Origin: Pseudonocardia petroleophila
GTDB taxonomy: Bacteria > Actinomycetota > Actinomycetes > Mycobacteriales > Pseudonocardiaceae
Reading direction: 5' to 3'
NCBI RefSeq assembly: GCF_014235185.1
Contig: NZ_CP060131.1
Span: 3,293,501-3,357,500, forward strand
DNA: 64,000 bases
Shown one piece after another: positions 1-64,000 of the stretch; within the stretch, counting starts at the first letter, position 1; each line of letters opens with the position of its first letter. The notes beneath the pieces were generated by a model that was given only the letters and a program-made list of their open reading frames with translations, ran no database searches and was not told where the DNA came from. A program made the translations under genes and the position numbers.

Positions 1-51
1 GCCCTGAATGGGTACTGCGGGTGCGCCCTGGTGGGGACGGCCGGAAGAGAC

Positions 52-89
52 GGGCCGGGCGCTCGTGATCGAGTCTAGCCGCCCGGCCC
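52..89 (-). terminator. GC-rich stem-loop downstream of the RIO kinase gene
   Basis: A perfect 10-bp inverted repeat (GGGCCGGGCG at 52-61, CGCCCGGCCC at 80-89) with an 18-base loop lies 15 bases past the stop of the minus-strand kinase gene. There is no clear T tract, as is usual for actinobacterial terminators. The terminator role is inferred from position and symmetry. Confidence 0.4.
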
Positions 90-104
90 GCCGACCTCCG
101 ACCG

Positions 105-1010
105 CTACGCCTGTGACGTTCCCATCCCGAGCGCGACGAGCAGCTCCGGCAGCAGCGTGTCGGGCTGTCCGACCTCGGGCGGCAGCCCCTTCGCGGTGAA
201 CCACTCGCCGATCCGCCGCACGTCGCGGGCCAGGAAGTCGGGCCCCTGCGGGTTGCCCACGACGTCCACGACCTGCGGCAGGTCGATCAGCACGAGCCGC
301 CCGCGGTGGACGAGGACGTTGTAGGCGGACAGGTCGCCGTGGGTCAGGCCGTGGCGGGCCAGCCCGAGCAGCGCGTCGACGAGCTGGTGCCACAGATCAC
401 AGAGCTCGTCCGGGTCGGGGCGGCACTGCGCGAGCCGCGGGGCGGCGGTGCCGTCCGGGTCGCCCACGAACTCCATGAGCAGCTCCGTGCCCGCGCACTG
501 CACCGGGTAGGGGACGGCGACGCCGTTGCTCCACAGCAGCGACAGCGCGGCGAACTCCGCCCCCGCCCACTGCGCGGCGAGCAGGTCGCGGCCGAACGCG
601 GTGCGCCCGGCCATCGCGCGGGTCTCCCGCGAGCGCCGGACGCGCCGGCCCTCCAGGTAGCCCGCGTCGCGGTGGAACATGCGGTGCTCGGCGGTGCGGT
701 AGCGCTTGACCGCCATGACCGCACGACGGTCGGTGCCGGGCACCGCGCGTTCCAGCAGCCCGACGTCGGCCTCCTTGCCGGACTTGAGCGCGCCGAGCTC
801 GGTGTCGACCGCGGCGTGCTCGGTGACCACCCAGCGCGGCACCGGGTCGGGGCCGTGCTCGGCGCCGTCCCATGTGGACCAGCGGTCGCCGTCGGGCGGG
901 CCGTCGATCTCGGCGCCGGCCCGCTCGTCGAACGCGGAGGGGTCGGTGCGGTGCCGGGGACGGGGTTCGTCGTCGTCGAAACGGCGGCGCTTGCGGATGG
1001 GCTCGTACAA
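105..1010 (-). CDS. RIO1-family serine protein kinase/ATPase
   Basis: A 301-residue protein with the RIO-type kinase fold. The ATP-binding region LKSGKEADV is near residue 76, the catalytic loop HGDLSAYNVLV is near residue 222 and the metal-binding IDLPQ follows. RIO kinases lack the classical activation loop and substrate-binding lobe, and none is visible here. The Arg/Asp-rich N-terminus (RKRRRFDDDEPRPRHR) looks disordered and could bind nucleic acid. The start is a TTG with GAGGAG eight bases upstream. An 18-codon ORF with a perfect Shine-Dalgarno ends 34 bases before it. In archaea and eukaryotes RIO1 acts in small-subunit maturation; the bacterial role is not settled. Confidence 0.85.
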   Translation of the reverse strand: MYEPIRKRRRFDDDEPRPRHRTDPSAFDERAGAEIDGPPDGDRWSTWDGAEHGPDPVPRWVVTEHAAVDTELGALKSGKEADVGLLERAVPGTDRRAVMAVKRYRTAEHRMFHRDAGYLEGRRVRRSRETRAMAGRTAFGRDLLAAQWAGAEFAALSLLWSNGVAVPYPVQCAGTELLMEFVGDPDGTAAPRLAQCRPDPDELCDLWHQLVDALLGLARHGLTHGDLSAYNVLVHRGRLVLIDLPQVVDVVGNPQGPDFLARDVRRIGEWFTAKGLPPEVGQPDTLLPELLVALGMGTSQA

Positions 1011-1044
1011 CGGGGGTCTCCTCGAGAGGGCGCCCCGGCGCGAG

Positions 1045-1101
1045 TCAGCGCGGGGCGGGGATCGGACGGGCGCGCAGCACGTCCGGGACGGTCGTGGACA
1101 T
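1045..1101 (-). CDS. 18-residue upstream ORF with strong ribosome binding site
   Basis: ATG at 1101 opens an 18-codon frame (MSTTVPDVLRARPIPAPR) ending 34 bases before the TTG of the RIO kinase. It is preceded by AGGAGGTG at near-optimal spacing, the best Shine-Dalgarno match I noticed in the window, which is hard to explain unless the ORF is translated. It could be a leader peptide that couples or attenuates translation of the kinase. I do not recognise the peptide. The alternative is a chance frame behind a misplaced SD. Confidence 0.45.
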   Translation of the reverse strand: MSTTVPDVLRARPIPAPR

Positions 1102-1216
1102 CACGCACACCTCCTCACCTCTCGGGTCGCGCACAGCGTCGCGCACCCGCCGGCCCGCGCACCACCGATTAACCGGCGGAGCGGTTGGGACGGCGCGGGA
1201 CCGGGCACGCTCGGGC

Positions 1217-2134
1217 ATGAAGGCATATGTGTTCACGCAGTACGGCGGCCCCGAGAACCAGGAGATCCAGGAGCTCCCGACCCCCGAGCCGGGCCCGTCG
1301 GAGGTGCGCATCGCGGTGCGCGCGGCCGGGGTGAACCCGGTCGACTGGAAGATCCGCCAGGGGCACATGCGCGAGTTCCTGCCCCGCGACATGCCCGCGG
1401 TGCTCGGCTCCGAGGCGGCGGGCGTCGTGGAGGCCGTCGGGCAGGACGTCGACGGGTTCGCCGTCGGCGACGAGGTGTTCGGCAGCACCGCGTCGAACTC
1501 GGGCGCCTACGCGGAGCAGGCGCTGCTCAGCGCGGCCGCGACGGCGCGGAAGCCCGCGGGGCTGCCGTTCGCCAGCGCCGCCGTGCTCCCGGTGGCCGGG
1601 GCCACCGCGTACGACGGCATCACCCAGCTGGAGCTGGACGCCGGTGCGACGCTGCTGATCAACGGCATCGGCGGGGGAGTCGGGGTGGTGGCGGCCCAGC
1701 TCGCCCGCGACCGCGAGATCACCGTCGTCGGCACGGCGTCGGAGGACAAGCGTGAGCTCGTCGAGTCCCTCGGCGCGATCCTCGTGCCCTCCGGCGACGG
1801 CGTGGCCGAGCGCGTGCGGCAGATCCTGCCCGACGGCGTCGACGCGATCCTCGACCTGGTGGGCGGCGACTCGCTGCGCGCGGTCGCCGACCTGTGCGCC
1901 GACCGCTCGCGGATCGTCACCGCGGCCGACCCGGGCACCGCGGAGGAGGTCGGCGGCGTGCCGATCGAGCGCGACCGCACCTCCACCGTCCTCGACGCCG
2001 TGGTGGCGCTCGTGGCGCAGGGCAAGATCGACCCGCACGTCAACGAGACGTTCCCCCTCGACGACGCGGGCTCCGCGCTCGCCTCCGTCGAGGCCGGGCA
2101 CGCCCGCGGCAAGGTCGTGCTGGAGATCGGCTGA
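1217..2134 (+). CDS. NADP-dependent zinc-independent alcohol dehydrogenase / quinone oxidoreductase (MDR family)
   Basis: A 305-residue medium-chain dehydrogenase/reductase. The GroES-like N-terminal domain (about 1-125) contains the typical AAGVNPVDWKIRQG stretch. The Rossmann domain has the nucleotide motif NGIGGGVGVVAAQLA near residue 150 and VDAILDLVGGDSL downstream. The cysteine/histidine zinc ligands of true alcohol dehydrogenases are absent, which places it with the quinone-oxidoreductase branch acting on quinones or enones with NAD(P)H. The ATG at 1217 begins the conserved MKAYVF. In-frame extension upstream is not family-like. No strong Shine-Dalgarno is present. It stands alone, divergent from the RIO kinase. 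Confidence 0.85.
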   Translation: MKAYVFTQYGGPENQEIQELPTPEPGPSEVRIAVRAAGVNPVDWKIRQGHMREFLPRDMPAVLGSEAAGVVEAVGQDVDGFAVGDEVFGSTASNSGAYAEQALLSAAATARKPAGLPFASAAVLPVAGATAYDGITQLELDAGATLLINGIGGGVGVVAAQLARDREITVVGTASEDKRELVESLGAILVPSGDGVAERVRQILPDGVDAILDLVGGDSLRAVADLCADRSRIVTAADPGTAEEVGGVPIERDRTSTVLDAVVALVAQGKIDPHVNETFPLDDAGSALASVEAGHARGKVVLEIG

Positions 2135-2190
2135 TGTGAGTGATCTCCGGTCGGGGTGTGGGCCCGGGGGCCGCCCGGGTACGCGGCGGT

Positions 2191-2649
2191 ATGTCGAAAG
2201 AGCAGAACGTCGCCACGCAGGAGAAGGCCGCTGCACACATCAACGCCGGCGAGATCGACGCCGCGATGGACACCCTGTTCGCGATCGACGCAGTCGACCA
2301 CGACCCCGCTCCGGGGCAGGGTCCGGGACGGGAGGGCTTCCGCGGCTTCTTCCGGACCCTGACCACGGGGTTCCCGGACGCCCACCTCGAGCCGCAGACG
2401 ATGGTCGTCGACGACGACAGCGTCGCGTTCGCCTACACCCTCACCGGCACGCACCGGGGTGAGTTCAACGGCGTCGCGGCGACCGGGAAGCGCATCGAGG
2501 TCCGTGGCCTCCAGATCGGGCGCTTCGTCGACGGGCAGATCGTGGAGCGGTGGGGCGCCACCGACGAGGCGGGCATCATGCAGCAGATTGGTGCCGCCCC
2601 GGGAGCGGACGAGGGCCTGGTGGACAAGCTCAAGAGCGCGTTCAACTGA
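2191..2649 (+). CDS. SnoaL-like (NTF2-fold) polyketide cyclase family protein
   Basis: A 152-residue single-domain protein of the SnoaL/NTF2-like superfamily. It has an N-terminal helix, then the VDHDPAPGQGPGREGFRGFF region, the AHLEPQTMVVDDDSVAFAYTLTGTHRGEF strand pair and a C-terminal GRFVDGQIVERWGATDEAGIM motif typical of ester-cyclase-like members. Function is generic: a small-molecule pocket of unknown substrate. The ATG at 2191 is preferred over the in-frame ATG at 2140 because the intervening residues are Gly/Arg-rich and unlike the family. It lies 56 bases after the oxidoreductase and on the same strand, so co-transcription is possible. Confidence 0.75.
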   Translation: MSKEQNVATQEKAAAHINAGEIDAAMDTLFAIDAVDHDPAPGQGPGREGFRGFFRTLTTGFPDAHLEPQTMVVDDDSVAFAYTLTGTHRGEFNGVAATGKRIEVRGLQIGRFVDGQIVERWGATDEAGIMQQIGAAPGADEGLVDKLKSAFN

Positions 2650-2665
2650 CCCCGGCGTCCGGGTC

Positions 2666-3415
2666 TCAGGCCGGCACGACCACGTGCAGCGCCGAGGGAC
2701 CCGGGCGTTCGACGCGCATCCCGGCGCGGCGGGCGATCGTCGCCACCGCGGCCGCGTCGGCGGGCTCCGCGCGGGTGCCGGCGAGCAGCCGGGCCAGCCG
2801 CCCCTTGTGCGCCTTGTTGAAGTGGCTGATCACCGTGCGCGTCCCGTCCGGGCGCTCGGCGAGCACGTCGACGTCGACCGCGCCCGGCACGCGTGCGAGC
2901 GCGGCGTAGGAGCCCGAGCGCAGGTCGACGACCAGCTCGCCGTCGGCGACGGCGCGCAGCACCGGTTCCAGCAGCGGCCGCCACGCGGCGGCCAGGGTGC
3001 CGCGGCCGGGCAGCGCCGACCCGGCGGAGAGCCGGTAGGCCGGGATCGGGTCGTCGGCGCGCACGAGCCCGAACAGCGCCGAGCCGACGGCGAGGCGCTC
3101 GCGGGCCCGCCCGGCCGCGGCCCCGCGCAGCGAGCGCATGTCGAGCGCGTCGTAGAGGACGCCGGTGTAGCGGCGCAGCGCCGGCATCGTGGGGGCGGTC
3201 CGCAGCGCGGCGTTGCGCGCGATCTCGTCGTCCTGCTTCGGGGACAGGCCCAGCGCCGAGCGGGAGGCGTCCACATCGGAGGCGAGGGCGACCAGCGCGT
3301 CGACGAGGTCGGTGCGCAGCGGGTCGAGCTCCCGGTGGCTCAGGGCCGCCACGTCCAGCGGGGGGCCGTCGCCCCCGTCGATCTTGGTCTCCGACGGGGG
3401 GAGCAGCACGAGCAC
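2666..3415 (-). CDS. yaaA: YaaA family peroxide stress protein (DUF328)
   Basis: A 249-residue protein of the YaaA/UPF0246 family. It opens with the hallmark MLVLLPPSETK and contains RYTGVLYDALD, VRADDPIPAYRLSAG and the C-terminal ISHFNKAHKGRLARLL motif. In E. coli, YaaA lowers free iron during peroxide stress and has a DNA-binding fold; that role is assumed here from family membership. The length matches the family. It converges with the SnoaL-like gene and diverges from the metY leader region. The GTG/ATG choice is simple because the conserved N-terminus begins exactly at 3415. Confidence 0.88.
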   Translation of the reverse strand: MLVLLPPSETKIDGGDGPPLDVAALSHRELDPLRTDLVDALVALASDVDASRSALGLSPKQDDEIARNAALRTAPTMPALRRYTGVLYDALDMRSLRGAAAGRARERLAVGSALFGLVRADDPIPAYRLSAGSALPGRGTLAAAWRPLLEPVLRAVADGELVVDLRSGSYAALARVPGAVDVDVLAERPDGTRTVISHFNKAHKGRLARLLAGTRAEPADAAAVATIARRAGMRVERPGPSALHVVVPA

Positions 3416-3464
3416 GACCCGAACGGTAGCCGGAGGGGTCGTTGTGCCCTGGTTGCGACCCCGT

Positions 3465-3470
3465 TACGGT
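3465..3470 (+). promoter_or_regulatory. -10 box for the leaderless metY leader transcript
   Basis: TACGGT matches the actinobacterial TAnnnT -10 consensus and ends 7 bases before the GTG of the leader peptide, so transcription would begin at or next to the start codon. There is no Shine-Dalgarno in between. Confidence 0.5.
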
Positions 3471-3477
3471 CAGCGTC

Positions 3478-3552
3478 GTGACCCCCCTCGTGACCCGCCG
3501 GCATGTGGACTACATGCGCGTCACGAGCGCGGCCTGTCGACCCGGCCGCTGA
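3478..3552 (+). CDS. Cysteine-containing leader peptide (RRHVD type) upstream of metY
   Basis: A 24-codon ORF starting GTG and ending TGA 41 bases before metY. Its core, TRRHVDYMRVTSAACR, fits the short actinobacterial leader peptides of the pattern RRxHVDxxRxxSxxC found upstream of sulfur and cysteine metabolism genes. It is apparently leaderless. A 6-bp hairpin (GCGGCC at 3529-3534, GGCCGC at 3544-3549) carries the TGT cysteine codon in its loop, so ribosome stalling at that codon could change the downstream structure. The expected role, inferred from context, is cysteine-responsive attenuation of metY-metX. It is too short for ordinary gene callers. Confidence 0.75.
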   Translation: MTPLVTRRHVDYMRVTSAACRPGR

Positions 3553-3593
3553 CCGACGCCGCACGCCCTTCCTCTCGTTCTCTGGAGACACGC

Positions 3594-4886
<1,293 letters not shown>

Positions 4887-4893
4887 TCGACGG

Positions 4894-6030
4894 GTGACGA
4901 CGACTCTCGACCCCTCTCCCGCCACCGGTGCGTGGCGGGAGGGGGATCCCCCCGGCCGGCGCCGCTGGACCGCGCCCTTCCCGCTCCGCGTCGAGTCCGG
5001 CGCGGAGCTGCCGGACGTCCGGCTCGCCTACGAGACGTGGGGCGAGCTCGACGCCGACCGGTCCAACGCGGTGCTCGTGCTGCACGCCCTCACCGGCGAC
5101 AGCCACCTCACCGGCCCGGCCGGTCCGGGGCACCCGACGCCCGGGTGGTGGGACACCCTCGTCGGTCCCGGGCGCCCGCTCGACCCGCAGCGGTGGTTCG
5201 TCGTCGCCCCCAACGTCCTGGGCGGCTGCCAGGGCAGCACGGGGCCGTCCACGACGTCCCCGGACGGGCGGCCGTGGGGGAGCCGGTTCCCGGTGCTGAC
5301 CCCGCGCGACTCCGTGGCCGCGGAGACCGTGCTGGCCGACGAGCTGGGCGTCGGGGAGTGGGCGTGCGTGGTCGGCGGCTCGATGGGGGCGATGCGCGCG
5401 CTGGAGTGGGCCGCGACCGAGCCCGACCGCGTCCGGCGCCTCGGCCTGCTCGCCGGGCCCGCCGCGACCTCGGCCGACCAGATCGGGTGGGCGGCACCGC
5501 AGATCGCGGCGATCCGGGCCGACCCGGGCTGGCGCGGGGGCGACTTCTACGACGCCGCCCCCGGCGAGGGCCCGCACCTCGGCCTGGGCATCGCCCGGCG
5601 GATCGCGCACCTGAGCTACCGCAGCGGGTTCGAGCTGGCGGAGCGCTTCGGCCGGGACCCGCAGGACGGTGAGGACCCCTGGCGCGGCGGCCGCTACGCG
5701 GTGGAGAGCTACCTCGACCACCACGCGGCCAAGCTCGTCCGCCGCTTCGACGCCGGGTCCTACGTGCGGCTGACCGAGATGATGAACGCCCACGACGTCG
5801 GCCGCGGCCGCGGTGGCGTCGCTGCGGGGCTGGCCCGGGTCCGGGCGACGACGATGGTCGGCGGGGTCAGCTCCGACCGGCTCTACCCGCCCGCGCAGCA
5901 GGCCGAGCTGGCCGACGGGATCCCGGGCTCCGGCCCGGCCCGGATCATCGAGTCCCCCTACGGCCACGACGGGTTCCTCATCGAGGCCGACGCCGTCGGG
6001 GCGATGATCGCGGAGCTGCTGGAGACCTGA
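4894..6030 (+). CDS. metX: Homoserine O-acetyltransferase
   Basis: A 378-residue alpha/beta-hydrolase-fold acyltransferase that makes O-acetylhomoserine, the substrate of the adjacent MetY. The nucleophile elbow is GGSMGAMRALEW near residue 165. The acid lies in VSSDRLYPP and the histidine in SPYGHDGFLIE near the C-terminus, so the triad is intact. The family signature NAVLVLHALTGDSHLTGP is present. The start is the GTG at 4894, seven bases after metY, and translation probably follows termination of MetY. Acetyl versus succinyl specificity cannot be read with certainty, but pairing with MetY favours acetyl. Confidence 0.94.
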   Translation: MTTTLDPSPATGAWREGDPPGRRRWTAPFPLRVESGAELPDVRLAYETWGELDADRSNAVLVLHALTGDSHLTGPAGPGHPTPGWWDTLVGPGRPLDPQRWFVVAPNVLGGCQGSTGPSTTSPDGRPWGSRFPVLTPRDSVAAETVLADELGVGEWACVVGGSMGAMRALEWAATEPDRVRRLGLLAGPAATSADQIGWAAPQIAAIRADPGWRGGDFYDAAPGEGPHLGLGIARRIAHLSYRSGFELAERFGRDPQDGEDPWRGGRYAVESYLDHHAAKLVRRFDAGSYVRLTEMMNAHDVGRGRGGVAAGLARVRATTMVGGVSSDRLYPPAQQAELADGIPGSGPARIIESPYGHDGFLIEADAVGAMIAELLET

Positions 6031-6036
6031 CGGGGT

Positions 6037-7388
<1,352 letters not shown>

Positions 7389-7392
<4 letters not shown>

Positions 7393-9488
7393 GTCGCGGC
7401 GGTGTCGAGGACCATGATCTCCCCGGCGTTGAGCAGCGACACATAGGCCCGGGACCCGTCGGGCAGCACCGAGATGCTCGACGGCCCGTCGCCCGTCGGG
7501 ATGGTGGCGGAGACGGTGTTGGTGGCGGCGTTGACGACCGTCACGGTGTCGTCGTCGACGTTGGCGGTGTAGAAGAACCGGCCGTCGGGCGAGTACGCGA
7601 TGTCCTGCGGCTTCAGGCCGACCGGCACGGTCGCCACCACGGTGGAGGTCGCGGTGTCGATCACCGACACCTCGTTGCTGTCGTAGTTGACGACGGACAG
7701 GCGGGTGCCGTCCGGGGACACGGCGATGCTGTGCGGGGAGACCCCGACCGGGATCTCCGCGGTGATCGCGCTGGTGGCGGTGTCGATCACGGACACGACG
7801 CCGGACTCGTGGTTGGCGGTGTAGAACACGCGCCCGTCGCGCCCGAAGGCCACCCAGTGCGGGTTGGGGGCCACGTCGATCTCCTGGCGGACCGACCCCG
7901 CGGCGAGGTCGATCACGTCGACGCGGCCGTCGTCGTGGCTCGGGACGTAGAGCAGGCTCCCGTCCGGGTTCGTCGACGAGGCGAACGGCCGCTTCCCGAC
8001 GGGCACGGTCTCGACGATCGCGTTGGTCGCGGTGTCGAGCACGGAGACGAAGTTGATCGTGAAGTCGTCGTTGTAGATGCTCAGGTAGGCCTGCGAGCCG
8101 TCGGGGGAGAACGACACGAACCGGGGCGGCCCGGCCGGGACCGGGATCGTCGCGGTGATGCTGTTGATGGTCGTGTCGAACACGGTCACGACGCCCGCGT
8201 TGCGGTTGCAGATGTAGGCGAACCGGCCGTTGGGCGTCACGTGGACGTAGCCGGGGGTGGTGCCGCCGGGGAACGTGCCGAGCACCGACGGGATCGCGAC
8301 GGCGGGCAGGATCTCCGCCGCCTCGACCGGGGGCACCGGCGCGGCCACGGGGCCGGCGTCCGTCGCCGCGGCGGACCCGGGGCCGAAGACCCGGACCACC
8401 GTGAGGACCAGCGCGACCAGCGACACCACGACGAGCGCGCTCAGGCCGATCAGCAGGGGGCTGCGGCGCGGGCGGGCGGGGGCGGGGTCGTCGACGGGCA
8501 GCGGCTGGGAGGACCGGTGCCGCCCGTCGGCGGAGGCGAGCCCCAGCGACTCCACGGGCAGCATCCGGCCGGGCCCCGACGGGGCGGGTGCCGCCTCCCG
8601 GACGGTCGGCGCGGCGGTCGGGGCGGGCGGACGCGGGTGCACGACGGTGGCCGCCTCGCCCGTGGCCCCCGCCGCGACGGCCGCGCGGGCCGCGGCGGCG
8701 AACTCGCCCGCCGAGGCGAACCGGTCGTCGGGCCGCTTGGCCATGCCCCGGGCGACGACCTCGTCGAGCGCGGGCAGGACGGTCCGGCTGACCGTGCTGG
8801 GCAGCGGCGGATCGGTGAACAGGTGGGCGTACATCAGCGCGGGCAGGTCCTCGCCGCTGAACGGCCGGGTCGCGGTGAGGCACTCGTAGAGCAGGCAGGC
8901 CAGCGAGTAGACGTCCGCGCGGCAGTCGACCGGCTGGTTGGAGAAGCGCTCGGGCGCCATGTAGTCGAGCGTGCCGATGGTCGCCCCGGTCATCGTCAGC
9001 GAGGTGCGGGCCGTCCCGATGGACCGGGCGATCCCGAAGTCGACGACGTAGACGAAGTCGTTCGCCGTGACGAGCACGTTGGACGGCTTGACGTCGCGGT
9101 GCACCAGCCCGTCGGCGTGCGCGGCGTCGAGGGCCTCGGCGATCTGCCCGATGAGGTGCACCGCGCGGGTCGGGGGGAGCGCCCCGTCCTCGGCGAGGAT
9201 CTGGCCGATGTCGCGGCCGTCGACCAGGCGCATGTCGATGAACAGCCGCCCGTCGATCTCGCCGAAGTCGTGGATCGGGATCACGTGCGGCTCGCGCAGC
9301 CGGGCGGCGACGTGGGACTCCCGGCGGAACCGGCGCGTGTACTCCGCGTCGCCGGAGAACAGCTCCGGGAGCAGCTTGAGCGCCACCTCGCGGTCCCGGC
9401 GGGTGTCGTGGGCGCGGTACACCTCGCCCATCCCGCCGGACCCGAGGAGGTCCTGCACGACGTACTGGCCGAACTGTCGGGTGGTCAT
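7389..9488 (-). CDS. Ser/Thr protein kinase with extracellular YVTN beta-propeller
   Basis: A 699-residue receptor kinase. The cytoplasmic kinase domain (about 8-265) carries [31 protein letters not shown] and APERF. A linker and one transmembrane helix (about 341-365, [20 protein letters not shown]) follow. The rest is a run of roughly seven YVTN-type repeats (about 42 residues each, for example [20 protein letters not shown]) that should fold as an extracytoplasmic beta-propeller, a plausible ligand- or protein-binding sensor. ATG has GGAG upstream (gtgcggagcgccg). It is the first gene of a two-kinase operon, divergent from proS. Confidence 0.9.
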
Positions 9489-9617
9489 CGGCGCTCCGCA
9501 CTCGGGCTGGTCGCTGTCCGTTCGCTGTGTCGCGCGTGCGAGGGGAAAGGTTACGGCGGCGCGGCCCCCGGTGGGTCAAGGCGAGATACCGGAACGACGG
9601 GACCGGGGGAGCGTCGC

Positions 9618-9623
9618 TACGCT
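9618..9623 (+). promoter_or_regulatory. -10 box for leaderless proS
   Basis: TACGCT (TAnnnT type) ends exactly 7 bases before the GTG at 9631 with no Shine-Dalgarno between. This supports the GTG rather than the internal ATG at 9643 as the start. Confidence 0.5.
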
Positions 9624-9630
9624 GCTCCGG

Positions 9631-11376
9631 GTGCTGACCAGGATGTCGTCGTTGTTCCTCCGGACCCTGCGCGATGACCCCGCCGACGCGGAGGTACCGA
9701 GCCACAAGCTGCTCGTCCGCGCCGGCTACGTGCGCCGCGTCGCCCCGGGGATCTACACCTGGCTGCCGCTGGGGCTGAAGGTGCTGCGTGCGGTCGAGCA
9801 GATCGTGCGCGAGGAGATGGACGCCATCGGCGCCCAGGAGATCCAGCTGCCCGCGCTGCTGCCCCGCGAGCCCTACGAGGCCACCGGCCGCTGGACCGAG
9901 TACGGCCCGAACCTGTTCCGGCTCAAGGACCGGCGGGGCAACGACTACCTCCTCGGCCCCACGCACGAGGAGCTGTTCACGCAGGTCGTGAAGGGCGAGT
10001 ACTCCTCCTACAAGGACTACCCGGTCACGCTGTACCAGATCCAGAACAAGTACCGCGACGAGGCGCGGCCCCGGGCGGGCATCCTGCGCGGGCGCGAGTT
10101 CCTCATGAAGGACTCCTACTCCTTCGACCTCGCCGACGAGGGCCTGTCGGCGTCCTACGCCGCGCACCGCGCCGCGTACGTGAAGATCTTCGACCGGCTC
10201 GGGCTGGAGTACGTCGTCGTCGCGGCGACGTCCGGGGCGATGGGCGGGTCGGCGTCGGAGGAGTTCCTGGCCGTCGCGCCCACCGGCGAGGACACGTTCG
10301 TCCAGAGCCCGGGCGGCTACGCGGCCAACGTCGAGGCCGTCACCACGACGGCGCCCCCGGAGATCCCGCTCGACGGGCTGCCCGAGGCGCAGGCGCACCA
10401 CACCCCGAACACCCCGACGATCGAGTCGCTCGTCGACTTCCTCAACGGCGCCGGGCTGGGCCGCACCTTCACCGCGGCCGACACCCTGAAGAACGTGCTG
10501 GTCAAGACGCGCAACCCCGGTGAGCAGGAGTGGACGCTGCTCGGCGTCGGCGTGCCCGGCGACCGCGAGGTCGACATGAAGCGGCTGGAGGCCGCGCTGG
10601 AGCCCGCTGAGGTGGTGCTGCTCACCGACACCGACTTCGCGAGGAACGACTTCCTCGTGAAGGGCTACATCGGCCCGGTGGCGCTGGCCGCCAACGGGGT
10701 GCGCTACCTCGTCGACCCCCGCGTCGTCACCGGCACCGCGTGGGTCACCGGCGCCGACAAGGCCGACCACCACGTCGTCGACCTCGTCGCGGGCCGCGAC
10801 TTCACCCCCGACGGCACGATCGAGGCCGCCGAGGTCCGCGAGGGCGACCCGGCCCCCGACGGCTCCGGGCCGCTCTCCGCCGCCCGCGGCATCGAGATCG
10901 GGCACGTGTTCCAGCTCGGCCGCAAGTACGCCGACGCCGCGCAGCTCGACGCGCTGGGCCCGGACTCCAAGCCCGTCCGCATCACGATGGGGTCCTACGG
11001 CATCGGCGTCTCGCGGCTCGTCGCGGTGATCGCCGAGCAGAACCACGACGACTCGGGCCTGTTGTGGCCGGCCGCCGTCTCGCCGTACGACGTGCACGTC
11101 GTCGTCGCGGGCAAGACCGAGGAGATCGCCACCGGCGGGGCCGCGCTGGCCGCCGACCTGGAGGCCGCCGGGCTGCGCGTGCTGCTCGACGACCGCAAGG
11201 CCTCACCGGGCGTCAAGTTCGCCGACGCGGAGCTGGTCGGCGTGCCGACGATCGTGGTCGCCGGTCGCGGGCTGGCGAACGGCGTGATCGAGGTCAAGGA
11301 CCGCCGCAGCGGCGAGCGCGTCGAGATCGCGCTGGCCGACGCGGTCGCCCACCTGACGGGGCGGGCGACCGCCTAG
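9631..11376 (+). CDS. proS: Prolyl-tRNA synthetase (bacterial type, with editing insertion)
   Basis: A 581-residue class II aminoacyl-tRNA synthetase that charges tRNA-Pro. Conserved N-terminus [20 protein letters not shown], motif 1/2 region with [12 protein letters not shown] and [22 protein letters not shown], a central INS editing domain (about residues 225-400), motif 3 ([16 protein letters not shown]) and a C-terminal anticodon-binding domain ([10 protein letters not shown] onward). The GTG start gives the family-standard LTRMS beginning. In mycobacteria proS lies next to the DUF4439 gene and rimP; here about 15 kb of kinase and accessory genes separate them. Confidence 0.96.
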
Positions 11377-11377
11377 C

Positions 11378-13234
11378 TCAGCGTTCGGCGACGAAGTCGA
11401 CCGTGTTCCACCAGGCGTAGAGCGCGGCGGCGTCGGCCGAGCTCTGCGCCACGTAACCGATGGCCAGCGCGGCCTCGTCGGTCCAGAGCAGGTACGCGGT
11501 GCCCGTGTCGGCGTCGGTGAAGCAGGCCACCTGCCCGCCGAGCGCCCCGCTCTGCCGGGAGAAGACCGCGCGGTTGGACGCGCCGGCCGCGTTGCACTGC
11601 TCGATCGTGCCGGTCTCGCCCGGGATCCCCTCGACGTCGGCCAGGCTGGTGAACGTCGAGTCCATCTCCTCCACCGAGGCGTACCGGGCGAAGGTGGCGC
11701 TGGTCGGCCCGGTGCCGGAGGTGGGCGGGCCGGCGCACACGACGAACGCGGTCGTGCCCTCGAGCTGGTCGGGCTCGCAGTTGGCGGCGGAGTAGCCGGC
11801 CGGCAGCTCGGACAGGAGCAGCGTCGTCTCCGGGGTCGACGGGGCCGTCGTCGGGGCGACGGTCGTCGGCGGGACGGTGGTCGGCGGCGCCGCGACCGTC
11901 GAGGGCGGGGTGGGGGTGGTGCCGCTGCCGTTGCCCGTCGTCACGAAGAACACGATCGCGCCGCCGATCAGGGCCAGCGCGGCGACCACGGAGATCGCGA
12001 TGAGGGCCGTGCGGTCCTTCTTCGGCGGGGGCTGATGCTGCGGGTAGGACGGGTACGACGGGTTCGACGGGTGCTGGCCGCCGCCCCAGTTCGGCTGCCC
12101 GTACGCGGTCTGCTGGCCGTACCCCGGCTGGCCGTACCCCTCCTGGCCGTACCCCTGCTGGCCGTACGCGGGCTGCTGCCCGTACGCCGGCTGGGCGCCG
12201 TACGCGGGCTGCTGGGCGCCCCACGGGTTGCTCGGGTTCGACGGGCTCGAGGGGTATTGCGGGTTCGACGGGTTCGAGGGCGCGTTCCACGTGGGCGGGA
12301 TGACGGCGGTGGCCGGCTTGACCAGGTCGGGCCGGGACCCGCCGCCGAAGGCCACCGTGGCCCCCGAGGTGTTCGGGTCGGTGCCCCAGCCGCCGATCTC
12401 GGCGCGGGCCGCCGCGGCGAGCGCGCCCGCGCTGGCCGGGCGCTGCGCGGGGTCCTTGGCCATGCCCTGGGCGACGACCTTGTCGAGCCCGCTGGGCAGG
12501 TCCGGCCGGGTCGTGCTGGGGCGCGGCGGCGGGGCGTTGAGGTGGGCGTTCATCAGCGTCGCCATGTCGCCCTCGAAGGGCGGGCGCCCGGTGAGCGACT
12601 GGTGCAGCACGCAGGCCAGCGCGTAGACGTCGGCCTTCGGGTCGCCCTCGACACCGGCGAAGCGCTCGGGCGCGATGTAGGCCAGCGAGCCGGGCATCGT
12701 GCCCGCGCGGGTCAGCGCCGGGTCCTCGCCGACACCCTCCTGGGCCCGGGCGATGCCGAAGTCGAACAGGTAGGCGAACACCTCGCGGTCGACGGTCGGG
12801 CCGTGCACGCCCGCGAGCAGGACGTTGGACGGCTTGACGTCGCGGTGCACCAGCCCCTCGGCGTGCGCGGCGTCCAGCGCGGCGGCGATCTGCGAGACCA
12901 CCGACACCGCGGCGACCGGCGGCATCGGGCCGTGCGTCTTGAGCCAGGTGGCGAGGTCGGTGCCCTCGACGAGGCGCATGTCCAGGTACAGCCGGCCATC
13001 GATCTCGCCGAAGCGGTGGATCGGGACGATGTGCGGCTCGCGCAGCCGGGCCGCCGAGCGGCACTCGCGCCGGAACCGCTCCTGGTACTCCTGGTCCTCC
13101 GCCAGGTGGGGCGGCAGCACCTTGAGCGCGACGGTGCGGTCGGTGTCGGTGTCGTGGGCGCGGTACACCTCGCCCATGCCGCCCCGCCCGAGGAGCTCCT
13201 CGATCCGGTACGGCCCGAACGTCGAGTCCAGCAC
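11378..13234 (-). CDS. Ser/Thr receptor kinase with Tyr/Gln-rich linker and cysteine-containing sensor domain
   Basis: A 618-residue kinase. Kinase domain at about 7-265 ([36 protein letters not shown]). The linker is low-complexity, with SNPSNP and repeated YGQQ/YGQP units encoded by 15-bp tandem repeats. One transmembrane helix lies at about 411-433. The outer domain (about 470-618) begins [13 protein letters not shown] and contains further cysteines, [16 protein letters not shown] and a terminal LYAWW. This domain is paralogous to that of the kinase at 22079-23833 (LPIGFSAANC, GALACYAEA, IDWTD, LYDWW). The ligand is unknown. It converges with proS one base apart and is divergent from the flavoprotein operon. 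Confidence 0.9.
12113..12172. repeat. 15-bp tandem repeat encoding the YGQ-rich linker
   Basis: Four copies of a 15-bp unit starting ctggccgtac lie within the kinase gene and encode the YGQxG-type linker. Degenerate copies extend on both sides. The reading frame is preserved because the unit is a multiple of three, so copy-number change would alter linker length without breaking the kinase. Confidence 0.7.
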
Positions 13235-13439
13235 GTCGATCTCCCCATCCTCTGCCGGTCCGTCCGGCCGACCATAGACCCGCGTCGATCGTCGATCATG
13301 TCGCCGGCGCTGTCGCGGGTGCTACCACTCCGGTGCACCGAATGGGTAACACCCGTTGTCGGGACCGGTCCCCGTGACGGCAGGATGTGATCCGCTCGTC
13401 GGCCGGGGCGGTCGGCGGGTCGACGAGGGGGAGCGGGCG

Positions 13440-15014
13440 ATGCGCGAGGACACGATCCGGCTGCCCGGTCCGGCCGTCGCGGCGGACCCGGCACCGGAGG
13501 CGGTGCGGCCCGGTGACCTCACCCCGGAGCTGATCGCCACCGACTGGTGGTCCGACGACGCCGTCGCGCGGGCCGGGATCCCGGTCGTCGACGTGCCGTT
13601 CGTGTCCGTCGGCGGCGGCATCGGGTCCTTCGTGACGGTCGACTACCTGCGGATCTGCGGCGTCCCGACGTCCGCGATCCGGGTGCTCACGCAGCTGGAG
13701 AGCCCGTGGGAGAGCTACGAGTACCTCACGCGCGTCTCCCAGATCCCGCGCGGTGAGCGGCTGCGCAGCGACTCCGCGTCGTGCCCGGACAACATCTGGG
13801 GCTTCCCCAGCTACGCGGTGCGCGAGGCGCTCGCCACGAAGTCGCCGAGGCCGCTGTGGAACGTGCTCGTCGAGCCGATCCTCGCCGACTACTACACGCC
13901 CAAGGCCGGTCAGGCCTTCGAGTCGATGGAGCGCGAGCACGACCGCATCGACTACGCCTCGATGGTGGCGAAGGGGCAGGTCCGGATGGTGCGCCGGCGC
14001 ATCGGCGGCGGCTACTTCACGATCCTCACCCCGGCCGAGGGCACCAGCCCGACGCGGCGCGTGGCCTACCGCAGCCGGTACGTGCACGTCGCCGTCGGCT
14101 ACCCGGGCCTGAAGTTCCTGCCCGACCTCATGGAGTACCGCGAGCGCCACCGCGACTACGGCAGCGTCGTCAACGCCTACGAGCCGCACGAGCAGATCTA
14201 CCAGCGGCTGCACGCCGCCCCGGGCACCGTGCTGGTGCGCGGCGGCGGGATCGTCGCGTCGCGGGTGCTGCAGCGGCTGATCGACGACCGCGACGCCCGC
14301 GGCCTGCAGACGCAGATCCTGCACGTGTTCCGCACGTTCGTGACCAAGGCGCACGGCCCGCACGTCTGGATGCGCCGCCGCGGCGGTGACGGCTGGGCCT
14401 ACCAGGGCTTCAACTACCCGAAGTCGGTGTGGGGCGGGCAGCTCAAGGCGCGCGTGCGCAAGCTGGAGGGCCAGGACCGGGCCGACCTCTACAAGCAGTT
14501 CGGCGGCACCAACACCCCGATCCGCCGCAACTGGCGCGAGCAGCAGGGCCGCGGCCGTCGCGAGCGCTGGTACCACGCGTTCCAGGGCGAGATCACCGGT
14601 CTGACGCCGGGGCCGTCCGGCACCGTCCAGGTCGCCCTGTCGACCCAGCAGGGGCCGCAGAACGTGCAGGTCACCGCCGTCATCGACTGCACGGGTCTGG
14701 AGGCCGACATCCGTGAGCACCGCGTACTGGCCGACCTGCTCGACCACGGCGGCGCCGGCCGCAACCCGCTGGGCCGACTCGACGTCGAGCGGTCCTTCGA
14801 GGTCCGCGGCACGCGCAGCGAGCCGGGCCGGATGTACGCCTCCGGCAGCGCCACCAACGGCGGCTACTTCCCGGGCGTCGACACGTTCCTGGGCCTGCAG
14901 ATCGCGGCGCAGGAGATCGCCGACGACCTCGAGGGGCTCGGTTTCTGCGCCCGGCTCGGTCCCGTCCGCTCCACCCGGCAGTGGTGGCAGTGGGCCCGCG
15001 GCCGGAAGATCTGA
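13440..15014 (+). CDS. FAD/NAD(P)-binding flavoprotein, class B monooxygenase-like
   Basis: A 524-residue two-dinucleotide-fold flavoprotein. The first Rossmann motif VSVGGGIGSF is near residue 57 and a second, VRGGGIVASRVLQRL, is near residue 268. VAVGYPG, AVIDCTG and a C-terminal YFPGVDTFLGLQIAAQEIADDL segment complete the FAD-binding pattern. The substrate is unknown. The start is the ATG at 13440 with a gaggggga Shine-Dalgarno; the longer in-frame start at 13356 adds non-conserved residues. A four-helix membrane protein starts 9 bases downstream and an FHA protein follows, so the three form one operon. Its position amid Ser/Thr kinases suggests a redox enzyme controlled by phosphorylation, which is inference. 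Confidence 0.8.
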   Translation: MREDTIRLPGPAVAADPAPEAVRPGDLTPELIATDWWSDDAVARAGIPVVDVPFVSVGGGIGSFVTVDYLRICGVPTSAIRVLTQLESPWESYEYLTRVSQIPRGERLRSDSASCPDNIWGFPSYAVREALATKSPRPLWNVLVEPILADYYTPKAGQAFESMEREHDRIDYASMVAKGQVRMVRRRIGGGYFTILTPAEGTSPTRRVAYRSRYVHVAVGYPGLKFLPDLMEYRERHRDYGSVVNAYEPHEQIYQRLHAAPGTVLVRGGGIVASRVLQRLIDDRDARGLQTQILHVFRTFVTKAHGPHVWMRRRGGDGWAYQGFNYPKSVWGGQLKARVRKLEGQDRADLYKQFGGTNTPIRRNWREQQGRGRRERWYHAFQGEITGLTPGPSGTVQVALSTQQGPQNVQVTAVIDCTGLEADIREHRVLADLLDHGGAGRNPLGRLDVERSFEVRGTRSEPGRMYASGSATNGGYFPGVDTFLGLQIAAQEIADDLEGLGFCARLGPVRSTRQWWQWARGRKI

Positions 15015-15023
15015 GGGGCCGTC

Positions 15024-15443
15024 GTGCTGCCCACGCTGAACGGTCGCATCCAGACCCGTGTGCTCGTCCTGCTCGTCGTCGGCGGGCTGTGGACGCTGGT
15101 GATCAGCCCGCTGGTCGGCCAGCCCTACGCGGTCACCTACGTCGTGCTGCTCGCCGTGATCGTGCTCGGCGTCGGCTGGGAGCTGCTCTACCACCTGATC
15201 CAGCAGTTCCGCTGGGAGAAGGACTGGCCGACGCTGTTCGGCCTGCTCACGGCGATCAACGAGGGTGCGCTGCTGTGGCTGCTGATCTCCCTGCACGCCG
15301 TGCCCGGGTTGCCGCGCGAGGTGCCGTTCGGGGCGTTCCTCGGGCAGTTCCTCACCACGTGGATCATCGTGTGGATCGTGGTGAACGGACCGATGCGCGT
15401 CCCGTTCGTCCACTGGCGGTTCCGGGGCGGGAGGCTGATCTGA
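15024..15443 (+). CDS. Small polytopic membrane protein
   Basis: A 139-residue protein with about four predicted transmembrane helices (VLVLLVVGGLWTLVIS, VTYVVLLAVIVLGVGWELLY, TLFGLLTAINEGALLWLLI, FLGQFLTTWIIVWIVV). I do not recognise a family. Charged residues cluster in the loop FRWEKDW and the C-terminal HWRFRGGRL. GTG start 9 bases after the flavoprotein stop, and the FHA gene begins 1 base after its stop, so it is the middle member of a tight three-gene operon. It may anchor or supply electrons to the flavoprotein, but nothing in the sequence proves this. Confidence 0.75.
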   Translation: MLPTLNGRIQTRVLVLLVVGGLWTLVISPLVGQPYAVTYVVLLAVIVLGVGWELLYHLIQQFRWEKDWPTLFGLLTAINEGALLWLLISLHAVPGLPREVPFGAFLGQFLTTWIIVWIVVNGPMRVPFVHWRFRGGRLI

Positions 15444-15444
15444 C

Positions 15445-17121
15445 GTGAACGCCGCCGTCGACGGCGGGCGCGCCGTCGTGCTGGTGGGCGACGGCCTGGT
15501 CGCCCGCTTCCCGGGGATCCTCTGCGTCGCCCGCTGCCCGGAGCCCGAGCCGCTGGCCCGCCTGCTCGCGCACTGCCGCGCCGTGGCCGGTCCCGAGCCC
15601 GGCCGCGCCCTCGCCCGCCGCCTCGCCGGGTGGCTCGGCGGCCCCGACGCCCCGCCCGACTCCCTCGTCTTCGGCACGGTCGCGGGGGCCGGGGAGTCGT
15701 GCGCGGTGTTCCTGTCCGGCGGGGTCGGCGCACAGGTCGGCGACGTGGTGCTGTCCGGGGCGGACGCCGCCGCCTGGACCGACCGGCTCGTCCCGCCCGG
15801 CCCACTGCGCCTCGCGCTCGACGGGGCCGGCGCCGCACCCGCCCCGCACGCGGTGCTGCTCGACCTGCGCCAGGGCGTCGTCGGGGGTGGGGGAGTGGAG
15901 CTGCTCACCGCCGCCGCCCCGGCCCCCGCCCCCGCGCCGCCCCACAACATCAACGCCCACCCCACCCTGATCGGGATGGAGGCGGTGGACGCGGGCACCG
16001 ACCCGGAGGTGCGGAAGGTGCCCGCCGCCGCTCCCCCCGCGACCGAGCCCCGTGGTGGCCCGTCCGCCGGCGCGCGGCCCGCCACCGCGCCCGGTGCCCC
16101 GCCTCCCGCCGCCCTGCCTGCCACCGCGCCCTTGGGGGCGGCGTCCTCCGGTGCTCCGTCTGCGACAGGGCCCGCCACCGCCCCGTCCGCCGAACCGCCT
16201 GCCGCCGGGTCGTTCCGCGCCGACGCATCGCCCGCGTCGGCGCCCGACGCACCACCCGCCGCGGCGCCGTCCCCGGACGGGCCGTCCCCCACCGTGCCGG
16301 CCGCCGCCGGTGCGGAGGAGTCGTCCCCGCGCCCCTCGTGGCCGCCCCCCGCCGTCGAGCTCGGGAAGGGGGCCGCCGGTCCCCGGTCGGCCGCTGCGCC
16401 GTCGGCCCCGGGCCCCGCCGACCCGGCCGACAGGTCGGGCGACCGTGGCGCAGCGGGTCCGGAGGACCGGGACGGCGCCGGCCGGTCGTCCCGAGCGCGG
16501 CCCGCGCCCCGTCGCGCCGAAGCGATCCTCGGCGTGGAGCCCGCGGAACCGCCGCGCCCGCCCCTGGAGGCGGGTGAGCCGGTCGGCACCGGCACCCGGT
16601 CGCTGTCGGGCGGGCCGGCCACCGCGGCCCCCACCGGGCCGAAGCCGGGTGAGGCGCGCGGCCACCTGTGCTCGCGCGGGCACCTCAACGACCCCCGCTC
16701 GCACTTCTGCGTGCTGTGCGGGATCCGGATGAACGAGCGCACCGGCGTCCTGGTCATCGGCTCGCGCCCCCCGCTCGGCCTGCTCGTGTTCGACGACGGC
16801 GCCACCTACACCGTCGACGCCGAGTACCTGGTGGGCCGCATGCCGGAGTCCGACGACCGCGTCCGTTCCGGCGCGCTGCGCTCGATCGTCGTCGAGGACC
16901 GTTCCGGTGCCGTGTCCCGCGTGCACGCCGAGGTGCGCGTCGACAACTGGGACGTCGTCCTCGTCGACTCCGGTTCGCGCAACGGCACGTTCGTCGCCTC
17001 CCCGGGTGATCCGGCCTGGACCCCGCTCCCGCCCGGCCGGTCCCGCCGGCTGGAGCCGGGCATGCGGGTACGGCTGGGTGGCCGCACGTTCGTCTTTGAG
17101 TCGCCGTCCGGGGTGCGCTGA
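15445..17121 (+). CDS. FHA-domain protein with zinc ribbon
   Basis: A 558-residue protein. The N-terminal domain (about 1-150, unassigned) starts VVLVGDGLVARFPG. A long Pro/Ala/Ser-rich linker follows, then a zinc-ribbon-like HLCSRGHLNDPRSHFCVLCG near residues 406-427 and a C-terminal FHA domain (about 450-555: YLVGRMPESD, SRVHAEVRVDNWDVVLVDSGSRNGTFV). FHA domains bind phosphothreonine peptides, so the five Ser/Thr kinases nearby are natural partners. It is last in the operon with the flavoprotein and membrane protein. Its 3' 368 bases are overlapped antisense by the extended reading frame of the DUF222-HNH gene. Confidence 0.88.
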   Translation: MNAAVDGGRAVVLVGDGLVARFPGILCVARCPEPEPLARLLAHCRAVAGPEPGRALARRLAGWLGGPDAPPDSLVFGTVAGAGESCAVFLSGGVGAQVGDVVLSGADAAAWTDRLVPPGPLRLALDGAGAAPAPHAVLLDLRQGVVGGGGVELLTAAAPAPAPAPPHNINAHPTLIGMEAVDAGTDPEVRKVPAAAPPATEPRGGPSAGARPATAPGAPPPAALPATAPLGAASSGAPSATGPATAPSAEPPAAGSFRADASPASAPDAPPAAAPSPDGPSPTVPAAAGAEESSPRPSWPPPAVELGKGAAGPRSAAAPSAPGPADPADRSGDRGAAGPEDRDGAGRSSRARPAPRRAEAILGVEPAEPPRPPLEAGEPVGTGTRSLSGGPATAAPTGPKPGEARGHLCSRGHLNDPRSHFCVLCGIRMNERTGVLVIGSRPPLGLLVFDDGATYTVDAEYLVGRMPESDDRVRSGALRSIVVEDRSGAVSRVHAEVRVDNWDVVLVDSGSRNGTFVASPGDPAWTPLPPGRSRRLEPGMRVRLGGRTFVFESPSGVR

Positions 17122-18406
17122 GCCTCCACGCGACGAGGTGGGCGGGCGGATTCCGGCGCGGGGTCTGTGCCGGGTCGATCCATCGTGGTGGGACGAACTC
17201 CGGTAGTCCGTCGCGGATCCGGACGGTCCAGTCGGTGTGGTGGATCTGGCGGTGGTGGGCTTTGCAGAGCATGACCAGGTTGTTGAGTTCGGTGGGTCCT
17301 TCGTGTCCCCAGTGGTCGACGTGGTGGATGTCGCACCAGGACGGTGGTCGGTCGCAGCCGGGGTGGGCGCAGCCGCGGTCTCTGACGGTGATGGCTTTGC
17401 GGAGCCCGTCGGGGATGGTGCGCTTCTCCCGGCCCACGTCCAGTGGTTGGCTGTCGCCGTTCATGACGATGGGGACGACGCCGGCGTCGCAGGCCAGGGT
17501 GCGCAGCGTGGCGGGGGTGATGGTGCCGCCGAACTCCAGCATCGCCCCGCGCGCTCGGTCCTCGAGGTCCTCGAGTCGGATGATCACGGTGAGGTGGGGG
17601 CGGCGGCCGCCGGTCTCGGGGAGGTCGTCGCCGTGGTCGAGGACGTACCCGCAGACGTCGGCGAGCGCTTCGGCCTGTCGCTGGGCCGCGGTCCGGTCGT
17701 CGTCGGCGGTCAACGGCCTGGCCTTGGCGTCGATGACCGCGGCGATGGCGTCGTAGAGGGCGGGGTCTTCGAACCGGCCCTTGATCGACCCGCCTGCGCC
17801 GCCGCGGTGGCGGGTCAGGCGGAGCTCGTTGGCCGGGGGCGGGGTGTCGTCGGGCTCCGGCCCGTCCTGGTCCAGTCGGTCGATCAGCAGGGTGCCGAAG
17901 CTGAGCAGTTGTCCGGGCTTGGCCTGCTGGGCGTAGTCGGCGAGCTGTGCCTCGGCGCCGGTCCACTCCGCGGTGCTGAGCCGTTCGGCAGCCCGGGTGC
18001 CCAGGACGCGGTGGATGACTTCGACGTGTCGCCACCCGATCGTTCCTTCGCCGAGGGCGGCGGCGGTGGCGGGCATCCGCGCGGGGAGTTGTTCCCCGCT
18101 GAGAGTGGTGCGTCCGTGGACGTCGGTGGCCGCGGAGGTGAAGGACCGGGCCTGCCGCTGGTCCCAGGCCAGCAGGTCTGACAGTGCGGCCGCGGTGTTC
18201 GGATAGCCGCGGGACAGGAAGGTGCCCCGGTCGTCGAGAACGGCCACCGCGGCGCTGGAGATGGCCTCGACCCGCCGCGTGACGCCTTCGCAGAGGGTCA
18301 GTAGGGAGATGAGGTCGTTCTCGGAGGCGTGGGTGGTGGCGGCGGCGAGGTCGTCGAGTGCGGCAGCGAGGTGCTGGTGCGCGTCTTGGAGGGTGTCGCC
18401 GGCCAT
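16754..18406 (-). CDS. DUF222 / HNH endonuclease domain protein (13E12-repeat family) with run-on C-terminus
   Basis: A 550-codon frame. Residues 1 to about 420 are a typical actinobacterial DUF222 domain followed by an HNH nuclease (CAHPGCDRPPSWCDIHH, then HHRQIHH) and the usual FVPPRWIDPAQTPRRN ending. Family members normally stop there. Here the frame continues about 122 codons through the end of the convergent FHA gene as Arg/Pro-rich shadow sequence, so the native stop is probably lost. The promoter has TACAAT ending 6 bases before ATG, and an SOS-like box lies directly upstream. M. tuberculosis 13E12 repeats are also LexA-controlled. It may be a mobile or recently acquired gene. Confidence 0.8.
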   Translation of the reverse strand: MAGDTLQDAHQHLAAALDDLAAATTHASENDLISLLTLCEGVTRRVEAISSAAVAVLDDRGTFLSRGYPNTAAALSDLLAWDQRQARSFTSAATDVHGRTTLSGEQLPARMPATAAALGEGTIGWRHVEVIHRVLGTRAAERLSTAEWTGAEAQLADYAQQAKPGQLLSFGTLLIDRLDQDGPEPDDTPPPANELRLTRHRGGAGGSIKGRFEDPALYDAIAAVIDAKARPLTADDDRTAAQRQAEALADVCGYVLDHGDDLPETGGRRPHLTVIIRLEDLEDRARGAMLEFGGTITPATLRTLACDAGVVPIVMNGDSQPLDVGREKRTIPDGLRKAITVRDRGCAHPGCDRPPSWCDIHHVDHWGHEGPTELNNLVMLCKAHHRQIHHTDWTVRIRDGLPEFVPPRWIDPAQTPRRNPPAHLVAWRLSAPRTATQRRTCGHPAVPACPAPAGGTGRAGAGSRPDHPGRRRTCRCANRSRRGRRPSCRRAPRRARGTRHRNGPRRRSSAARRNGRGRRTPACGPPGTRRRRCRWRRRRTRAGRAGGASR

Positions 18407-18412
18407 GACCTG

Positions 18413-18442
18413 ATTGTACTAGAACATGCGTTCGAATCGAAG
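18413..18442 (-). promoter_or_regulatory. Promoter of the HNH gene (-35 TTCGAT, -10 TACAAT)
   Basis: On the minus strand TTCGAT and TACAAT are separated by 17 bases, and the -10 ends 6 bases before the ATG at 18406. There is no Shine-Dalgarno, so the transcript is probably leaderless. The spacer contains the LexA-like box. Confidence 0.6.
18420..18435. promoter_or_regulatory. LexA/SOS-like operator
   Basis: TAGAAC-ATGC-GTTCGA matches the actinobacterial SOS box TCGAAC-N4-GTTCGA at 11 of 12 defined positions (A for C at position 2). It lies between the -35 and -10 of the HNH gene, where bound LexA would block RNA polymerase. DNA-damage control of the nuclease gene is inferred. Confidence 0.65.
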
Positions 18443-18836
18443 CGGATTGTCGCAGCTCAGGGACCGTTCGGCGCATGGCTGGGCGCTTCGGATGGTGGTC
18501 TGTCCGCCATTCTTCGGCGTGGTGCGCTGGCGCCGGTCGGGCGTTGGGTCGTCTGGGGTGAGCTACCGGATGACGTGGTGGGGTGGGCGGCCGTCCCCGA
18601 CCGACGTGCCCGACCCGGGCTCGGGGGCTCGGTCGGGTGGGGCGAGACGTCCGGTGGTCCCGAACCGCGACCCCCACCGCCCGGATCGACCCCGTGCGTG
18701 ACCGGTTGGCGTCCTGGCCCGCAGTAGACCGGACCACGGCCGAGACCGGCACCGAGCTGTGCGTCCGAGACGTCCTTTAAAACGGTTACGGGCCATCACG
18801 ATGGATCGGCAGAGACCGATCCACCGAACACACCGT
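18443..18836. other. Intergenic region without a supported gene
   Basis: About 390 bases between the HNH promoter and the tandem array. Short frames exist on both strands but none has a Shine-Dalgarno, codon bias or recognisable content. A locally AT-rich spot (ctttaaaacggttacg near 18775) could be a promoter, though no gene follows it on the plus strand. Confidence 0.5.
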
Positions 18837-19078
18837 CGCCGAACCCGCCCGGCGCCACCAGCAAATCCTCGGCGCCGCACCGCCGAACCCGCCCGGCGCC
18901 ACGCGCAAACTCCGCGGCGCCGCATCGCCGAACTCGCTCAGCGCCACCGGCAAACTTGCCGAGCGTCTGCGGCAACTCGCCGGCCCGCAACGGCAAACTC
19001 GCTGGGCGTGGTCGGCAAACTCGCCGGGCGGCAACGGCAAACTCGCCGGGCGGCGTCGGCAAACTCGCCGGGGTGGGG
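18837..19078. repeat. Array of eleven 22-bp tandem repeats
   Basis: Eleven head-to-tail units of 21-23 bp. The last five are nearly identical (cggcaaactcgccgggcg core) and the first six are increasingly diverged, with an alternating 44-bp higher-order pattern in units 1-4. Each unit carries the short hairpin arms CGGC and GCCG. The array ends 6 bases from the stop codon of the antiporter gene. There are no unique spacers, so it is not a CRISPR. It may act as a transcription end or a recombination-prone minisatellite. Confidence 0.85.
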
Positions 19079-19084
19079 GCGGGG

Positions 19085-21133
19085 TCAGGGGTGGCGGGCG
19101 TCGGTGGGGGTGACGGTGATGCGGGACAGGGACTGGTCCAGGTCGTCGTCCCGGTCCGCCCCCGACGGCCGCACCCGCAGCACCACCGCGTGCTCCCCGA
19201 GGTCGACGGGCGGGTCGGCGGAGTCGGGCAGCACCACCACCGCGGCCTGCGCGATCTCGCCGGCCCGTGCGGGCCGGGCCGTGACGCCGCGGCGGGTCAG
19301 GGCGTCGGCGGCGGCCCCGGTCCGGCGCGACCCCCCGCGCCCGTCGGCGGAGTCGACCGCCACCTCGTCGGAGCCGCGCAGGGCCAGGTGCGCGGCGATC
19401 CGCAGGGCCGCGCGCCCGCCCGCCGCGCCGTCGACGAGGGCCAGCGGGGTGCCGGTCGAGGCCTCGCCGGCCCCGAACCGGGCCACGACCACCGTGGTCT
19501 CGGGGACCGCGGCCAGCGCCGCGACGGCGGTGTCGGCGTCCCCGGTGAGCAGCACGAGATCGGCGCCGAGGGTGCCGGCGAGCGCGGCCGGATCGAGGCC
19601 GAACCGGGCCACCACCGACGCGGGCGTGCCGCAGGCCTCCAGCTCACGGGCCAGGGTGCGCAGCTCGTCACCGGCCGCGGCGATCATGCCGAGCTCGGCG
19701 CCCAGCCCGCTGGCCACCTCCAGCTCCACCTGCGCGGGCAGCAGCCGGCACAGGACGACGCGGGCGGGGTGCTCGCGCCCGGTGAGGTCGCGGGCGAGCT
19801 CGGCGACGCGCCGCCCGTCCGCCGGGTCGTCGACGACGGCGAGCACCGTGAACGCGTCGACCTCGCCCAGCTCGGCGCGCTCCGCCGCCGCCAGCTCGCG
19901 GGCCAGCACGCGGTCGGGGTAGACGAGCTTCATCAGCGGGCCGGTCATGGCCGTCGTCACCAGCGCCATGATCACCATGAGGGTGAACATCGCGGGGCTG
20001 AGCACGCCGAGCTGCAGCCCCACCTGCAGGATCACGATCTCGGTCAGCCCGCGGGTGTTCATCAGCACGCCCAGCGCGGTCGACTGCCGCCGCGGCATCC
20101 CCTGCGCCCGCGCCGCCACCGAGGCGCCGAGGAACTTGCCGGCGATCGCGGCCACGAGGATCAGCCCGAGCTGCCAGATCCCGGCCGGCCCGACCGCGCC
20201 GACGTCGACCTGCAGCCCGGCGACGACGAAGAACACCGGCAACAGCAGGAGCAGGCTGACCTGCTCGAGGCGCTCCAGGATCTCCCGCGTCAGCGCGGCG
20301 GCCTCGCGGCGCGGCATGACCGCCCCGAACAGGAACGCGCCGAAGATCGCGTGCACCCCGATGATCTCGGTGATCCAGGCCGACGCGAGCAGCCCGGCCA
20401 GGACGACCGCGAGGATGTCGGGGGTCAGCCGCCCGGCCCGGGCGTGCCAGCCGACCAGCCGGGCGAGCAGCGGGCGGACCCCGAAGAACATGACGAGCGC
20501 GAACAGCAGCGTCCAGCCCATGATCACCAGTGCGCCGCCGGCGCTGCCCCCCGCCGCCACCGCGACGACGACGGCGAGCAGCGTCCACCCGATGACGTCG
20601 TCGATCGCGGCGCAGGCCAGCGCCAGCACCCCGGTCGGCGTCCGCTGCATGCCCCGCTCGGTGAGGATGCGGGCGAGCACCGGCAGCGCGGTGATCGACA
20701 TCGCCACGCCCATGAACAGCGCGAACGGCAGGAGCGGGACGGACTCCGCGTGGTAGGGGTGCAGGACCAGCGCGACCCCGACGCCGAGCGCGAACGGCAG
20801 CACGACCGAGCCCGCCGCGACCGCACCGGCGGCCCGGCGGCGCCCGCGGATCAGCGAGAGGTCGACCTCCAGCCCGACGATGAACATGAACAGCGCCAGG
20901 CCGAGCTGCGCGATCACCGACAGGAACGGGCGGACGTCGGGCGGGAACAGCACCTGGTCCAGGTCGCCGGGGAACGCCCCCAGCAGCGTCGGCCCGAGCG
21001 CGATGCCCGCGACGATCTCGCCGATCACCGCGGGCTGCCCGACGCGCCGGAACAACCGGCCCGTCAGCCGGGCCGCGACCACCACGATCGCGACGTCGAG
21101 CAGGACGTAGGCGATCACGTGCTTCATGTCCAT
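19085..21133 (-). CDS. Cation:proton antiporter (CPA2 type) with cytoplasmic C-terminal nucleotide-binding-like region
   Basis: A 682-residue protein. The N-terminal two thirds is a Na+/H+ exchanger domain with about 12 transmembrane helices, including GEIVAGIALGPTLLGAFPG, FMFIVGLEVDLSLIRG and the conserved ALACAAIDDVIGW (Asp-Asp of the ion site). Residues after about 420 are soluble, resembling universal-stress-protein-like sensor tails of this family. Expected role: monovalent-cation/proton exchange for pH or osmotic balance at the membrane. ATG at 21133; a second ATG six bases downstream is equally possible. It is divergent from a soluble kinase gene. Confidence 0.88.
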   Translation of the reverse strand: MDMKHVIAYVLLDVAIVVVAARLTGRLFRRVGQPAVIGEIVAGIALGPTLLGAFPGDLDQVLFPPDVRPFLSVIAQLGLALFMFIVGLEVDLSLIRGRRRAAGAVAAGSVVLPFALGVGVALVLHPYHAESVPLLPFALFMGVAMSITALPVLARILTERGMQRTPTGVLALACAAIDDVIGWTLLAVVVAVAAGGSAGGALVIMGWTLLFALVMFFGVRPLLARLVGWHARAGRLTPDILAVVLAGLLASAWITEIIGVHAIFGAFLFGAVMPRREAAALTREILERLEQVSLLLLLPVFFVVAGLQVDVGAVGPAGIWQLGLILVAAIAGKFLGASVAARAQGMPRRQSTALGVLMNTRGLTEIVILQVGLQLGVLSPAMFTLMVIMALVTTAMTGPLMKLVYPDRVLARELAAAERAELGEVDAFTVLAVVDDPADGRRVAELARDLTGREHPARVVLCRLLPAQVELEVASGLGAELGMIAAAGDELRTLARELEACGTPASVVARFGLDPAALAGTLGADLVLLTGDADTAVAALAAVPETTVVVARFGAGEASTGTPLALVDGAAGGRAALRIAAHLALRGSDEVAVDSADGRGGSRRTGAAADALTRRGVTARPARAGEIAQAAVVVLPDSADPPVDLGEHAVVLRVRPSGADRDDDLDQSLSRITVTPTDARHP

Positions 21134-21217
21134 CCGGGCGCCCTCCCTCGAGGCGCGCGTATGTTATCGACCACCCGCCGGGAGCCCGCCCGGCGCGACG
21201 ACCAGGCGAGGAGCGGC

Positions 21218-22048
21218 GTGGACGCTGCGCTGACGGCCCCCTCCGCGGTGGCCGACTACGAGATCGTGCGGTTGCTCGGCGAGGGCAACCACGGCCGCTA
21301 CTACCTGGCCCGCCCGCCCGCGCGCCTCGGGCTGGCCGAGGAGTTCGTCGCGCTGAAGGTGTTCGGCGACCGCGTGGGGGAGCAGGCCTACGAGCGCGGC
21401 GTGCGGGAGCTGCGCGCGTTCGCCGCGGTCCGCTCGCCGTACCTGGTGCGGGTCTTCGACGCCGTGCTGGAGGACAGCTTCGTCTACGCGATGGAGTACT
21501 TCCCGCTCGGTTCGCTCGCCGCCCCGGCCGGGGCCGTCGACCGCGCCACGACGCTGCTCGCCCTGGAGCACGCCGCCCGTGCCGCGCACGCGCTGCACGA
21601 GGCCGGGCTCGCGCACGGCGACGTCAAGCCGGCCAACGTCCTGCTCGCCGGGGACGCGGGCGGGCCGCCGGCCGGCGGGCGCCTGTCCGACCTCGGGCTC
21701 GCCCGGCACCTCAGCCCCGGCACGACGCTGACCGGCATGGGCCGCGCCAGCTCCGTCGAGTTCACCGATCCCGACCTGCTCGCCGGTGCCCGCCCCTCGC
21801 GCCGCACCGAGGTGTGGGCGCTGGGCGCCACGGTCCACCGCGCGCTCGCCGGCACCGGCCTGTTCGGCGACCTCCCCGACACGCAGCCGCTGCTGGCGAT
21901 CCGCAAGGTCCTGTCCGGGCAGCCGGTGGTGCACCCGGGCCTCGCCCCCGCCGACGCCGACCTCGTGCGGGCCTGCCTCGCGGAGGGGTCCGCGCGACTG
22001 GCCACCGCCGAGCAGGTCGCCGACCGGCTGGCCGACCTGCCCCGGTGA
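21218..22048 (+). CDS. Divergent soluble Ser/Thr protein kinase
   Basis: A 276-residue protein that is almost only a kinase domain, with no transmembrane segment. Glycine loop LGEGNHGRYYLA and VAK-type lysine (FVALKVF) are present. The catalytic loop is HGDVKPANVLL (HGD for HRD), the metal motif is DLGLARHL (DLG for DFG), and the APE motif is replaced by EFTDPDL. The catalytic Asp and Asn remain, so weak activity is possible. GTG at 21218 has gaggag five bases upstream; an in-frame ATG at 21161 overlaps a likely TATGTT -10 and is less likely. It diverges from the antiporter gene and may regulate it, which is inference. Confidence 0.78.
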   Translation: MDAALTAPSAVADYEIVRLLGEGNHGRYYLARPPARLGLAEEFVALKVFGDRVGEQAYERGVRELRAFAAVRSPYLVRVFDAVLEDSFVYAMEYFPLGSLAAPAGAVDRATTLLALEHAARAAHALHEAGLAHGDVKPANVLLAGDAGGPPAGGRLSDLGLARHLSPGTTLTGMGRASSVEFTDPDLLAGARPSRRTEVWALGATVHRALAGTGLFGDLPDTQPLLAIRKVLSGQPVVHPGLAPADADLVRACLAEGSARLATAEQVADRLADLPR

Positions 22049-22078
22049 ACCGGGCCCGCGCGGACCGTCGCGGGCCGC

Positions 22079-23833
22079 TCAGAGGAACCCGCCGAACGAC
22101 CACCAGTCGTAGAGGACGGCGGCGTCGCCGTCGGACCGGGTGACGACGGCCCGGGTGCGGGTGCGGGGATCGGTCCAGTCGATCGTGGCACCCGTCGCGG
22201 CCTCGGCGTAGCAGGCGAGCGCCCCGGTCTCGCGGTTGCGGGACCAGCTCCCGGCCGTGGCGGTCCCGTCGCGGCAGGTGGTGATGTCGCCCTCGGGGAG
22301 CGCGCGGGCGGTGGCGTCGGCGGCGTGGTCGGCCGCGAGCTGCGCCTCGGCGGCGTAGTGCAGGAACGTCGCCGTGCCCGGGCCGTTCGCAGGCCCGTCC
22401 GTGCAGGTCAGGGCGGCGTCGACGGCCGGGGACTCGCGGTCGGGCGCGGGCGCGCAGTTCGCCGCGGAGAACCCGATCGGCAGGACGGCCAGCAGCGACT
22501 GCTGCGCGGGCGTCAGGTCGGCGGGGGGCTGCGGGGGGTCGGTGGCGCGGGGGAGCAGCAGCACCGCCGCCACGACCGCCGCGACCACCAGCACCGCACC
22601 GCCCGCCACGAACGGCCACGGCGACCGGCGCGGGGCCGCGGCGGGTGCGGCGGGCGGGCGGTACGCCGGGAGCGGGGCGTTCGACGTCGCCGCGTGCCGG
22701 AGGGGGGTCTCGCGTCCCAGGGGGGTCGTCGCGTCCGGACCCCACCCGGGACCCGGACGGGCGGGCGCGGGACGGTCCGGCGGGCGCGGCGGCGGGGCCG
22801 GCCGGTCGGTCGGGGCGGGCCGCGGCTGGTCCGCCCGCGCCCGGCGGGCCGCGCGCTCGAGCGCCGCGCGGTCGATCAGCTGGGCGTGGTCGGAGGGCAG
22901 GTCGGGCGGTGCGGCCGGGACGATCGTCGGCTGGTCGGGGGCGACGCCGGGCCGGGCCGGTTCGGGGCGCGCCGGTTCGGGACGGGACAGGTCGGCGACC
23001 GTCACCGACCCGTCGAGCGCCTTGCGCGCGGCCACGGCGAGCGCCCCGGCCGACGGGAAGCGCTGCGCCGGGTCCTTCGCCATGCCGCGCGCCACGACGT
23101 CGTCGATCGTGGCGGGCGCGGCGACCCGGTGCTGCGACGGCCGGGGCGGTGGGGTGCGCAGGTGCGCCCGCATCAGCGCGGGCAGCCCCTCCACCGGGAA
23201 CGGCTTCTCCCCGGTCAGGCACTCGTGCAGCACGCAGGCCAGCGCGTAGACGTCGGCGCGCCCGTCGACCGGCTGCTCCAGGAACCGCTCCGGGGCCATG
23301 TAGTCCAGCGTGCCGACGGCCGTGCCCGCCCGCGTGATCCCGGCCCCGGTGGTGTCGCTGCTCAGCGAGCGCGCGATGCCGAAGTCGACGAGGTAGGCGA
23401 AGTCGTCGCCGTCCTCGTTCGCGGCGAGGAGCACGTTGGACGGCTTGACGTCGCGGTGGATCAGCCCGGACCGGTGCGCGCTGTCCAGCGCCCGCGCGAC
23501 CTGCGAGAGCACCCCGACCGCCCGGGCCGGGGACAGCCGCCCGGACCGCTCCAGCAGCTCCGCGAGGTCCTCGCCCTCGACCAGGCGCATGTCGAGGTAG
23601 AGCCGGCCGTCGATCTCGCCCCAGTTGTGGATGGGGATGACGTGCGGATCGGTCAGGCGCGCCGTCACCCGCGACTCGCGCAGGAACCGCTGCCGGAACT
23701 CCGCGTCCTCGCCCAGGTCGGCGTGCAGGAGCTTCAGGGCGACCGTGCGGTCCTGCGCCACGTGGTAGGCGCGGTGGACCTCGCCCATCCCGCCGCTCCC
23801 GAGCAGCCCGTCGAGCCGGTACGGCCCGAACAT
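22079..23833 (-). CDS. Ser/Thr receptor kinase with cysteine-containing sensor domain
   Basis: A 584-residue kinase. Kinase domain at about 4-262 ([36 protein letters not shown]), a Pro/Arg/Ala-rich linker with PEPARPEPARP repeats, one transmembrane helix (about 404-428) and an external domain (about 440-584) starting LPIGFSAANCAPA with cysteines, WSRNRETGALACY, WTD and LYDWW. That domain matches the kinase at 11378-13234, so the two are paralogues within 10 kb. Start: ATG at 23833 with GGGAGGG at 23846-23852. The GTG at 23842 is an alternative but sits too close to that Shine-Dalgarno. The likely signal is periplasmic and unknown. Confidence 0.88.
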   Translation of the reverse strand: MFGPYRLDGLLGSGGMGEVHRAYHVAQDRTVALKLLHADLGEDAEFRQRFLRESRVTARLTDPHVIPIHNWGEIDGRLYLDMRLVEGEDLAELLERSGRLSPARAVGVLSQVARALDSAHRSGLIHRDVKPSNVLLAANEDGDDFAYLVDFGIARSLSSDTTGAGITRAGTAVGTLDYMAPERFLEQPVDGRADVYALACVLHECLTGEKPFPVEGLPALMRAHLRTPPPRPSQHRVAAPATIDDVVARGMAKDPAQRFPSAGALAVAARKALDGSVTVADLSRPEPARPEPARPGVAPDQPTIVPAAPPDLPSDHAQLIDRAALERAARRARADQPRPAPTDRPAPPPRPPDRPAPARPGPGWGPDATTPLGRETPLRHAATSNAPLPAYRPPAAPAAAPRRSPWPFVAGGAVLVVAAVVAAVLLLPRATDPPQPPADLTPAQQSLLAVLPIGFSAANCAPAPDRESPAVDAALTCTDGPANGPGTATFLHYAAEAQLAADHAADATARALPEGDITTCRDGTATAGSWSRNRETGALACYAEAATGATIDWTDPRTRTRAVVTRSDGDAAVLYDWWSFGGFL

Positions 23834-23912
23834 CTCCGCCACGACCCTCCCGCTCCCCTCGTCGGTGGGACCGAGTATCGACGGTGCCGCCGCACGGCGC
23901 CCGCCTCGGGGG

Positions 23913-25301
23913 TCAGATCGAGGGCAGGCGGGCGCTGGCCAGCACGGCGTCGAGGTCGGCGCGGTCGGCGAGCGGGGGAGCGTCGGCCGGGCCGCCCGCG
24001 GTGTCACCGTTGACGACGAGGACGGCCGTGCCGGGCGAGCCGTCGGGTCCGGTGGTGGGCAGGGCGAGCAGGAGCACGGTGCCCTCGGTGGCGAGGCAGC
24101 CGTCGTCGGTGGGGGTGCGGGAGGTGGCCTCGACGAGCTGGCCCGCGACCCCGCCGGCCTCGAACGGGCGGGGTGCGGACACCTGGACGTCGGGCGTGGC
24201 GCCGTCGGCGGAGAGGTAGAACGACGAGCCGGTCTCGCGCGCGAACGACGTCGCGACCGCGTCGGCGGGCCGCGCACCCGGCACGAACGCGCTCGCGACG
24301 ACCCCGCGGAAGTACTGGTTGCCGTCGCACTCGTAGCCGGGGGCGTCGGCGCGCCCCTCCAGCGGGGCGCCGAGGACGGAGCCGACGTTCGGCGAGTCGG
24401 TCCACTCCGGTGGCACCGCGTAGGTGAGGGTCGCGGTGGTGATGGTCCGGAAGTCGGCGGGGACGCGCTGCTCGGTGGTCCGGTTCAGGAGCAGGTAGCC
24501 GCCGACGCCCAGCACGGCGAGCAGCAGCACCCCGACGGAGACCAGCGCGACGAGGCGGCCGCGGCGCGGCGGCGGGGGAGGCGGCGGGGCCCAGCCGCCC
24601 CACGGCTGCGGCTGCTGCCCCCAGGCCTGCTGTCCCCACGGCTGCTGTCCCCACGGCTGCTGACCCGGTACCTGCTGACCGGGAGCGTGCTGACCGGGTG
24701 CGTGCTGTCCCGGCTGATGTCCCCAGGCCTGCGGGCCGGGATCCGGTGGGCCCCACGGCGTCCCGACCTGCGTCGGCGGGTTCCCCCACTGCGGCGACGG
24801 GCCGGTGCCCACCGGGGGCTGCTGCCCGGTCGGCCATCCGGGCGCGGACGCGGCGCCCGGGGGCTGACCGGGCCCCCACGGACCACCGGGTCCCCACTGC
24901 TGGCCGGGTCCCCACTGCTGGCCGGGTCCCCACTGCTGGTCGGGTCCCCACTGCTGGTCGGGTCCCCACTGCTGGTCGGCGGACCAGCCGAGCCGGGTCT
25001 CCGGGGCCGCGGGCGGGTGCGGGCCGGACGGGTGCCGGCCGGACGGGTCACCGGCCCACGGCGAACCCGCCTGTCCGGGCGGCCACCCACCGGCGACGGT
25101 CGGGTCGGCGGGCCCGGCCGGGGTGGGGTCCGCGGCGGGCGCCCCCTCCTCGGACCAGTCGCGGCCCCGGGCCGCGAACGGCGGGTCCTGGGGCGGCGCG
25201 GCGAACGAGGTGACGTCCGGATCGGGTGCGGCGGACCGGGCCCCGTCGTCCGCACCAGCATCCGGACCGTCGTCCGGCGAGCCCCCCTGCGGCGTCGTCA
25301 C
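23913..25301 (-). CDS. Single-pass membrane protein with Gln/Trp/Pro/Gly-rich cytoplasmic domain
   Basis: A 462-residue protein. Residues 1 to about 240 are low-complexity: QQWGPG units, GQHAPGQ and WGQQPWGQQ. One transmembrane helix lies at about 247-271, then an external domain of about 190 residues (TLTYAVPPEWTDSPNVGSVL, GYECDGNQYFRGVV, DDGCLATEG) with a pair of cysteines. There is no kinase domain, but the layout (disordered inside, single helix, cysteine-containing outside) mirrors the neighbouring receptor kinases. GTG at 25301 with TAGAGT ending 8 bases upstream, probably leaderless. Function unknown; a kinase substrate or co-receptor is possible. Confidence 0.75.
   Translation of the reverse strand: MTTPQGGSPDDGPDAGADDGARSAAPDPDVTSFAAPPQDPPFAARGRDWSEEGAPAADPTPAGPADPTVAGGWPPGQAGSPWAGDPSGRHPSGPHPPAAPETRLGWSADQQWGPDQQWGPDQQWGPGQQWGPGQQWGPGGPWGPGQPPGAASAPGWPTGQQPPVGTGPSPQWGNPPTQVGTPWGPPDPGPQAWGHQPGQHAPGQHAPGQQVPGQQPWGQQPWGQQAWGQQPQPWGGWAPPPPPPPRRGRLVALVSVGVLLLAVLGVGGYLLLNRTTEQRVPADFRTITTATLTYAVPPEWTDSPNVGSVLGAPLEGRADAPGYECDGNQYFRGVVASAFVPGARPADAVATSFARETGSSFYLSADGATPDVQVSAPRPFEAGGVAGQLVEATSRTPTDDGCLATEGTVLLLALPTTGPDGSPGTAVLVVNGDTAGGPADAPPLADRADLDAVLASARLPSI
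24888..24977. repeat. Five perfect or near-perfect 18-bp tandem repeats in the membrane protein gene
   Basis: Five consecutive copies of an 18-bp unit (gggtccccactgctgg core) encode the hexapeptide QQWGPG/D. Near-identity at the DNA level indicates recent expansion, and the unit preserves the frame. Confidence 0.85.
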
Positions 25302-25354
25302 GGTTCGCGACTCTAGGACACCGCCGCTGCGCCGATCGGCCCACCCGTGCCCGG

Positions 25355-25765
25355 TCAGCCCGCCAGGAACGACAGGCGCACCGACCGGACGGGGTTGTCG
25401 CCGTTGGTGTCGACCAGGCAGACCGACTGCCAGGTGCCCAGCGTCGGGCGCCCGCCGAGCACCGGGACCGTGATCGACGGGGCGACGATCCCGGGCAGCA
25501 CGTGGTCGCGCCCGTGACCCGCGCTCCCGTGGCGGTGGCCCCACCGGTCGTCGGCGGGCAGGAGGGCGCGCAGGGCCGTGAGCAGGTCGGTGTCGCTGCC
25601 CGCCCCGGTCTCGATCACCGCGATCCCCGCGGTGGCGTGCGGCACCCACACGCTGAGCAGGCCGTCGCCGCCGTCGCCGGAGGCGAGGAACGCGTCGATC
25701 TCGGCGGTCAGGTCGACGACGGTCTCGCGGTCGCCGGTCCGGATCTGGATCACTTCGCTGCGCAT
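25355..25765 (-). CDS. YjbQ family protein (UPF0047, secondary thiamine-phosphate synthase-like)
   Basis: A 136-residue protein with the UPF0047 hallmarks [16 protein letters not shown], the [28 protein letters not shown] region and the C-terminal [12 protein letters not shown]. coli YjbQ has weak thiamine-phosphate synthase activity that can rescue thiE mutants, but the native role of the family is uncertain. Metal- or ligand-binding histidines (HAT, HRHG, GHGRDH) are intact. The length equals the family norm. It lies between the membrane protein gene and a divergent aminotransferase. Confidence 0.88.
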
Positions 25766-25781
25766 GGGCCCAGCGTCGCAC

Positions 25782-25787
25782 TAGCGT
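25782..25787 (+). promoter_or_regulatory. -10 box for the leaderless class V aminotransferase gene
   Basis: TAGCGT ends 7 bases before the GTG at 25795, without a Shine-Dalgarno. It supports that start. Confidence 0.45.
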
Positions 25788-25794
25788 CGGCCGG

Positions 25795-26805
25795 GTGCGC
25801 AGCGCCTTCGACCGCTCCTTCGACGTCCCGCACGGCTACCTCAACACCGCGAGCATCGGCGTGCCGCCGGTCGACGTCGCCGACGCCGTGGCCGCGGCGG
25901 TGCTGGGGTGGCGCACCGGGTCCGCCCGGCCCGGCGACTTCGACGCGCCCGTCGCGACCGCGCGGGAAGCCTGGGCGCGGCTGGTCGGGGTGCCGGTCGG
26001 GCGGGTGGCGCTCGGGGCGACGGTGTCCGGGCTCGTGTCGCTGGTGGCCGCCGCGCTGCCGCGGCCGTCGCGGGTGCTCGTCGCCGCGGGGGAGTTCACG
26101 AGCGTCAGCTGGCCGTTCGCCGCGCGCGGCCACGACCTGACCGAGGTCCCCCTCGACGAGGTGGGGGCGCGGGCGGCCGAGTTCGACGCCGTCGCCGTCG
26201 CGGTGGTGCAGTCGGCCGACGGACGGATCGTCGACCTCGACGCCCTGCGCGCGGCCCGCGCGTCCGGCACCCGCGTCGTCCTGGACGCGACGCAGGCCAC
26301 CGGCTGGCTCGACGCCGACCTCGGCTGGGCCGACGCCGTCACCGGCGGCGCGTACAAGTGGCTGCTCAGCCCGCGCGGGGCGGCCTGGCTCGCCGTCCAC
26401 CCGGAGTGGGACCTGCCCGCCGAGCAGGCGGGCTGGTTCGCCGGTGCCGACGTCTGGGACAGCGTCTACGGCCTCCCGCTGCGCCTGGCCCCCGACGCGC
26501 GGGCGCTGGACACGTCACCGGCCTGGTTCAGCCACGTCGGCGCGGCCGTCGCGCTGCCGTGGCTGGTCGGGCTCGACCGCGCCGCGGTGCACGCCCACTG
26601 CACCGGCCTGGCCGACGCCCTGCGCGCCGGGCTGGGGATGGAGCCGGCCGGGTCGGCGATCGTCGCGGTCCGGACGCCGGGCGCGCAGGAGCGGCTGGCC
26701 GCCGCCGGGATCGCGTGTGCGGCGCGCGCCGGAGCCGCCCGCCTCGCGTTCCACCTCTACACGGACCGGGCCGACGTCGACCGCGCGCTGGACGCCCTCA
26801 CCTGA
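25795..26805 (+). CDS. Class V aminotransferase (PLP-dependent)
   Basis: A 336-residue fold-type I PLP enzyme of the class V/NifS-like group. It starts [17 protein letters not shown], with the Asp that contacts PLP in [11 protein letters not shown] and the Schiff-base lysine in [13 protein letters not shown] near residue 186. No catalytic cysteine loop of a true cysteine desulfurase is seen, so a transamination, epimerisation or kynureninase-like reaction is likelier; the substrate is unknown. The GTG start is supported by the leaderless -10 box. It is monocistronic, convergent with the DUF4439 gene. Confidence 0.85.
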
Positions 26806-26824
26806 GCGGCGCCGCGCGGGCGGG

Positions 26825-27265
26825 TCAGAGGCCGGGGAAGTCCGGGATCGCCGGCGGGCTGCCGACCACCACCCGCCACCGGGCGCACCGCAGCGTGCCC
26901 TGGGTGAGGGCGTCGAGCGCCGCGCTGCGCAGCGGGCGGTCCCCGGTGCGCTCCAGCACCGACCGCCACGCGCCGAGCGCGTCGGTCTCCGCGACGACCG
27001 CCAGCGCCGCCGCCGACGCGGCGTCGACGACCGGTTCGGGCGGCGCGTAGGACGGCTGGGCCGACACCGCGCGCGCCCCGAGCTGCGACAGGGTCGTCTC
27101 CACGGCCGCCCGCAGCCTGCGGTGCGCCGCGGCGTCGTCGCGCGCCTGCGCCCGGTTCTGCGGGCCCAGGAACGCCACCGCCAGGCCGTAGGCCCACAGC
27201 GCGGCGTGCTCCGCGGCGAGCGCGGCCTGCAGGGCGTCGGTGGAGTCCTCGTCGATCTGGCTCAT
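26825..27265 (-). CDS. DUF4439 ferritin-like domain protein
   Basis: A 146-residue four-helix protein of the DUF4439 family: LQAALAAEHAALWAYGLA in helix 1 (Glu and His in the spacing used by ferritin-like metal sites), RDDAAAHRRLR in helix 2 and AETDALGAWRSVLERT in helix 3. The ATG overlaps the stop of the upstream lipoprotein gene by four bases (ATGA), so translation is coupled. In mycobacteria the homologous pair sits between proS and rimP, the same relative position as here. Function unknown; a membrane-proximal partner of the lipoprotein is inferred. Confidence 0.82.
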   Translation of the reverse strand: MSQIDEDSTDALQAALAAEHAALWAYGLAVAFLGPQNRAQARDDAAAHRRLRAAVETTLSQLGARAVSAQPSYAPPEPVVDAASAAALAVVAETDALGAWRSVLERTGDRPLRSAALDALTQGTLRCARWRVVVGSPPAIPDFPGL

Positions 27266-27744
27266 CCCAGCACCGCCCCGTAGGTGGCGCAGCAGGCCGA
27301 GATGGACGCGACGAGCCCGACGCGCTCGGCGGGCAGGCCGAGCGCCGCCTCGGCCGCGGCCCGCGCCGACGCCGTGACGGCGGCGCGGAGCTCGGCCAGC
27401 TCGGCCGCGGTCGGGGCCGCGGACGGGTCGGCGGGGGAGGGCGTCGCGGCGGCGGCCGCGCCCGGCTCCGGGGCCCCGGCCAGGCGGGCGATCTCGGCGT
27501 CGAGTGCGGCGGCGTGCGCCGTGCGGGCGGCCTGCAGCGGGTCGACGCGGGCGGCCAGGTCGGGCTCGGCGGCCACGACGGCGGCGGCGAGCAGCGCGTC
27601 GGCCCGGGCCGCGTCGGCGAGGGCGATCAGCGGGTCCGGCCCGTCGTCGACGCCGACGGCGGCGCACCCGGCGAGCGGCGACAGCGCGACCGGAGCCAGC
27701 ACCAGCGCCGCGAGCACGCGACGGCGCGACGGCCCTCCTGGCAC
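27262..27744 (-). CDS. Twin-arginine-type alanine-rich lipoprotein
   Basis: A 160-residue secreted protein. The N-terminus has SRRRVLAALVLAPVALSPLAGC: a twin-arginine-like motif, hydrophobic stretch and lipobox LAGC, giving a lipid-anchored cysteine near residue 28. The mature part is Ala-rich helical (ARADALLAAAVVAAEPDLAARV) with no recognised domain. GTG at 27744 has gaggagg closely upstream; longer frames upstream are unlike a secreted protein. Coupled to the DUF4439 gene, it resembles the conserved alanine-rich membrane protein found next to rimP in mycobacteria. Confidence 0.72.
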   Translation of the reverse strand: MPGGPSRRRVLAALVLAPVALSPLAGCAAVGVDDGPDPLIALADAARADALLAAAVVAAEPDLAARVDPLQAARTAHAAALDAEIARLAGAPEPGAAAAATPSPADPSAAPTAAELAELRAAVTASARAAAEAALGLPAERVGLVASISACCATYGAVLG

Positions 27745-27919
27745 GACCCCTCCTCGGTGCCCCGCCGGTCCGTCGGCCGGGACGGGCGCCCATCCTGCCA
27801 GGCACCCCCTCGGCCCCCGCTGCCGGAGCGCGCGTGGCCGGAGCACCCCGTGCGGCGCGCTACGCTGGCTGGCCCGTCCGGCCGCCCGCCCCGGCACCAC
27901 CGACACCCCAGGAGAACGC

Positions 27920-28498
27920 ATGTCCACCCACCGCCCGGCGCAGCAGGGCACCCCGCTGCACGGCGTGCTGGAGCCCGTCGTCACCGCGGCGGGGTTCGTG
28001 CTCGACGAGCTCGACGTGCACACCGTGGGCCGGCGGCACACCGTCCGGCTGGTGGTGGACTCCGACTCGGGGGTGGGCCTCGACGAGATCGCCCGGGTCT
28101 CTCGCGCGGCGTCGGCGGAGCTGGAGCTGCACGAGGACCTGATCCCCGGCTCCTACACCCTCGAGGTGACCTCGCCGGGCGTCGACCGGCCGCTGACGCT
28201 GCCCCGGCACTGGCGGCGCAACCGGCTCCGGCAGGTGCTCGTGCGGCTCGCCGACGGGAGCACCCTGACGGGCCGGGTCGGCGACGCGGCCGAGGACGCG
28301 GTCACGCTCCTGGTCGAGGGGAAGCTCCGGGAGCTGCGCCTCGCCGACGTCGCGCACGCGGCGGTGCAGGTGGAGTTCCGCAAGCCGCCCGCGGCGGAGC
28401 TGAGCGCCCTGGGCGCGGCCCCGGCCGACGAGGACCCCGACGACGACCCCGACGACGCAGCCGAGTTCGACACAACTGAAGACGAGGACCACTCATGA
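27920..28498 (+). CDS. rimP: Ribosome maturation factor RimP
   Basis: A 192-residue RimP. The N-terminal domain has [18 protein letters not shown] and [25 protein letters not shown], then the motif [24 protein letters not shown] and a C-terminal SH3-like domain with an acidic Asp/Glu tail (about 170-192). RimP assists 30S subunit assembly. AGGAGA lies 5 bases before ATG. It is the first gene of the classical rimP-nusA-ylxR-infB operon; nusA overlaps its stop by four bases. Confidence 0.95.
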
Positions 28499-29532
28499 AC
28501 GTCGACATCGCCGCCCTGCGCGCGATCGAGCGCGACAAGGACATCCCGTTCGAGACGGTGATCGAGGCCATCGAGACGGCCCTGCTCACCGCCTACCGGC
28601 ACACCGACGGCCACGAGGCGCACGCCCGCGTCGACATCGACCGCAAGTCCGGCCTGGTCCGCGTGATGGCGCAGGAGCTGGGCGAGGGCGGCGTCGTCGA
28701 CCGGGAGTGGGACGACACCCCCGAGGGCTTCGGCCGCATCGCCGCCACCACCGCGCGCCAGGTCATCCTGCAGCGGCTGCGCGACGCCGAGCACGAGCGC
28801 ACCTACGGGGAGTTCGCCACGAAGGAGGGCGAGATCGTCGCGGGCATCGTGCAGCGCGACGCGCGCGCCAACGCCCGCGGCGTCGTCATCGTCTCCCTGG
28901 GCGGCCAGACCGAGGGCGTGCTGCCCGCGGCCGAGCAGGTGCCCGGCGAGACCTACGCGCACGGCGAGCGGATCCGCTGCTACGTCGTCGGCGTGACGCG
29001 CGGGATGCGCGGCACCCAGATCACGCTGAGCCGCACGCACCCCAACCTCGTCCGCAAGCTCTTCGCGTTCGAGGTCCCGGAGCTGGTCGACGGCACGGTG
29101 GAGATCGTCGCCGTGGCCCGCGAGGCCGGGCACCGGTCCAAGATCGCGGTGCGGTCGACCGTCGCCGGGGTCAACCCCAAGGGCAGCTGCATCGGCCCGA
29201 TGGGCCAGCGGGTGCGGGGCGTGATGAGCGAGCTCGCCGGCGAGAAGATCGACATCATCGACTGGGACGAGGACCCCGCGACGTTCGTGGGCAACGCGCT
29301 GTCCCCGTCGAAGGTGGTGTCGGTCACCGTGATCGACGCCGCCACGCGCTCGGCGCGCGTCGTCGTCCCGGACTTCCAGCTCTCCCTGGCCATCGGCAAG
29401 GAGGGCCAGAACGCCCGGCTGGCGGCCCGTCTGACCGGGTGGCGCATCGACATCCGCAGCGACGCCGACCCGCGCGGTGCGGTCGACGCGCCGCAGGAGC
29501 CGGCCGGCTCGGAGTCGGAGTCGGTCGGCTGA
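28495..29532 (+). CDS. nusA: Transcription termination/antitermination protein NusA
   Basis: A 345-residue NusA of actinobacterial (short) type. It has an N-terminal RNA-polymerase-binding domain ([23 protein letters not shown]), an S1 domain ([25 protein letters not shown]) and two KH domains ([45 protein letters not shown]). It lacks the C-terminal acidic repeats of E. coli NusA, as expected for this phylum. It modulates pausing, termination and antitermination. ATGA overlap with rimP indicates coupled translation. Confidence 0.96.
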
Positions 29533-29571
29533 CCGCCTCCCGTCGTGGCGACCACCCCCCGGGGTGTGGGC

Positions 29572-29577
29572 TACACT
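29572..29577 (+). promoter_or_regulatory. Possible internal -10 box upstream of ylxR
   Basis: TACACT lies in the 95-base gap between nusA and ylxR, about 50 bases before the ylxR GTG. It fits the TAnnnT pattern, so a secondary promoter for ylxR-infB is possible. No convincing -35 is visible. Confidence 0.3.
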
Positions 29578-29627
29578 CAGCAACGGTCCCCGTTCCGGGC
29601 CCGGTTCCCGCTCGACGCACCCCTCCG

Positions 29628-29936
29628 GTGCGCACCTGCGTCGGATGTCGGACACGGGCGGAGGCCGACGATCTGCTGCGGGTCGTCGTGGTGGACGGGG
29701 TCCTCACCCCGGACCCACGTCGACGGTTCCCCGGCCGAGGTGCCTGGCTGCACCCCGACCCGGAGTGCCTCCACCGCGCCGAGCGGCGCTCGGCGTTCCC
29801 GCGGGCGCTGCGCGTCCCGGGGAAGCTGGACACCGCCGAGGTCCGGGCGCATCTCCACCGCGCCCGGGAAGGAACGTCTGGGGTCCGGGACACACCCGGA
29901 TCCGTCATCGAGGAGAGCAAGGTCGACCCGTCATGA
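29628..29936 (+). CDS. ylxR: YlxR (DUF448) RNA-binding protein
   Basis: A 102-residue DUF448 protein. It opens RTCVGCRTRAEADDLLRVVV, and the conserved GRGAWLHPDPECLHRAERRSAF forms the nucleic-acid-binding surface. Recent work on Firmicutes homologues links YlxR to RNase P; whether this holds in Actinobacteria is not known from sequence. The GTG at 29628 gives the usual short N-terminus and no closer start exists upstream. It lies between nusA and infB, the standard location. Confidence 0.9.
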   Translation: MRTCVGCRTRAEADDLLRVVVVDGVLTPDPRRRFPGRGAWLHPDPECLHRAERRSAFPRALRVPGKLDTAEVRAHLHRAREGTSGVRDTPGSVIEESKVDPS

Positions 29937-30029
29937 GCCAGTCGTGAAGATCGCACCATGAACGTGCTTCGACACTAGGTTCGAGGTCGAGCGGGACCAG
30001 CCGCCGGCCTCCGAGTAACAAGGAGTGCA

Positions 30030-33000
30030 GTGGCAGGCAAGGCCCGTGTGCACGAGCTCGCTAAAGAGCTCGGCATCTCCAGCAAGCAGGTCCTCAGCAA
30101 GCTGCAGGACCTCGGCGAGTACGTGAAGTCGCCGTCCTCCACCGTCGAGGCGCCGGTCGCCCGCAAGCTGCGGGAGTCCGTGTCCGGCGGCAACGGCGGG
30201 GGTCGCCCGCGCGGCGGCTCGTCCGCCCCGTCCGCCGTTCCCGGCCCGCCCCGTTCCGGTGGCGTGCCCGGACCCCGTCCCGGCCCGCGCCCCGCGGCCC
30301 CGGCGGCACCCGCCGCCCCCGCGGCGCCCGCCGAGCCCGCGGCCCCGGCCCGTCCGGCGGCCGAGCGCACCGAGGCCCCGGCGCAGCGTCCGAGCAGCCC
30401 CGGCGGCGGCAGCGGCCCGCGTCCCGGACCCCGTCCGGGCCCGGCCGCGACGCCCGAGCCGATCCGGTCCGAGCCCGCGGTCGCGGAGCGCACGCCGGCC
30501 CCGCCGGCCGCGCGTCCCGGCCCGCAGTCGCGCCCGGAGCAGGCCCGTCCCGAGCAGCAGCCGGCCGCGGCCGACGCCGGTTCCGCCGTCGTCCCGCCGA
30601 AGCCGTCCGGTCCGCGTCCGGGCCCGCGCACGCCGCGCGTCGGCAACAACCCGTTCGGCGTCGGCTCCGGGGCCCCGCCCCGGCCGGCTGCGCCGCGTCC
30701 CGGCCCGCCCGCCCAGCCGGGCGGCAGCGCTCCGGCCGGACCGGCCCCGCAGGGCGACCGGCCGGCTCCCGGCCAGGGCGCCCCGCGTCCCGGCGGCCCC
30801 GGTCAGGGCGGCCCCCGTCCGGGCGGTCCCCGTCCCGGCGGTCCGCGTCCCCCCAACCCGGGCAACATGCCCCCGCGCCCGAACCCCGGCATGATGCCGG
30901 CGCGTCCGGCCGGTGGGCGTCCCGCGCCCGGTGGGCGCGGCGGTCCCGGCGGTCCCGGTGGACGTCCCGGTGGCCCGGGCGGTCGTCCGGGCGGTCCCGG
31001 TGGTCGTCCCGGCGGTGGCGGCGGTTTCCGTCCCGGTGGCGGCGGTCCCGGTGGTCCCGGTGGCGCTCCCGCCGGCGGTGGCTTCCGCGGCGGTCCCGGT
31101 GGCGGCGGTGGCCGTCCCGGCGGCCCGCGCGGTCGCGGCGGTGCCGCGGGCGCCTTCGGCCGTCCCGGTGGTCCGGTGCGCAAGGGCCGCAAGTCGAAGC
31201 GCGCGAAGCGCCAGGAGTTCGAGTCCATGCAGGCCCCGTCGGCCGGCGGCGTCCGCCTGCCCCGGGGCAACGGCGAGACGATCAAGCTCGCCCGTGGCGC
31301 GTCGCTGACCGACTTCGCCGACAAGATCGGCGCCAACCCGGCGTCGCTCGTGCAGGTGCTGTTCCACCTCGGTGAGATGGTCACCAACACGCAGTCGGTG
31401 TCCGACGAGATCCTCGAGCTGCTCGGCAGCGAGATGAACTACGTCGTGCAGGTCGTCAGCCCCGAGGAGGAGGACCGCGAGCTGCTCGACAGCTTCTCCA
31501 TCTCCTACGGCGAGGACGCGGGCGGCGAGGACGACCTGGTCGTCCGGCCGCCGGTCGTCACCGTCATGGGTCACGTCGACCACGGAAAGACGCGCCTGCT
31601 CGACACGATCCGCAAGGCGAACGTGATGGGCGGCGAGGCCGGTGGCATCACCCAGCACATCGGCGCCTACCAGGTGATGGCCGAGCTGGACGGCTACGAG
31701 CGCCCGATCACCTTCATCGACACCCCGGGTCACGAGGCGTTCACCGCCATGCGTGCCCGAGGCGCGAAGTCCACGGACATCGCGGTGATCGTGGTCGCCG
31801 CCGACGACGGCGTCATGCCGCAGACGGTGGAGGCGATCAACCACGCCCAGGCGGCCGACGTGCCGGTGGTCGTGGCGGTCAACAAGATCGACAAGGAGGG
31901 CGCGAACCCGGACAAGATCCGGCAGCAGCTCACCGAGTACAACCTGGTGGCCGAGGAGTACGGCGGCGACACGATGTTCGTCGACATCTCCGCCAAGCAG
32001 GGCACCAACATCGACCAGCTGCTCGAGGCGATCCTGCTCACCGCCGACGCCGCGCTCGACCTGCGGGCCAACCCGAACATGGAGGCCCAGGGCGTCGCGA
32101 TCGAGGCCCACCTCGACCGCGGTCGCGGTCCGGTGGCCACGGTCCTGGTGCAGCGCGGCACGCTGCGCGTCGGCGACTCGATCGTCGCGGGCGACGCCTC
32201 CGGGCGCGTCCGGCGGATGTTCGACGAGCACGGCGAGGACATCACCGAGGCCTACCCGTCGCGCCCCGTCGCGGTGGTCGGCTTCACCTCGGTGCCCGGT
32301 GCCGGCGACACGTTCCTCGTCGTCGACGAGGACCGCGTGGCCCGGCAGATCGCCGACCGTCGTCGCGCCCGCGAGCGCAACGCCGAGCTGGCGAGCCGTC
32401 GCAAGCGCGTGTCGCTGGAGGACCTCGACGCCGCGCTGAAGGAGACCAACCAGCTCAACCTGATCATCAAGGGCGACAACTCGGGAACCGTCGAGGCTCT
32501 CGAGGACGCGCTCATGAAGATCGAGGTCGGCGACGACGTCGAGCTGCGCGTGATCCACCGCGGTGTCGGTGGCATCACCGAGGGCGACGTCAACCTCGCC
32601 ATCGCCGACAACGTCATCGTCCTGGGCTTCAACGTCCGGGCCGAGGGCAAGGCGACCGAGCTGGCCAACCGCGAGGGCGTGGAGATCCGGTACTACTCCG
32701 TGATCTACCAGGCCATCGACGAGATCGAGCAGGCGCTCAAGGGCCTGCTCAAGCCCGAGTACGAGGAGGTCGTCCTCGGCCACGCGGAGGTCCGCCAGGT
32801 CTTCCGCTCCTCGCGCTTCGGCTCGATCGCCGGTTGCCTGGTGATGGACGGGATCATCCGCCGCAACGCCAAGGCGCGGTTGCTGCGCGACAGCGTCGTG
32901 GTGGCGGAGAACCTCACCGTCAACTCGCTGCGCCGGGTCAAGGACGACGTCGTCGAGGTCCGCGAGGGCTTCGAGTGCGGTCTGACGCTCGGCAACTTCA

Positions 33001-33062
33001 ACGACGTCAAGGACGGCGACATGATCGAGACCTACGAGCTGCGCGAGAAGCCGCGCGCGTAG
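30030..33062 (+). CDS. infB: Translation initiation factor IF-2
   Basis: A 1010-residue IF-2. It has a first IF2_N domain (about 1-52, [20 protein letters not shown]), a very long Pro/Gly/Arg-rich linker (about 55-400, with RPGGPGG-type repeats), a second IF2_N domain (about 413-465), the GTPase domain from about 508 ([20 protein letters not shown]), EF-Tu-like domain 2 and the C-terminal fMet-tRNA-binding domain. It delivers initiator tRNA to the ribosome. GTG start with aaggag at good spacing. The linker is Arg-rich and unusually long even for Actinobacteria. Confidence 0.97.
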
Positions 33063-33074
33063 TTCCGGTCACCC

Positions 33075-33099
33075 GGGGGTGCGGTTCCTCCGCACCCCC
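33075..33099 (+). terminator. Stem-loop after infB
   Basis: A perfect 10-bp hairpin (GGGGGTGCGG, loop TTCCT, CCGCACCCCC) sits 12 bases after the infB stop and ends 20 bases before the DUF503 start. It lacks a T tract and is inside an operon, so partial termination or mRNA-end protection is likelier than a full stop. Confidence 0.5.
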
Positions 33100-33119
33100 C
33101 GGTTCCCGTCGGAGGTGTC

Positions 33120-33416
33120 GTGTACGTCGGTGTCGTCGAGTTCGACGTCCTGCTCGGGGACGTGCACTCGCTGAAGGAGAAGCGGTCGCTGGTGCGGCCC
33201 GTCGTGGCCGAGCTGCGGCGCAGGTTCGAGGTGGCGGCCGCGGAGGCCGGCCACCGGGACCTGCACCGGCGGGCGCTGATCGGTGTGTCCTGCGTGGCCG
33301 CGGACCACGACCAGGTGGTCGTGGTGCTCGACCGGTGCGAGCGGCTCGTGGCCGCCCGGCCGGAGTTCGAACTGCTCTCGGCCCGGCACCGGATGCTGGG
33401 GCCAGAGGACGAGTAG
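33120..33416 (+). CDS. DUF503 family protein
   Basis: A 98-residue protein of the DUF503 family (YlxP-like), starting YVGVVEFDVLLGDVHSLKEKRSLVRPVVAELRRRF, with the conserved HSLKEKRS stretch that defines the family. It has a ferredoxin-like fold and unknown function, and is consistently placed between infB and rbfA in Gram-positive genomes, suggesting a role in ribosome biogenesis. GTG start with GGAGGT four bases upstream. The internal loop EAGHRDLHRRA is a typical variable position. Confidence 0.88.
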   Translation: MYVGVVEFDVLLGDVHSLKEKRSLVRPVVAELRRRFEVAAAEAGHRDLHRRALIGVSCVAADHDQVVVVLDRCERLVAARPEFELLSARHRMLGPEDE

Positions 33417-33425
33417 GAGTAAGAG

Positions 33426-33884
33426 ATGGTGGACCAGGCGCGCGCCCGTCGGCTCGCGAAGCGGATCTCGCAGATCGTGGCCGGTGCGCTGGAGAGCGAG
33501 ATCAAGGACCCGCGGCTGAAGATGGTGACGATCACCGACACCCGCGTCACGGGCGACCTGCAGGAGGCCACGGTCTTCTACACCGTCCTCGGCGAGACCG
33601 TCGACGAGGACCCCGACACCGCGGGCGTCGCGGCCGCGCTGGCCAGCGCCACGGGCGTGCTGCGCTCCAAGGTCGGGGCGGGCACCGGGGTGCGGCGCAC
33701 CCCGTCGCTGACGTTCGTCGCCGACGTCGTGCCCGACGAGTCCCGCCGCATGGAGGAGCTGCTCGCCCGCACCCGGGAGTCCGACGCCGAGGTGGCGCGC
33801 CTCGCCGCCACCGCCCAGCCGGCCGGCGACCCCGACCCGTACCGCGTCCCGCGGGAGCGTGACGAGGACGACGACGAGGACTGA
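33426..33884 (+). CDS. rbfA: 30S ribosome-binding factor RbfA
   Basis: A 152-residue RbfA with a KH-like fold: [40 protein letters not shown] at the N-terminus and [24 protein letters not shown] toward the end. The C-terminal extension ends in an acidic DEDDDED tail. It assists 16S rRNA 5' end maturation, especially in the cold. ATG with taggag upstream, 9 bases after the DUF503 stop. Confidence 0.95.
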
Positions 33885-33978
33885 GCACCACCACCCGTAC
33901 GGGTGGCACGATGGGGTCGACTCGGGGGAGAACGGCTACTCTCCGTCAGAGCCTCGTCCCCATCAGGAAGGACCGCAC

Positions 33979-34977
33979 GTGGTCGCCGACCCCGTCCGGG
34001 TGGCCGCTGCGCTGCTCACCGACGCCAGGGACGTCACGCTGCTCGCGCACGTCCAACCCGACGCCGACTCCCTGGGCAGCGCCCTCGCCCTCGGGATCGC
34101 GCTGCGGCGGCGCGGCGCCGACGTCCGGGTCTCGTTCGCGACGCCCGAGGCGGTCCCGGAGACCCTGCGCCCGCTCGACGTGCTCGGGCTCGTCGTGGCG
34201 CCGTCGGAGCTCCCGGCGCGGCCCGCGCTGCTGGTGGCCTGCGACGCGGCGGAGCCCTCGCGGCTGGGCAGCCTGCGCGGCCTGCTCGACACCGCCGGCA
34301 CCACGGTGATGCTCGACCACCACGCGTCCAACCCCGGGTTCGGCGACGTGCAGATCCTCGACCCGTCCGTCGAGGCCACGGTCGTGCTCGCCCACCGGGT
34401 CCTCGGGGCCATGGGCGCCGCGCTCGACGCCGACGTCGCCCGCTGCCTCTACGCGGGCCTGGTCACCGACACCCGCGGGTTCCGCACCGCGGGCGCTGCC
34501 GCGCACCGGATGGCGGCCGAGCTGATCGACGCGGGCGTCGACGCCGAGTCGCTGGTCCGGCCGATCATGGACACCCACCCGTACGCGTGGCTGGCCGTGC
34601 TCGGGTCGGCGCTGGACCGCTGCGTGCTGGACCCGGCGGCCGCGGGCGGGCGGGGGCTGGCGTACACGACCGTCCGGGCCGCCGACGTCGCGCGCTTCCG
34701 GGTGGAGGAGGTCGACGGGGTCGTCGACGTCGTCCGCACGGCGGCGGAGGCCGAGGTCGCCGCGGTGCTCAAGCAGGTGGGGGAGCGGCGCTGGTCGGTG
34801 TCGCTGCGCTCCCACGGCTCCGTCGACGTCGCGTCGGCGGCCGGGCGGATCGGCGGCGGCGGGCACCGCGCCGCGGCCGGGGTCACGCTGGACGGCTCCG
34901 AGGAGGACGTCCTGCGCGCGCTGCGCACCGCGCTGGAGCCCGCCCTCCCGATCACCGGCGTGCCGATCGCGGGCTGA
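33979..34977 (+). CDS. DHH/DHHA1 phosphoesterase (NrnA-like oligoribonuclease / pAp phosphatase)
   Basis: A 332-residue DHH-family enzyme with two-metal motifs HVQPDADSLGSALAL, DAAEP, MLDHHASNPGFGD and VTDTRGFRTAG, and a C-terminal DHHA1 domain with GGGHRAAAGVTL. NrnA-type enzymes degrade short RNAs and dephosphorylate pAp; mycobacterial homologues also act on cyclic dinucleotides. The start chosen is GTG at 33979, which has aggaagga upstream and follows a TACTCT -10-like box near 33937; longer frames read into non-conserved His-rich sequence. Operon position after rbfA matches other Actinobacteria. Confidence 0.92.
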   Translation: MVADPVRVAAALLTDARDVTLLAHVQPDADSLGSALALGIALRRRGADVRVSFATPEAVPETLRPLDVLGLVVAPSELPARPALLVACDAAEPSRLGSLRGLLDTAGTTVMLDHHASNPGFGDVQILDPSVEATVVLAHRVLGAMGAALDADVARCLYAGLVTDTRGFRTAGAAAHRMAAELIDAGVDAESLVRPIMDTHPYAWLAVLGSALDRCVLDPAAAGGRGLAYTTVRAADVARFRVEEVDGVVDVVRTAAEAEVAAVLKQVGERRWSVSLRSHGSVDVASAAGRIGGGGHRAAAGVTLDGSEEDVLRALRTALEPALPITGVPIAG

Positions 34978-34993
34978 CGGCTACGGTGCTGGC

Positions 34994-35587
34994 GTGAGTT
35001 CCGACGCCCGCCGCGCCTTCCTGTCCGCCGCCCTGCGCCGCCCCGGCACCATGGGGGCGGTCGCACCGAGCTCCGCGCGCCTCGCGGAGGTGCTGTCCTC
35101 GGTGGTGCCGCGCACCGGGGAGCCGGTCGTCGTCGAGCTGGGCCCGGGCACCGGCGCGGTGAGCGCCGTCATCGCCGAACGGCTCCCGGCCGGGGGCCGG
35201 CACCTCGCCGTGGAGCTCGACCCCGACATGGTCGCCTACCTGCGCCGCACCCGTCCGGGCCTCGAGGTCGTGCCCGGCGACGCGCGCGAGCTCGGCGCGC
35301 TGCTGGCCGAGCACGGCGTCGGCCGCGTCGACGCGGTCGTGTGCGGCCTGCCGTGGGCCCTGTTCGACGACGGCGTGCAGGCCGACGTCCTGCGCGAGGT
35401 CGGCCGGGCGATCGGCGACACCGGCGCCTTCACGACGTTCGCCTACCTGCAGGGCATGGCGATGCCCGCGGCGCAGCGGTTCCGCGCGCGGCTGCGCGGG
35501 GCGTTCGAGGAGGTGCTCGTGAGCGCGACGGTGTGGCGCAACGTGCCGCCCGCGTTCGTCTACGTGTGCCGGCGTCCCGTCGGGTGA
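34994..35587 (+). CDS. Class I SAM-dependent methyltransferase (rRNA adenine dimethylase-like / phospholipid N-methyltransferase-like)
   Basis: A 197-residue protein with SAM motif I VVELGPGTGAVSAVIAERL near residue 46, acidic ribose contact LAVELDPDMV, motif DARELG and a substrate-side CGLPWALF (in the place of NPPY). This arrangement is typical of small KsgA-like/PmtA-like methyltransferases acting on lipids or unknown substrates. GTG start at 34994, with TACGGT ending 6 bases upstream, suggests a leaderless transcript. Its TGA overlaps the GTG of the MATE gene by four bases, so translation of the transporter is coupled. Confidence 0.8.
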   Translation: MSSDARRAFLSAALRRPGTMGAVAPSSARLAEVLSSVVPRTGEPVVVELGPGTGAVSAVIAERLPAGGRHLAVELDPDMVAYLRRTRPGLEVVPGDARELGALLAEHGVGRVDAVVCGLPWALFDDGVQADVLREVGRAIGDTGAFTTFAYLQGMAMPAAQRFRARLRGAFEEVLVSATVWRNVPPAFVYVCRRPVG

Positions 35588-36894
35588 GCGACGACCGGGT
35601 CCCGCTGCGGGAGGTCCTGCGCCTGGCCGCCCCCGCCCTGCCGGTCCTGGCCGCCGAGCCGCTGTACCTGCTCGTCGACACCGCGGTCGTCGGACGGCTG
35701 GGGGTGGTGCCGCTGGCCGGGCTGGCGATCGCCGGGGTGCTGTTCGCGCAGGTCACGAGCCAGCTGAACTTCCTGTCCTACGGCACCACCGCCCGCGCGG
35801 CGCGCCTGCACGGGGCCGGGCGGCGGACCGAGGCCGTCGCGGAGGGCGGGCAGGCGACGTGGCTCGCGCTGGCCGTCGGGCTGGTGCTGCTCGTCGTGGG
35901 GCAGCTGGTCGCGGTCCCCGTGGCGACCGCGTTCGCCGGGGACGGGGAGATCGCCGACGCCGCCGTGTCGTGGCTGCGGGTCGCGCTGTTCGGGGCCCCG
36001 CTGATCCTCGTGACGCTGGCCGGCAACGGCTGGATGCGCGGGGTGCAGGACACCGTCCGCCCGCTGCGCTACGTGCTCGCGGGCAACGGCCTGTCCGCGG
36101 TGCTGTGCCCGGTGCTCGTGCACGGCGTCGGCTGGGGGCTGCCGGGGTCGGCGGCCGCGAACGTCACCGGGCAGGCGCTCGGCGCCGGGCTGTTCCTGCT
36201 CGCCCTGCGCCGGGAGCGGGGCTTCCGCCGGCCCGACCTCGCGACGATGCGCGCCCAGCTCGTGCTCGGGCGCGACCTCATCGCCCGCAGCCTCGCGTTC
36301 CAGGCCTGCTTCCTCTCCGCCGCGGCGGTGGCCGCGCGGTTCGGGGCGGCGTCGGTCGCGGCGCACCAGATCGTGCTGCAGCTGTGGTTCTTCATGGCGC
36401 TGGTGCTCGACGCGGTCGCGATCGCGGCGCAGGCGCTGGTGGGGGCGGCGCTGGGGTCCGGGGCCGTCGCCAGGGCCCGGGCGCTCGCCGGCCAGGTCAC
36501 CCGCTACGGCCTGGTGCTCGGCGTCGGGTTCGGGGTGCTGTTCGCGGCGCTGATCGGGGTGCTGCCGCCGGTGTTCACCGGCGACGCGACGGTGCTCGCG
36601 CTCGTGCCCGTCGCCTGGTGGTTCTTCGTGGCGATGCAGCCGGTCGCGGGCGTCGTCTTCGCGCTGGACGGCGTGCTGCTCGGCGCGGGGGACGCGGCGT
36701 TCCTGCGCACCTCCACCCTCGCGGCCGCGGTGCTGGGGTTCCTGCCGCTGATCTGGGCGTCGCTGGTGTTCGGCTGGGGCCTGGCCGGGATCTGGACGGG
36801 CCTGTCGCTGTTCATGCTGGTGCGGCTGGTGGCGGTCGGGCTGCGGACCCGGTCCGGGCGGTGGGCGGTGTCGGGGGCGGTGCGCCCGTCGTGA
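35584..36894 (+). CDS. dinF: MATE family efflux transporter (DinF type)
   Basis: A 436-residue multidrug and toxic compound extrusion transporter with 12 transmembrane helices in two homologous halves. The N-terminal PALPVLAAEPLYLLVDTAVVGRLG is diagnostic, with later VAAHQIVLQLWFFMALVLDAVAIAAQALVG typical of the second half. DinF-like MATE proteins use cation gradients to export drugs or oxidants. The gene follows the rbfA-DHH segment as in M. tuberculosis (dinF after nrnA), here with the methyltransferase inserted. The GTG start at 35584 overlaps the previous stop. Confidence 0.92.
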   Translation: MSDDRVPLREVLRLAAPALPVLAAEPLYLLVDTAVVGRLGVVPLAGLAIAGVLFAQVTSQLNFLSYGTTARAARLHGAGRRTEAVAEGGQATWLALAVGLVLLVVGQLVAVPVATAFAGDGEIADAAVSWLRVALFGAPLILVTLAGNGWMRGVQDTVRPLRYVLAGNGLSAVLCPVLVHGVGWGLPGSAAANVTGQALGAGLFLLALRRERGFRRPDLATMRAQLVLGRDLIARSLAFQACFLSAAAVAARFGAASVAAHQIVLQLWFFMALVLDAVAIAAQALVGAALGSGAVARARALAGQVTRYGLVLGVGFGVLFAALIGVLPPVFTGDATVLALVPVAWWFFVAMQPVAGVVFALDGVLLGAGDAAFLRTSTLAAAVLGFLPLIWASLVFGWGLAGIWTGLSLFMLVRLVAVGLRTRSGRWAVSGAVRPS

Positions 36895-36913
36895 CCGCCG
36901 GACGGGTGCGGGA

Positions 36914-38662
36914 TCAGCGGGGTGCGGACCAGGCCTTCCACAGCGCCGCGTAGGGGCCACCGGCGGCCACCAGCTCGGCGTGCGGGCCGGTCTCGACGAT
37001 CCGGCCCTTGTCCAGCACGACGACGCGGTCGGCTGCCGCGGCCTGGGTGAGCCGGTGCGCGATGACCACGGCGGTGCGCCCGGCCAGCGCGGCGTCGGCG
37101 GCCACCTCCAGCACGCGCGCCCCGGCGCTGCCGGCCTCCGCGGTGGCCTCGTCCAGCACCGCGACGGCCGGATCGGCCAGCACCAGCCGGGCCAGCGCGA
37201 GCTGCTGCGCCACGGTGGCGCCCAGCTCGGTGCCGCCGTCGCCGACGACCTCGTCGAGGTCCAGTGCGGCGCCGACGGTGCCGAGCACCGCGACCAGCTC
37301 GGCGTCGGTGGCCCCGGGGCGGGCCAGGCGCAGGTTGTCGGCCACCGTGCCGGCGAAGACGTGCACCTCCTGCGTGACGACGGCGACGTGGCGCCGCGGG
37401 TGCTCCAGCGCGTCGAGCGGCACGCCCCCGATCTCGACGGTGCCCGCCTGCGGGACCTGGGCCCCGGCCAGCACCGCGCCCAGCGTCGTCTTGCCCGCGC
37501 CGCTGGGCCCCACCACGGCGACCCGCTCCCCGGGCGCGATCTCCAGGTCGATCCCGTGCAGCACCTCGGGCCCGCCGTCGTAGGAGTGCCGGACGCCGGT
37601 CAGCCGCACCGAGCCGTCCCGCGGCCGCCGCGGGCTCGCCGGTGCGGGCGGCACCGGCATGTCGGTGACGCCGACGAGCCGGGCCAGGGCCGCCCCGGCC
37701 GACTGCGCCTCGTCGAGGAGGTAGAGCAGCTCGCCGATCGGGTCGAACAGGCGCAGGAAGTACAGCACCGCCGCGGTGGCCGCGCCGACGGTGACGGCGT
37801 CGGCGCGCACCAGCCAGAACCCGACGACGAGCAGCGACAGCACGCCCGTCAGCTCCGCGCCGTTGAGCACGAACCCGAACTTGGACTGCGCCCGCATCGC
37901 GCGCAGCGACGCCGTCACGGCCGCGGCGGAGTCGCCCGCGATCCGGGTGAGCAGCGGGACGCGCAGCCGGTGCGCGCGCACCGTCGCCGCCCCGCCCACG
38001 CCGGCCAGCAACGACTGCGTCCGCCGCCCCTCCGCGGCCCGCTCCGCGGCGTAGAGCGGCCCGGAGACGCGGACGTACCAGCGCGTGACGAGGATCCAGA
38101 TCGGCAGCGGGACCAGCCCGGCCAGTGCGAGGCGCCAGTCGAGCAGCGCGAGCCCGACGAGCGTCAGCCCGACGTCGAGCGCGGCGATGACCAGCAGCGG
38201 GATCGCCAGCCGGACGCCCTCGGAGATGACGGAGATGTCGCCGCTCACGCGCTGCAGCAGGTCGCCGGACCCGGCGCGCTCGACGTCGGCGATGCGGACC
38301 CGCAGCGCGCGGTGCACCACGCGCTCCCGCAGCCCGGCCAGCACCAGCTCGCCGAGCCGGGCCACCAGCACGGTGCCGCCGGCCGACAGCAGGGCGCGCG
38401 CGACCAGCGCGGCGAGGATGCCGAGGGCGAACAGGTCGACCGAGCCGGTCGCCCCGCCCCCGATCACCGCGTCGACGATCGCGCCGAGCAGGGCGGGCAC
38501 GGCCAGGATCGCGACCGCCGCCGCGACGAGGGTGAGCACGGTCCCGGCGATCAGCAGCCGGTGCGGGCGGATCAGCGCGGCGACCGAGCGCCGGGTGCGG
38601 GCCGCGGTCGCGATGGGGAGCAGTGCGGTGGTCCCGGGGACGGGGGTGCCGGGAGCGGTCAC
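36914..38662 (-). CDS. ABC exporter half-transporter, catalytic-Walker subunit
   Basis: A 582-residue fusion of a six-helix exporter membrane domain (about 30-310) and an ATPase domain. Walker A is intact (VVGPSGAGKTTLG) and Walker B keeps the catalytic Glu (VAVLDEAT), with a switch histidine in VIAHRLTQ. The signature LSGGQ is degenerate: the position reads LGATVAQQLALAR. Together with the upstream subunit, which has the reverse defects, it forms a heterodimer with one consensus ATP site. The GTG overlaps the stop of the partner gene (GTGA). Substrate unknown; drug or peptide export is typical. Confidence 0.9.
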   Translation of the reverse strand: MTAPGTPVPGTTALLPIATAARTRRSVAALIRPHRLLIAGTVLTLVAAAVAILAVPALLGAIVDAVIGGGATGSVDLFALGILAALVARALLSAGGTVLVARLGELVLAGLRERVVHRALRVRIADVERAGSGDLLQRVSGDISVISEGVRLAIPLLVIAALDVGLTLVGLALLDWRLALAGLVPLPIWILVTRWYVRVSGPLYAAERAAEGRRTQSLLAGVGGAATVRAHRLRVPLLTRIAGDSAAAVTASLRAMRAQSKFGFVLNGAELTGVLSLLVVGFWLVRADAVTVGAATAAVLYFLRLFDPIGELLYLLDEAQSAGAALARLVGVTDMPVPPAPASPRRPRDGSVRLTGVRHSYDGGPEVLHGIDLEIAPGERVAVVGPSGAGKTTLGAVLAGAQVPQAGTVEIGGVPLDALEHPRRHVAVVTQEVHVFAGTVADNLRLARPGATDAELVAVLGTVGAALDLDEVVGDGGTELGATVAQQLALARLVLADPAVAVLDEATAEAGSAGARVLEVAADAALAGRTAVVIAHRLTQAAAADRVVVLDKGRIVETGPHAELVAAGGPYAALWKAWSAPR

Positions 38663-40302
38663 GACAGCACCGCCGCCCGGTAGCGCGGGTCCCCGGTCAG
38701 CTCCGCGTGGGTGCCTGCGGCGACCACCGCGCCGTCCTCGACGAGCAGCACGCGGCGGCAGCGGGCCAGCAGCGCGGGGCTGGAGGTGAGCAGCAGCGTG
38801 GTGCGCCCGGCCCGCAGCCGCGCGAGTCCGTCGGCGATGCGGTGCTCGGTGGCGGCGTCGACGGCGGTGGTCGGGTCGTGCAGCACCAGCACCGGCGCGT
38901 GCGCGGCGAGCGCCCTGGCCAGCACGAGCCGCTGGCGCTGCCCGCCGGAGAGGGTGCGGCCGCGTTCGGTGAGCTCGGCGTCGAGGCCGCCGGGGAGGGC
39001 GTCGAGGACCTCGTCGGCGCCGGCCGCGGCGAGCACGGCCGGGTCGGTGCCGGTGTTGGCGCCGACCGTGCCCTCGAACAGCGTGGCGTCGTGGCGGTCG
39101 ACGAGCACCGCGCGGCGGGCCTCGTCGAGGTCGACGTCGGCGAGGTCGACGCCGTCCAGGGTGACGGGCCCGTCCAGCCCGGCCCCGCCGCCCGGGTCGC
39201 GGTCGCGGGCCAGCACGTCGAGCAGGGCCGCGGCGTCGGCAGCGGACAGGGTGACGACGCCGACGTGCTCGCCCGCGGCGACGTCGACGCCGCCCACGCG
39301 GAGGGCGCCGGCGGGGTCGGCGGGCAGGACGGCGGTCCCGGCGCGCACGGCGGGCGGGGACCCGAGCAGCGCGGCGACCCGGTGGGCGGACCCGCGCGCC
39401 CCGGCGAGCAGGGGCCCCACCTCGGTGAGCCGCTCCAGCGGCCCGATCAGGAACTGGGCGAGCCCGACGGCGGCCACCAGCTCGCCGACGCTGATCGTGC
39501 CGTCGAGGGCGAGCCGCCCGCCCAGCCACGCGACGACGACGAGGAACAGCCCGGTGATCACCCCGGTCGCCGCGGTGTAGCCGCCCTCGAAGCGCACCGC
39601 GGCGAGCCGGGCGCCCAGCGCGGTGCGGCTCGCGCGGCGGTAGGTCTCGCCCGCGGCCTCCTCCGCGCCGATGCCCTTGATCACCCGCAGCCCGGTGACG
39701 AGGTCGGTGGCCACCCCGGTCGCCGTGGCCAGCGTCTCCTGCTCGGCCTCCGCCCGTCCGACGAGCGGCCCGGCCAGCAGGCGGGACGCGACCAGCACCA
39801 GCGGTACCCCGGCCAGCACGACGAGCCCCAGCAGGAGCGAGGCGCTGACGAGCACGACCGCGCCACCGACGAGCGCGGCGAGGGCGGCGACCGCGGTGAC
39901 GACCGCCGCGCTGACCAGCCCGGCCCGGTCGGCGTCGGACCCGGCCAGGCTGACCTGCTCGCCGGAGCGCCCCGGCGCGCCGCCGGCCGGGTCCAGCACG
40001 CGCCGGGTGACGTCGAGCCGGATCTCGTGCGCGCCCTGCTTCTCGGCGCGGACCGTCAGCCAGTACCCGCCGTACGCGCTGGTGGCGAGCACGAGGAACA
40101 CCCCGACCACCGCGGTGGACCAGCGCAGCAGGGCCGAGACGTCGCCCGTGGACACCGCGAGGTCGATCACGATCCCGACGACGACCGGCACGGCCGCCTC
40201 GGACAGCTGGTGGCCGGCGACCAGCACCGAGGCGGCGACCAGGTCGCGGCGCTGCCCGCGGGCGGCGCCGCGGAGGACGGAGCCGGCGCTGGAGGGAGGC
40301 AC
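38659..40302 (-). CDS. ABC exporter half-transporter, degenerate-Walker subunit
   Basis: A 547-residue membrane-plus-ATPase protein. The signature is canonical (LSGGQRQRLVLARAL) but Walker A is unrecognisable (the position reads GVVTLSAADAAALLDVLA, lacking the GxGKS/T lysine) and Walker B ends HDP instead of DE. It is therefore probably the regulatory half of a heterodimeric exporter and is coupled by four-base overlap to the competent half. GTG at 40302; TAGCCT ends 6 bases upstream, so a leaderless promoter may exist even though the small protein gene ends only 32 bases away. Confidence 0.9.
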   Translation of the reverse strand: MPPSSAGSVLRGAARGQRRDLVAASVLVAGHQLSEAAVPVVVGIVIDLAVSTGDVSALLRWSTAVVGVFLVLATSAYGGYWLTVRAEKQGAHEIRLDVTRRVLDPAGGAPGRSGEQVSLAGSDADRAGLVSAAVVTAVAALAALVGGAVVLVSASLLLGLVVLAGVPLVLVASRLLAGPLVGRAEAEQETLATATGVATDLVTGLRVIKGIGAEEAAGETYRRASRTALGARLAAVRFEGGYTAATGVITGLFLVVVAWLGGRLALDGTISVGELVAAVGLAQFLIGPLERLTEVGPLLAGARGSAHRVAALLGSPPAVRAGTAVLPADPAGALRVGGVDVAAGEHVGVVTLSAADAAALLDVLARDRDPGGGAGLDGPVTLDGVDLADVDLDEARRAVLVDRHDATLFEGTVGANTGTDPAVLAAAGADEVLDALPGGLDAELTERGRTLSGGQRQRLVLARALAAHAPVLVLHDPTTAVDAATEHRIADGLARLRAGRTTLLLTSSPALLARCRRVLLVEDGAVVAAGTHAELTGDPRYRAAVLS

Positions 40303-40334
40303 GGGCTGAGGCTAGCCTGCCCAATCGTCGTCGC

Positions 40335-40574
40335 CTACTGGATAGGGGACCCCGGGGGCGGCAGGCGGAACGTGCGCTGCGGCTCCACCGCCGCCACGCC
40401 GAGCACGGCCCCGAGCGCGGTGCGCAGGTCGCCGGTGTCGATCGAGCCGGTGATCACCCCGATCGGGGCGAGCACCTGCTGGACGTGCATCCCGGCCGCG
40501 CGGCAGCGGTCGGCGACCTCCTCGATCCGGGCCACGTGCTCGTCGTCGACCGACACGCTGACCTGCTCGCTCAC
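40335..40574 (-). CDS. Free-standing subtilisin-propeptide-like (I9-like) small protein
   Basis: A 79-residue protein with a predicted beta-alpha-beta-beta-alpha-beta pattern: VSVSVDDEHVARIEEVADRC, then MHVQQVLAPIGVITGSI, then LRTALGAVLGVAAVEPQR. The order and the IGxITG / GVxxVE elements resemble the I9 inhibitor propeptide of subtilases. It lies 23 bases downstream of a subtilisin-like protease gene on the same strand, so a chaperone or inhibitor of that protease is the likeliest role. Homologues are often labelled ketohydroxyglutarate aldolase, but it is far too short for an aldolase and lacks its catalytic lysine context. GTG start with ggaggag upstream. Confidence 0.62.
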   Translation of the reverse strand: MSEQVSVSVDDEHVARIEEVADRCRAAGMHVQQVLAPIGVITGSIDTGDLRTALGAVLGVAAVEPQRTFRLPPPGSPIQ

Positions 40575-40597
40575 GGCGCTCTCCTCCGGTGGACGGC

Positions 40598-41845
40598 TCA
40601 GGCGGGCGGGGGTGCCTGCACCAGGCCGGCGCCCACGTCGTCGGACGGCAGCGGCAGCCGGGACGCGCCGCGGACCAACGCCCCCCAGAGTGCCTCACCG
40701 CGGGCCCCGGTGCGCTGGGCCCACAGCGCCGCGATGCCGGCGACGTGCGGCGTCGCCATGCTGGTGCCGGAGATCGTCGAGTAGCGCTCGGGCATCGGCC
40801 ACGCCGAGTAGACGTCGACGCCGGGTGCGGCCAGGTCGACCTGCCCGCCGTCGACGCCCGAGCTGCGCGCCGAGAACGGGGCGACGGCCAGCGTGTTGTC
40901 GACCGCCCCGACCGCCATGATCGACGGGCTGTTGGCCGGGACGCCGACGAAACCGGGGTCGCCGTTCTCCCGGTCGGCGTTGTTGCCCGCGGCCGCGATG
41001 ACGAGCGTGCCGGCGGCCAGTGCGCGCCGCCCGACGGCCTCGTAGACCGACGAGACCTCGTCGACGTCGGCCCCGAGCGACATCGAGATGATCTGGGCGC
41101 CGTTCTCGACCGCCCAGTTCATCCCGGCGAGGATCTCCGCGTCGGTGCCGGAGCCCGCGTCGCCGAGCACCTTGCCGGCGAGGATGCGGGCCTCGTGCGC
41201 CACGCCGTAGCGGGGGCCGGTCTCCGGGGTCAGCGCGCCGCAGGAGGTGCCGATGCAGTGCGTGCCGTGGCCGTTGGCGTCCTGCGCGGTCTCGCCCTCG
41301 ACGAACGACTGCGCGAGGACGTCGCGGCCGACGAAGTCGGGGTGCTCCAGGTCGAGGCCGGTGTCGAGCACCGCGACCGTGATGCCCGCCCCGGACTCCG
41401 CGACGGTCGCGGCGTTCGTGACCTGCAGGCCCCAGGTCAGCTCGGCGGTGTCCTCCGCGACGGGCTCGGCCGCCTCCTCCACGGGGACGTCGACGGCCTG
41501 CGCGTGCAGGAACGCCGCGGCGTCGGCGAAGCCCCGCAGGTACTCCTCCGACAGCGAGCCGCGCACGTGGTAGACCCGCTCGGGCTCCGCCGCCACGATC
41601 CGCCGGTCGGCGATCATCGTGGTGACGGCGTCGGTGTCGGTGGCGTCGACGGGGACGATCGCGACGCCGAGCGCGGGGAACAGCAGCGGACCCCCGCCCG
41701 CCCCGGCCGTGGTGGACCCGGTCATCTCGGCCAGCGCGGAGCGCGCGGCGTCGGGATCGGCGTGCAGGTCGTCGGCGAGGACGAGGACCAGGCGCCCGGT
41801 CAGCTGGTCGGGCCACGTCGTGGCGCCGTCGGTGAGCAACTGCAT
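40598..41845 (-). CDS. S8 family serine peptidase (subtilisin-like), apparently cytoplasmic
   Basis: A 415-residue subtilase. Residues about 15-95 resemble an I9 propeptide (LVLVLADDLHADPDAAR to AAEPERVYHV). The catalytic triad is intact: Asp in VAVLDTGLD (about 157), His in NGHGTHCIGTSCG (about 192) and Ser in GTSMATPHVAG (about 358), with oxyanion Asn in AAAGNN. There is no signal peptide (MQLLTDGATTWPDQLTG), so it probably works inside the cell or leaves by another route. The small I9-like gene and a two-gene ABC exporter follow on the same strand. ATG at 41845; divergent from truB by 63 bases. Confidence 0.88.
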   Translation of the reverse strand: MQLLTDGATTWPDQLTGRLVLVLADDLHADPDAARSALAEMTGSTTAGAGGGPLLFPALGVAIVPVDATDTDAVTTMIADRRIVAAEPERVYHVRGSLSEEYLRGFADAAAFLHAQAVDVPVEEAAEPVAEDTAELTWGLQVTNAATVAESGAGITVAVLDTGLDLEHPDFVGRDVLAQSFVEGETAQDANGHGTHCIGTSCGALTPETGPRYGVAHEARILAGKVLGDAGSGTDAEILAGMNWAVENGAQIISMSLGADVDEVSSVYEAVGRRALAAGTLVIAAAGNNADRENGDPGFVGVPANSPSIMAVGAVDNTLAVAPFSARSSGVDGGQVDLAAPGVDVYSAWPMPERYSTISGTSMATPHVAGIAALWAQRTGARGEALWGALVRGASRLPLPSDDVGAGLVQAPPPA

Positions 41846-41908
41846 GCCCGTGACCCTTCCGCACCCGGGCGCCGCTGTCAGTCCGGGACCTGTGCAGAAT
41901 CGCCGCGT

Positions 41909-42793
41909 GTGACCCCTCCTCCGCCCTCCGGCCTGGTCGTCGTCGACAAGCCCGGCGGTCTGACCTCGCACGACGTCGTCGGCCGGCTGCGCCGGATCCT
42001 GCGCACCCGCAAGGTCGGGCACGCCGGCACGCTCGACCCCATGGCCACCGGCGTCCTGGTCTGCGGGATCGGGCGCGGCACCAAGCTGCTCGGCCACCTC
42101 GCGCTCGACACCAAGGCCTACACCGCGACGATCCGCCTCGGCGCGGCCACGGCCACCGACGACGCCGAGGGCGAGACGCTGTCCACCGCCGACGCCTCCG
42201 GCGTCACCGACGCGGCGGTCGCGGCCGGGATCGCCGCCCTGACCGGCGACATCTCCCAGGTGCCCAGCTCGGTCAGCGCGATCAAGGTCGACGGGCAGCG
42301 GGCGTACGCGCGGGTGCGGGCGGGGGAGGAGGTCGTGCTGGCGGCGCGCCCGGTGACGGTGTCGGCGTTCACCCTGCTCGCGCGCCGCGGCGACGACCTC
42401 GACGTGGCCGTCGAGTGCACGTCGGGCACCTACGTCCGGGCGCTGGCCCGCGACCTCGGCGCCGGGCTGGGCGTCGGCGGCCACCTCACCGCGCTGCGCC
42501 GCACGCGCGTCGGCCCGTTCGACCTCGGCCACGCCCGGACCCTGGAGCAGCTCGACGCCGACCCGACCCTGTCGCTCCCGCTCGACGACGCCGTCGCCGT
42601 CGCCTTCCCGCGCCGCGACCTGGCGGCGGCCGACGCCGAGGACGTGCGGCACGGCCGGCCGCTGCCGCCCTCCGGGCTGGCGGGGGTGCACGGCGTGTTC
42701 GCCCCGGACGGCCGGGTGCTGGCGCTGATGGCCGACCGCGGGGACGCGGCCCGGTCGGTGGTGGTGCTGGCCCCGGCGAACGAGGGCCCGTAG
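41909..42793 (+). CDS. truB: tRNA pseudouridine(55) synthase TruB
   Basis: A 294-residue pseudouridine synthase. It has SGLVVVDKPGGLTSHDVVGRLRR, catalytic Asp in HAGTLDPMATGVLVCGIG (about residue 42), KAYTATIRLG and the TruB motif ECTSGTYVRALARDLG, plus a C-terminal PUA-like segment. It modifies U55 in the T loop of tRNA. GTG at 41909, with CAGAAT ending 8 bases upstream, suggests a leaderless transcript. Followed by ribF as in most Gram-positives. Confidence 0.95.
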   Translation: MTPPPPSGLVVVDKPGGLTSHDVVGRLRRILRTRKVGHAGTLDPMATGVLVCGIGRGTKLLGHLALDTKAYTATIRLGAATATDDAEGETLSTADASGVTDAAVAAGIAALTGDISQVPSSVSAIKVDGQRAYARVRAGEEVVLAARPVTVSAFTLLARRGDDLDVAVECTSGTYVRALARDLGAGLGVGGHLTALRRTRVGPFDLGHARTLEQLDADPTLSLPLDDAVAVAFPRRDLAAADAEDVRHGRPLPPSGLAGVHGVFAPDGRVLALMADRGDAARSVVVLAPANEGP

Positions 42794-42867
42794 CGGCGGG
42801 GCGGGCCGCGTGGTCGACGGGACCGCGTGATCGACGGGGGCGGCGGGCGGGGTCGCGGCGCGGTCCG

Positions 42868-42873
42868 TAGGCT
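42868..42873 (+). promoter_or_regulatory. -10 box for leaderless ribF
   Basis: TAGGCT ends 7 bases before the GTG at 42881 and no Shine-Dalgarno intervenes. The same hexamer at the same distance precedes dapB. Confidence 0.5.
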
Positions 42874-42880
42874 CCGGGAC

Positions 42881-43804
42881 GTGGAGCGCTGGCGTGGGCT
42901 GGACGCCGTACCGACCGGCTGGGGCCGCAGCGTCGTCACCGTCGGGGTGTTCGACGGCATGCACCGCGGCCACCAGCAGCTCGTGGCGCGCGCGGTGGAG
43001 CGGGGGAGCGAGCGGGGCCTGCCCGCGGTGCTCGTGACGTTCGACCCGCACCCCGCCGAGCTGGTCCGCCCGGGCAGCCACCCGGCGAGCCTCACCACGC
43101 TGCGCCGCCGCGCCGAGCTGGCCGAGGAGCTGGGCATGGACGCGTTCTGCGTCCTCCCGTTCACCCCGGAGCTCGCCCGCACCGAACCGGCCGCGTTCGC
43201 CCACCACGTGCTGGTGGAGCGGCTGCACGCGGCCGTCGTCGTGGTCGGGCAGAACTTCCGGTTCGGCCACCACGCCGCGGGCGACGTCGCGCTGCTCACC
43301 GAGCTGGGGCAGCGCTTCGGGTTCGCCGTCGAGGGCCTCGACCTCACCGGCGACGACGGCGTCACCTTCTCCTCCACCTACGTGCGCGCCTGCATCGACG
43401 CGGGCGACGTCGAGGCCGCCGCGGCCGCGCTCGGCCGACCGCACCGCGTCGAGGGCGTGGTGGTCCACGGTGCGCGCCGGGGACGTGACCTGGGCTTCCC
43501 CACCGCGAACGTCTCCAGCGCCCCGCACACCGCGCTGCCCGCCGACGGCGTCTACGCCGGGCGGTTCGCGATCGGCGACCGCCTGCTGCCCACCGCGATC
43601 TCGGTCGGCACGAACCCCACCTTCTCCGGGCGGGTCAAGACGCTCGAGGCCTACGTGCTCGACGTCGACGAGGACTTCTACGGCCACGAGGTCGCCGTCG
43701 ACATCACCCACCGGCTGCGCGGCCAGGAGACTTACACCGACGTCGACGCGCTGATCGCGCAGATGCACCGCGACGTGGCGCGCACCCGGGAACTGGTCGG
43801 CTGA
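42881..43804 (+). CDS. ribF: Bifunctional riboflavin kinase / FAD synthetase RibF
   Basis: A 307-residue bifunctional enzyme. The N-terminal FMN adenylyltransferase domain has VTVGVFDGMHRGHQQLV and VGQNFRFGHHAAGDVALL; the C-terminal riboflavin kinase domain has GRDLGFPTANVS, GVYAGRFA and TNPTF. It makes FMN then FAD, which the several flavoproteins in this window need. The GTG is supported by the leaderless -10 box. A 6-bp hairpin (CCCCGT/ACGGGG at 43808-43825) follows its stop. Confidence 0.95.
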   Translation: MERWRGLDAVPTGWGRSVVTVGVFDGMHRGHQQLVARAVERGSERGLPAVLVTFDPHPAELVRPGSHPASLTTLRRRAELAEELGMDAFCVLPFTPELARTEPAAFAHHVLVERLHAAVVVVGQNFRFGHHAAGDVALLTELGQRFGFAVEGLDLTGDDGVTFSSTYVRACIDAGDVEAAAAALGRPHRVEGVVVHGARRGRDLGFPTANVSSAPHTALPADGVYAGRFAIGDRLLPTAISVGTNPTFSGRVKTLEAYVLDVDEDFYGHEVAVDITHRLRGQETYTDVDALIAQMHRDVARTRELVG

Positions 43805-43854
43805 GTTTCCCCGTTCGCCCACGGGGAGCGGGGCCCGGGTGCCAGCATCGGGCC

Positions 43855-44373
43855 ATGAGCGCAGCCGAGGAGTTCGCCGACAACCGCGCGCGCCAGGCCG
43901 AGCTCTACGGCGCCCCGCTGGGCGACCGCGTCCGCGGGCTGCTCGCCGTGCTCGGCGTCTCCCAGGCCCGGCTGGCCCGCACGCTCGGGATCAGCCCGGC
44001 GATGCTGAGCCAGCTCGCGAGCGGGCGGCGGGTCAAGATCGGCAGCCCGGCCGTGCTGGCCCGGCTGCAGCTGCTCGACCACCGGTGCGCGGCGCTGCAG
44101 CCCCCGCTGGCGCCGCGGGCGGTGGAGACCCTGCTGGCCGACGTGACGCGGGCGCAGCTGCGGTGGTCGCCGGTCACCGGGCCCGCCGACGACGCGGCGC
44201 CCCCGCCCCGCCCGCCCGCGGCGGCGCCGCGGTGCCCGGGACCGGCGTCGGCCGCCGACGCCCTGCGCCGCCTCGCCGCCCCCGCCCGGCTCGCCGCCGC
44301 CGCGGCCGCGCTCGGGCCGGGGTTCCCCGAGCTGGCCGAGGTGCTGCGCCAGGCGGCGGGACGACCGGGCTGA
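43855..44373 (+). CDS. Helix-turn-helix DNA-binding protein
   Basis: A 172-residue protein with an XRE-like helix-turn-helix at about 25-65 (RGLLAVLGVSQARLARTLGISPAMLSQLASGRR), then a Pro/Ala-rich linker and a short C-terminal helical segment (ADALRRLAAPARLAAAAAAL). Target unknown. It lies between ribF and rpsO, where many Actinobacteria carry a similar gene. ATG with no Shine-Dalgarno; CAGCAT ends 6 bases upstream, again leaderless-like. Confidence 0.78.
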   Translation: MSAAEEFADNRARQAELYGAPLGDRVRGLLAVLGVSQARLARTLGISPAMLSQLASGRRVKIGSPAVLARLQLLDHRCAALQPPLAPRAVETLLADVTRAQLRWSPVTGPADDAAPPPRPPAAAPRCPGPASAADALRRLAAPARLAAAAAALGPGFPELAEVLRQAAGRPG

Positions 44374-44397
44374 CCAGGGGTGCCCGGTTCCCGGCTG

Positions 44398-44403
44398 GTA
44401 ACG
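44398..44403 (+). promoter_or_regulatory. Probable -10 box of rpsO
   Basis: TAACGT fits TAnnnT and would give a 5' leader of about 100 bases before rpsO. The leader is long enough for the autogenous S15-binding structure known in several phyla, though I could not fold one with confidence. Confidence 0.4.
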
Positions 44404-44508
44404 TGGCGCGTTGGGTCCGGCTGCAGTCCGTGGCGGCCGTGACCGTCTTCCGCGCACATCACCACCGGTGCCCGGGCCGCACGGCACAGCAACGAAAGAG
44501 GACAGACC

Positions 44509-44778
44509 GTGGCACTCGACGCCGCACAGAAGAAGACCGTGCTCGACCAGTACGCCACCCACGAGGGTGACACCGGATCCCCCGAGGCGCAGATCGCCCT
44601 GCTGACCAAGCGGATCGTCGACCTCACCGAGCACCTCAAGATGCACAAGCACGACCACCACTCCCGTCGCGGGCTGCTGCTGCTCGTCGGCCGCCGCCGC
44701 CGGCTCATCAAGTACCTCCGCGAGGTCGACGTCGCGCGCTACCGGTCGCTCATCGAGCGCCTCGGCATCCGCCGCTGA
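44509..44778 (+). CDS. rpsO: 30S ribosomal protein S15
   Basis: An 89-residue S15: [30 protein letters not shown] and [21 protein letters not shown] are signature sequences for 16S rRNA binding at the three-way junction. GTG start preceded by aaagagga. It is followed by a 12-bp stem terminator and pnp, the conserved rpsO-pnp order. Confidence 0.97.
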
Positions 44779-44784
44779 CCCCCC

Positions 44785-44813
44785 GGGCCGGGCCGCCCCG
44801 CGCGGCCCGGCCC
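44785..44813 (+). terminator. Strong GC hairpin between rpsO and pnp
   Basis: A perfect 12-bp stem (GGGCCGGGCCGC at 44785-44796, GCGGCCCGGCCC at 44802-44813) with a 5-base loop lies 6 bases after the rpsO stop and is followed by gttcaa. It is a likely intrinsic terminator or partial terminator. Confidence 0.7.
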
Positions 44814-44894
44814 GTTCAACTCCATCCCGCCACACCACCCCGGCCACGATCCGCCGGTCCTCGGTAGTGGCCCCCGGGGCAGGTGTCCCGAGGG

Positions 44895-44906
44895 CTTCGA
44901 TCGAAG
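44895..44906 (+). promoter_or_regulatory. Palindrome in the pnp leader
   Basis: CTTCGATCGAAG is a perfect 12-bp palindrome 59 bases before the pnp start. In other bacteria pnp leaders contain hairpins used for autoregulation by RNase III and PNPase; the same role here is only inferred. Confidence 0.3.
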
Positions 44907-44964
44907 GCCGGCCAGACGAGGGATCGACGGGGCAGTGGCATCCCATCTCAGAGGAGATGCACCC

Positions 44965-47198
44965 TTGACCGACCCCATCGACGACTCCGTCCACGAGACG
45001 ACCGCCGTCATCGACAACGGGAGCTTCGGCACCCGCACCGTCCGGTTCGAGACCGGGCGCCTCGCGCGCCAGGCCGCCGGCTCCGTCGTCGCCTACCTCG
45101 ACGACGAGACCATGCTGCTCTCCGCCACCACGGCGTCGAAGCACCCCAAGGAGCACTTCGACTTCTTCCCCCTCACGGTGGACGTCGAGGAGCGCATGTA
45201 CGCGATCGGCAAGATCCCCGGCTCGTTCTTCCGCCGCGAGGGTCGCCCCGGCACCGACGCGATCCTGACCTGCCGCCTGATCGACCGCCCGCTGCGCCCG
45301 TCGTTCGTCGACGGCCTGCGCAACGAGATCCAGATCGTCGTCACGGTGATGAGCCTGGACCCGCAGGACCCCTACGACGCGCTGGCGATCAACGCCGCGT
45401 CGGCGTCCACGCAGCTGTCCGGCCTGCCGTTCTCCGGCCCGATCGGCGCCGTCCGCATCGCGCTGATCGACGGCCAGTGGATCGCGTTCCCGCAGTACGA
45501 GGACCTGCAGCGCGCCGTGTTCGACATGGTCGTCGCGGGCCGCATCGTCGGTGACGACGTCGCGATCATGATGGTCGAGGCCGAGGCCACCGTCGAGACC
45601 AACACCCTGGTCGCCGGCGGTGCTCAGGCGCCGACCGAGGAGGTCGTCGCGGCCGGGCTGGAGGCGGCGAAGCCGTTCATCCGCACCCTGTGCGTGGCCC
45701 AGCAGCAGCTCGCCGACGTGGCAGCCAAGCCCACGCGCGAGTTCCCGACGTTCCCGGCCTACCAGCCCGACGTCTTCGACGCCGTCGAGGCGCAGGGCGG
45801 GGCCGACCTGGCCGCCGCGCTCACCATCGCGGGCAAGCAGGAGCGGGAGTCGAAGCTCGACGAGGTCAAGCTCGCCGTGCTCACCGCGCTGGAGACCAAG
45901 TTCGAGGGTCGCGAGAAGGAGCTCGGCGCGGCGTTCCGCTCGCTGAACAAGAAGCTCGTGCGCCAGCGCATCCTGCGCGACCAGGTCCGCATCGACGGCC
46001 GCGGCATCACCGACATCCGGCCGCTCTCGGCCGAGGTCGAGGTCATCCCGCGCGCCCACGGCTCGGCGCTGTTCGAGCGCGGCGAGACCCAGATCATGGG
46101 CGTCACCACGCTGAACATGCTGCGCATGGAGCAGCAGATCGACTCCCTCGGGCCGGAGACGCACAAGCGCTACCTGCACCACTACAACTTCCCGCCCTAC
46201 TCGACCGGTGAGACCGGCCGCGTCGGGTCGCCGAAGCGCCGCGAGATCGGCCACGGCGCGCTGGCCGAGCGGGCCCTGCTGCCCGTGCTGCCCACGCGCG
46301 AGGAGTTCCCGTACGCGATCCGCCAGGTCTCCGAGGCGCTGGGCTCCAACGGCTCCACCTCGATGGGCTCGGTCTGCGCGTCGACGATGTCGCTGTACAA
46401 CGCCGGCGTGCCGCTCAAGGCGCCGGTCGCGGGCATCGCGATGGGCCTGGTCACCGACACCGTCGACGGCGAGACCCGCTACGTCGCCCTCACCGACATC
46501 CTCGGTGCGGAGGACGCGTTCGGCGACATGGACTTCAAGGTCGCCGGCACGCCGGAGTTCGTCACGGCGCTGCAGCTCGACACGAAGCTCGACGGCATCC
46601 CGTCGGCCGTCCTCACCGCGGCGCTGAGCCAGGCCAAGGACGCCCGCATGACGATCCTCGAGGTCATCGGCGAGGCGATCGACCGGCCCGACGAGATGAG
46701 CCGGTTCGCGCCGCGCGTCATCGCGATCAAGATCCCGGTCGACAAGATCGGCGAGCTGATCGGCCCGAAGGGCAAGATGATCAACTCGATCACCGAGCAG
46801 ACCGGTGCCGACATCTCGATCGACGACGACGGCACCGTCTACGTCGGCGCGTCCGACGGCGAGTCGGCGGACGCCGCGATCGGCATGGTCAACGCCATCG
46901 CCAACCCGCAGCTGCCGAAGATCGGCGAGCGCTTCCTGGGCACGGTCGTCAAGACCGCCGCCTTCGGCGCGTTCGTCTCGCTGGTGCCCGGCAAGGACGG
47001 CCTCGTCCACATCTCGAAGCTGGGCAACGGCAAGCGGATCAACAAGGTCGAGGACGTCGTGAACGTCGGCGACAAGATCCGCGTCGAGGTCTCCGACATC
47101 GACAACCGCGGCAAGATCAGCCTGCTGCCGGTCGTCGAGGACGCCGCCCCCGCGGGCGACGTCACGGTTCCCGCGGAGCCCGCCGAGGTCGCGTCCTC

Positions 47199-47202
<4 letters not shown>
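44965..47202 (+). CDS. pnp: Polyribonucleotide nucleotidyltransferase (PNPase, GpsI)
   Basis: A 745-residue PNPase with two RNase PH domains (the second active, with [19 protein letters not shown] and [23 protein letters not shown]), a KH domain ([21 protein letters not shown], near 590-650) and an S1 domain ([26 protein letters not shown]). It degrades RNA phosphorolytically from the 3' end and in Actinobacteria also synthesises 3' tails. The start is the TTG at 44965, which has an AGAGGAG Shine-Dalgarno at good spacing; the GTG at 44935 has none. The M16 peptidase gene overlaps its stop. Confidence 0.96.
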
Positions 47203-49783
<2,581 letters not shown>

Positions 49784-49798
49784 ACCGGTCCGACGACG

Positions 49799-49855
49799 CA
49801 GACCCCGTGGTCACCGCGCAGGGCGCCGACGGTCTGCGCGGTGACCGCGGGTCTG
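49799..49855. terminator. Bidirectional inverted repeat between dapB and the GNAT gene
   Basis: A nearly perfect inverted repeat (left 49799-49821, right 49834-49855, about 22 bp per arm; arms begin CAGACCCCGTGGTCACC and end GGTGACCGCGGGTCTG) lies between convergent genes, 15 bases after the dapB stop and 10 before the GNAT stop. It is likely a bidirectional terminator. A GGTCTGCGCGGTG segment is repeated again just after it. Confidence 0.65.
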
Positions 49856-49865
49856 CGCGGTGGGG

Positions 49866-50405
49866 CTAGGCGAGCTTGAGGTCGAGCGAGCCCGTCAGTC
49901 GGATCTCGCGCAGCGTCCCGGCGCCGGTGTCGAGGGCCCGCACCCCGCCGTCGGGCTCCCAGCCGGCGCGGGCGTAGAACCGGCGCGACGCCTCGTCGGG
50001 CTCGGGGACCCAGGCCAGCCCGTACAGGGCCCCCGCGCCGCGCAGGTGCTCCGCGGCCGTGGCGAGCAGCCGCCCGGCGTGCCCCCGGCGCCCCCAGCGC
50101 GGCTCGACGAGCAGCGCGCCGATCTCGCCCCACGCCTGGTCGGGGGAGGCGGCGCCCTCGGGCGGCATCGCGACCGCGGCCGCCAGGAAGCCGACGGTCC
50201 AGTCGCCCTCCGTCGCGACCAGCACGTGCCCCGCGTCGGCCCCGACGGCGGCGGTCCAGGCGGCGCGGGCACCCGGGCCGCGCAGCTGGGCCAGCGCCTC
50301 GGCGGGCACGAAGGCGGCGTACGCGGCCTCCCAGGTGTCGCCCTGGATGCGCACGATCTCGGGGACGTCGGCGGGCGTGGCGGCACGGACCGCGGCGATG
50401 GCCAT
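49866..50405 (-). CDS. GNAT family N-acetyltransferase
   Basis: A 179-residue GCN5-related acetyltransferase. VRAATPADVPEIVRIQGDTW at the N-terminus, acetyl-CoA motif A IGALLVEPRWGRRGHAGRLLATAAEHL near residue 100 and motif B LAWVPEPDEASRRFYARAGWEPDG. Substrate unknown (small amine or protein N-terminus). ATG at 50405 begins the family-like MAIAAVRAAT; longer frames upstream overlap the divergent transporter region. Confidence 0.85.
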   Translation of the reverse strand: MAIAAVRAATPADVPEIVRIQGDTWEAAYAAFVPAEALAQLRGPGARAAWTAAVGADAGHVLVATEGDWTVGFLAAAVAMPPEGAASPDQAWGEIGALLVEPRWGRRGHAGRLLATAAEHLRGAGALYGLAWVPEPDEASRRFYARAGWEPDGGVRALDTGAGTLREIRLTGSLDLKLA

Positions 50406-50474
50406 GCCGCATGGATACCCCACCCGCCCGATCCGGCAGGACAAGGGGTCGTTCGCCATGGCAACGTCACGCCC

Positions 50475-51395
50475 GTGCAGAACCGCCGTGTCGCCTGGGC
50501 CGCCCTCGGGGTGGTCTACGTCCTGTGGGGATCGACCTACCTCGCCAACCGCCTGATCATCACCGACGTGCCGCCGCTGTTCTCCGGCGGCGTGCGCTTC
50601 CTCGTCGGCGGCGGTCTCCTTGCGCTGGTCGTGGCGCTGGTGGCGGGACCGTCGGCGCTGCGGATGACGCGGCCGCAGCTGGCGACCACTGCGCTGTCCG
50701 GCGTCCTGCTCCCGGCGTGGGGCAACGGGATCGTCACGCTCGGGCAGCAGCAGGTGTCCTCCGGGCTCGCGGCCCTGCTCATCGCCGCCGTGCCGCTCTA
50801 CATCGTCGTGCTGCGGGCGGTCACCGGCGACCGGCCGCGGGCGGCGACGATCGGCGGCGTGGCGGTCGGGGTCGCCGGGCTCGCGCTGCTGGTGCTGACC
50901 GGCTCGACGGGGACGGGCGGCACGGTCGGCAGCGCCTGGTGGGGGCCGTGGCTGATCCTGCTGGCCGGGCTGGGCTGGGCCACGGGCACGTTCGCGACGA
51001 CGCGGCTGCCGGTGCCGCCCAACCCGTTCGCGCTGGCCGCGGTGCAGATGCTCGTCGGCGGGGCGGTGCTGCTGGCCGTCAGCCTGGGCAAGGGCGACCG
51101 GCTCGACGTCGCCGCGGTCTCGCCCGTCGCGTGGTGGGCGTGGGCGTACATGGCGGTCGTCGTCTCGCTGGGGGCGTTCAGCGCGTACGCCTACGCGCTG
51201 GCGTCGCTGCCGGTGTCGACGGTCGCGACCTACGCCTACGTCAACCCGGTCATCGCCGTGGTGCTCGGGGCGCTGGTGGTGGGGGAGCGCTACTCCGTGC
51301 TGCAGCTGGTCGGCGGGGGGATCGTGGTGCTGTCGGTGGGGCTGGTGATCGCCTCGGAGCGGTCGGCGGCGCGGCACGTGGCCCAGCCCGCCTGA
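50475..51395 (+). CDS. EamA/DMT family transporter
   Basis: A 306-residue drug/metabolite transporter with ten predicted transmembrane helices in two EamA repeats. VAWAALGVVYVLWGSTYLANR in helix 1 and VSTVATYAYVNPVIAVVLGALVVGE near helix 9 are typical. Exports amino acids or metabolites; substrate not predictable. GTG at 50475 chosen because the conserved N-terminus begins there. Confidence 0.88.
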   Translation: MQNRRVAWAALGVVYVLWGSTYLANRLIITDVPPLFSGGVRFLVGGGLLALVVALVAGPSALRMTRPQLATTALSGVLLPAWGNGIVTLGQQQVSSGLAALLIAAVPLYIVVLRAVTGDRPRAATIGGVAVGVAGLALLVLTGSTGTGGTVGSAWWGPWLILLAGLGWATGTFATTRLPVPPNPFALAAVQMLVGGAVLLAVSLGKGDRLDVAAVSPVAWWAWAYMAVVVSLGAFSAYAYALASLPVSTVATYAYVNPVIAVVLGALVVGERYSVLQLVGGGIVVLSVGLVIASERSAARHVAQPA

Positions 51396-51442
51396 GACCG
51401 GCCGTCCGGATTCCGTCGGGGTCCGGTGGCACGATCCCGGGC

Positions 51443-52669
51443 ATGACGACGGAGACGATCGGGGCGCCGGCCGCCCGCCGGGCGGCGCTGGCCGCGCAGG
51501 GGTTCACCGACCCGGTCCCGACCGGCCCCGTCACCCGCCGCCACCTGCAGCGGGTGCTCGACCGGATCCGGCTGCTCCAGCTCGACTCGGTCAACGTGGC
51601 GGTGCGGGCGCACTACATGCCGGTGTTCAGCCGCCTCGGCCCGTACGCGCGGGGCCTGCTCGACGACGCCGCGTGGTCGCACTCGGCGCGGCGGCCCCGG
51701 CTGCTCGTCGAGTACTGGGCCCACGAGGCCAGCCTGCTCCCCGTCGCCGACTGGCCGCTGCTGCAGTCCGGGGCCAAGCGCAGCGGCTGGTGGCGGCACT
51801 ACGGCGCGCTGGTGGAGGGCAACCCCGGCCTGGTCGACGACGTGCTGGCCGCGGTGAAGGAGCTGGGTCCGGTCGGGGCGGGGGAGCTGGAGGCGGCGCT
51901 GGGCGGGCGGTCGAGCCCGCGCCCGCCGGGGGCCACCTGGTGGGAGCGCTCGGACGTCAAGCGGATCTGCGAGTACCTGTTCGGCACCGGCGCGCTCACC
52001 ACCGGCACCCGCCGGCACTTCCAGCGCCTCTACGACCTGCCCGAGCGCGTCCTGCCGCCCGAGGTGCTCGCGGCGGGCCCGGCCGACCCGGAGCAGTCGG
52101 CCCGCACGCTGGTGCTGCGCTCGGCGTCGGCGCTCGGGGTGGCCACCGAGCCCGAGCTGCGCGACTACTACCGCCTCGGGCCCACCACCAGCCGGCGGGC
52201 GGTGGCGGAGCTGGTCGACTCCGGCGCGCTGGCGCCGGTCCGGGTGCGCGGCTGGCCGAAGCAGGCCTACCGGCTGCCGGGCGCGCGGGTGCCGCGGCAG
52301 GTCACCGGCCGGGCCCTGCTCTGCCCGTTCGACCCCCTGATCTGGGAGCGCGACCGCACCGAGCGCGTCTTCGGCTTCCGCTACCGCATCGAGATCTACG
52401 TGCCCGAGGCGAAGCGCGAGTACGGCTACTACGTGTTCCCGTTCCTGCTCGACGGCGAGCTCGTGGCCCGGGTCGACCTCAAGGCCGACCGCGCCGCCGG
52501 GGTGCTCCGGGTGCCCGGCGCGTTCGCCGAGCCCGGCGCCGAGCGGCCCCGGGTGGTGGCCGAGCTGGCCGGGGCCCTGCGCGAGATGGCGGAGTGGCTC
52601 GAGCTCGACGCCGTGGTGGTGGGGGAGCGCGGCGACCTGGCGGGCCCCCTGGCCGCGGCCCTGCGCTGA
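51443..52669 (+). CDS. YcaQ/AlkX-like winged-helix DNA glycosylase (HTH_42)
   Basis: A 408-residue member of the HTH_42/YcaQ family, whose characterised members (E. coli YcaQ, Streptomyces AlkX and AlkZ) excise crosslinked or bulky alkylated bases. The catalytic region is RIRLLQLDSVNVAVRAHYMPVFSRLGPY, with the family QxD motif at QLD. WAHEASLLP and CPFDPLIWERDRTERVFGFRYRIEIYVP are further family blocks. ATG at 51443 with CACGAT ending 7 bases upstream. No biosynthetic cluster is nearby, so a housekeeping repair role is likelier than self-resistance. Confidence 0.87.
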   Translation: MTTETIGAPAARRAALAAQGFTDPVPTGPVTRRHLQRVLDRIRLLQLDSVNVAVRAHYMPVFSRLGPYARGLLDDAAWSHSARRPRLLVEYWAHEASLLPVADWPLLQSGAKRSGWWRHYGALVEGNPGLVDDVLAAVKELGPVGAGELEAALGGRSSPRPPGATWWERSDVKRICEYLFGTGALTTGTRRHFQRLYDLPERVLPPEVLAAGPADPEQSARTLVLRSASALGVATEPELRDYYRLGPTTSRRAVAELVDSGALAPVRVRGWPKQAYRLPGARVPRQVTGRALLCPFDPLIWERDRTERVFGFRYRIEIYVPEAKREYGYYVFPFLLDGELVARVDLKADRAAGVLRVPGAFAEPGAERPRVVAELAGALREMAEWLELDAVVVGERGDLAGPLAAALR

Positions 52670-52716
52670 GGCCGCGCTCCCGCCCCGGGTGACGGGCCGG
52701 GGCGGGAGCGGCGGGG

Positions 52717-53667
52717 TCAGGCGGCGACGGTGGCCCGGGTGACCAGGACGTCGCCGCTGCCGGTGCGGCCCTTCACCGACAGCGCACCGGCGTCGGCCGG
52801 GGCGACCGCGGCTACGTCGAGCTCGCTGACCGCCCGGCCCGAGCCCGACGACAGGTCGAGCCGGGCGTGGACGCCGCCGTGCACGCCGACCCGGAGGTCG
52901 CCGGAGCCGGTGGTGAGGTCGAGGCTGCCCGCGCGGGCGTCGCGCACGGCGACGGTGCCCGATCCGGTGCGCACGGCGAGGTCGGCGGCCACCTCCAGCA
53001 CGTCGACGTCGCCGCTGCTCGCGCGCACCTCCGTGGTGCCGCGCACGGCGGCGATCCGCACGCCGCCCGAGCCGGTGCGGACGCGCCCACGCCCGGCCAC
53101 CGCCCCCACCTCGACGTCGCCGGAGCCGGTCGTGACGTCGGCGTCGCCGTCGACGGGGCCGAGCTCGACCCGGCCCGACCCGGTGCGCACGGCGGCCCAC
53201 CCCGCGGTGCCGCCGACCGTGACGTCACCGGACCCGGTGCGGGCCGCGAGCCGGGAGCCCGCTGGCGCGGTCACCGTGACCGCGAGCGGCACGACGCGCA
53301 GCGGCAGCTCCTGCGACGAGCGCACGACGAGCAGCCGCCCGCTCTCCGACCAGGTGATCTCCGCGGCGCGCACGGCGTCGGCGACGAGCTGGTCGGGGTC
53401 GATGCCGAACCCGGCGCCGCCGCTGCCCAGCCAGCTCATCAGCCCGCCGATGCCCTGGGCCACGGCGCCGCCCGCGTTCGGGTCGTGGCGGACCTCCACG
53501 CGCACCTCGTCGCCGGGCGCGAGGTCGACGCGGATGCGGCCGACGTCGATGGTCAGCTCCAGCTCCGCGGGCCGGTCGCACGGCCAGGACTGCTGGCGCA
53601 CCGTCGGCCCGGTGGCGGGACCCTCCTCCGGGAAGTGGTCCTTGGTGAAGTCCACGAAGTCGCTCAT
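52717..53667 (-). CDS. DUF4097 repeat protein
   Basis: A 316-residue protein. The N-terminal part (about 1-150) contains [27 protein letters not shown]. The C-terminal part is about nine repeats of 20-23 residues centred on TGSGD ([33 protein letters not shown] and others), which should stack as a beta-solenoid. No signal peptide or transmembrane segment is seen. The ATG overlaps the stop of the upstream ribbon-helix-helix gene by four bases, so the two are one operon with coupled translation. Function unknown; the pair is widespread in Actinobacteria. Confidence 0.85.
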
Positions 53668-54170
53668 CCCTGCACCCATCCCTGGATCCGGTGGCCGTCG
53701 CGGCCCGGGCGGGCCCCGCCGCCCTGGTTGCCGTGCAGCGCGCCCTGCACGGCCTGCGCCACCCAGGAGTTGAGCGACACCCCCTGCGAGGACGCGGCCT
53801 GCTCGGCCTGGTTCTTGATCTGCTCGACCAGCCGCAGCGTGATGCGGCTGATGTCGCCGGCGTCGGCGCCGCCGAAGCCCCCGCCCCCGAAGCCCCGGGG
53901 CCGCGGCTCGGGCTCGGGCGCCGGGTGCGTGTCGGGCGAGACGACGACGCGGACGTCGCGGCCGTCGAGCCGGACGTCGACGGTGCGGTCGCCGAGCGCC
54001 GCGGTGACCTCCGCGGCCAGGTCGGAGAGGGCGTTCATCATCGCGAGCCGCGCCGCGGGCTCGATCGCGGCGCCGAGCACGGCGGCGGTGCGCTGTGTCT
54101 GCTCGTCGCCCGCCGCGGCGGCGGACGCGAGGTCCTCGCGGAGCCGGGTGACGTACTGGCTGATGTCCAT
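53664..54170 (-). CDS. Ribbon-helix-helix (HicB/Arc-like) DNA-binding protein
   Basis: A 168-residue protein. The N-terminal helical part ([21 protein letters not shown]) is followed by a mixed domain with [14 protein letters not shown], a Pro/Gly-rich hinge and a C-terminal ribbon-helix-helix ([36 protein letters not shown]). Often labelled HicB antitoxin, but no HicA toxin is present; its partner is the DUF4097 protein. Four TGACGTCA-like elements overlap its promoter and start codon, consistent with autoregulation. ATG at 54170. Confidence 0.8.
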
Positions 54171-54221
54171 GACACCACCATGACGTCACTTCTGACGCCA
54201 GTCAAGGAATCGGTGATGTCA
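54170..54221. promoter_or_regulatory. Cluster of TGACGTCA-like operator elements over the RHH promoter
   Basis: Four 8-bp elements: TGACACCA (54170-54177), TGACGTCA (54181-54188), TGACGCCA (54193-54200) and TGATGTCA (54214-54221). Steps of 11, 12 and 21 bases place them on nearly the same DNA face. On the minus strand a -35 TTGACT (54205-54200) followed after 17 bases by CATGGT overlaps them. Ribbon-helix-helix proteins bind such tandem short sites; autorepression is inferred. Confidence 0.6.
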
Positions 54222-54245
54222 TCGGAGGGGGTCGGGGGTCCCGGT

Positions 54246-54251
54246 TACGCT
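54246..54251 (+). promoter_or_regulatory. -10 box for leaderless thyX
   Basis: TACGCT ends 6 bases before the thyX ATG, with no Shine-Dalgarno between. Confidence 0.45.
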
Positions 54252-54257
54252 GCCGCC

Positions 54258-55010
54258 ATGCCCGAGACCGTGCCGCTCACCGTCCAGCTGGTGGCCAAGA
54301 CGGAGTTCACGGCCCCTCCGGACGTGCCGTGGAGCACCGACGCCGACGGGGGCCAGGCGCTCGCCGAGTTCGCCGGACGCGCCTGCTACCAGTCCTGGGG
54401 CAAGCCGAACCCGAGGACGGCCACGAACGCGGGCTACCTGGAGCACATCCTCGAGGTCGGGCACCTGTCGGTGCTCGAGCACGGGTCGGTGAGCTTCTAC
54501 CTCACGGGCGTCTCGCGCAGCCTCACCCACGAGCTGATCCGGCACCGGCACTTCTCCTACAGCCAGCTCTCCCAGCGCTACGTCCCCGAGCGCGACGCGT
54601 CGATGGTCGAGCCCGAGGTCATCGCGGCCGACCCGGAGCTGCACCGGCTCTTCGCCGACGCCACCGCCGCGTCGGTGCGGGCCTACGAGGAGCTGCTGGA
54701 GGGACTGGAGAAGCGCTTCGCCGACGTCCCCAACGCCACGCTGCGCCGCAAGCAGGCCCGGCAGGCGGCGCGGGCGATCCTGCCCAACGCCACCGAGACG
54801 AAGATCGTGGTCACCGGCAACTACCGCGCCTGGCGGCACTTCATCGCGATGCGCGCCACCGAGCACGCCGACGTCGAGATCCGGGCCCTGGCCATCGAGT
54901 GCCTGCGCCAGCTGCACCGCGAGGTGCCCAACGTCTTCCGCGACTTCGAGATCGCCGCGCTCGACGACGGCACCGAGATCGCCTCCAGCCCCTTCGTGGC
55001 GGAAGGCTGA
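54258..55010 (+). CDS. thyX: FAD-dependent thymidylate synthase ThyX
   Basis: A 250-residue flavin-dependent thymidylate synthase, identified by the RHRxxSxxxxSQR motif in [18 protein letters not shown] near residue 95. FAD- and dUMP-binding residues follow in [35 protein letters not shown]. It makes dTMP using methylenetetrahydrofolate and NADPH, releasing tetrahydrofolate. It lies upstream of dapA and rnj as in mycobacteria. Confidence 0.96.
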
Positions 55011-55039
55011 GCGGGCACCCGGCGGAACCGGTCGCGACG

Positions 55040-55993
55040 GTGGTCGGGCAGCGGGAGCGCACCCCCGCGGTGGGGGGCGTCGCCGTCACGGTGCTGGTCG
55101 CGGCCCTGCCCTGGGCGTGGTTCGCCCTGCGCGACGCGGGACCGGCGGCCGACGTCGTCGCCATCGCGATGCCGCTGCTGGCCGCCGCGGTCGTCGCGGT
55201 GGCCGCGGTGGCGGCGCTGGTGCCCGGCTCGCGCGTGCGGCGCCTGCGGGCCGCGCTGTTCGGGCTCTCGGCGCTGCTGGTCGCGGTCGTGGCGGTGGTG
55301 GGGCCGTGGGTGCCCGCCCCGACGGGCGCGGTCGCGGGGCGCGGCGTCAGCGTGCTGGGCGGCAACGTCGACTACCAGGACACCCCGACGCCCGCGATGA
55401 TCGACCTCGGCGCCGACGTGGTGGTCGCGGCCGAGCTGGCCCCCGACACGGAGGACGACCTCGGCGAGGAGTACCCGCACACCGCCGTCGGCGGGCCGGC
55501 GCAGTCGCCGCTGGGGGTGTTCAGCCGGTACCCGGTCCGGGTCCTGGAGGACGCGGGGCCCGAGCTGCCGGGCCTGCGGGTCCTGGTCGAGGGACCCGAC
55601 GGGCCGTTCGTCCTCTACGCGCTGCACATCCCGCGGCCGTGGTTCGGCAGCAGCGCGGAGGACTACGAGGTGTCGGTGTCGGAGCACTACGCGCTCGCCG
55701 CGGCCGTCGCCGGGCGCGTGCGGACCGAGACGCTGCCGGTCGTCCTCGTCGGCGACCTCAACAGCACCGACCGCGGTCGCGACTACCGGGCGCTCACCGG
55801 CGAGGTCGGGCTCTCCGACGCCGTGCTGGAGGGCTGGGGCGGGCCCACCTCGGTGGGCAAGTGGCTGCCGCTGCTCGGCCGGATCGACCACCTGCTGGTG
55901 AGCCCGGCCTGGTGCGGCGACGACGGGCGGCGCGTGGAGCTGCCCGGGTCCTCGCACCGCGGGGTCACGGCGACGGTCGGGCCGTGTGCGTAG
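55040..55993 (+). CDS. Membrane-anchored endonuclease/exonuclease/phosphatase family protein
   Basis: A 317-residue protein with three N-terminal transmembrane helices (VTVLVAALPWAWFAL, AIAMPLLAAAVVAVAAVAALV, ALFGLSALLVAVVAVVGPWV), then an extracytoplasmic EEP domain. Catalytic motifs: VSVLGGNVDYQ, VVAAEL (metal Glu), PVVLVGDLNSTD, GRIDHLLVSP and SSHRGVTATVG. The fold hydrolyses phosphodiesters or phospholipids; the substrate is unknown. The start is uncertain between GTG 55040 and GTG 55070; neither has a good Shine-Dalgarno. Confidence 0.82.
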   Translation: MVGQRERTPAVGGVAVTVLVAALPWAWFALRDAGPAADVVAIAMPLLAAAVVAVAAVAALVPGSRVRRLRAALFGLSALLVAVVAVVGPWVPAPTGAVAGRGVSVLGGNVDYQDTPTPAMIDLGADVVVAAELAPDTEDDLGEEYPHTAVGGPAQSPLGVFSRYPVRVLEDAGPELPGLRVLVEGPDGPFVLYALHIPRPWFGSSAEDYEVSVSEHYALAAAVAGRVRTETLPVVLVGDLNSTDRGRDYRALTGEVGLSDAVLEGWGGPTSVGKWLPLLGRIDHLLVSPAWCGDDGRRVELPGSSHRGVTATVGPCA

Positions 55994-56002
55994 GGTCGGG
56001 GC

Positions 56003-56629
56003 ATGAGCCTGGCCACCGACGAGCGTGCGGCGATCTGCGACGAGTTCGAGCGGGTGGGCCCGGACCGGCCCACCCTGTGCGGTGACTGGGACACCCGCGA
56101 CCTGCTGGCCCACCTCCTCGTGCGCGAGCGCAAGCCGTGGGCGGCCCCGGGCATCCTCATCGCGGCGCTCGCCCCGGTCGTCGAGCGCGCGATGGGGTCC
56201 TACGCCGACACGCCGTGGGAGCAGATGGTCGGCGAGCTGCGCGACGGCGCGCCGCTGTGGTCGCCCTACCGCGTCGGCGCCGTCGACGACCTGGCGAACG
56301 GCGGGGAGTACTTCGTCCACCACGAGGACGTGCGGCGCGGGGTGCCCGGCTGGGAGCCGCGCCCGGCCGACCCGACGCGCGACGCCCAGCTCTGGGCGCT
56401 GCTGCTGAAGATGGGCCGGATCCTGCACCGCGCGAGCCCGGTCGGCCTGGTCGTGCGGCGGGTGGGCGGGGAGCAGTACGTGCTCCGCACCGGTCCCGGC
56501 CTCGTCACGATCGTCGGCGAGCCGGCCGAGCTCGTGCTGCACGCGTTCGGCCGCGACGCCGTGCGCGTCGAGCTGGAGGGCTCGCCCGCCGACGTCGCCG
56601 CACTGGCCGGGGCCCCGCGCGGGCTCTGA
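56003..56629 (+). CDS. TIGR03085 family metal-binding protein (DinB/maleylpyruvate-isomerase-like)
   Basis: A 208-residue actinobacterial protein with the DinB-like N-terminal helix bundle: RPTLCGDWDTRDLLAHLLVRERKPWAAPG, whose WDTRDLLAH carries a likely metal-ligand histidine, and GEYFVHHEDVRRGVPGW with two more histidines. Family members may use mycothiol in thiol-transfer reactions, but this one is uncharacterised. ATG at 56003; TAGGGT ends 6 bases upstream and its first three bases are the stop codon of the preceding gene. Confidence 0.82.
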   Translation: MSLATDERAAICDEFERVGPDRPTLCGDWDTRDLLAHLLVRERKPWAAPGILIAALAPVVERAMGSYADTPWEQMVGELRDGAPLWSPYRVGAVDDLANGGEYFVHHEDVRRGVPGWEPRPADPTRDAQLWALLLKMGRILHRASPVGLVVRRVGGEQYVLRTGPGLVTIVGEPAELVLHAFGRDAVRVELEGSPADVAALAGAPRGL

Positions 56630-56677
56630 GCGGCCTGCGCGGCGGGTTCGGTCGGGGCGGGGCGGTACCGTCGACCC

Positions 56678-57676
56678 ATGACCTCCGACTCCGCGCGCAC
56701 GCCGGGCCGCCCGTTCGGCCGGGTGCTCACGGCCATGGTCACGCCGTTCGACGCCGAGGGGCGCCTGGATCTCGACACCGCGCAGGAGCTGGCCACCCGC
56801 CTGGTCGACCTGGGCAACGACGGCCTGGTGATCAACGGCACGACCGGGGAGGGCCCCACCACCAGCGACGAGGAGAAGTCGCAGCTGGTGCGCGCCGTCG
56901 TCGAGGCGGTGGGTGAGCGCGCCACCGTCGTCGCCGGGGCGGGCACCTACGACACCGCGCACAGCATCCACCTCGCGCGGGCCGCGGAGGCGGCGGGCGC
57001 GCACGGGCTGCTGCTGGTCACGCCGTACTACTCGCGGCCGCCGCAGTCGGGGCTGGTGCTGCACTTCAGCGCGATCGCCGACGCCACCGGGCTGCCGGTC
57101 ATGCTCTACGACATCCCGCCGCGCAGCGTCATCCCGATCGACCTGGAGACGCTGCAGCGCCTCGCCCAGCACCCGCGGATCGTCGCGGTGAAGGACGCCC
57201 GCAACGACCTGCGCGTCGGCACCGAGATCATCGCCACCACCACGCTGGCCTACTACTCCGGCGACGACCCGGTGAACCTGCCGTGGCTCTCCGTCGGCGC
57301 GGTGGGGATGGTGTCGGTCACCGGGCACGTCGTGGCCGACCGCCTGCGTGCCATGCTCGACGCGTACGAGGCCGGGCAGACCGAGCGGGCCCGCCAGCTC
57401 AACGCCTCGATGCTGCCGGTGCTGCGCGCGATGGGGCGCGTGGGCGGCGCGGTGTTCGCGAAGACGGCGATGCGCCTGCGCGGTCTCGACGTCGGCGACC
57501 CGCGGCTGCCCCTGCCGCCCGCCACCGAGGCCGAGGTGGCGGCGATCGTGTCCGACCTCGACGCCGCGGGTGTCGCGCTCGACCCGGAGGCCCGTGCGGG
57601 CCGCCGGTCCGGTGGCCACGGCGCGCTCGGCGCGCGGGCCGCCGCCGACCTCGGGGCCGAGGTCGCCTACCGCTGA
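56678..57676 (+). CDS. dapA: 4-hydroxy-tetrahydrodipicolinate synthase
   Basis: A 332-residue DapA (TIM barrel aldolase). GTTGEGPTTSDEEK, the Tyr in PVMLYDIPPRS and the Schiff-base Lys in IVAVKDARNDLRVG (about residue 173) are all present. It condenses pyruvate with aspartate semialdehyde to start lysine/diaminopimelate synthesis. The C-terminus is about 30 residues longer than E. coli DapA, with an Arg/Gly-rich tail. ATG with TACCGT ending 6 bases upstream. Followed 36 bases later by rnj. Confidence 0.95.
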   Translation: MTSDSARTPGRPFGRVLTAMVTPFDAEGRLDLDTAQELATRLVDLGNDGLVINGTTGEGPTTSDEEKSQLVRAVVEAVGERATVVAGAGTYDTAHSIHLARAAEAAGAHGLLLVTPYYSRPPQSGLVLHFSAIADATGLPVMLYDIPPRSVIPIDLETLQRLAQHPRIVAVKDARNDLRVGTEIIATTTLAYYSGDDPVNLPWLSVGAVGMVSVTGHVVADRLRAMLDAYEAGQTERARQLNASMLPVLRAMGRVGGAVFAKTAMRLRGLDVGDPRLPLPPATEAEVAAIVSDLDAAGVALDPEARAGRRSGGHGALGARAAADLGAEVAYR

Positions 57677-57712
57677 TGCACCACCCCTTCACTTCCTGAT
57701 CTGAGGAGTTCC

Positions 57713-59497
57713 TTGAGCCGTCCTTCTGCACGGTCCGACCGCAACCGGTCCGACCGTCGGTCCCGCCCGCCCCGGCGGGACCAGCCCCGTCCCCCCGCGG
57801 TCGTCGAAGCCGTCCTGCCCGGCCTGCCCACGCAGCCGCCGGGCCCGCTGCCCGAGGGCGCGCTGCGCGTGCTCACCCTGGGCGGCATCGGTGAGATCGG
57901 CCGCAACATGACCGTCTTCGAGTACGACGGCCGCCTGCTCGTCGTCGACGCCGGGGTGCTGTTCCCCGACGCCGACGCCCCCGGCGTCGACCTGATCCTG
58001 CCCGACTTCCGCCCCATCCTCGACCGCCTCGGCGACATCGACGCCCTGGTGCTCACCCACGGCCACGAGGACCACATCGGCGCGGTGCCGTTCCTCCTGC
58101 GCCAGCGCCCCGACCTGCTGATCGTCGGCTCGCCGTTCACGCTCGCGCTGGTGGCGGCCAAGTGCAAGGAGCACCGCCTCACCCCGCACATGCTGGTGGT
58201 CAACGAGGGCGACCGGCTGACGCACGGCACGTTCGAGTGCGAGTACTTCGCCGTCAGCCACTCCATCCCGCAGTGCCTCGCGGTCGCGATCCGCACGCCC
58301 GCGGGCGTGATCCTGCACACCGGCGACATCAAGCTCGACCAGCGCCCGCTCGACGGCAGGCTCACCGACCTGCCCGGGTTCTCCCGCCTGGGCGACGAGG
58401 GCGTCGACCTGTTCCTGTGCGACTCCACCAACGCCGACACGCCGGGGGTCTCGCCGTCGGAGGCGTCGCTGGGCCCGAACCTGACGGCCGCGATCGGCAA
58501 GGCGCAGGGGCGGGCGTTCGTCGCCTGCTTCGCCAGCAACGTCTACCGGGTGCAGCAGATCGTCGACGGCGCGGTGGCCCACGGCAGGCGGATCTGCCTG
58601 CTCGGCCGCTCCATGCTGCGCAACATGGAGATCGCCACCGATCTCGGCCTGCTCACCGTGCCCGAGGGCACGATGGTGGCGATCGACGACGTCGACGACA
58701 TCCCCGACGAGCAGATGCTGGTGGTGTGCACCGGCTCGCAGGGCGAGCCGATGGCGGCGCTGTCGCGGATCGCCCGCGGGGAGCACCGCACGTTCCAGAT
58801 GCGGTCCACCGACACGGTGATCCTGTCCAGCTCGCTCATCCCGGGCAACGAGCACGCCGTGTTCGGCGTGGTCAACCGCCTGCGCCGGGCCGGCATCCAG
58901 GTGATCGACAACCGCAACTCCAACGTGCACGTCTCCGGCCACGCCTACGCCGGTGAGCTGCTGTTCCTCTACAACGCGGTGCGGCCGAGCAACGTCATGC
59001 CGGTGCACGGCGAATGGCGTCACCTGCGGGCCAACGCGGAGCTCGCGGAGCAGACCGGCGTCGCGCACGACGCGATCGCGGTCACCGAGAACGGGATCAC
59101 CGTCGACCTGGTCGACGGCCGCGCGGTGATCTCCGGGCGGGTCGAGGTGGGCCGCGCCTACGTCGACGGGGTCGCCACCGGCGACATCGAGCAGCCCACG
59201 CTGGCCGACCGGCTCGTCCTCGGCGAGGGCGGATTCATCTCCATCACCGTCGCCATCGACGCCACGACCGGGCGCGCCGTCGCCCCGCCGACGCTGTCCG
59301 GGCGCGGGTTCTCCGAGGACCCGAAGGCGCTGGTGGCCGTGCTGCCGATCGTCGAGCAGGAGCTGGCGCGCACCCAGAGCGAGGGGATCGTCGACACGCA
59401 CCGGGTCGCCCAGCAGGTGCGCCGGGTCGTCGGGAAGTGGGTGGGGGAGACCTACCGCCGCCGCCCGATGATCGTCCCCACGGTCATCGCCGTCTGA
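57713..59497 (+). CDS. rnj: Ribonuclease J
   Basis: A 594-residue metallo-beta-lactamase/beta-CASP ribonuclease. Motif HGHEDHIGAVPF, AVSHSIPQCLAVAI and LHTGDIKLD give the metal site; the beta-CASP region includes LFLCDSTNADTPG and VVCTGSQGEPMAAL; NVHVSGHAYAGELLFLYNAVRPSNVMPVHGEW precedes the dimerisation and C-terminal domains. The N-terminal 45 residues are Arg/Pro-rich and probably disordered. TTG start at 57713 with GAGGAG upstream. It processes mRNA and rRNA with 5'-exo and endonuclease activity. Confidence 0.95.
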   Translation: MSRPSARSDRNRSDRRSRPPRRDQPRPPAVVEAVLPGLPTQPPGPLPEGALRVLTLGGIGEIGRNMTVFEYDGRLLVVDAGVLFPDADAPGVDLILPDFRPILDRLGDIDALVLTHGHEDHIGAVPFLLRQRPDLLIVGSPFTLALVAAKCKEHRLTPHMLVVNEGDRLTHGTFECEYFAVSHSIPQCLAVAIRTPAGVILHTGDIKLDQRPLDGRLTDLPGFSRLGDEGVDLFLCDSTNADTPGVSPSEASLGPNLTAAIGKAQGRAFVACFASNVYRVQQIVDGAVAHGRRICLLGRSMLRNMEIATDLGLLTVPEGTMVAIDDVDDIPDEQMLVVCTGSQGEPMAALSRIARGEHRTFQMRSTDTVILSSSLIPGNEHAVFGVVNRLRRAGIQVIDNRNSNVHVSGHAYAGELLFLYNAVRPSNVMPVHGEWRHLRANAELAEQTGVAHDAIAVTENGITVDLVDGRAVISGRVEVGRAYVDGVATGDIEQPTLADRLVLGEGGFISITVAIDATTGRAVAPPTLSGRGFSEDPKALVAVLPIVEQELARTQSEGIVDTHRVAQQVRRVVGKWVGETYRRRPMIVPTVIAV

Positions 59498-60813
59498 TGA
59501 ACCTGTGGTTCGAGCAGGTCGTCGGCGACGGCGACCCGCTCGTGCCGCGTCCGTCCCTCGACGGCGACACCGAGGCCGACGTCTGCGTGGTCGGCGCGGG
59601 CTACACCGGGCTGTGGACGGCGCACGCGCTGCTGCGCGCCGACCCCGCGCTGCGGGTGGTCGTCGTGGAGCGGGAGATCGCCGGGTTCGGCGCGAGCGGG
59701 CGCAACGGCGGCTGGTGCTCGGCGCTGTTCCCCGCCGGTCCCGCGGCCCTGGACCGGCGGCACGGCCCCGGTGCGGGCGTGGCGATGGGCGCGGCGATGC
59801 GGGCCACCGTCGACGCCGTCGGGGCCGCCGTCGCCGAGGAGGGCATCGCGTGCGACTGGGTGAAGGGCGGCACGGTCACCCTCGCCCGCACCGCCGCGCA
59901 GGTCACCCGGGCCCGCCGCGACGACGGCTGGATCGGGCCCGCCGAGGCGTCCGCGCTGGTCGGGGCCTCGGGCGTGCTCGGGGCCACGGTCACGCCCGAC
60001 TGCGCCAGCGTGCAGCCCGCCCGGCTCGTCCGCGGTCTCGCGCGGGCCGTGGAGCGCCGGGGCGGGCGGATCGTCGAGGGCACGACGGCGCTGTCGGTCG
60101 GGCCGCGGGGCGTCGTCACCGACCGGGGCGTGGTGCGGGCCGGGGCCGTCGTGCGCGCGGCCGAGGCGTGGAACGCGGGCCTCGCGCCGCGCTCGGTCGC
60201 GCCGGTGTACTCGCTGATCGTGGCGACCCGGCCGCTGCCGGCGTCGTTCTGGGACGTCGCGGGGCTCGCCGGCGGGCAGACGTTCACCGACCACCGCCAC
60301 CTCATCGTCTACGGGCAGCGCACCGCCGACGACCGGCTCGTGTTCGGCGGCCGCGGCGCCCCCTACCACTGGCGCTCGCGCATCCGCCCGGAGTTCGACA
60401 CCGACGACCGGGTCTTCGCCGGGCTGCGCACCGCGGCCCGCGACCTGTTCCCGGCGCTGACCGCCGACGACTTCACCCACGCCTGGGGCGGCCCGCTGGG
60501 CATCCCGCGCGACTGGCACGCGGGCGTCGGGTACGCGGACGGGCTGGGCTGGGCCGGCGGCTACGTCGGCGACGGCGTCGGCACCTCGCACCTGGCGGGG
60601 CGCACCCTCGCCGCCCTGATCCTCGGCCGCGACGACCCGGTCACCCGCCTGCCGTGGGTCGGCCACCGGTCGCGGCGCTGGGAGCCCGAACCGCTGCGCT
60701 GGCTGCTGGTCAACGCGGGGCTGCGCCTCATGACGCTGGCCGACTCCGAGGAGCGCCTGACCCGCCGCCCGAGCGTCGTCGCCGCCGCGCTGTCCCGCGC
60801 ACTGGGCCGCTGA
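59497..60813 (+). CDS. FAD-dependent oxidoreductase (DadA/PuuB-like amine or amino acid oxidase)
   Basis: A 438-residue DAO-family flavoprotein. FAD-binding VCVVGAGYTGLWTAHALL near residue 30, then GASGRNGGWCSALFP, typical of gamma-glutamylputrescine oxidase-like enzymes, and a C-terminal GLGWAGGYVGDGVGTSHLAGR FAD-contact block. The substrate is probably a polyamine or amino acid derivative. The ATG overlaps the rnj stop by one base (TGATG), so reinitiation is likely. It converges with the lysine aminotransferase gene across a strong palindrome. Confidence 0.85.
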   Translation: MNLWFEQVVGDGDPLVPRPSLDGDTEADVCVVGAGYTGLWTAHALLRADPALRVVVVEREIAGFGASGRNGGWCSALFPAGPAALDRRHGPGAGVAMGAAMRATVDAVGAAVAEEGIACDWVKGGTVTLARTAAQVTRARRDDGWIGPAEASALVGASGVLGATVTPDCASVQPARLVRGLARAVERRGGRIVEGTTALSVGPRGVVTDRGVVRAGAVVRAAEAWNAGLAPRSVAPVYSLIVATRPLPASFWDVAGLAGGQTFTDHRHLIVYGQRTADDRLVFGGRGAPYHWRSRIRPEFDTDDRVFAGLRTAARDLFPALTADDFTHAWGGPLGIPRDWHAGVGYADGLGWAGGYVGDGVGTSHLAGRTLAALILGRDDPVTRLPWVGHRSRRWEPEPLRWLLVNAGLRLMTLADSEERLTRRPSVVAAALSRALGR

Positions 60814-60859
60814 CCAAGGCGCGCCCGGCCGGGTCCACCGCGGGCGCCAGCCCCCTCCC

Positions 60860-60916
60860 GGTGCAGTGGGGTGGCTCTACTCCGACCAGGTTGGAGTGAA
60901 GCCACCCCACTGCACC
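60860..60916. terminator. 57-bp palindrome between convergent genes
   Basis: Arms of 17 bp are perfect (GGTGCAGTGGGGTGGCT at 60860-60876, AGCCACCCCACTGCACC at 60900-60916). After two mismatches the pairing resumes with ACTCC/GGAGT around the centre. It lies 46 bases after the oxidoreductase stop and 69 before the lat stop, so it could be a bidirectional terminator. Its length and near-symmetry also fit a dispersed palindromic repeat. Only one copy occurs in this window. Confidence 0.7.
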
Positions 60917-60917
60917 G

Positions 60918-60984
60918 CGGCGCGGGGGTGGTGCGGCGCGGGGGTGGTGCGGCGCGGGGTGGTGCGGCGCGGCGTGGTGCGGCG
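60918..60984. repeat. Imperfect 15-16 bp tandem repeats
   Basis: About four copies of a GC-only unit (core gtggtgcggcgcggg) lie between the palindrome and the lat stop codon. They carry no coding signal. Replication slippage is the likely origin. Confidence 0.6.
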
Positions 60985-60985
60985 G

Positions 60986-62290
60986 TCAGGCTGCCGCCGC
61001 GGCACCGGCCGTCGCCGCGACGGCCCGGCCCAGTGCCGCCACCGCGAGGTCCAGCTCCTCGACGGTGATCGTCAGGGCCGGGCGGAACCGCACCGACCGC
61101 TCGCCGCTGCCCAGCATCAGCACCCGCTCGGTGCGCCGCAGGTGCGCCAGCACGGCGTCGCGGGCGGCGGTCGTCGGCAGGTCGGCGGCGCAGAACAGCC
61201 CCCGGCCGCGGACCGACGACAGGCCCGGGACGGCGGCGAGCGCGCCGAGCAGGTGCGAGCCGAGCTCCCCGGCCCGGGCGATCAGCCCGTCGGCCTCGAT
61301 GACCTCCAGGTAGCGCCGCGACCGCACCATGTCGGTGAGGTTCCCGCCCCACGTCGAGTTGATCCGGCCCGACACCGCGAACACGTTGTCGGGCACCTCG
61401 TCGACCCGCCCGCCGGCCATCACGCCGCAGACCTGCAGCTTCTTGCCGAACGCGACGACGTCCGGGGCGACGCCGAGCTGCTGGTAGGCCCACGCGGTGC
61501 CGGTCGTCCCGCCGCCGGTCTGCACCTCGTCGAGGACGAACAGGGCATCGTGCTCCACGCACAGCGCCTGCATCGCCCGGAGGAACTCCGGGCGCAGGTG
61601 GTTGTCGCCGCCCTCGCCCTGGATCGGCTCCGCGACGAAGCAGGCGATGTCGTGCGGGTGCGCCGCGAACGCCGCGCGGGCCTGCTCCAGCGCGCGCGCC
61701 TCGGCGATGCGGACGTCGCCGGGCAGGTGGGTGGCGGGCACGTCGACGCGGGGCCAGTCGAACGTCGGGAACAGCGCGGTCTTCACGGGGTCGGTGTTGG
61801 TGAGCGACATCGTGTAGCCGCTGCGCCCGTGGAAGGCGCGCGTCAGGTGCAGCACGCGCGTGCCGAGGTGCGCGGGCCGGCCGTGCGCCGCGTTGTGCCG
61901 GCGCTTCCAGTCGAAGGCGGTCTTGAGCGCGTTCTCCACCGCCGCCGCCCCGCCCTCGACGAGGAACAGGTGCGGCAGCGCGGGGTCCCCGACGACCCGG
62001 GCGAAGGTCTCGACGAACCGGGCCATCGCGACGGTGTAGACGTCGGAGTTCGACGGCTTGTTGACCGCCGCCTCCGTCAGCTCGGCGAGGAACGCGGGAT
62101 CGTCGACGAGCGCGGGGTGGTTGAGGCCCAGCGGCGCGGAGGCGAAGAAGCTGAACACGTCGAGGTGGCGGGTGCCGTCGCGGGCGTCGACGATCCACGA
62201 CCCCCGCGACGCGCGGGTGTCGAGGACCAGGTCGAACCCGTCGACGAGCAGGTGGCGACGCAGGGTCTCGTGGACGTCGTCGGGAGTCAT
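60986..62290 (-). CDS. lat: L-lysine 6-transaminase
   Basis: A 434-residue class III PLP aminotransferase of the Lat type: VFSFFASAPLGLNHPAL and VEGGAAAVENALKTAFDWKRRHN near the N-terminus, FVLDEVQTGGGTTGTAWAYQQLG, and the Schiff-base lysine in DVVAFGKKLQVCG near residue 300. It moves the epsilon-amino group of lysine to 2-oxoglutarate, giving piperideine-6-carboxylate. In mycobacteria Lat is starvation-induced; in cephamycin producers it starts beta-lactam synthesis, but no such cluster is here. The C-terminal Ala run (ATAGAAAAA) is low-complexity. Divergent from an Lrp/AsnC regulator. Confidence 0.92.
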   Translation of the reverse strand: MTPDDVHETLRRHLLVDGFDLVLDTRASRGSWIVDARDGTRHLDVFSFFASAPLGLNHPALVDDPAFLAELTEAAVNKPSNSDVYTVAMARFVETFARVVGDPALPHLFLVEGGAAAVENALKTAFDWKRRHNAAHGRPAHLGTRVLHLTRAFHGRSGYTMSLTNTDPVKTALFPTFDWPRVDVPATHLPGDVRIAEARALEQARAAFAAHPHDIACFVAEPIQGEGGDNHLRPEFLRAMQALCVEHDALFVLDEVQTGGGTTGTAWAYQQLGVAPDVVAFGKKLQVCGVMAGGRVDEVPDNVFAVSGRINSTWGGNLTDMVRSRRYLEVIEADGLIARAGELGSHLLGALAAVPGLSSVRGRGLFCAADLPTTAARDAVLAHLRRTERVLMLGSGERSVRFRPALTITVEELDLAVAALGRAVAATAGAAAAA

Positions 62291-62358
62291 GCGTCCAGTG
62301 TCTCGACGCGGCCCCGGCGGGGCACGACACCGACCGTCGGCATGCGCGGGCGAAGTGC

Positions 62359-62364
62359 CACGAT
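62359..62364 (+). promoter_or_regulatory. -10 box for the leaderless Lrp-family gene
   Basis: CACGAT ends 7 bases before the GTG at 62372. The same hexamer and distance precede the YcaQ-like gene at 51443. Confidence 0.4.
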
Positions 62365-62371
62365 GTGGGCC

Positions 62372-62812
62372 GTGCCACCGACGGATCGTCAGCCCGACGA
62401 CCTGGACCGCCGCCTGCTCTCCCTGCTGGAGGCCGACGCGCGGGCGACGATGGCCGACCTCGGGCGGGCGGTCGGGCTGTCCCGCACCGCCGTGCTGGCC
62501 CGGGTCCAGCGCCTCGAGCGCGACGGCGTGCTGCGCGGCTACCACGCCGACGTAGCCCTGCCCGGCGCGGCGACCGCGCACCGCGCCCGCGTCGGCATCG
62601 TGGTCCGCACGACCGACGTCGCCGGGTACGCCGCCCGGCTCGCCGCGCTGCCCGGGTTCGCGGAGATCGAGACGGTGACGGGGGAGTACGACCTCATCGT
62701 GCTGGTCACCGTGCCGACGGCCGGGCAGCTCGACGCGCTGCTGGACCGGGTGCAGGGGTGGCGCGAGACGGTCCGGACAACCACCTGGATGGTGCTGACG
62801 CGGTACCGCTGA
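62372..62812 (+). CDS. Lrp/AsnC family transcriptional regulator
   Basis: A 146-residue feast/famine regulator. N-terminal winged helix (LDRRLLSLLEADARATMADLGRAVGLSRTAVLARVQRLERDGVLRGYHADV) and C-terminal RAM/AsnC effector domain (FAEIETVTGEYDLIVLVTVP). Divergent orientation next to lat matches the lrpA-lat pair of mycobacteria, so regulation of lysine catabolism with an amino-acid ligand is likely. GTG at 62372 is favoured by the leaderless -10; an in-frame ATG at 62363 is the alternative. Confidence 0.9.
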   Translation: MPPTDRQPDDLDRRLLSLLEADARATMADLGRAVGLSRTAVLARVQRLERDGVLRGYHADVALPGAATAHRARVGIVVRTTDVAGYAARLAALPGFAEIETVTGEYDLIVLVTVPTAGQLDALLDRVQGWRETVRTTTWMVLTRYR

Positions 62813-62854
62813 CCGGGAACCGCAGGTCCGGACGGGGGGCACTGTCCGGACGTT

Positions 62855-62893
62855 TCTCAGACGGCTCTCAGCAAACGATCAGTTTCGTCTCAG
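62855..62893. promoter_or_regulatory. Three phased TCTCAG direct repeats (OmpR-family-type site)
   Basis: TCTCAGA-N4-TCTCAGC (62855-62872) followed by TCTCAGC (62888-62894). Starts are at 62855, 62866 and 62888, that is 11 and 22 bases apart. Seven-base direct repeats with four-base spacing are the usual target form of OmpR-family response regulators such as mycobacterial PhoP. It lies at the head of the intergenic region before the SBP56-like gene. The regulator is unknown. Confidence 0.5.
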
Positions 62894-62930
62894 CTCGAAT
62901 CCCCCGAACGGCCCAGTCGGTTGACCGGGT

Positions 62931-63020
62931 GTGCTGATCATCGACCTCGAGGTCTTCTGGGTGACGCGTCGCCAGAACGCCTTCGACGGGCTGTGTCCGG
63001 GACAGCCCGCCCGTCGCTGA
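62931..63020 (+). CDS. Short ORF 1 with LExFWxxRRxxxFDxxC motif
   Basis: A 29-codon frame, GTG to TGA, in the 426-base gap upstream of the secreted SBP56-like gene. Residues 6-22 carry LEVFWVTRRQNAFDGLC, collinear with short ORF 2 about 120 bases downstream (nine identical positions of 17, no gaps, different codons at many). The end is CPGQPARR. No Shine-Dalgarno and no clear -10 are seen for this start, so its translation is uncertain. A sensing leader peptide is a reasonable guess; I do not recognise the family. Confidence 0.45.
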   Translation: MLIIDLEVFWVTRRQNAFDGLCPGQPARR

Positions 63021-63052
63021 CCCCGTCGACAGCACCCGATCCCGGAGTCCCG

Positions 63053-63130
63053 TTGCCCGTGCTCGAACCGTTCTGGACCGGCCGTCGTGCCGGCGACTTC
63101 GACGAGTGGTGTCGCCCGGCCGCGTGCTGA
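63053..63130 (+). CDS. Short ORF 2 with LExFWxxRRxxxFDxxC motif
   Basis: A 25-codon frame from TTG 63053 (or GTG 63059) to TGA 63130, ending 108 bases before the SBP56-like start. It contains LEPFWTGRRAGDFDEWC and ends RPAAC, so it holds two cysteines, one as the last residue. GGAG at 63044-63047 could serve either start. Collinearity with short ORF 1 despite divergent DNA argues for coding selection. Terminal cysteine codons recall cysteine-sensing leaders of sulfur genes, but the core motif is different from the RRHVD type seen before metY. Confidence 0.5.
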   Translation: MPVLEPFWTGRRAGDFDEWCRPAAC

Positions 63131-63238
63131 GGCAGGCGCCGAGCCGCTCCCGTGCCGGGCACGGGGGCGCTCGCCTGCGCGCGCGGCCGTGCCGGTCCCC
63201 GAACGCTCCCCGAACCATCCGCTCCCCAGGAGATCCGC
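63131..63238. other. Intergenic leader segment before the SBP56-like gene
   Basis: GC-rich, with repeated short inverted elements such as cgtgccgggcacg near 63152. No gene is visible. It ends with ccccaggagatccgc, which supplies the Shine-Dalgarno for the TTG at 63239. Confidence 0.5.
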
Positions 63239-64000
63239 TTGTCACCCCTGCACACCCGGCGACGGCGCCTCACCGCCGTCGCCGTCGCGCTCCCGCTGCT
63301 CGCGGGAGGCACGGCACTGGCCGGCCAGGCCACCGCCGAGTCCCCGGTCCACACCATCACCTCCGAGGTCCACGACAGCGTCGGCACGCTGTTCACCGCG
63401 ACCAACCACCTCGTCGACATCCCGGGCGTCGTCCCGGTCGGCGAGGAGGGCCACGTCGGCAAGGAGTACATCGTCGTCTGGGCCGGTGACGAGAACGTCG
63501 CCGACACCTCGGGCCAGGACATCGCCGACACCCCGCTGGCCGTCGGCGCGGTCAAGGAGCTCTCCGAGCTGCCCACCGACCTCCCCGGCCAGGACTTCCT
63601 CGCCGTCATCGACGCCGACGCGGACTCGGCCACCTACGGCCAGGTCGTCAACACCGTGACGCTCGGCCCGCTGCCGGAGAACGAGCCGCACCACATGCAG
63701 TACATCCACACGGCGGGCGACAGCATCTACGCCGGTGGCCTGTTCTCCGACATCACCTACGTGTTCGACACCGACAAGCTGCCGCTGCTGGAGCTCTCGG
63801 GCGTGAGCAACCCCGTCGACACCCCCTGCGGCTCGGTCCCCGACGCCTACTGGGTGCTCGAGGACGGCACCGCCTACGGCACGTACATGGGCGGCCCGGA
63901 CGTCCCCGGCCCCTGCCAGTACACCAACGGCGAGATCCGGGTCGGCAACGGCTTCGCGGGCAGCCCCGGCTCGGTCGTGCGCCTGGACCGCGAGGGCCGG
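63239..64000 (+). CDS. Secreted SBP56-like (selenium-binding protein / methanethiol oxidase family) protein, 3' truncated by window end
   Basis: 254 codons are in the window without a stop. The TTG start has aggaga six bases upstream. An Arg-rich n-region (TRRRRLTAVAVALPLLAGGTALAG) and a likely cleavage at GQATA-ES form a signal peptide. The mature part contains YIVVWAGDENVA, LAVIDADADSATYGQVVNTV, ENEPHHMQY and SDITYVFDTDKLPLL, resembling the beta-propeller of SBP56/methanethiol oxidases (LAVVD...SPTYGxV...HH). Bacterial relatives oxidise methanethiol to formaldehyde, H2O2 and H2S. The function is a family-level inference. Two cysteine-containing short ORFs and OmpR-type repeats lie upstream. 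Confidence 0.65.
   Translation, partial: MSPLHTRRRRLTAVAVALPLLAGGTALAGQATAESPVHTITSEVHDSVGTLFTATNHLVDIPGVVPVGEEGHVGKEYIVVWAGDENVADTSGQDIADTPLAVGAVKELSELPTDLPGQDFLAVIDADADSATYGQVVNTVTLGPLPENEPHHMQYIHTAGDSIYAGGLFSDITYVFDTDKLPLLELSGVSNPVDTPCGSVPDAYWVLEDGTAYGTYMGGPDVPGPCQYTNGEIRVGNGFAGSPGSVVRLDREGR

Follow-up and report, generated by a model that had tools for sequence, protein, structure and literature searches.

Organization of the locus

The window, that is, the whole stretch of 64,000 nucleotides of Pseudonocardia petroleophila DNA that was analysed, closes on a gene for a secreted SBP56/methanethiol-oxidase-like protein, preceded on the same strand by two short open reading frames (Table 1). 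The frames comprise 29 and 25 codons and are separated by 32 bases, and the peptides LEVFWVTRRQNAFDGLC and LEPFWTGRRAGDFDEWC share nine identities in a gapless 17-residue stretch, LExFWxxRRx3FDxxC, exactly as the preliminary description had it. When the motif was back-translated with free codons, the 64 kb window yielded two matches, the two frames themselves, and 100 dinucleotide shuffles yielded none. The protein encoded 3' of the frames had been called SBP56-like. The likeness stands in that both PF05694 (SBP56; E 8e-5, a marginal match below the cut-off) and NF052453 (methanethiol oxidase; E 2e-5, confined to a short stretch and far short of the cut-off) match it; on these matches it is only distantly SBP56-like. 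On the 5' side of the frames lie a gene for a class-III aminotransferase (PF00202; lysine 6-aminotransferase-like by reading) and, divergent from it, a gene for an Lrp/AsnC-type regulator. At several types of locus described below, a -10-like hexamer was seen by eye 6 nt before the ATG or GTG; neither window frame fits this arrangement, the spacing at the first being 4 nt.

Table 1 Features of the leader locus in the window.
Feature	Position	Strand	Description
Class-III aminotransferase gene	60986-62290	-	PF00202; 5' of the leaders
Lrp/AsnC-type regulator gene	62372-62812	+	Just 5' of the leaders
TTGACC, possible -10-like hexamer, weak	62921..62926	+	4 nt 5' of the leader 1 GTG; putative, by inspection
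Leader ORF 1	62931..63020	+	GTG start, TGA stop, 29 codons, MLIIDLEVFWVTRRQNAFDGLCPGQPARR; profile match E 1.3e-14
UGU Cys codon of leader 1 (W+12)	62994..62996	+	Codon reading and pattern match
GGAG, Shine-Dalgarno-like	63044..63047	+	5 nt 5' of the leader 2 TTG; putative, from the letters
Leader ORF 2	63053..63130	+	TTG start, TGA stop, 25 codons, MPVLEPFWTGRRAGDFDEWCRPAAC; profile match E 2.8e-14
UGU Cys codon of leader 2 (W+12)	63110..63112	+	Codon reading and pattern match
Long RNA hairpin	63118..63188	+	5' arm formed by the last leader 2 codons; fold of 63105-63195; GGCCGCG (63118-63124) with CGCGGCC (63182-63188), GCAGGCG (63132-63138) with CGCCTGC (63172-63178)
AGGAG, Shine-Dalgarno-like site of the downstream gene	63228..63232	+	Read from the letters
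Secreted SBP56/methanethiol-oxidase-like gene	63239..64000, continues past the window end	+	TTG start; L001:2040-3599

A family of leader peptides

Two more sites in this genome came up when the leader region was used as a DNA query. A four-member profile then gave seven strong matches, one weaker match (L019, E 0.004) and two no better than chance (L020, E 0.88; L021, E 9.1), the last two of which were dropped; related peptides occur at six other places of the genome, with E values of 1e-17 to 4e-3. With an eight-member profile, eight matches in this genome had E values of 1e-3 or lower. The genes 3' of the six other leaders encode a peroxiredoxin (L012), a beta-carbonic anhydrase (L013), an SBP_bac_1 transporter protein (L016), an SsuA-type sulfonate-binding protein (L017), a TauE/SafE exporter (L018) and a cysteine dioxygenase-family protein (L019). 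The top PDB match of the carbonic anhydrase is Rv1284 (E 1e-75), with COS hydrolase (2e-38) and CS2 hydrolase (6e-25) lower. About 5 kb from the L018 leader, a further short leader, MGTPLARRRHVDLCRTSAAL (L005 1501-1563), precedes a gene for a FAD/NAD(P)-binding-like protein, named by reading.

The preliminary description had called for a search of related genomes for the motif. Within the genus, 39 of 40 genomes (the present one included) carry the family, with 127 profile matches and up to nine per genome. Outside the genus its occurrence is patchy, because it was found in 13 of the 396 genomes of a phylum sample (21 candidates scored per genome) and, with a broader 16-member profile, in 14 of the 148 genomes and six of the 82 genera of the class. 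The 127 genus matches and 12 distant ones form the set of 139 instances used below; 132 of them carry the full regular-expression core, and conservation and downstream genes were counted on these 132, codons on all 139. Set A3 (bCA) holds 19 of 21 members, without L118 and L040, and set A4 is without L208 and L223, where no start was found.

GTDB species genomes were also scanned with the pattern FW..RR...FD[EQ].C, either Cys codon being allowed. The scan returned at least 120 stretches with at least 122 matches, some of them loci of the genus profile search, and all matches listed lie in short ORFs. Among those listed, 119 stretches with 121 matches are actinobacterial, from Pseudonocardia, Actinomycetospora, Mycobacterium, Mycolicibacterium, Rhodococcus, Streptomyces, Kitasatospora, Embleya, Yinghuangia, Frankia, Protofrankia, Kutzneria, Streptoalloteichus, Actinopolymorpha, Motilibacter and unclassified relatives. 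The remaining stretch (L299) belongs to an acidobacterial bin, and its peptide seems unrelated outside the pattern. The viral contig collection held no pattern match, and plasmids no DNA match to the leader region. NCBIfam and Pfam, queried with 16 diverse members, returned no described family with the motif and a literature search with LExFWPSRR-type strings found no paper, in agreement with the earlier statement that no such family is described; the motif is likewise absent from the available portions of PMC1262725, PMC4633059, PMC9094748, PMC9031893, PMC13236596, PMC8632094, PMC1183508 and PMC8079986.

The tandem arrangement recurs at three further loci (L094, L127 and L137). Counterparts of the first leader were recognised at L094, L102, L127 and L137, and of the second at L094, L127 and L137. 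In two other species (L094, L137) the pair lies upstream of an SBP56-type gene, as in the window, and in a third (L127, the same as L209) it lies upstream of a gene for a 615-residue protein without a Pfam match. At L102 the first leader is kept and the SBP56-like gene is broken.

Genes downstream of the leaders

On the same strand and on the downstream side, to which the search was confined, the nearest representative 3' of the 132 leaders is CDO in 31 cases, TSUP in 27, bCA in 21, SsuA in 13, a Streptomyces-type wHTH in nine, SBP56 in five, and LLM, SBP_bac_1, peroxiredoxin and a glycosidase-like protein in two each; 18 leaders have none. Most leaders precede sulfur or thiol genes, namely those for a CDO-type dioxygenase, a TauE/SafE exporter, an Rv1284-type carbonic anhydrase, SsuA, SBP56 and APS kinase. 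This supports the earlier view of leader peptides before a sulfur-related gene; as to whether copies always precede SBP56-like or sulfur genes, sulfur or thiol genes follow at most loci, and SBP56 is nearest in 5 of 132.

Of the 114 leaders whose downstream gene was recognised, 107 lie no more than 220 nt from it. Among the seven exceptions, the SBP56 match lies 5' of the leader at L102 and the distance is 304 nt at L137. An APS kinase gene intervenes before the glycosidase-like matches at 653 and 710 nt (L036 tested, L031 by reading), and another transporter before the TSUP matches at 1016-1200 nt (L074 YeiH-type, L136 by reading, L087 tested as TauE). The first coding ORFs after the 18 leaders without a representative encode YeiH-type exporters, APS kinase, a second TauE-type protein, SBP_bac_5-like proteins, 2OG oxygenases, singletons and three proteins of 73-80 residues. 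Pfam confirmed APS kinase (L036, L100), PF03601/YeiH (L072), TauE (L087), SBP_bac_5 (L119) and 2OG-FeII oxygenase (L147), that is, one or two per kind, and the remaining names in this group rest on reading. The 73-80 residue proteins directly after the leaders L086, L090 and L110 are similar to one another; the one at L090 has no Pfam match.

Within 400 nt of the first 81 scan matches (80 stretches) lie TSUP genes in 26 cases, bCA in 12, CDO in seven, SsuA in three, wHTH in two, LLM in two and other genes in 29. These 80 are the loci with classified downstream genes among the 120 listed, the other 40 (L266-L305) having been read for codon and frame only. The other genes include MetY-type (L188 and L241 tested, L245 by reading) and PF03601/YeiH-type (L191, L233) genes, a sulfatase-modifying factor (L236), an NtaA/DmoA-like monooxygenase just under the cut-off (L224), an ORF with 2OG-oxygenase and Cys/Met-metabolism domains (L193) and SBP_bac_5 in Frankia (L192).

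At L054-L062, L195 and L256 the leader stands before the gene of an uncharacterised OmpR-type winged-helix protein, which at L055 matches PF00486 only. This protein is a candidate sulfur regulator.

Coding selection

Over 16 core codons, dN/dS is 0.32 for the bCA group (n = 21), 0.30 for CDO (n = 31), 0.26 for TSUP (n = 27), 0.09 for SsuA (n = 13) and 0.05 for wHTH (n = 9), and in the last group third codon positions account for five of the seven variable columns. Two controls were computed for the bCA, CDO, TSUP and SsuA groups: in the +1 frame the ratios are 1.08, 1.59, 1.99 and 6.26, respectively, and in the DNA 102-150 nt upstream they are 0.91, 1.00, 0.99 and 1.08. Judged by these ratios, the leader frame is under purifying selection. 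The dN/dS check that the preliminary description had suggested, carried out here on five operon groups, supports its reading of the pair as translated peptides and not a DNA repeat.

A position-specific UGU codon

The cysteine lies exactly 12 codons after the motif tryptophan (W+12) in 137 of the 139 profile matches, and TGG stands at W in 138. The residues 3-16 codons before this cysteine are strongly conserved, and the distance from Trp to the Cys codon is constant. At W+12, 136 leaders carry TGT, one carries TGC (L120) and two carry TGA (L138, L145). Elsewhere between W-4 and the stop of the 139 leaders, by contrast, cysteine is spelled TGC 58 times and TGT 5 times, and in 111 downstream genes the tally is 113 TGC to 2 TGT. 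Synonymous sites elsewhere in the leaders vary (pS 0.22-0.43). The Fisher value for W+12 against the other Cys codons is 3e-43, which is descriptive since the instances are related to one another. Among the scan matches listed, all 121 actinobacterial ones have TGT, and the sole TGC among at least 122 is the acidobacterial L299. The contrast with neighbouring Cys codons is weaker in the scan set because these number 24 UGC and 16 UGU in the first 81 matches, the extra UGU coming largely from mycobacterial leaders with TGT TGT.

At L138 and L145 the usual UGU position is occupied by the stop codon UGA, and the frame ends there. Selenocysteine at these two positions was considered and set aside, the frame ending there and nothing else supporting it.

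The bases around TGT vary, with C in 113, G in 24 and A in 2 before it and C in 116, T in 20 and A in 3 after it. A local GAC/GUC hairpin was ruled out as the cause of UGU, since all six variants with Ser in place of Asp (L146, L148, L152, L153 and the second leaders of L127 and L137) keep TGT. A dedicated UGU-reading tRNA was also ruled out: among 45 tRNA matches, the P. petroleophila genome has a single tRNA-Cys gene, with anticodon GCA. In passages of PMC1183508, the synonymous choice of the regulatory codon matters for attenuation and is explained through isoacceptors. With a single tRNA-Cys isoacceptor, UGU must have another reason, possibly slower wobble decoding.

RNA structure downstream of the leaders

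In the window, the fold of 63105-63195 has a predicted energy of -64.1 kcal/mol (z -2.37; 5 of 200 shuffles were equally stable), and a similar hairpin arrangement was read by eye at L094. Alignments of 29 CDO, 20 bCA and 20 TSUP loci were folded with RNAalifold, without L105, L112 and loci whose gene start lies past the length limit, and stems were counted in 29 of 31 CDO, 23 of 27 TSUP, 21 bCA, 13 SsuA and nine wHTH loci.

The last leader codons of the bCA group pair with a downstream segment (RNAalifold -15.0 versus -0.6 ± 0.9 for column shuffles). The base stem is paired in 96% of cells, and shifting the partner segment lowers pairing from 84% to 33-55%. Covariation is modest, with a score of 0.093 versus 0.070 ± 0.010 shuffled, 83.8% of cells paired versus 82.4% shuffled and two-sided changes at 3 pairs versus 1.8; stems of at least five pairs, in 14 of 21 loci versus 10.7 ± 2.2 shuffled, are not significant. 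The CDO group has such stems in 24 of 29 loci versus 6.6 ± 2.2 (maximum 14 in 300 shuffles). These perfect stems usually join CGAGC with GCTCG, and at L154 and L155 the arms differ yet match; the RNAalifold value of this group, -0.5, equals that of shuffles. Stems in the TSUP (12 of 23 versus 4.4 ± 1.8 shuffled) and SsuA (6 of 13 versus 1.4 ± 1.1) groups have an arm that includes the codons just before UGU. The wHTH count (2 of 9 versus 4.3 shuffled) is not significant. Stems in mycobacterial TSUP spacers average 6.62 versus 5.47 ± 0.24, with a hairpin that begins 18-24 nt past the leader in 20 of 21 and matching changes seen by eye.

Across 132 leaders the mean 60-nt folding z is -0.53 at best and the leader-tail duplex z -0.21, only bCA being clearly lower. 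These weak z-scores, the CDO RNAalifold value and the wHTH and bCA stem counts rule out one universal RNA structure. Three loci compared with Rfam gave a single match, SNORD103, at E 0.57 and below the gathering score. The peptide and UGU are constant, the structures vary between operons, and shared RNA structure is weak.

Proposed mechanism and alternatives

There is good support for the view that the window frames are translated leader peptides acting in cis on a sulfur regulon. The preliminary description had proposed a leader switch or a peptide family controlling a sulfur gene; the family and its sulfur-gene context were found, and the regulation itself is what we infer. Beyond that proposal, the pair is one case of a regulon-wide family in which a Cys codon is fixed as UGU. 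A near-invariant and otherwise rare UGU before sulfur genes suggests that pausing there may switch them.

With a probability of roughly 60%, the leaders act through conserved nascent residues that, at a fixed spacing, help the ribosome to stall at a slow UGU and so alter the downstream RNA. When Cys-tRNA is scarce, the ribosome would stall on the leader with UGU in the A site, wobble reading making that single position slow. The nascent LExFWPSRRxxxFD, with its Trp 12 residues back, would strengthen or tune the stall. The stalled ribosome would cover the last leader codons, which in some operon types are the 5' arm of a downstream hairpin; a hairpin that is terminator-like or blocks access would thereby be prevented, and the sulfur gene expressed. 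In the window two such leaders would act one after the other: leader 1 lies close to where the transcript presumably begins, and leader 2, led by its Shine-Dalgarno-like site, is joined directly to the -64 kcal/mol hairpin. Several observations count against stalling: the leaders have one or two Cys codons where known attenuators have runs, a cysteine dioxygenase should be switched on when cysteine is plentiful and not when it is scarce, the groups have no one RNA structure in common, and two members have UGA and one UGC. A wider form of the proposal, in which cysteine arrest peptides that sense both nascent chain and codon are widespread in actinobacteria, with a single fixed UGU in the LExFW and Ms5788A families and in tandem in the window, is put forward only tentatively.

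A plain cysteine-codon attenuator of the Ms5788A kind, in which tRNA-Cys charging alone counts and no residue is sensed in the tunnel, is doubtful. Ms5788A leaders do have a similar gene context and the same UGU rule, and FWPSRRITHFDE and FWPLTRRRAVDL are weakly alike (probability 25%), but the near-constant place of the cysteine and the conserved residues ahead of it would be unneeded if the codon alone counted. These same two features would suit an arrest peptide whose nascent chain senses another ligand (sulfide, sulfite, a thiol or an oxidant), UGU being the arrest codon and not a cysteine sensor, as would targets that include sulfite-type export, peroxiredoxin and thiol oxidation; against this, APS kinase, MetY and SsuA typically belong to responses to low sulfur, and we consider this reading unlikely. 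Conserved residues, a Cys and as many as nine copies in a genome might also speak for small trans-acting peptides, either metal- or thiol-binding or RiPP precursors. This is very improbable: the same-strand downstream search places the leaders close before diverse sulfur genes, a trans peptide would not need a fixed synonymous codon at one position, and no modifying enzyme is among the first downstream genes examined. Least probable of all is a DNA or RNA element (an operator or GAC/GUC hairpin) that merely resembles coding sequence, for although TTCGAC...TGTCG could form a 4-bp hairpin and further pairing occurs in the CDO, TSUP and SsuA groups, the in-frame dN/dS falls far short of 1 while that of the shifted frame exceeds it, UGU stays when the Asp codon is lost and its flanking bases vary.

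The unnamed family marks, in many actinobacteria, a sulfur regulon of thiol dioxygenase, TauE/SafE and YeiH-type exporters, SsuA, APS kinase, MetY, a COS-hydrolase-like carbonic anhydrase and SBP56, and therefore predicts the regulation and function of poorly annotated neighbours. The position-specific UGU rule raises, in a form that lends itself to a one-base experiment, the general question of what difference one synonymous codon over another would make to a leader peptide when a single tRNA reads both.

Comparison with known systems

In the arrest peptides TnaC and SecM, the conserved residues include a Trp that lies about 11-12 residues ahead of the position at which the ribosome stalls. 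The LExFW leaders resemble them in having conserved residues, a Trp among them, at a fixed distance from the candidate stall codon; they have no sequence relation to them, and stalling in LExFW leaders is a proposal. Unlike classical ribosome-mediated transcription attenuators, they lack a run of regulatory codons.

Cysteine leader peptides of mycobacterial cys operons and of P. acnes and B. longum cbs appear in sections of Seliverstov et al. 2005 (PMC1262725). As far as those sections describe them, they too are candidate peptides without an obvious terminator and with sulfur genes 3', but they carry Cys-codon runs near the stop, whereas the LExFW leaders have a single fixed UGU behind a conserved peptide. 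Portions of PMC4633059 describe uORFs, Cys-rich and leaderless, that precede cysA2, Rv0485 and nirA. The uORFC-8-2 motif upstream of cysS in Rhodobacterales, as given in parts of PMC8632094, likewise combines a Cys-codon uORF with RNA stems, but has two tandem Cys codons with UGC dominant and an intrinsic terminator with a U run, and belongs to another phylum.

Leaders of the Ms5788A type occur in 40 of 40 genomes of the genus and 82 of 118 of the class, and in P. petroleophila they coexist with the LExFW type. The family, of Cys-rich leader peptides (NCBIfam NF042933), was reportedly described by Canestrari et al. 2020. By profile, the LExFW leaders are not members: window peptide 2 scores 14.2 bits against a cut-off of 45, the other three scanned peptides have no match, and one of 16 diverse family members matches, at E 0.027. 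Both types are short uORFs directly before sulfur genes, on the same strand and in actinobacteria, with an RR...D motif followed by Cys and one position of invariant UGU. Unlike the Ms5788A peptides (KRRAVDLCRVxxCLC or poly-Cys), the LExFW leaders read LExFWPSRRxxxFDxxC, with Cys at W+12 and sometimes one or two neighbours, lack several Cys codons near the stop and precede different target genes. By reading, CTCCTGAG, at the end of the Ms5788A leader of L004, is complementary to the Shine-Dalgarno segment CTCAGGAG.

In the genus, 30 of the 31 Ms5788A leaders examined carry TGC at both D+2 and D+7 and TGT at D+9, and the remaining one (L005) ends before D+9. In the class (n = 30), every D+9 is TGT; TGC outnumbers TGT by 27 to 3 at D+2 and by 21 to 3 at D+7, where the other 6 are not Cys. 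The one-position UGU rule thus holds at 60 of the 61 loci examined (L004, L157-L185, L306-L335); it does not appear in the available text of the cysteine-leader literature, a scope outside which Canestrari et al. 2020 lies. If the proposed reading is true, synonymous codon choice itself would be part of the sensor in at least two distinct leader families.
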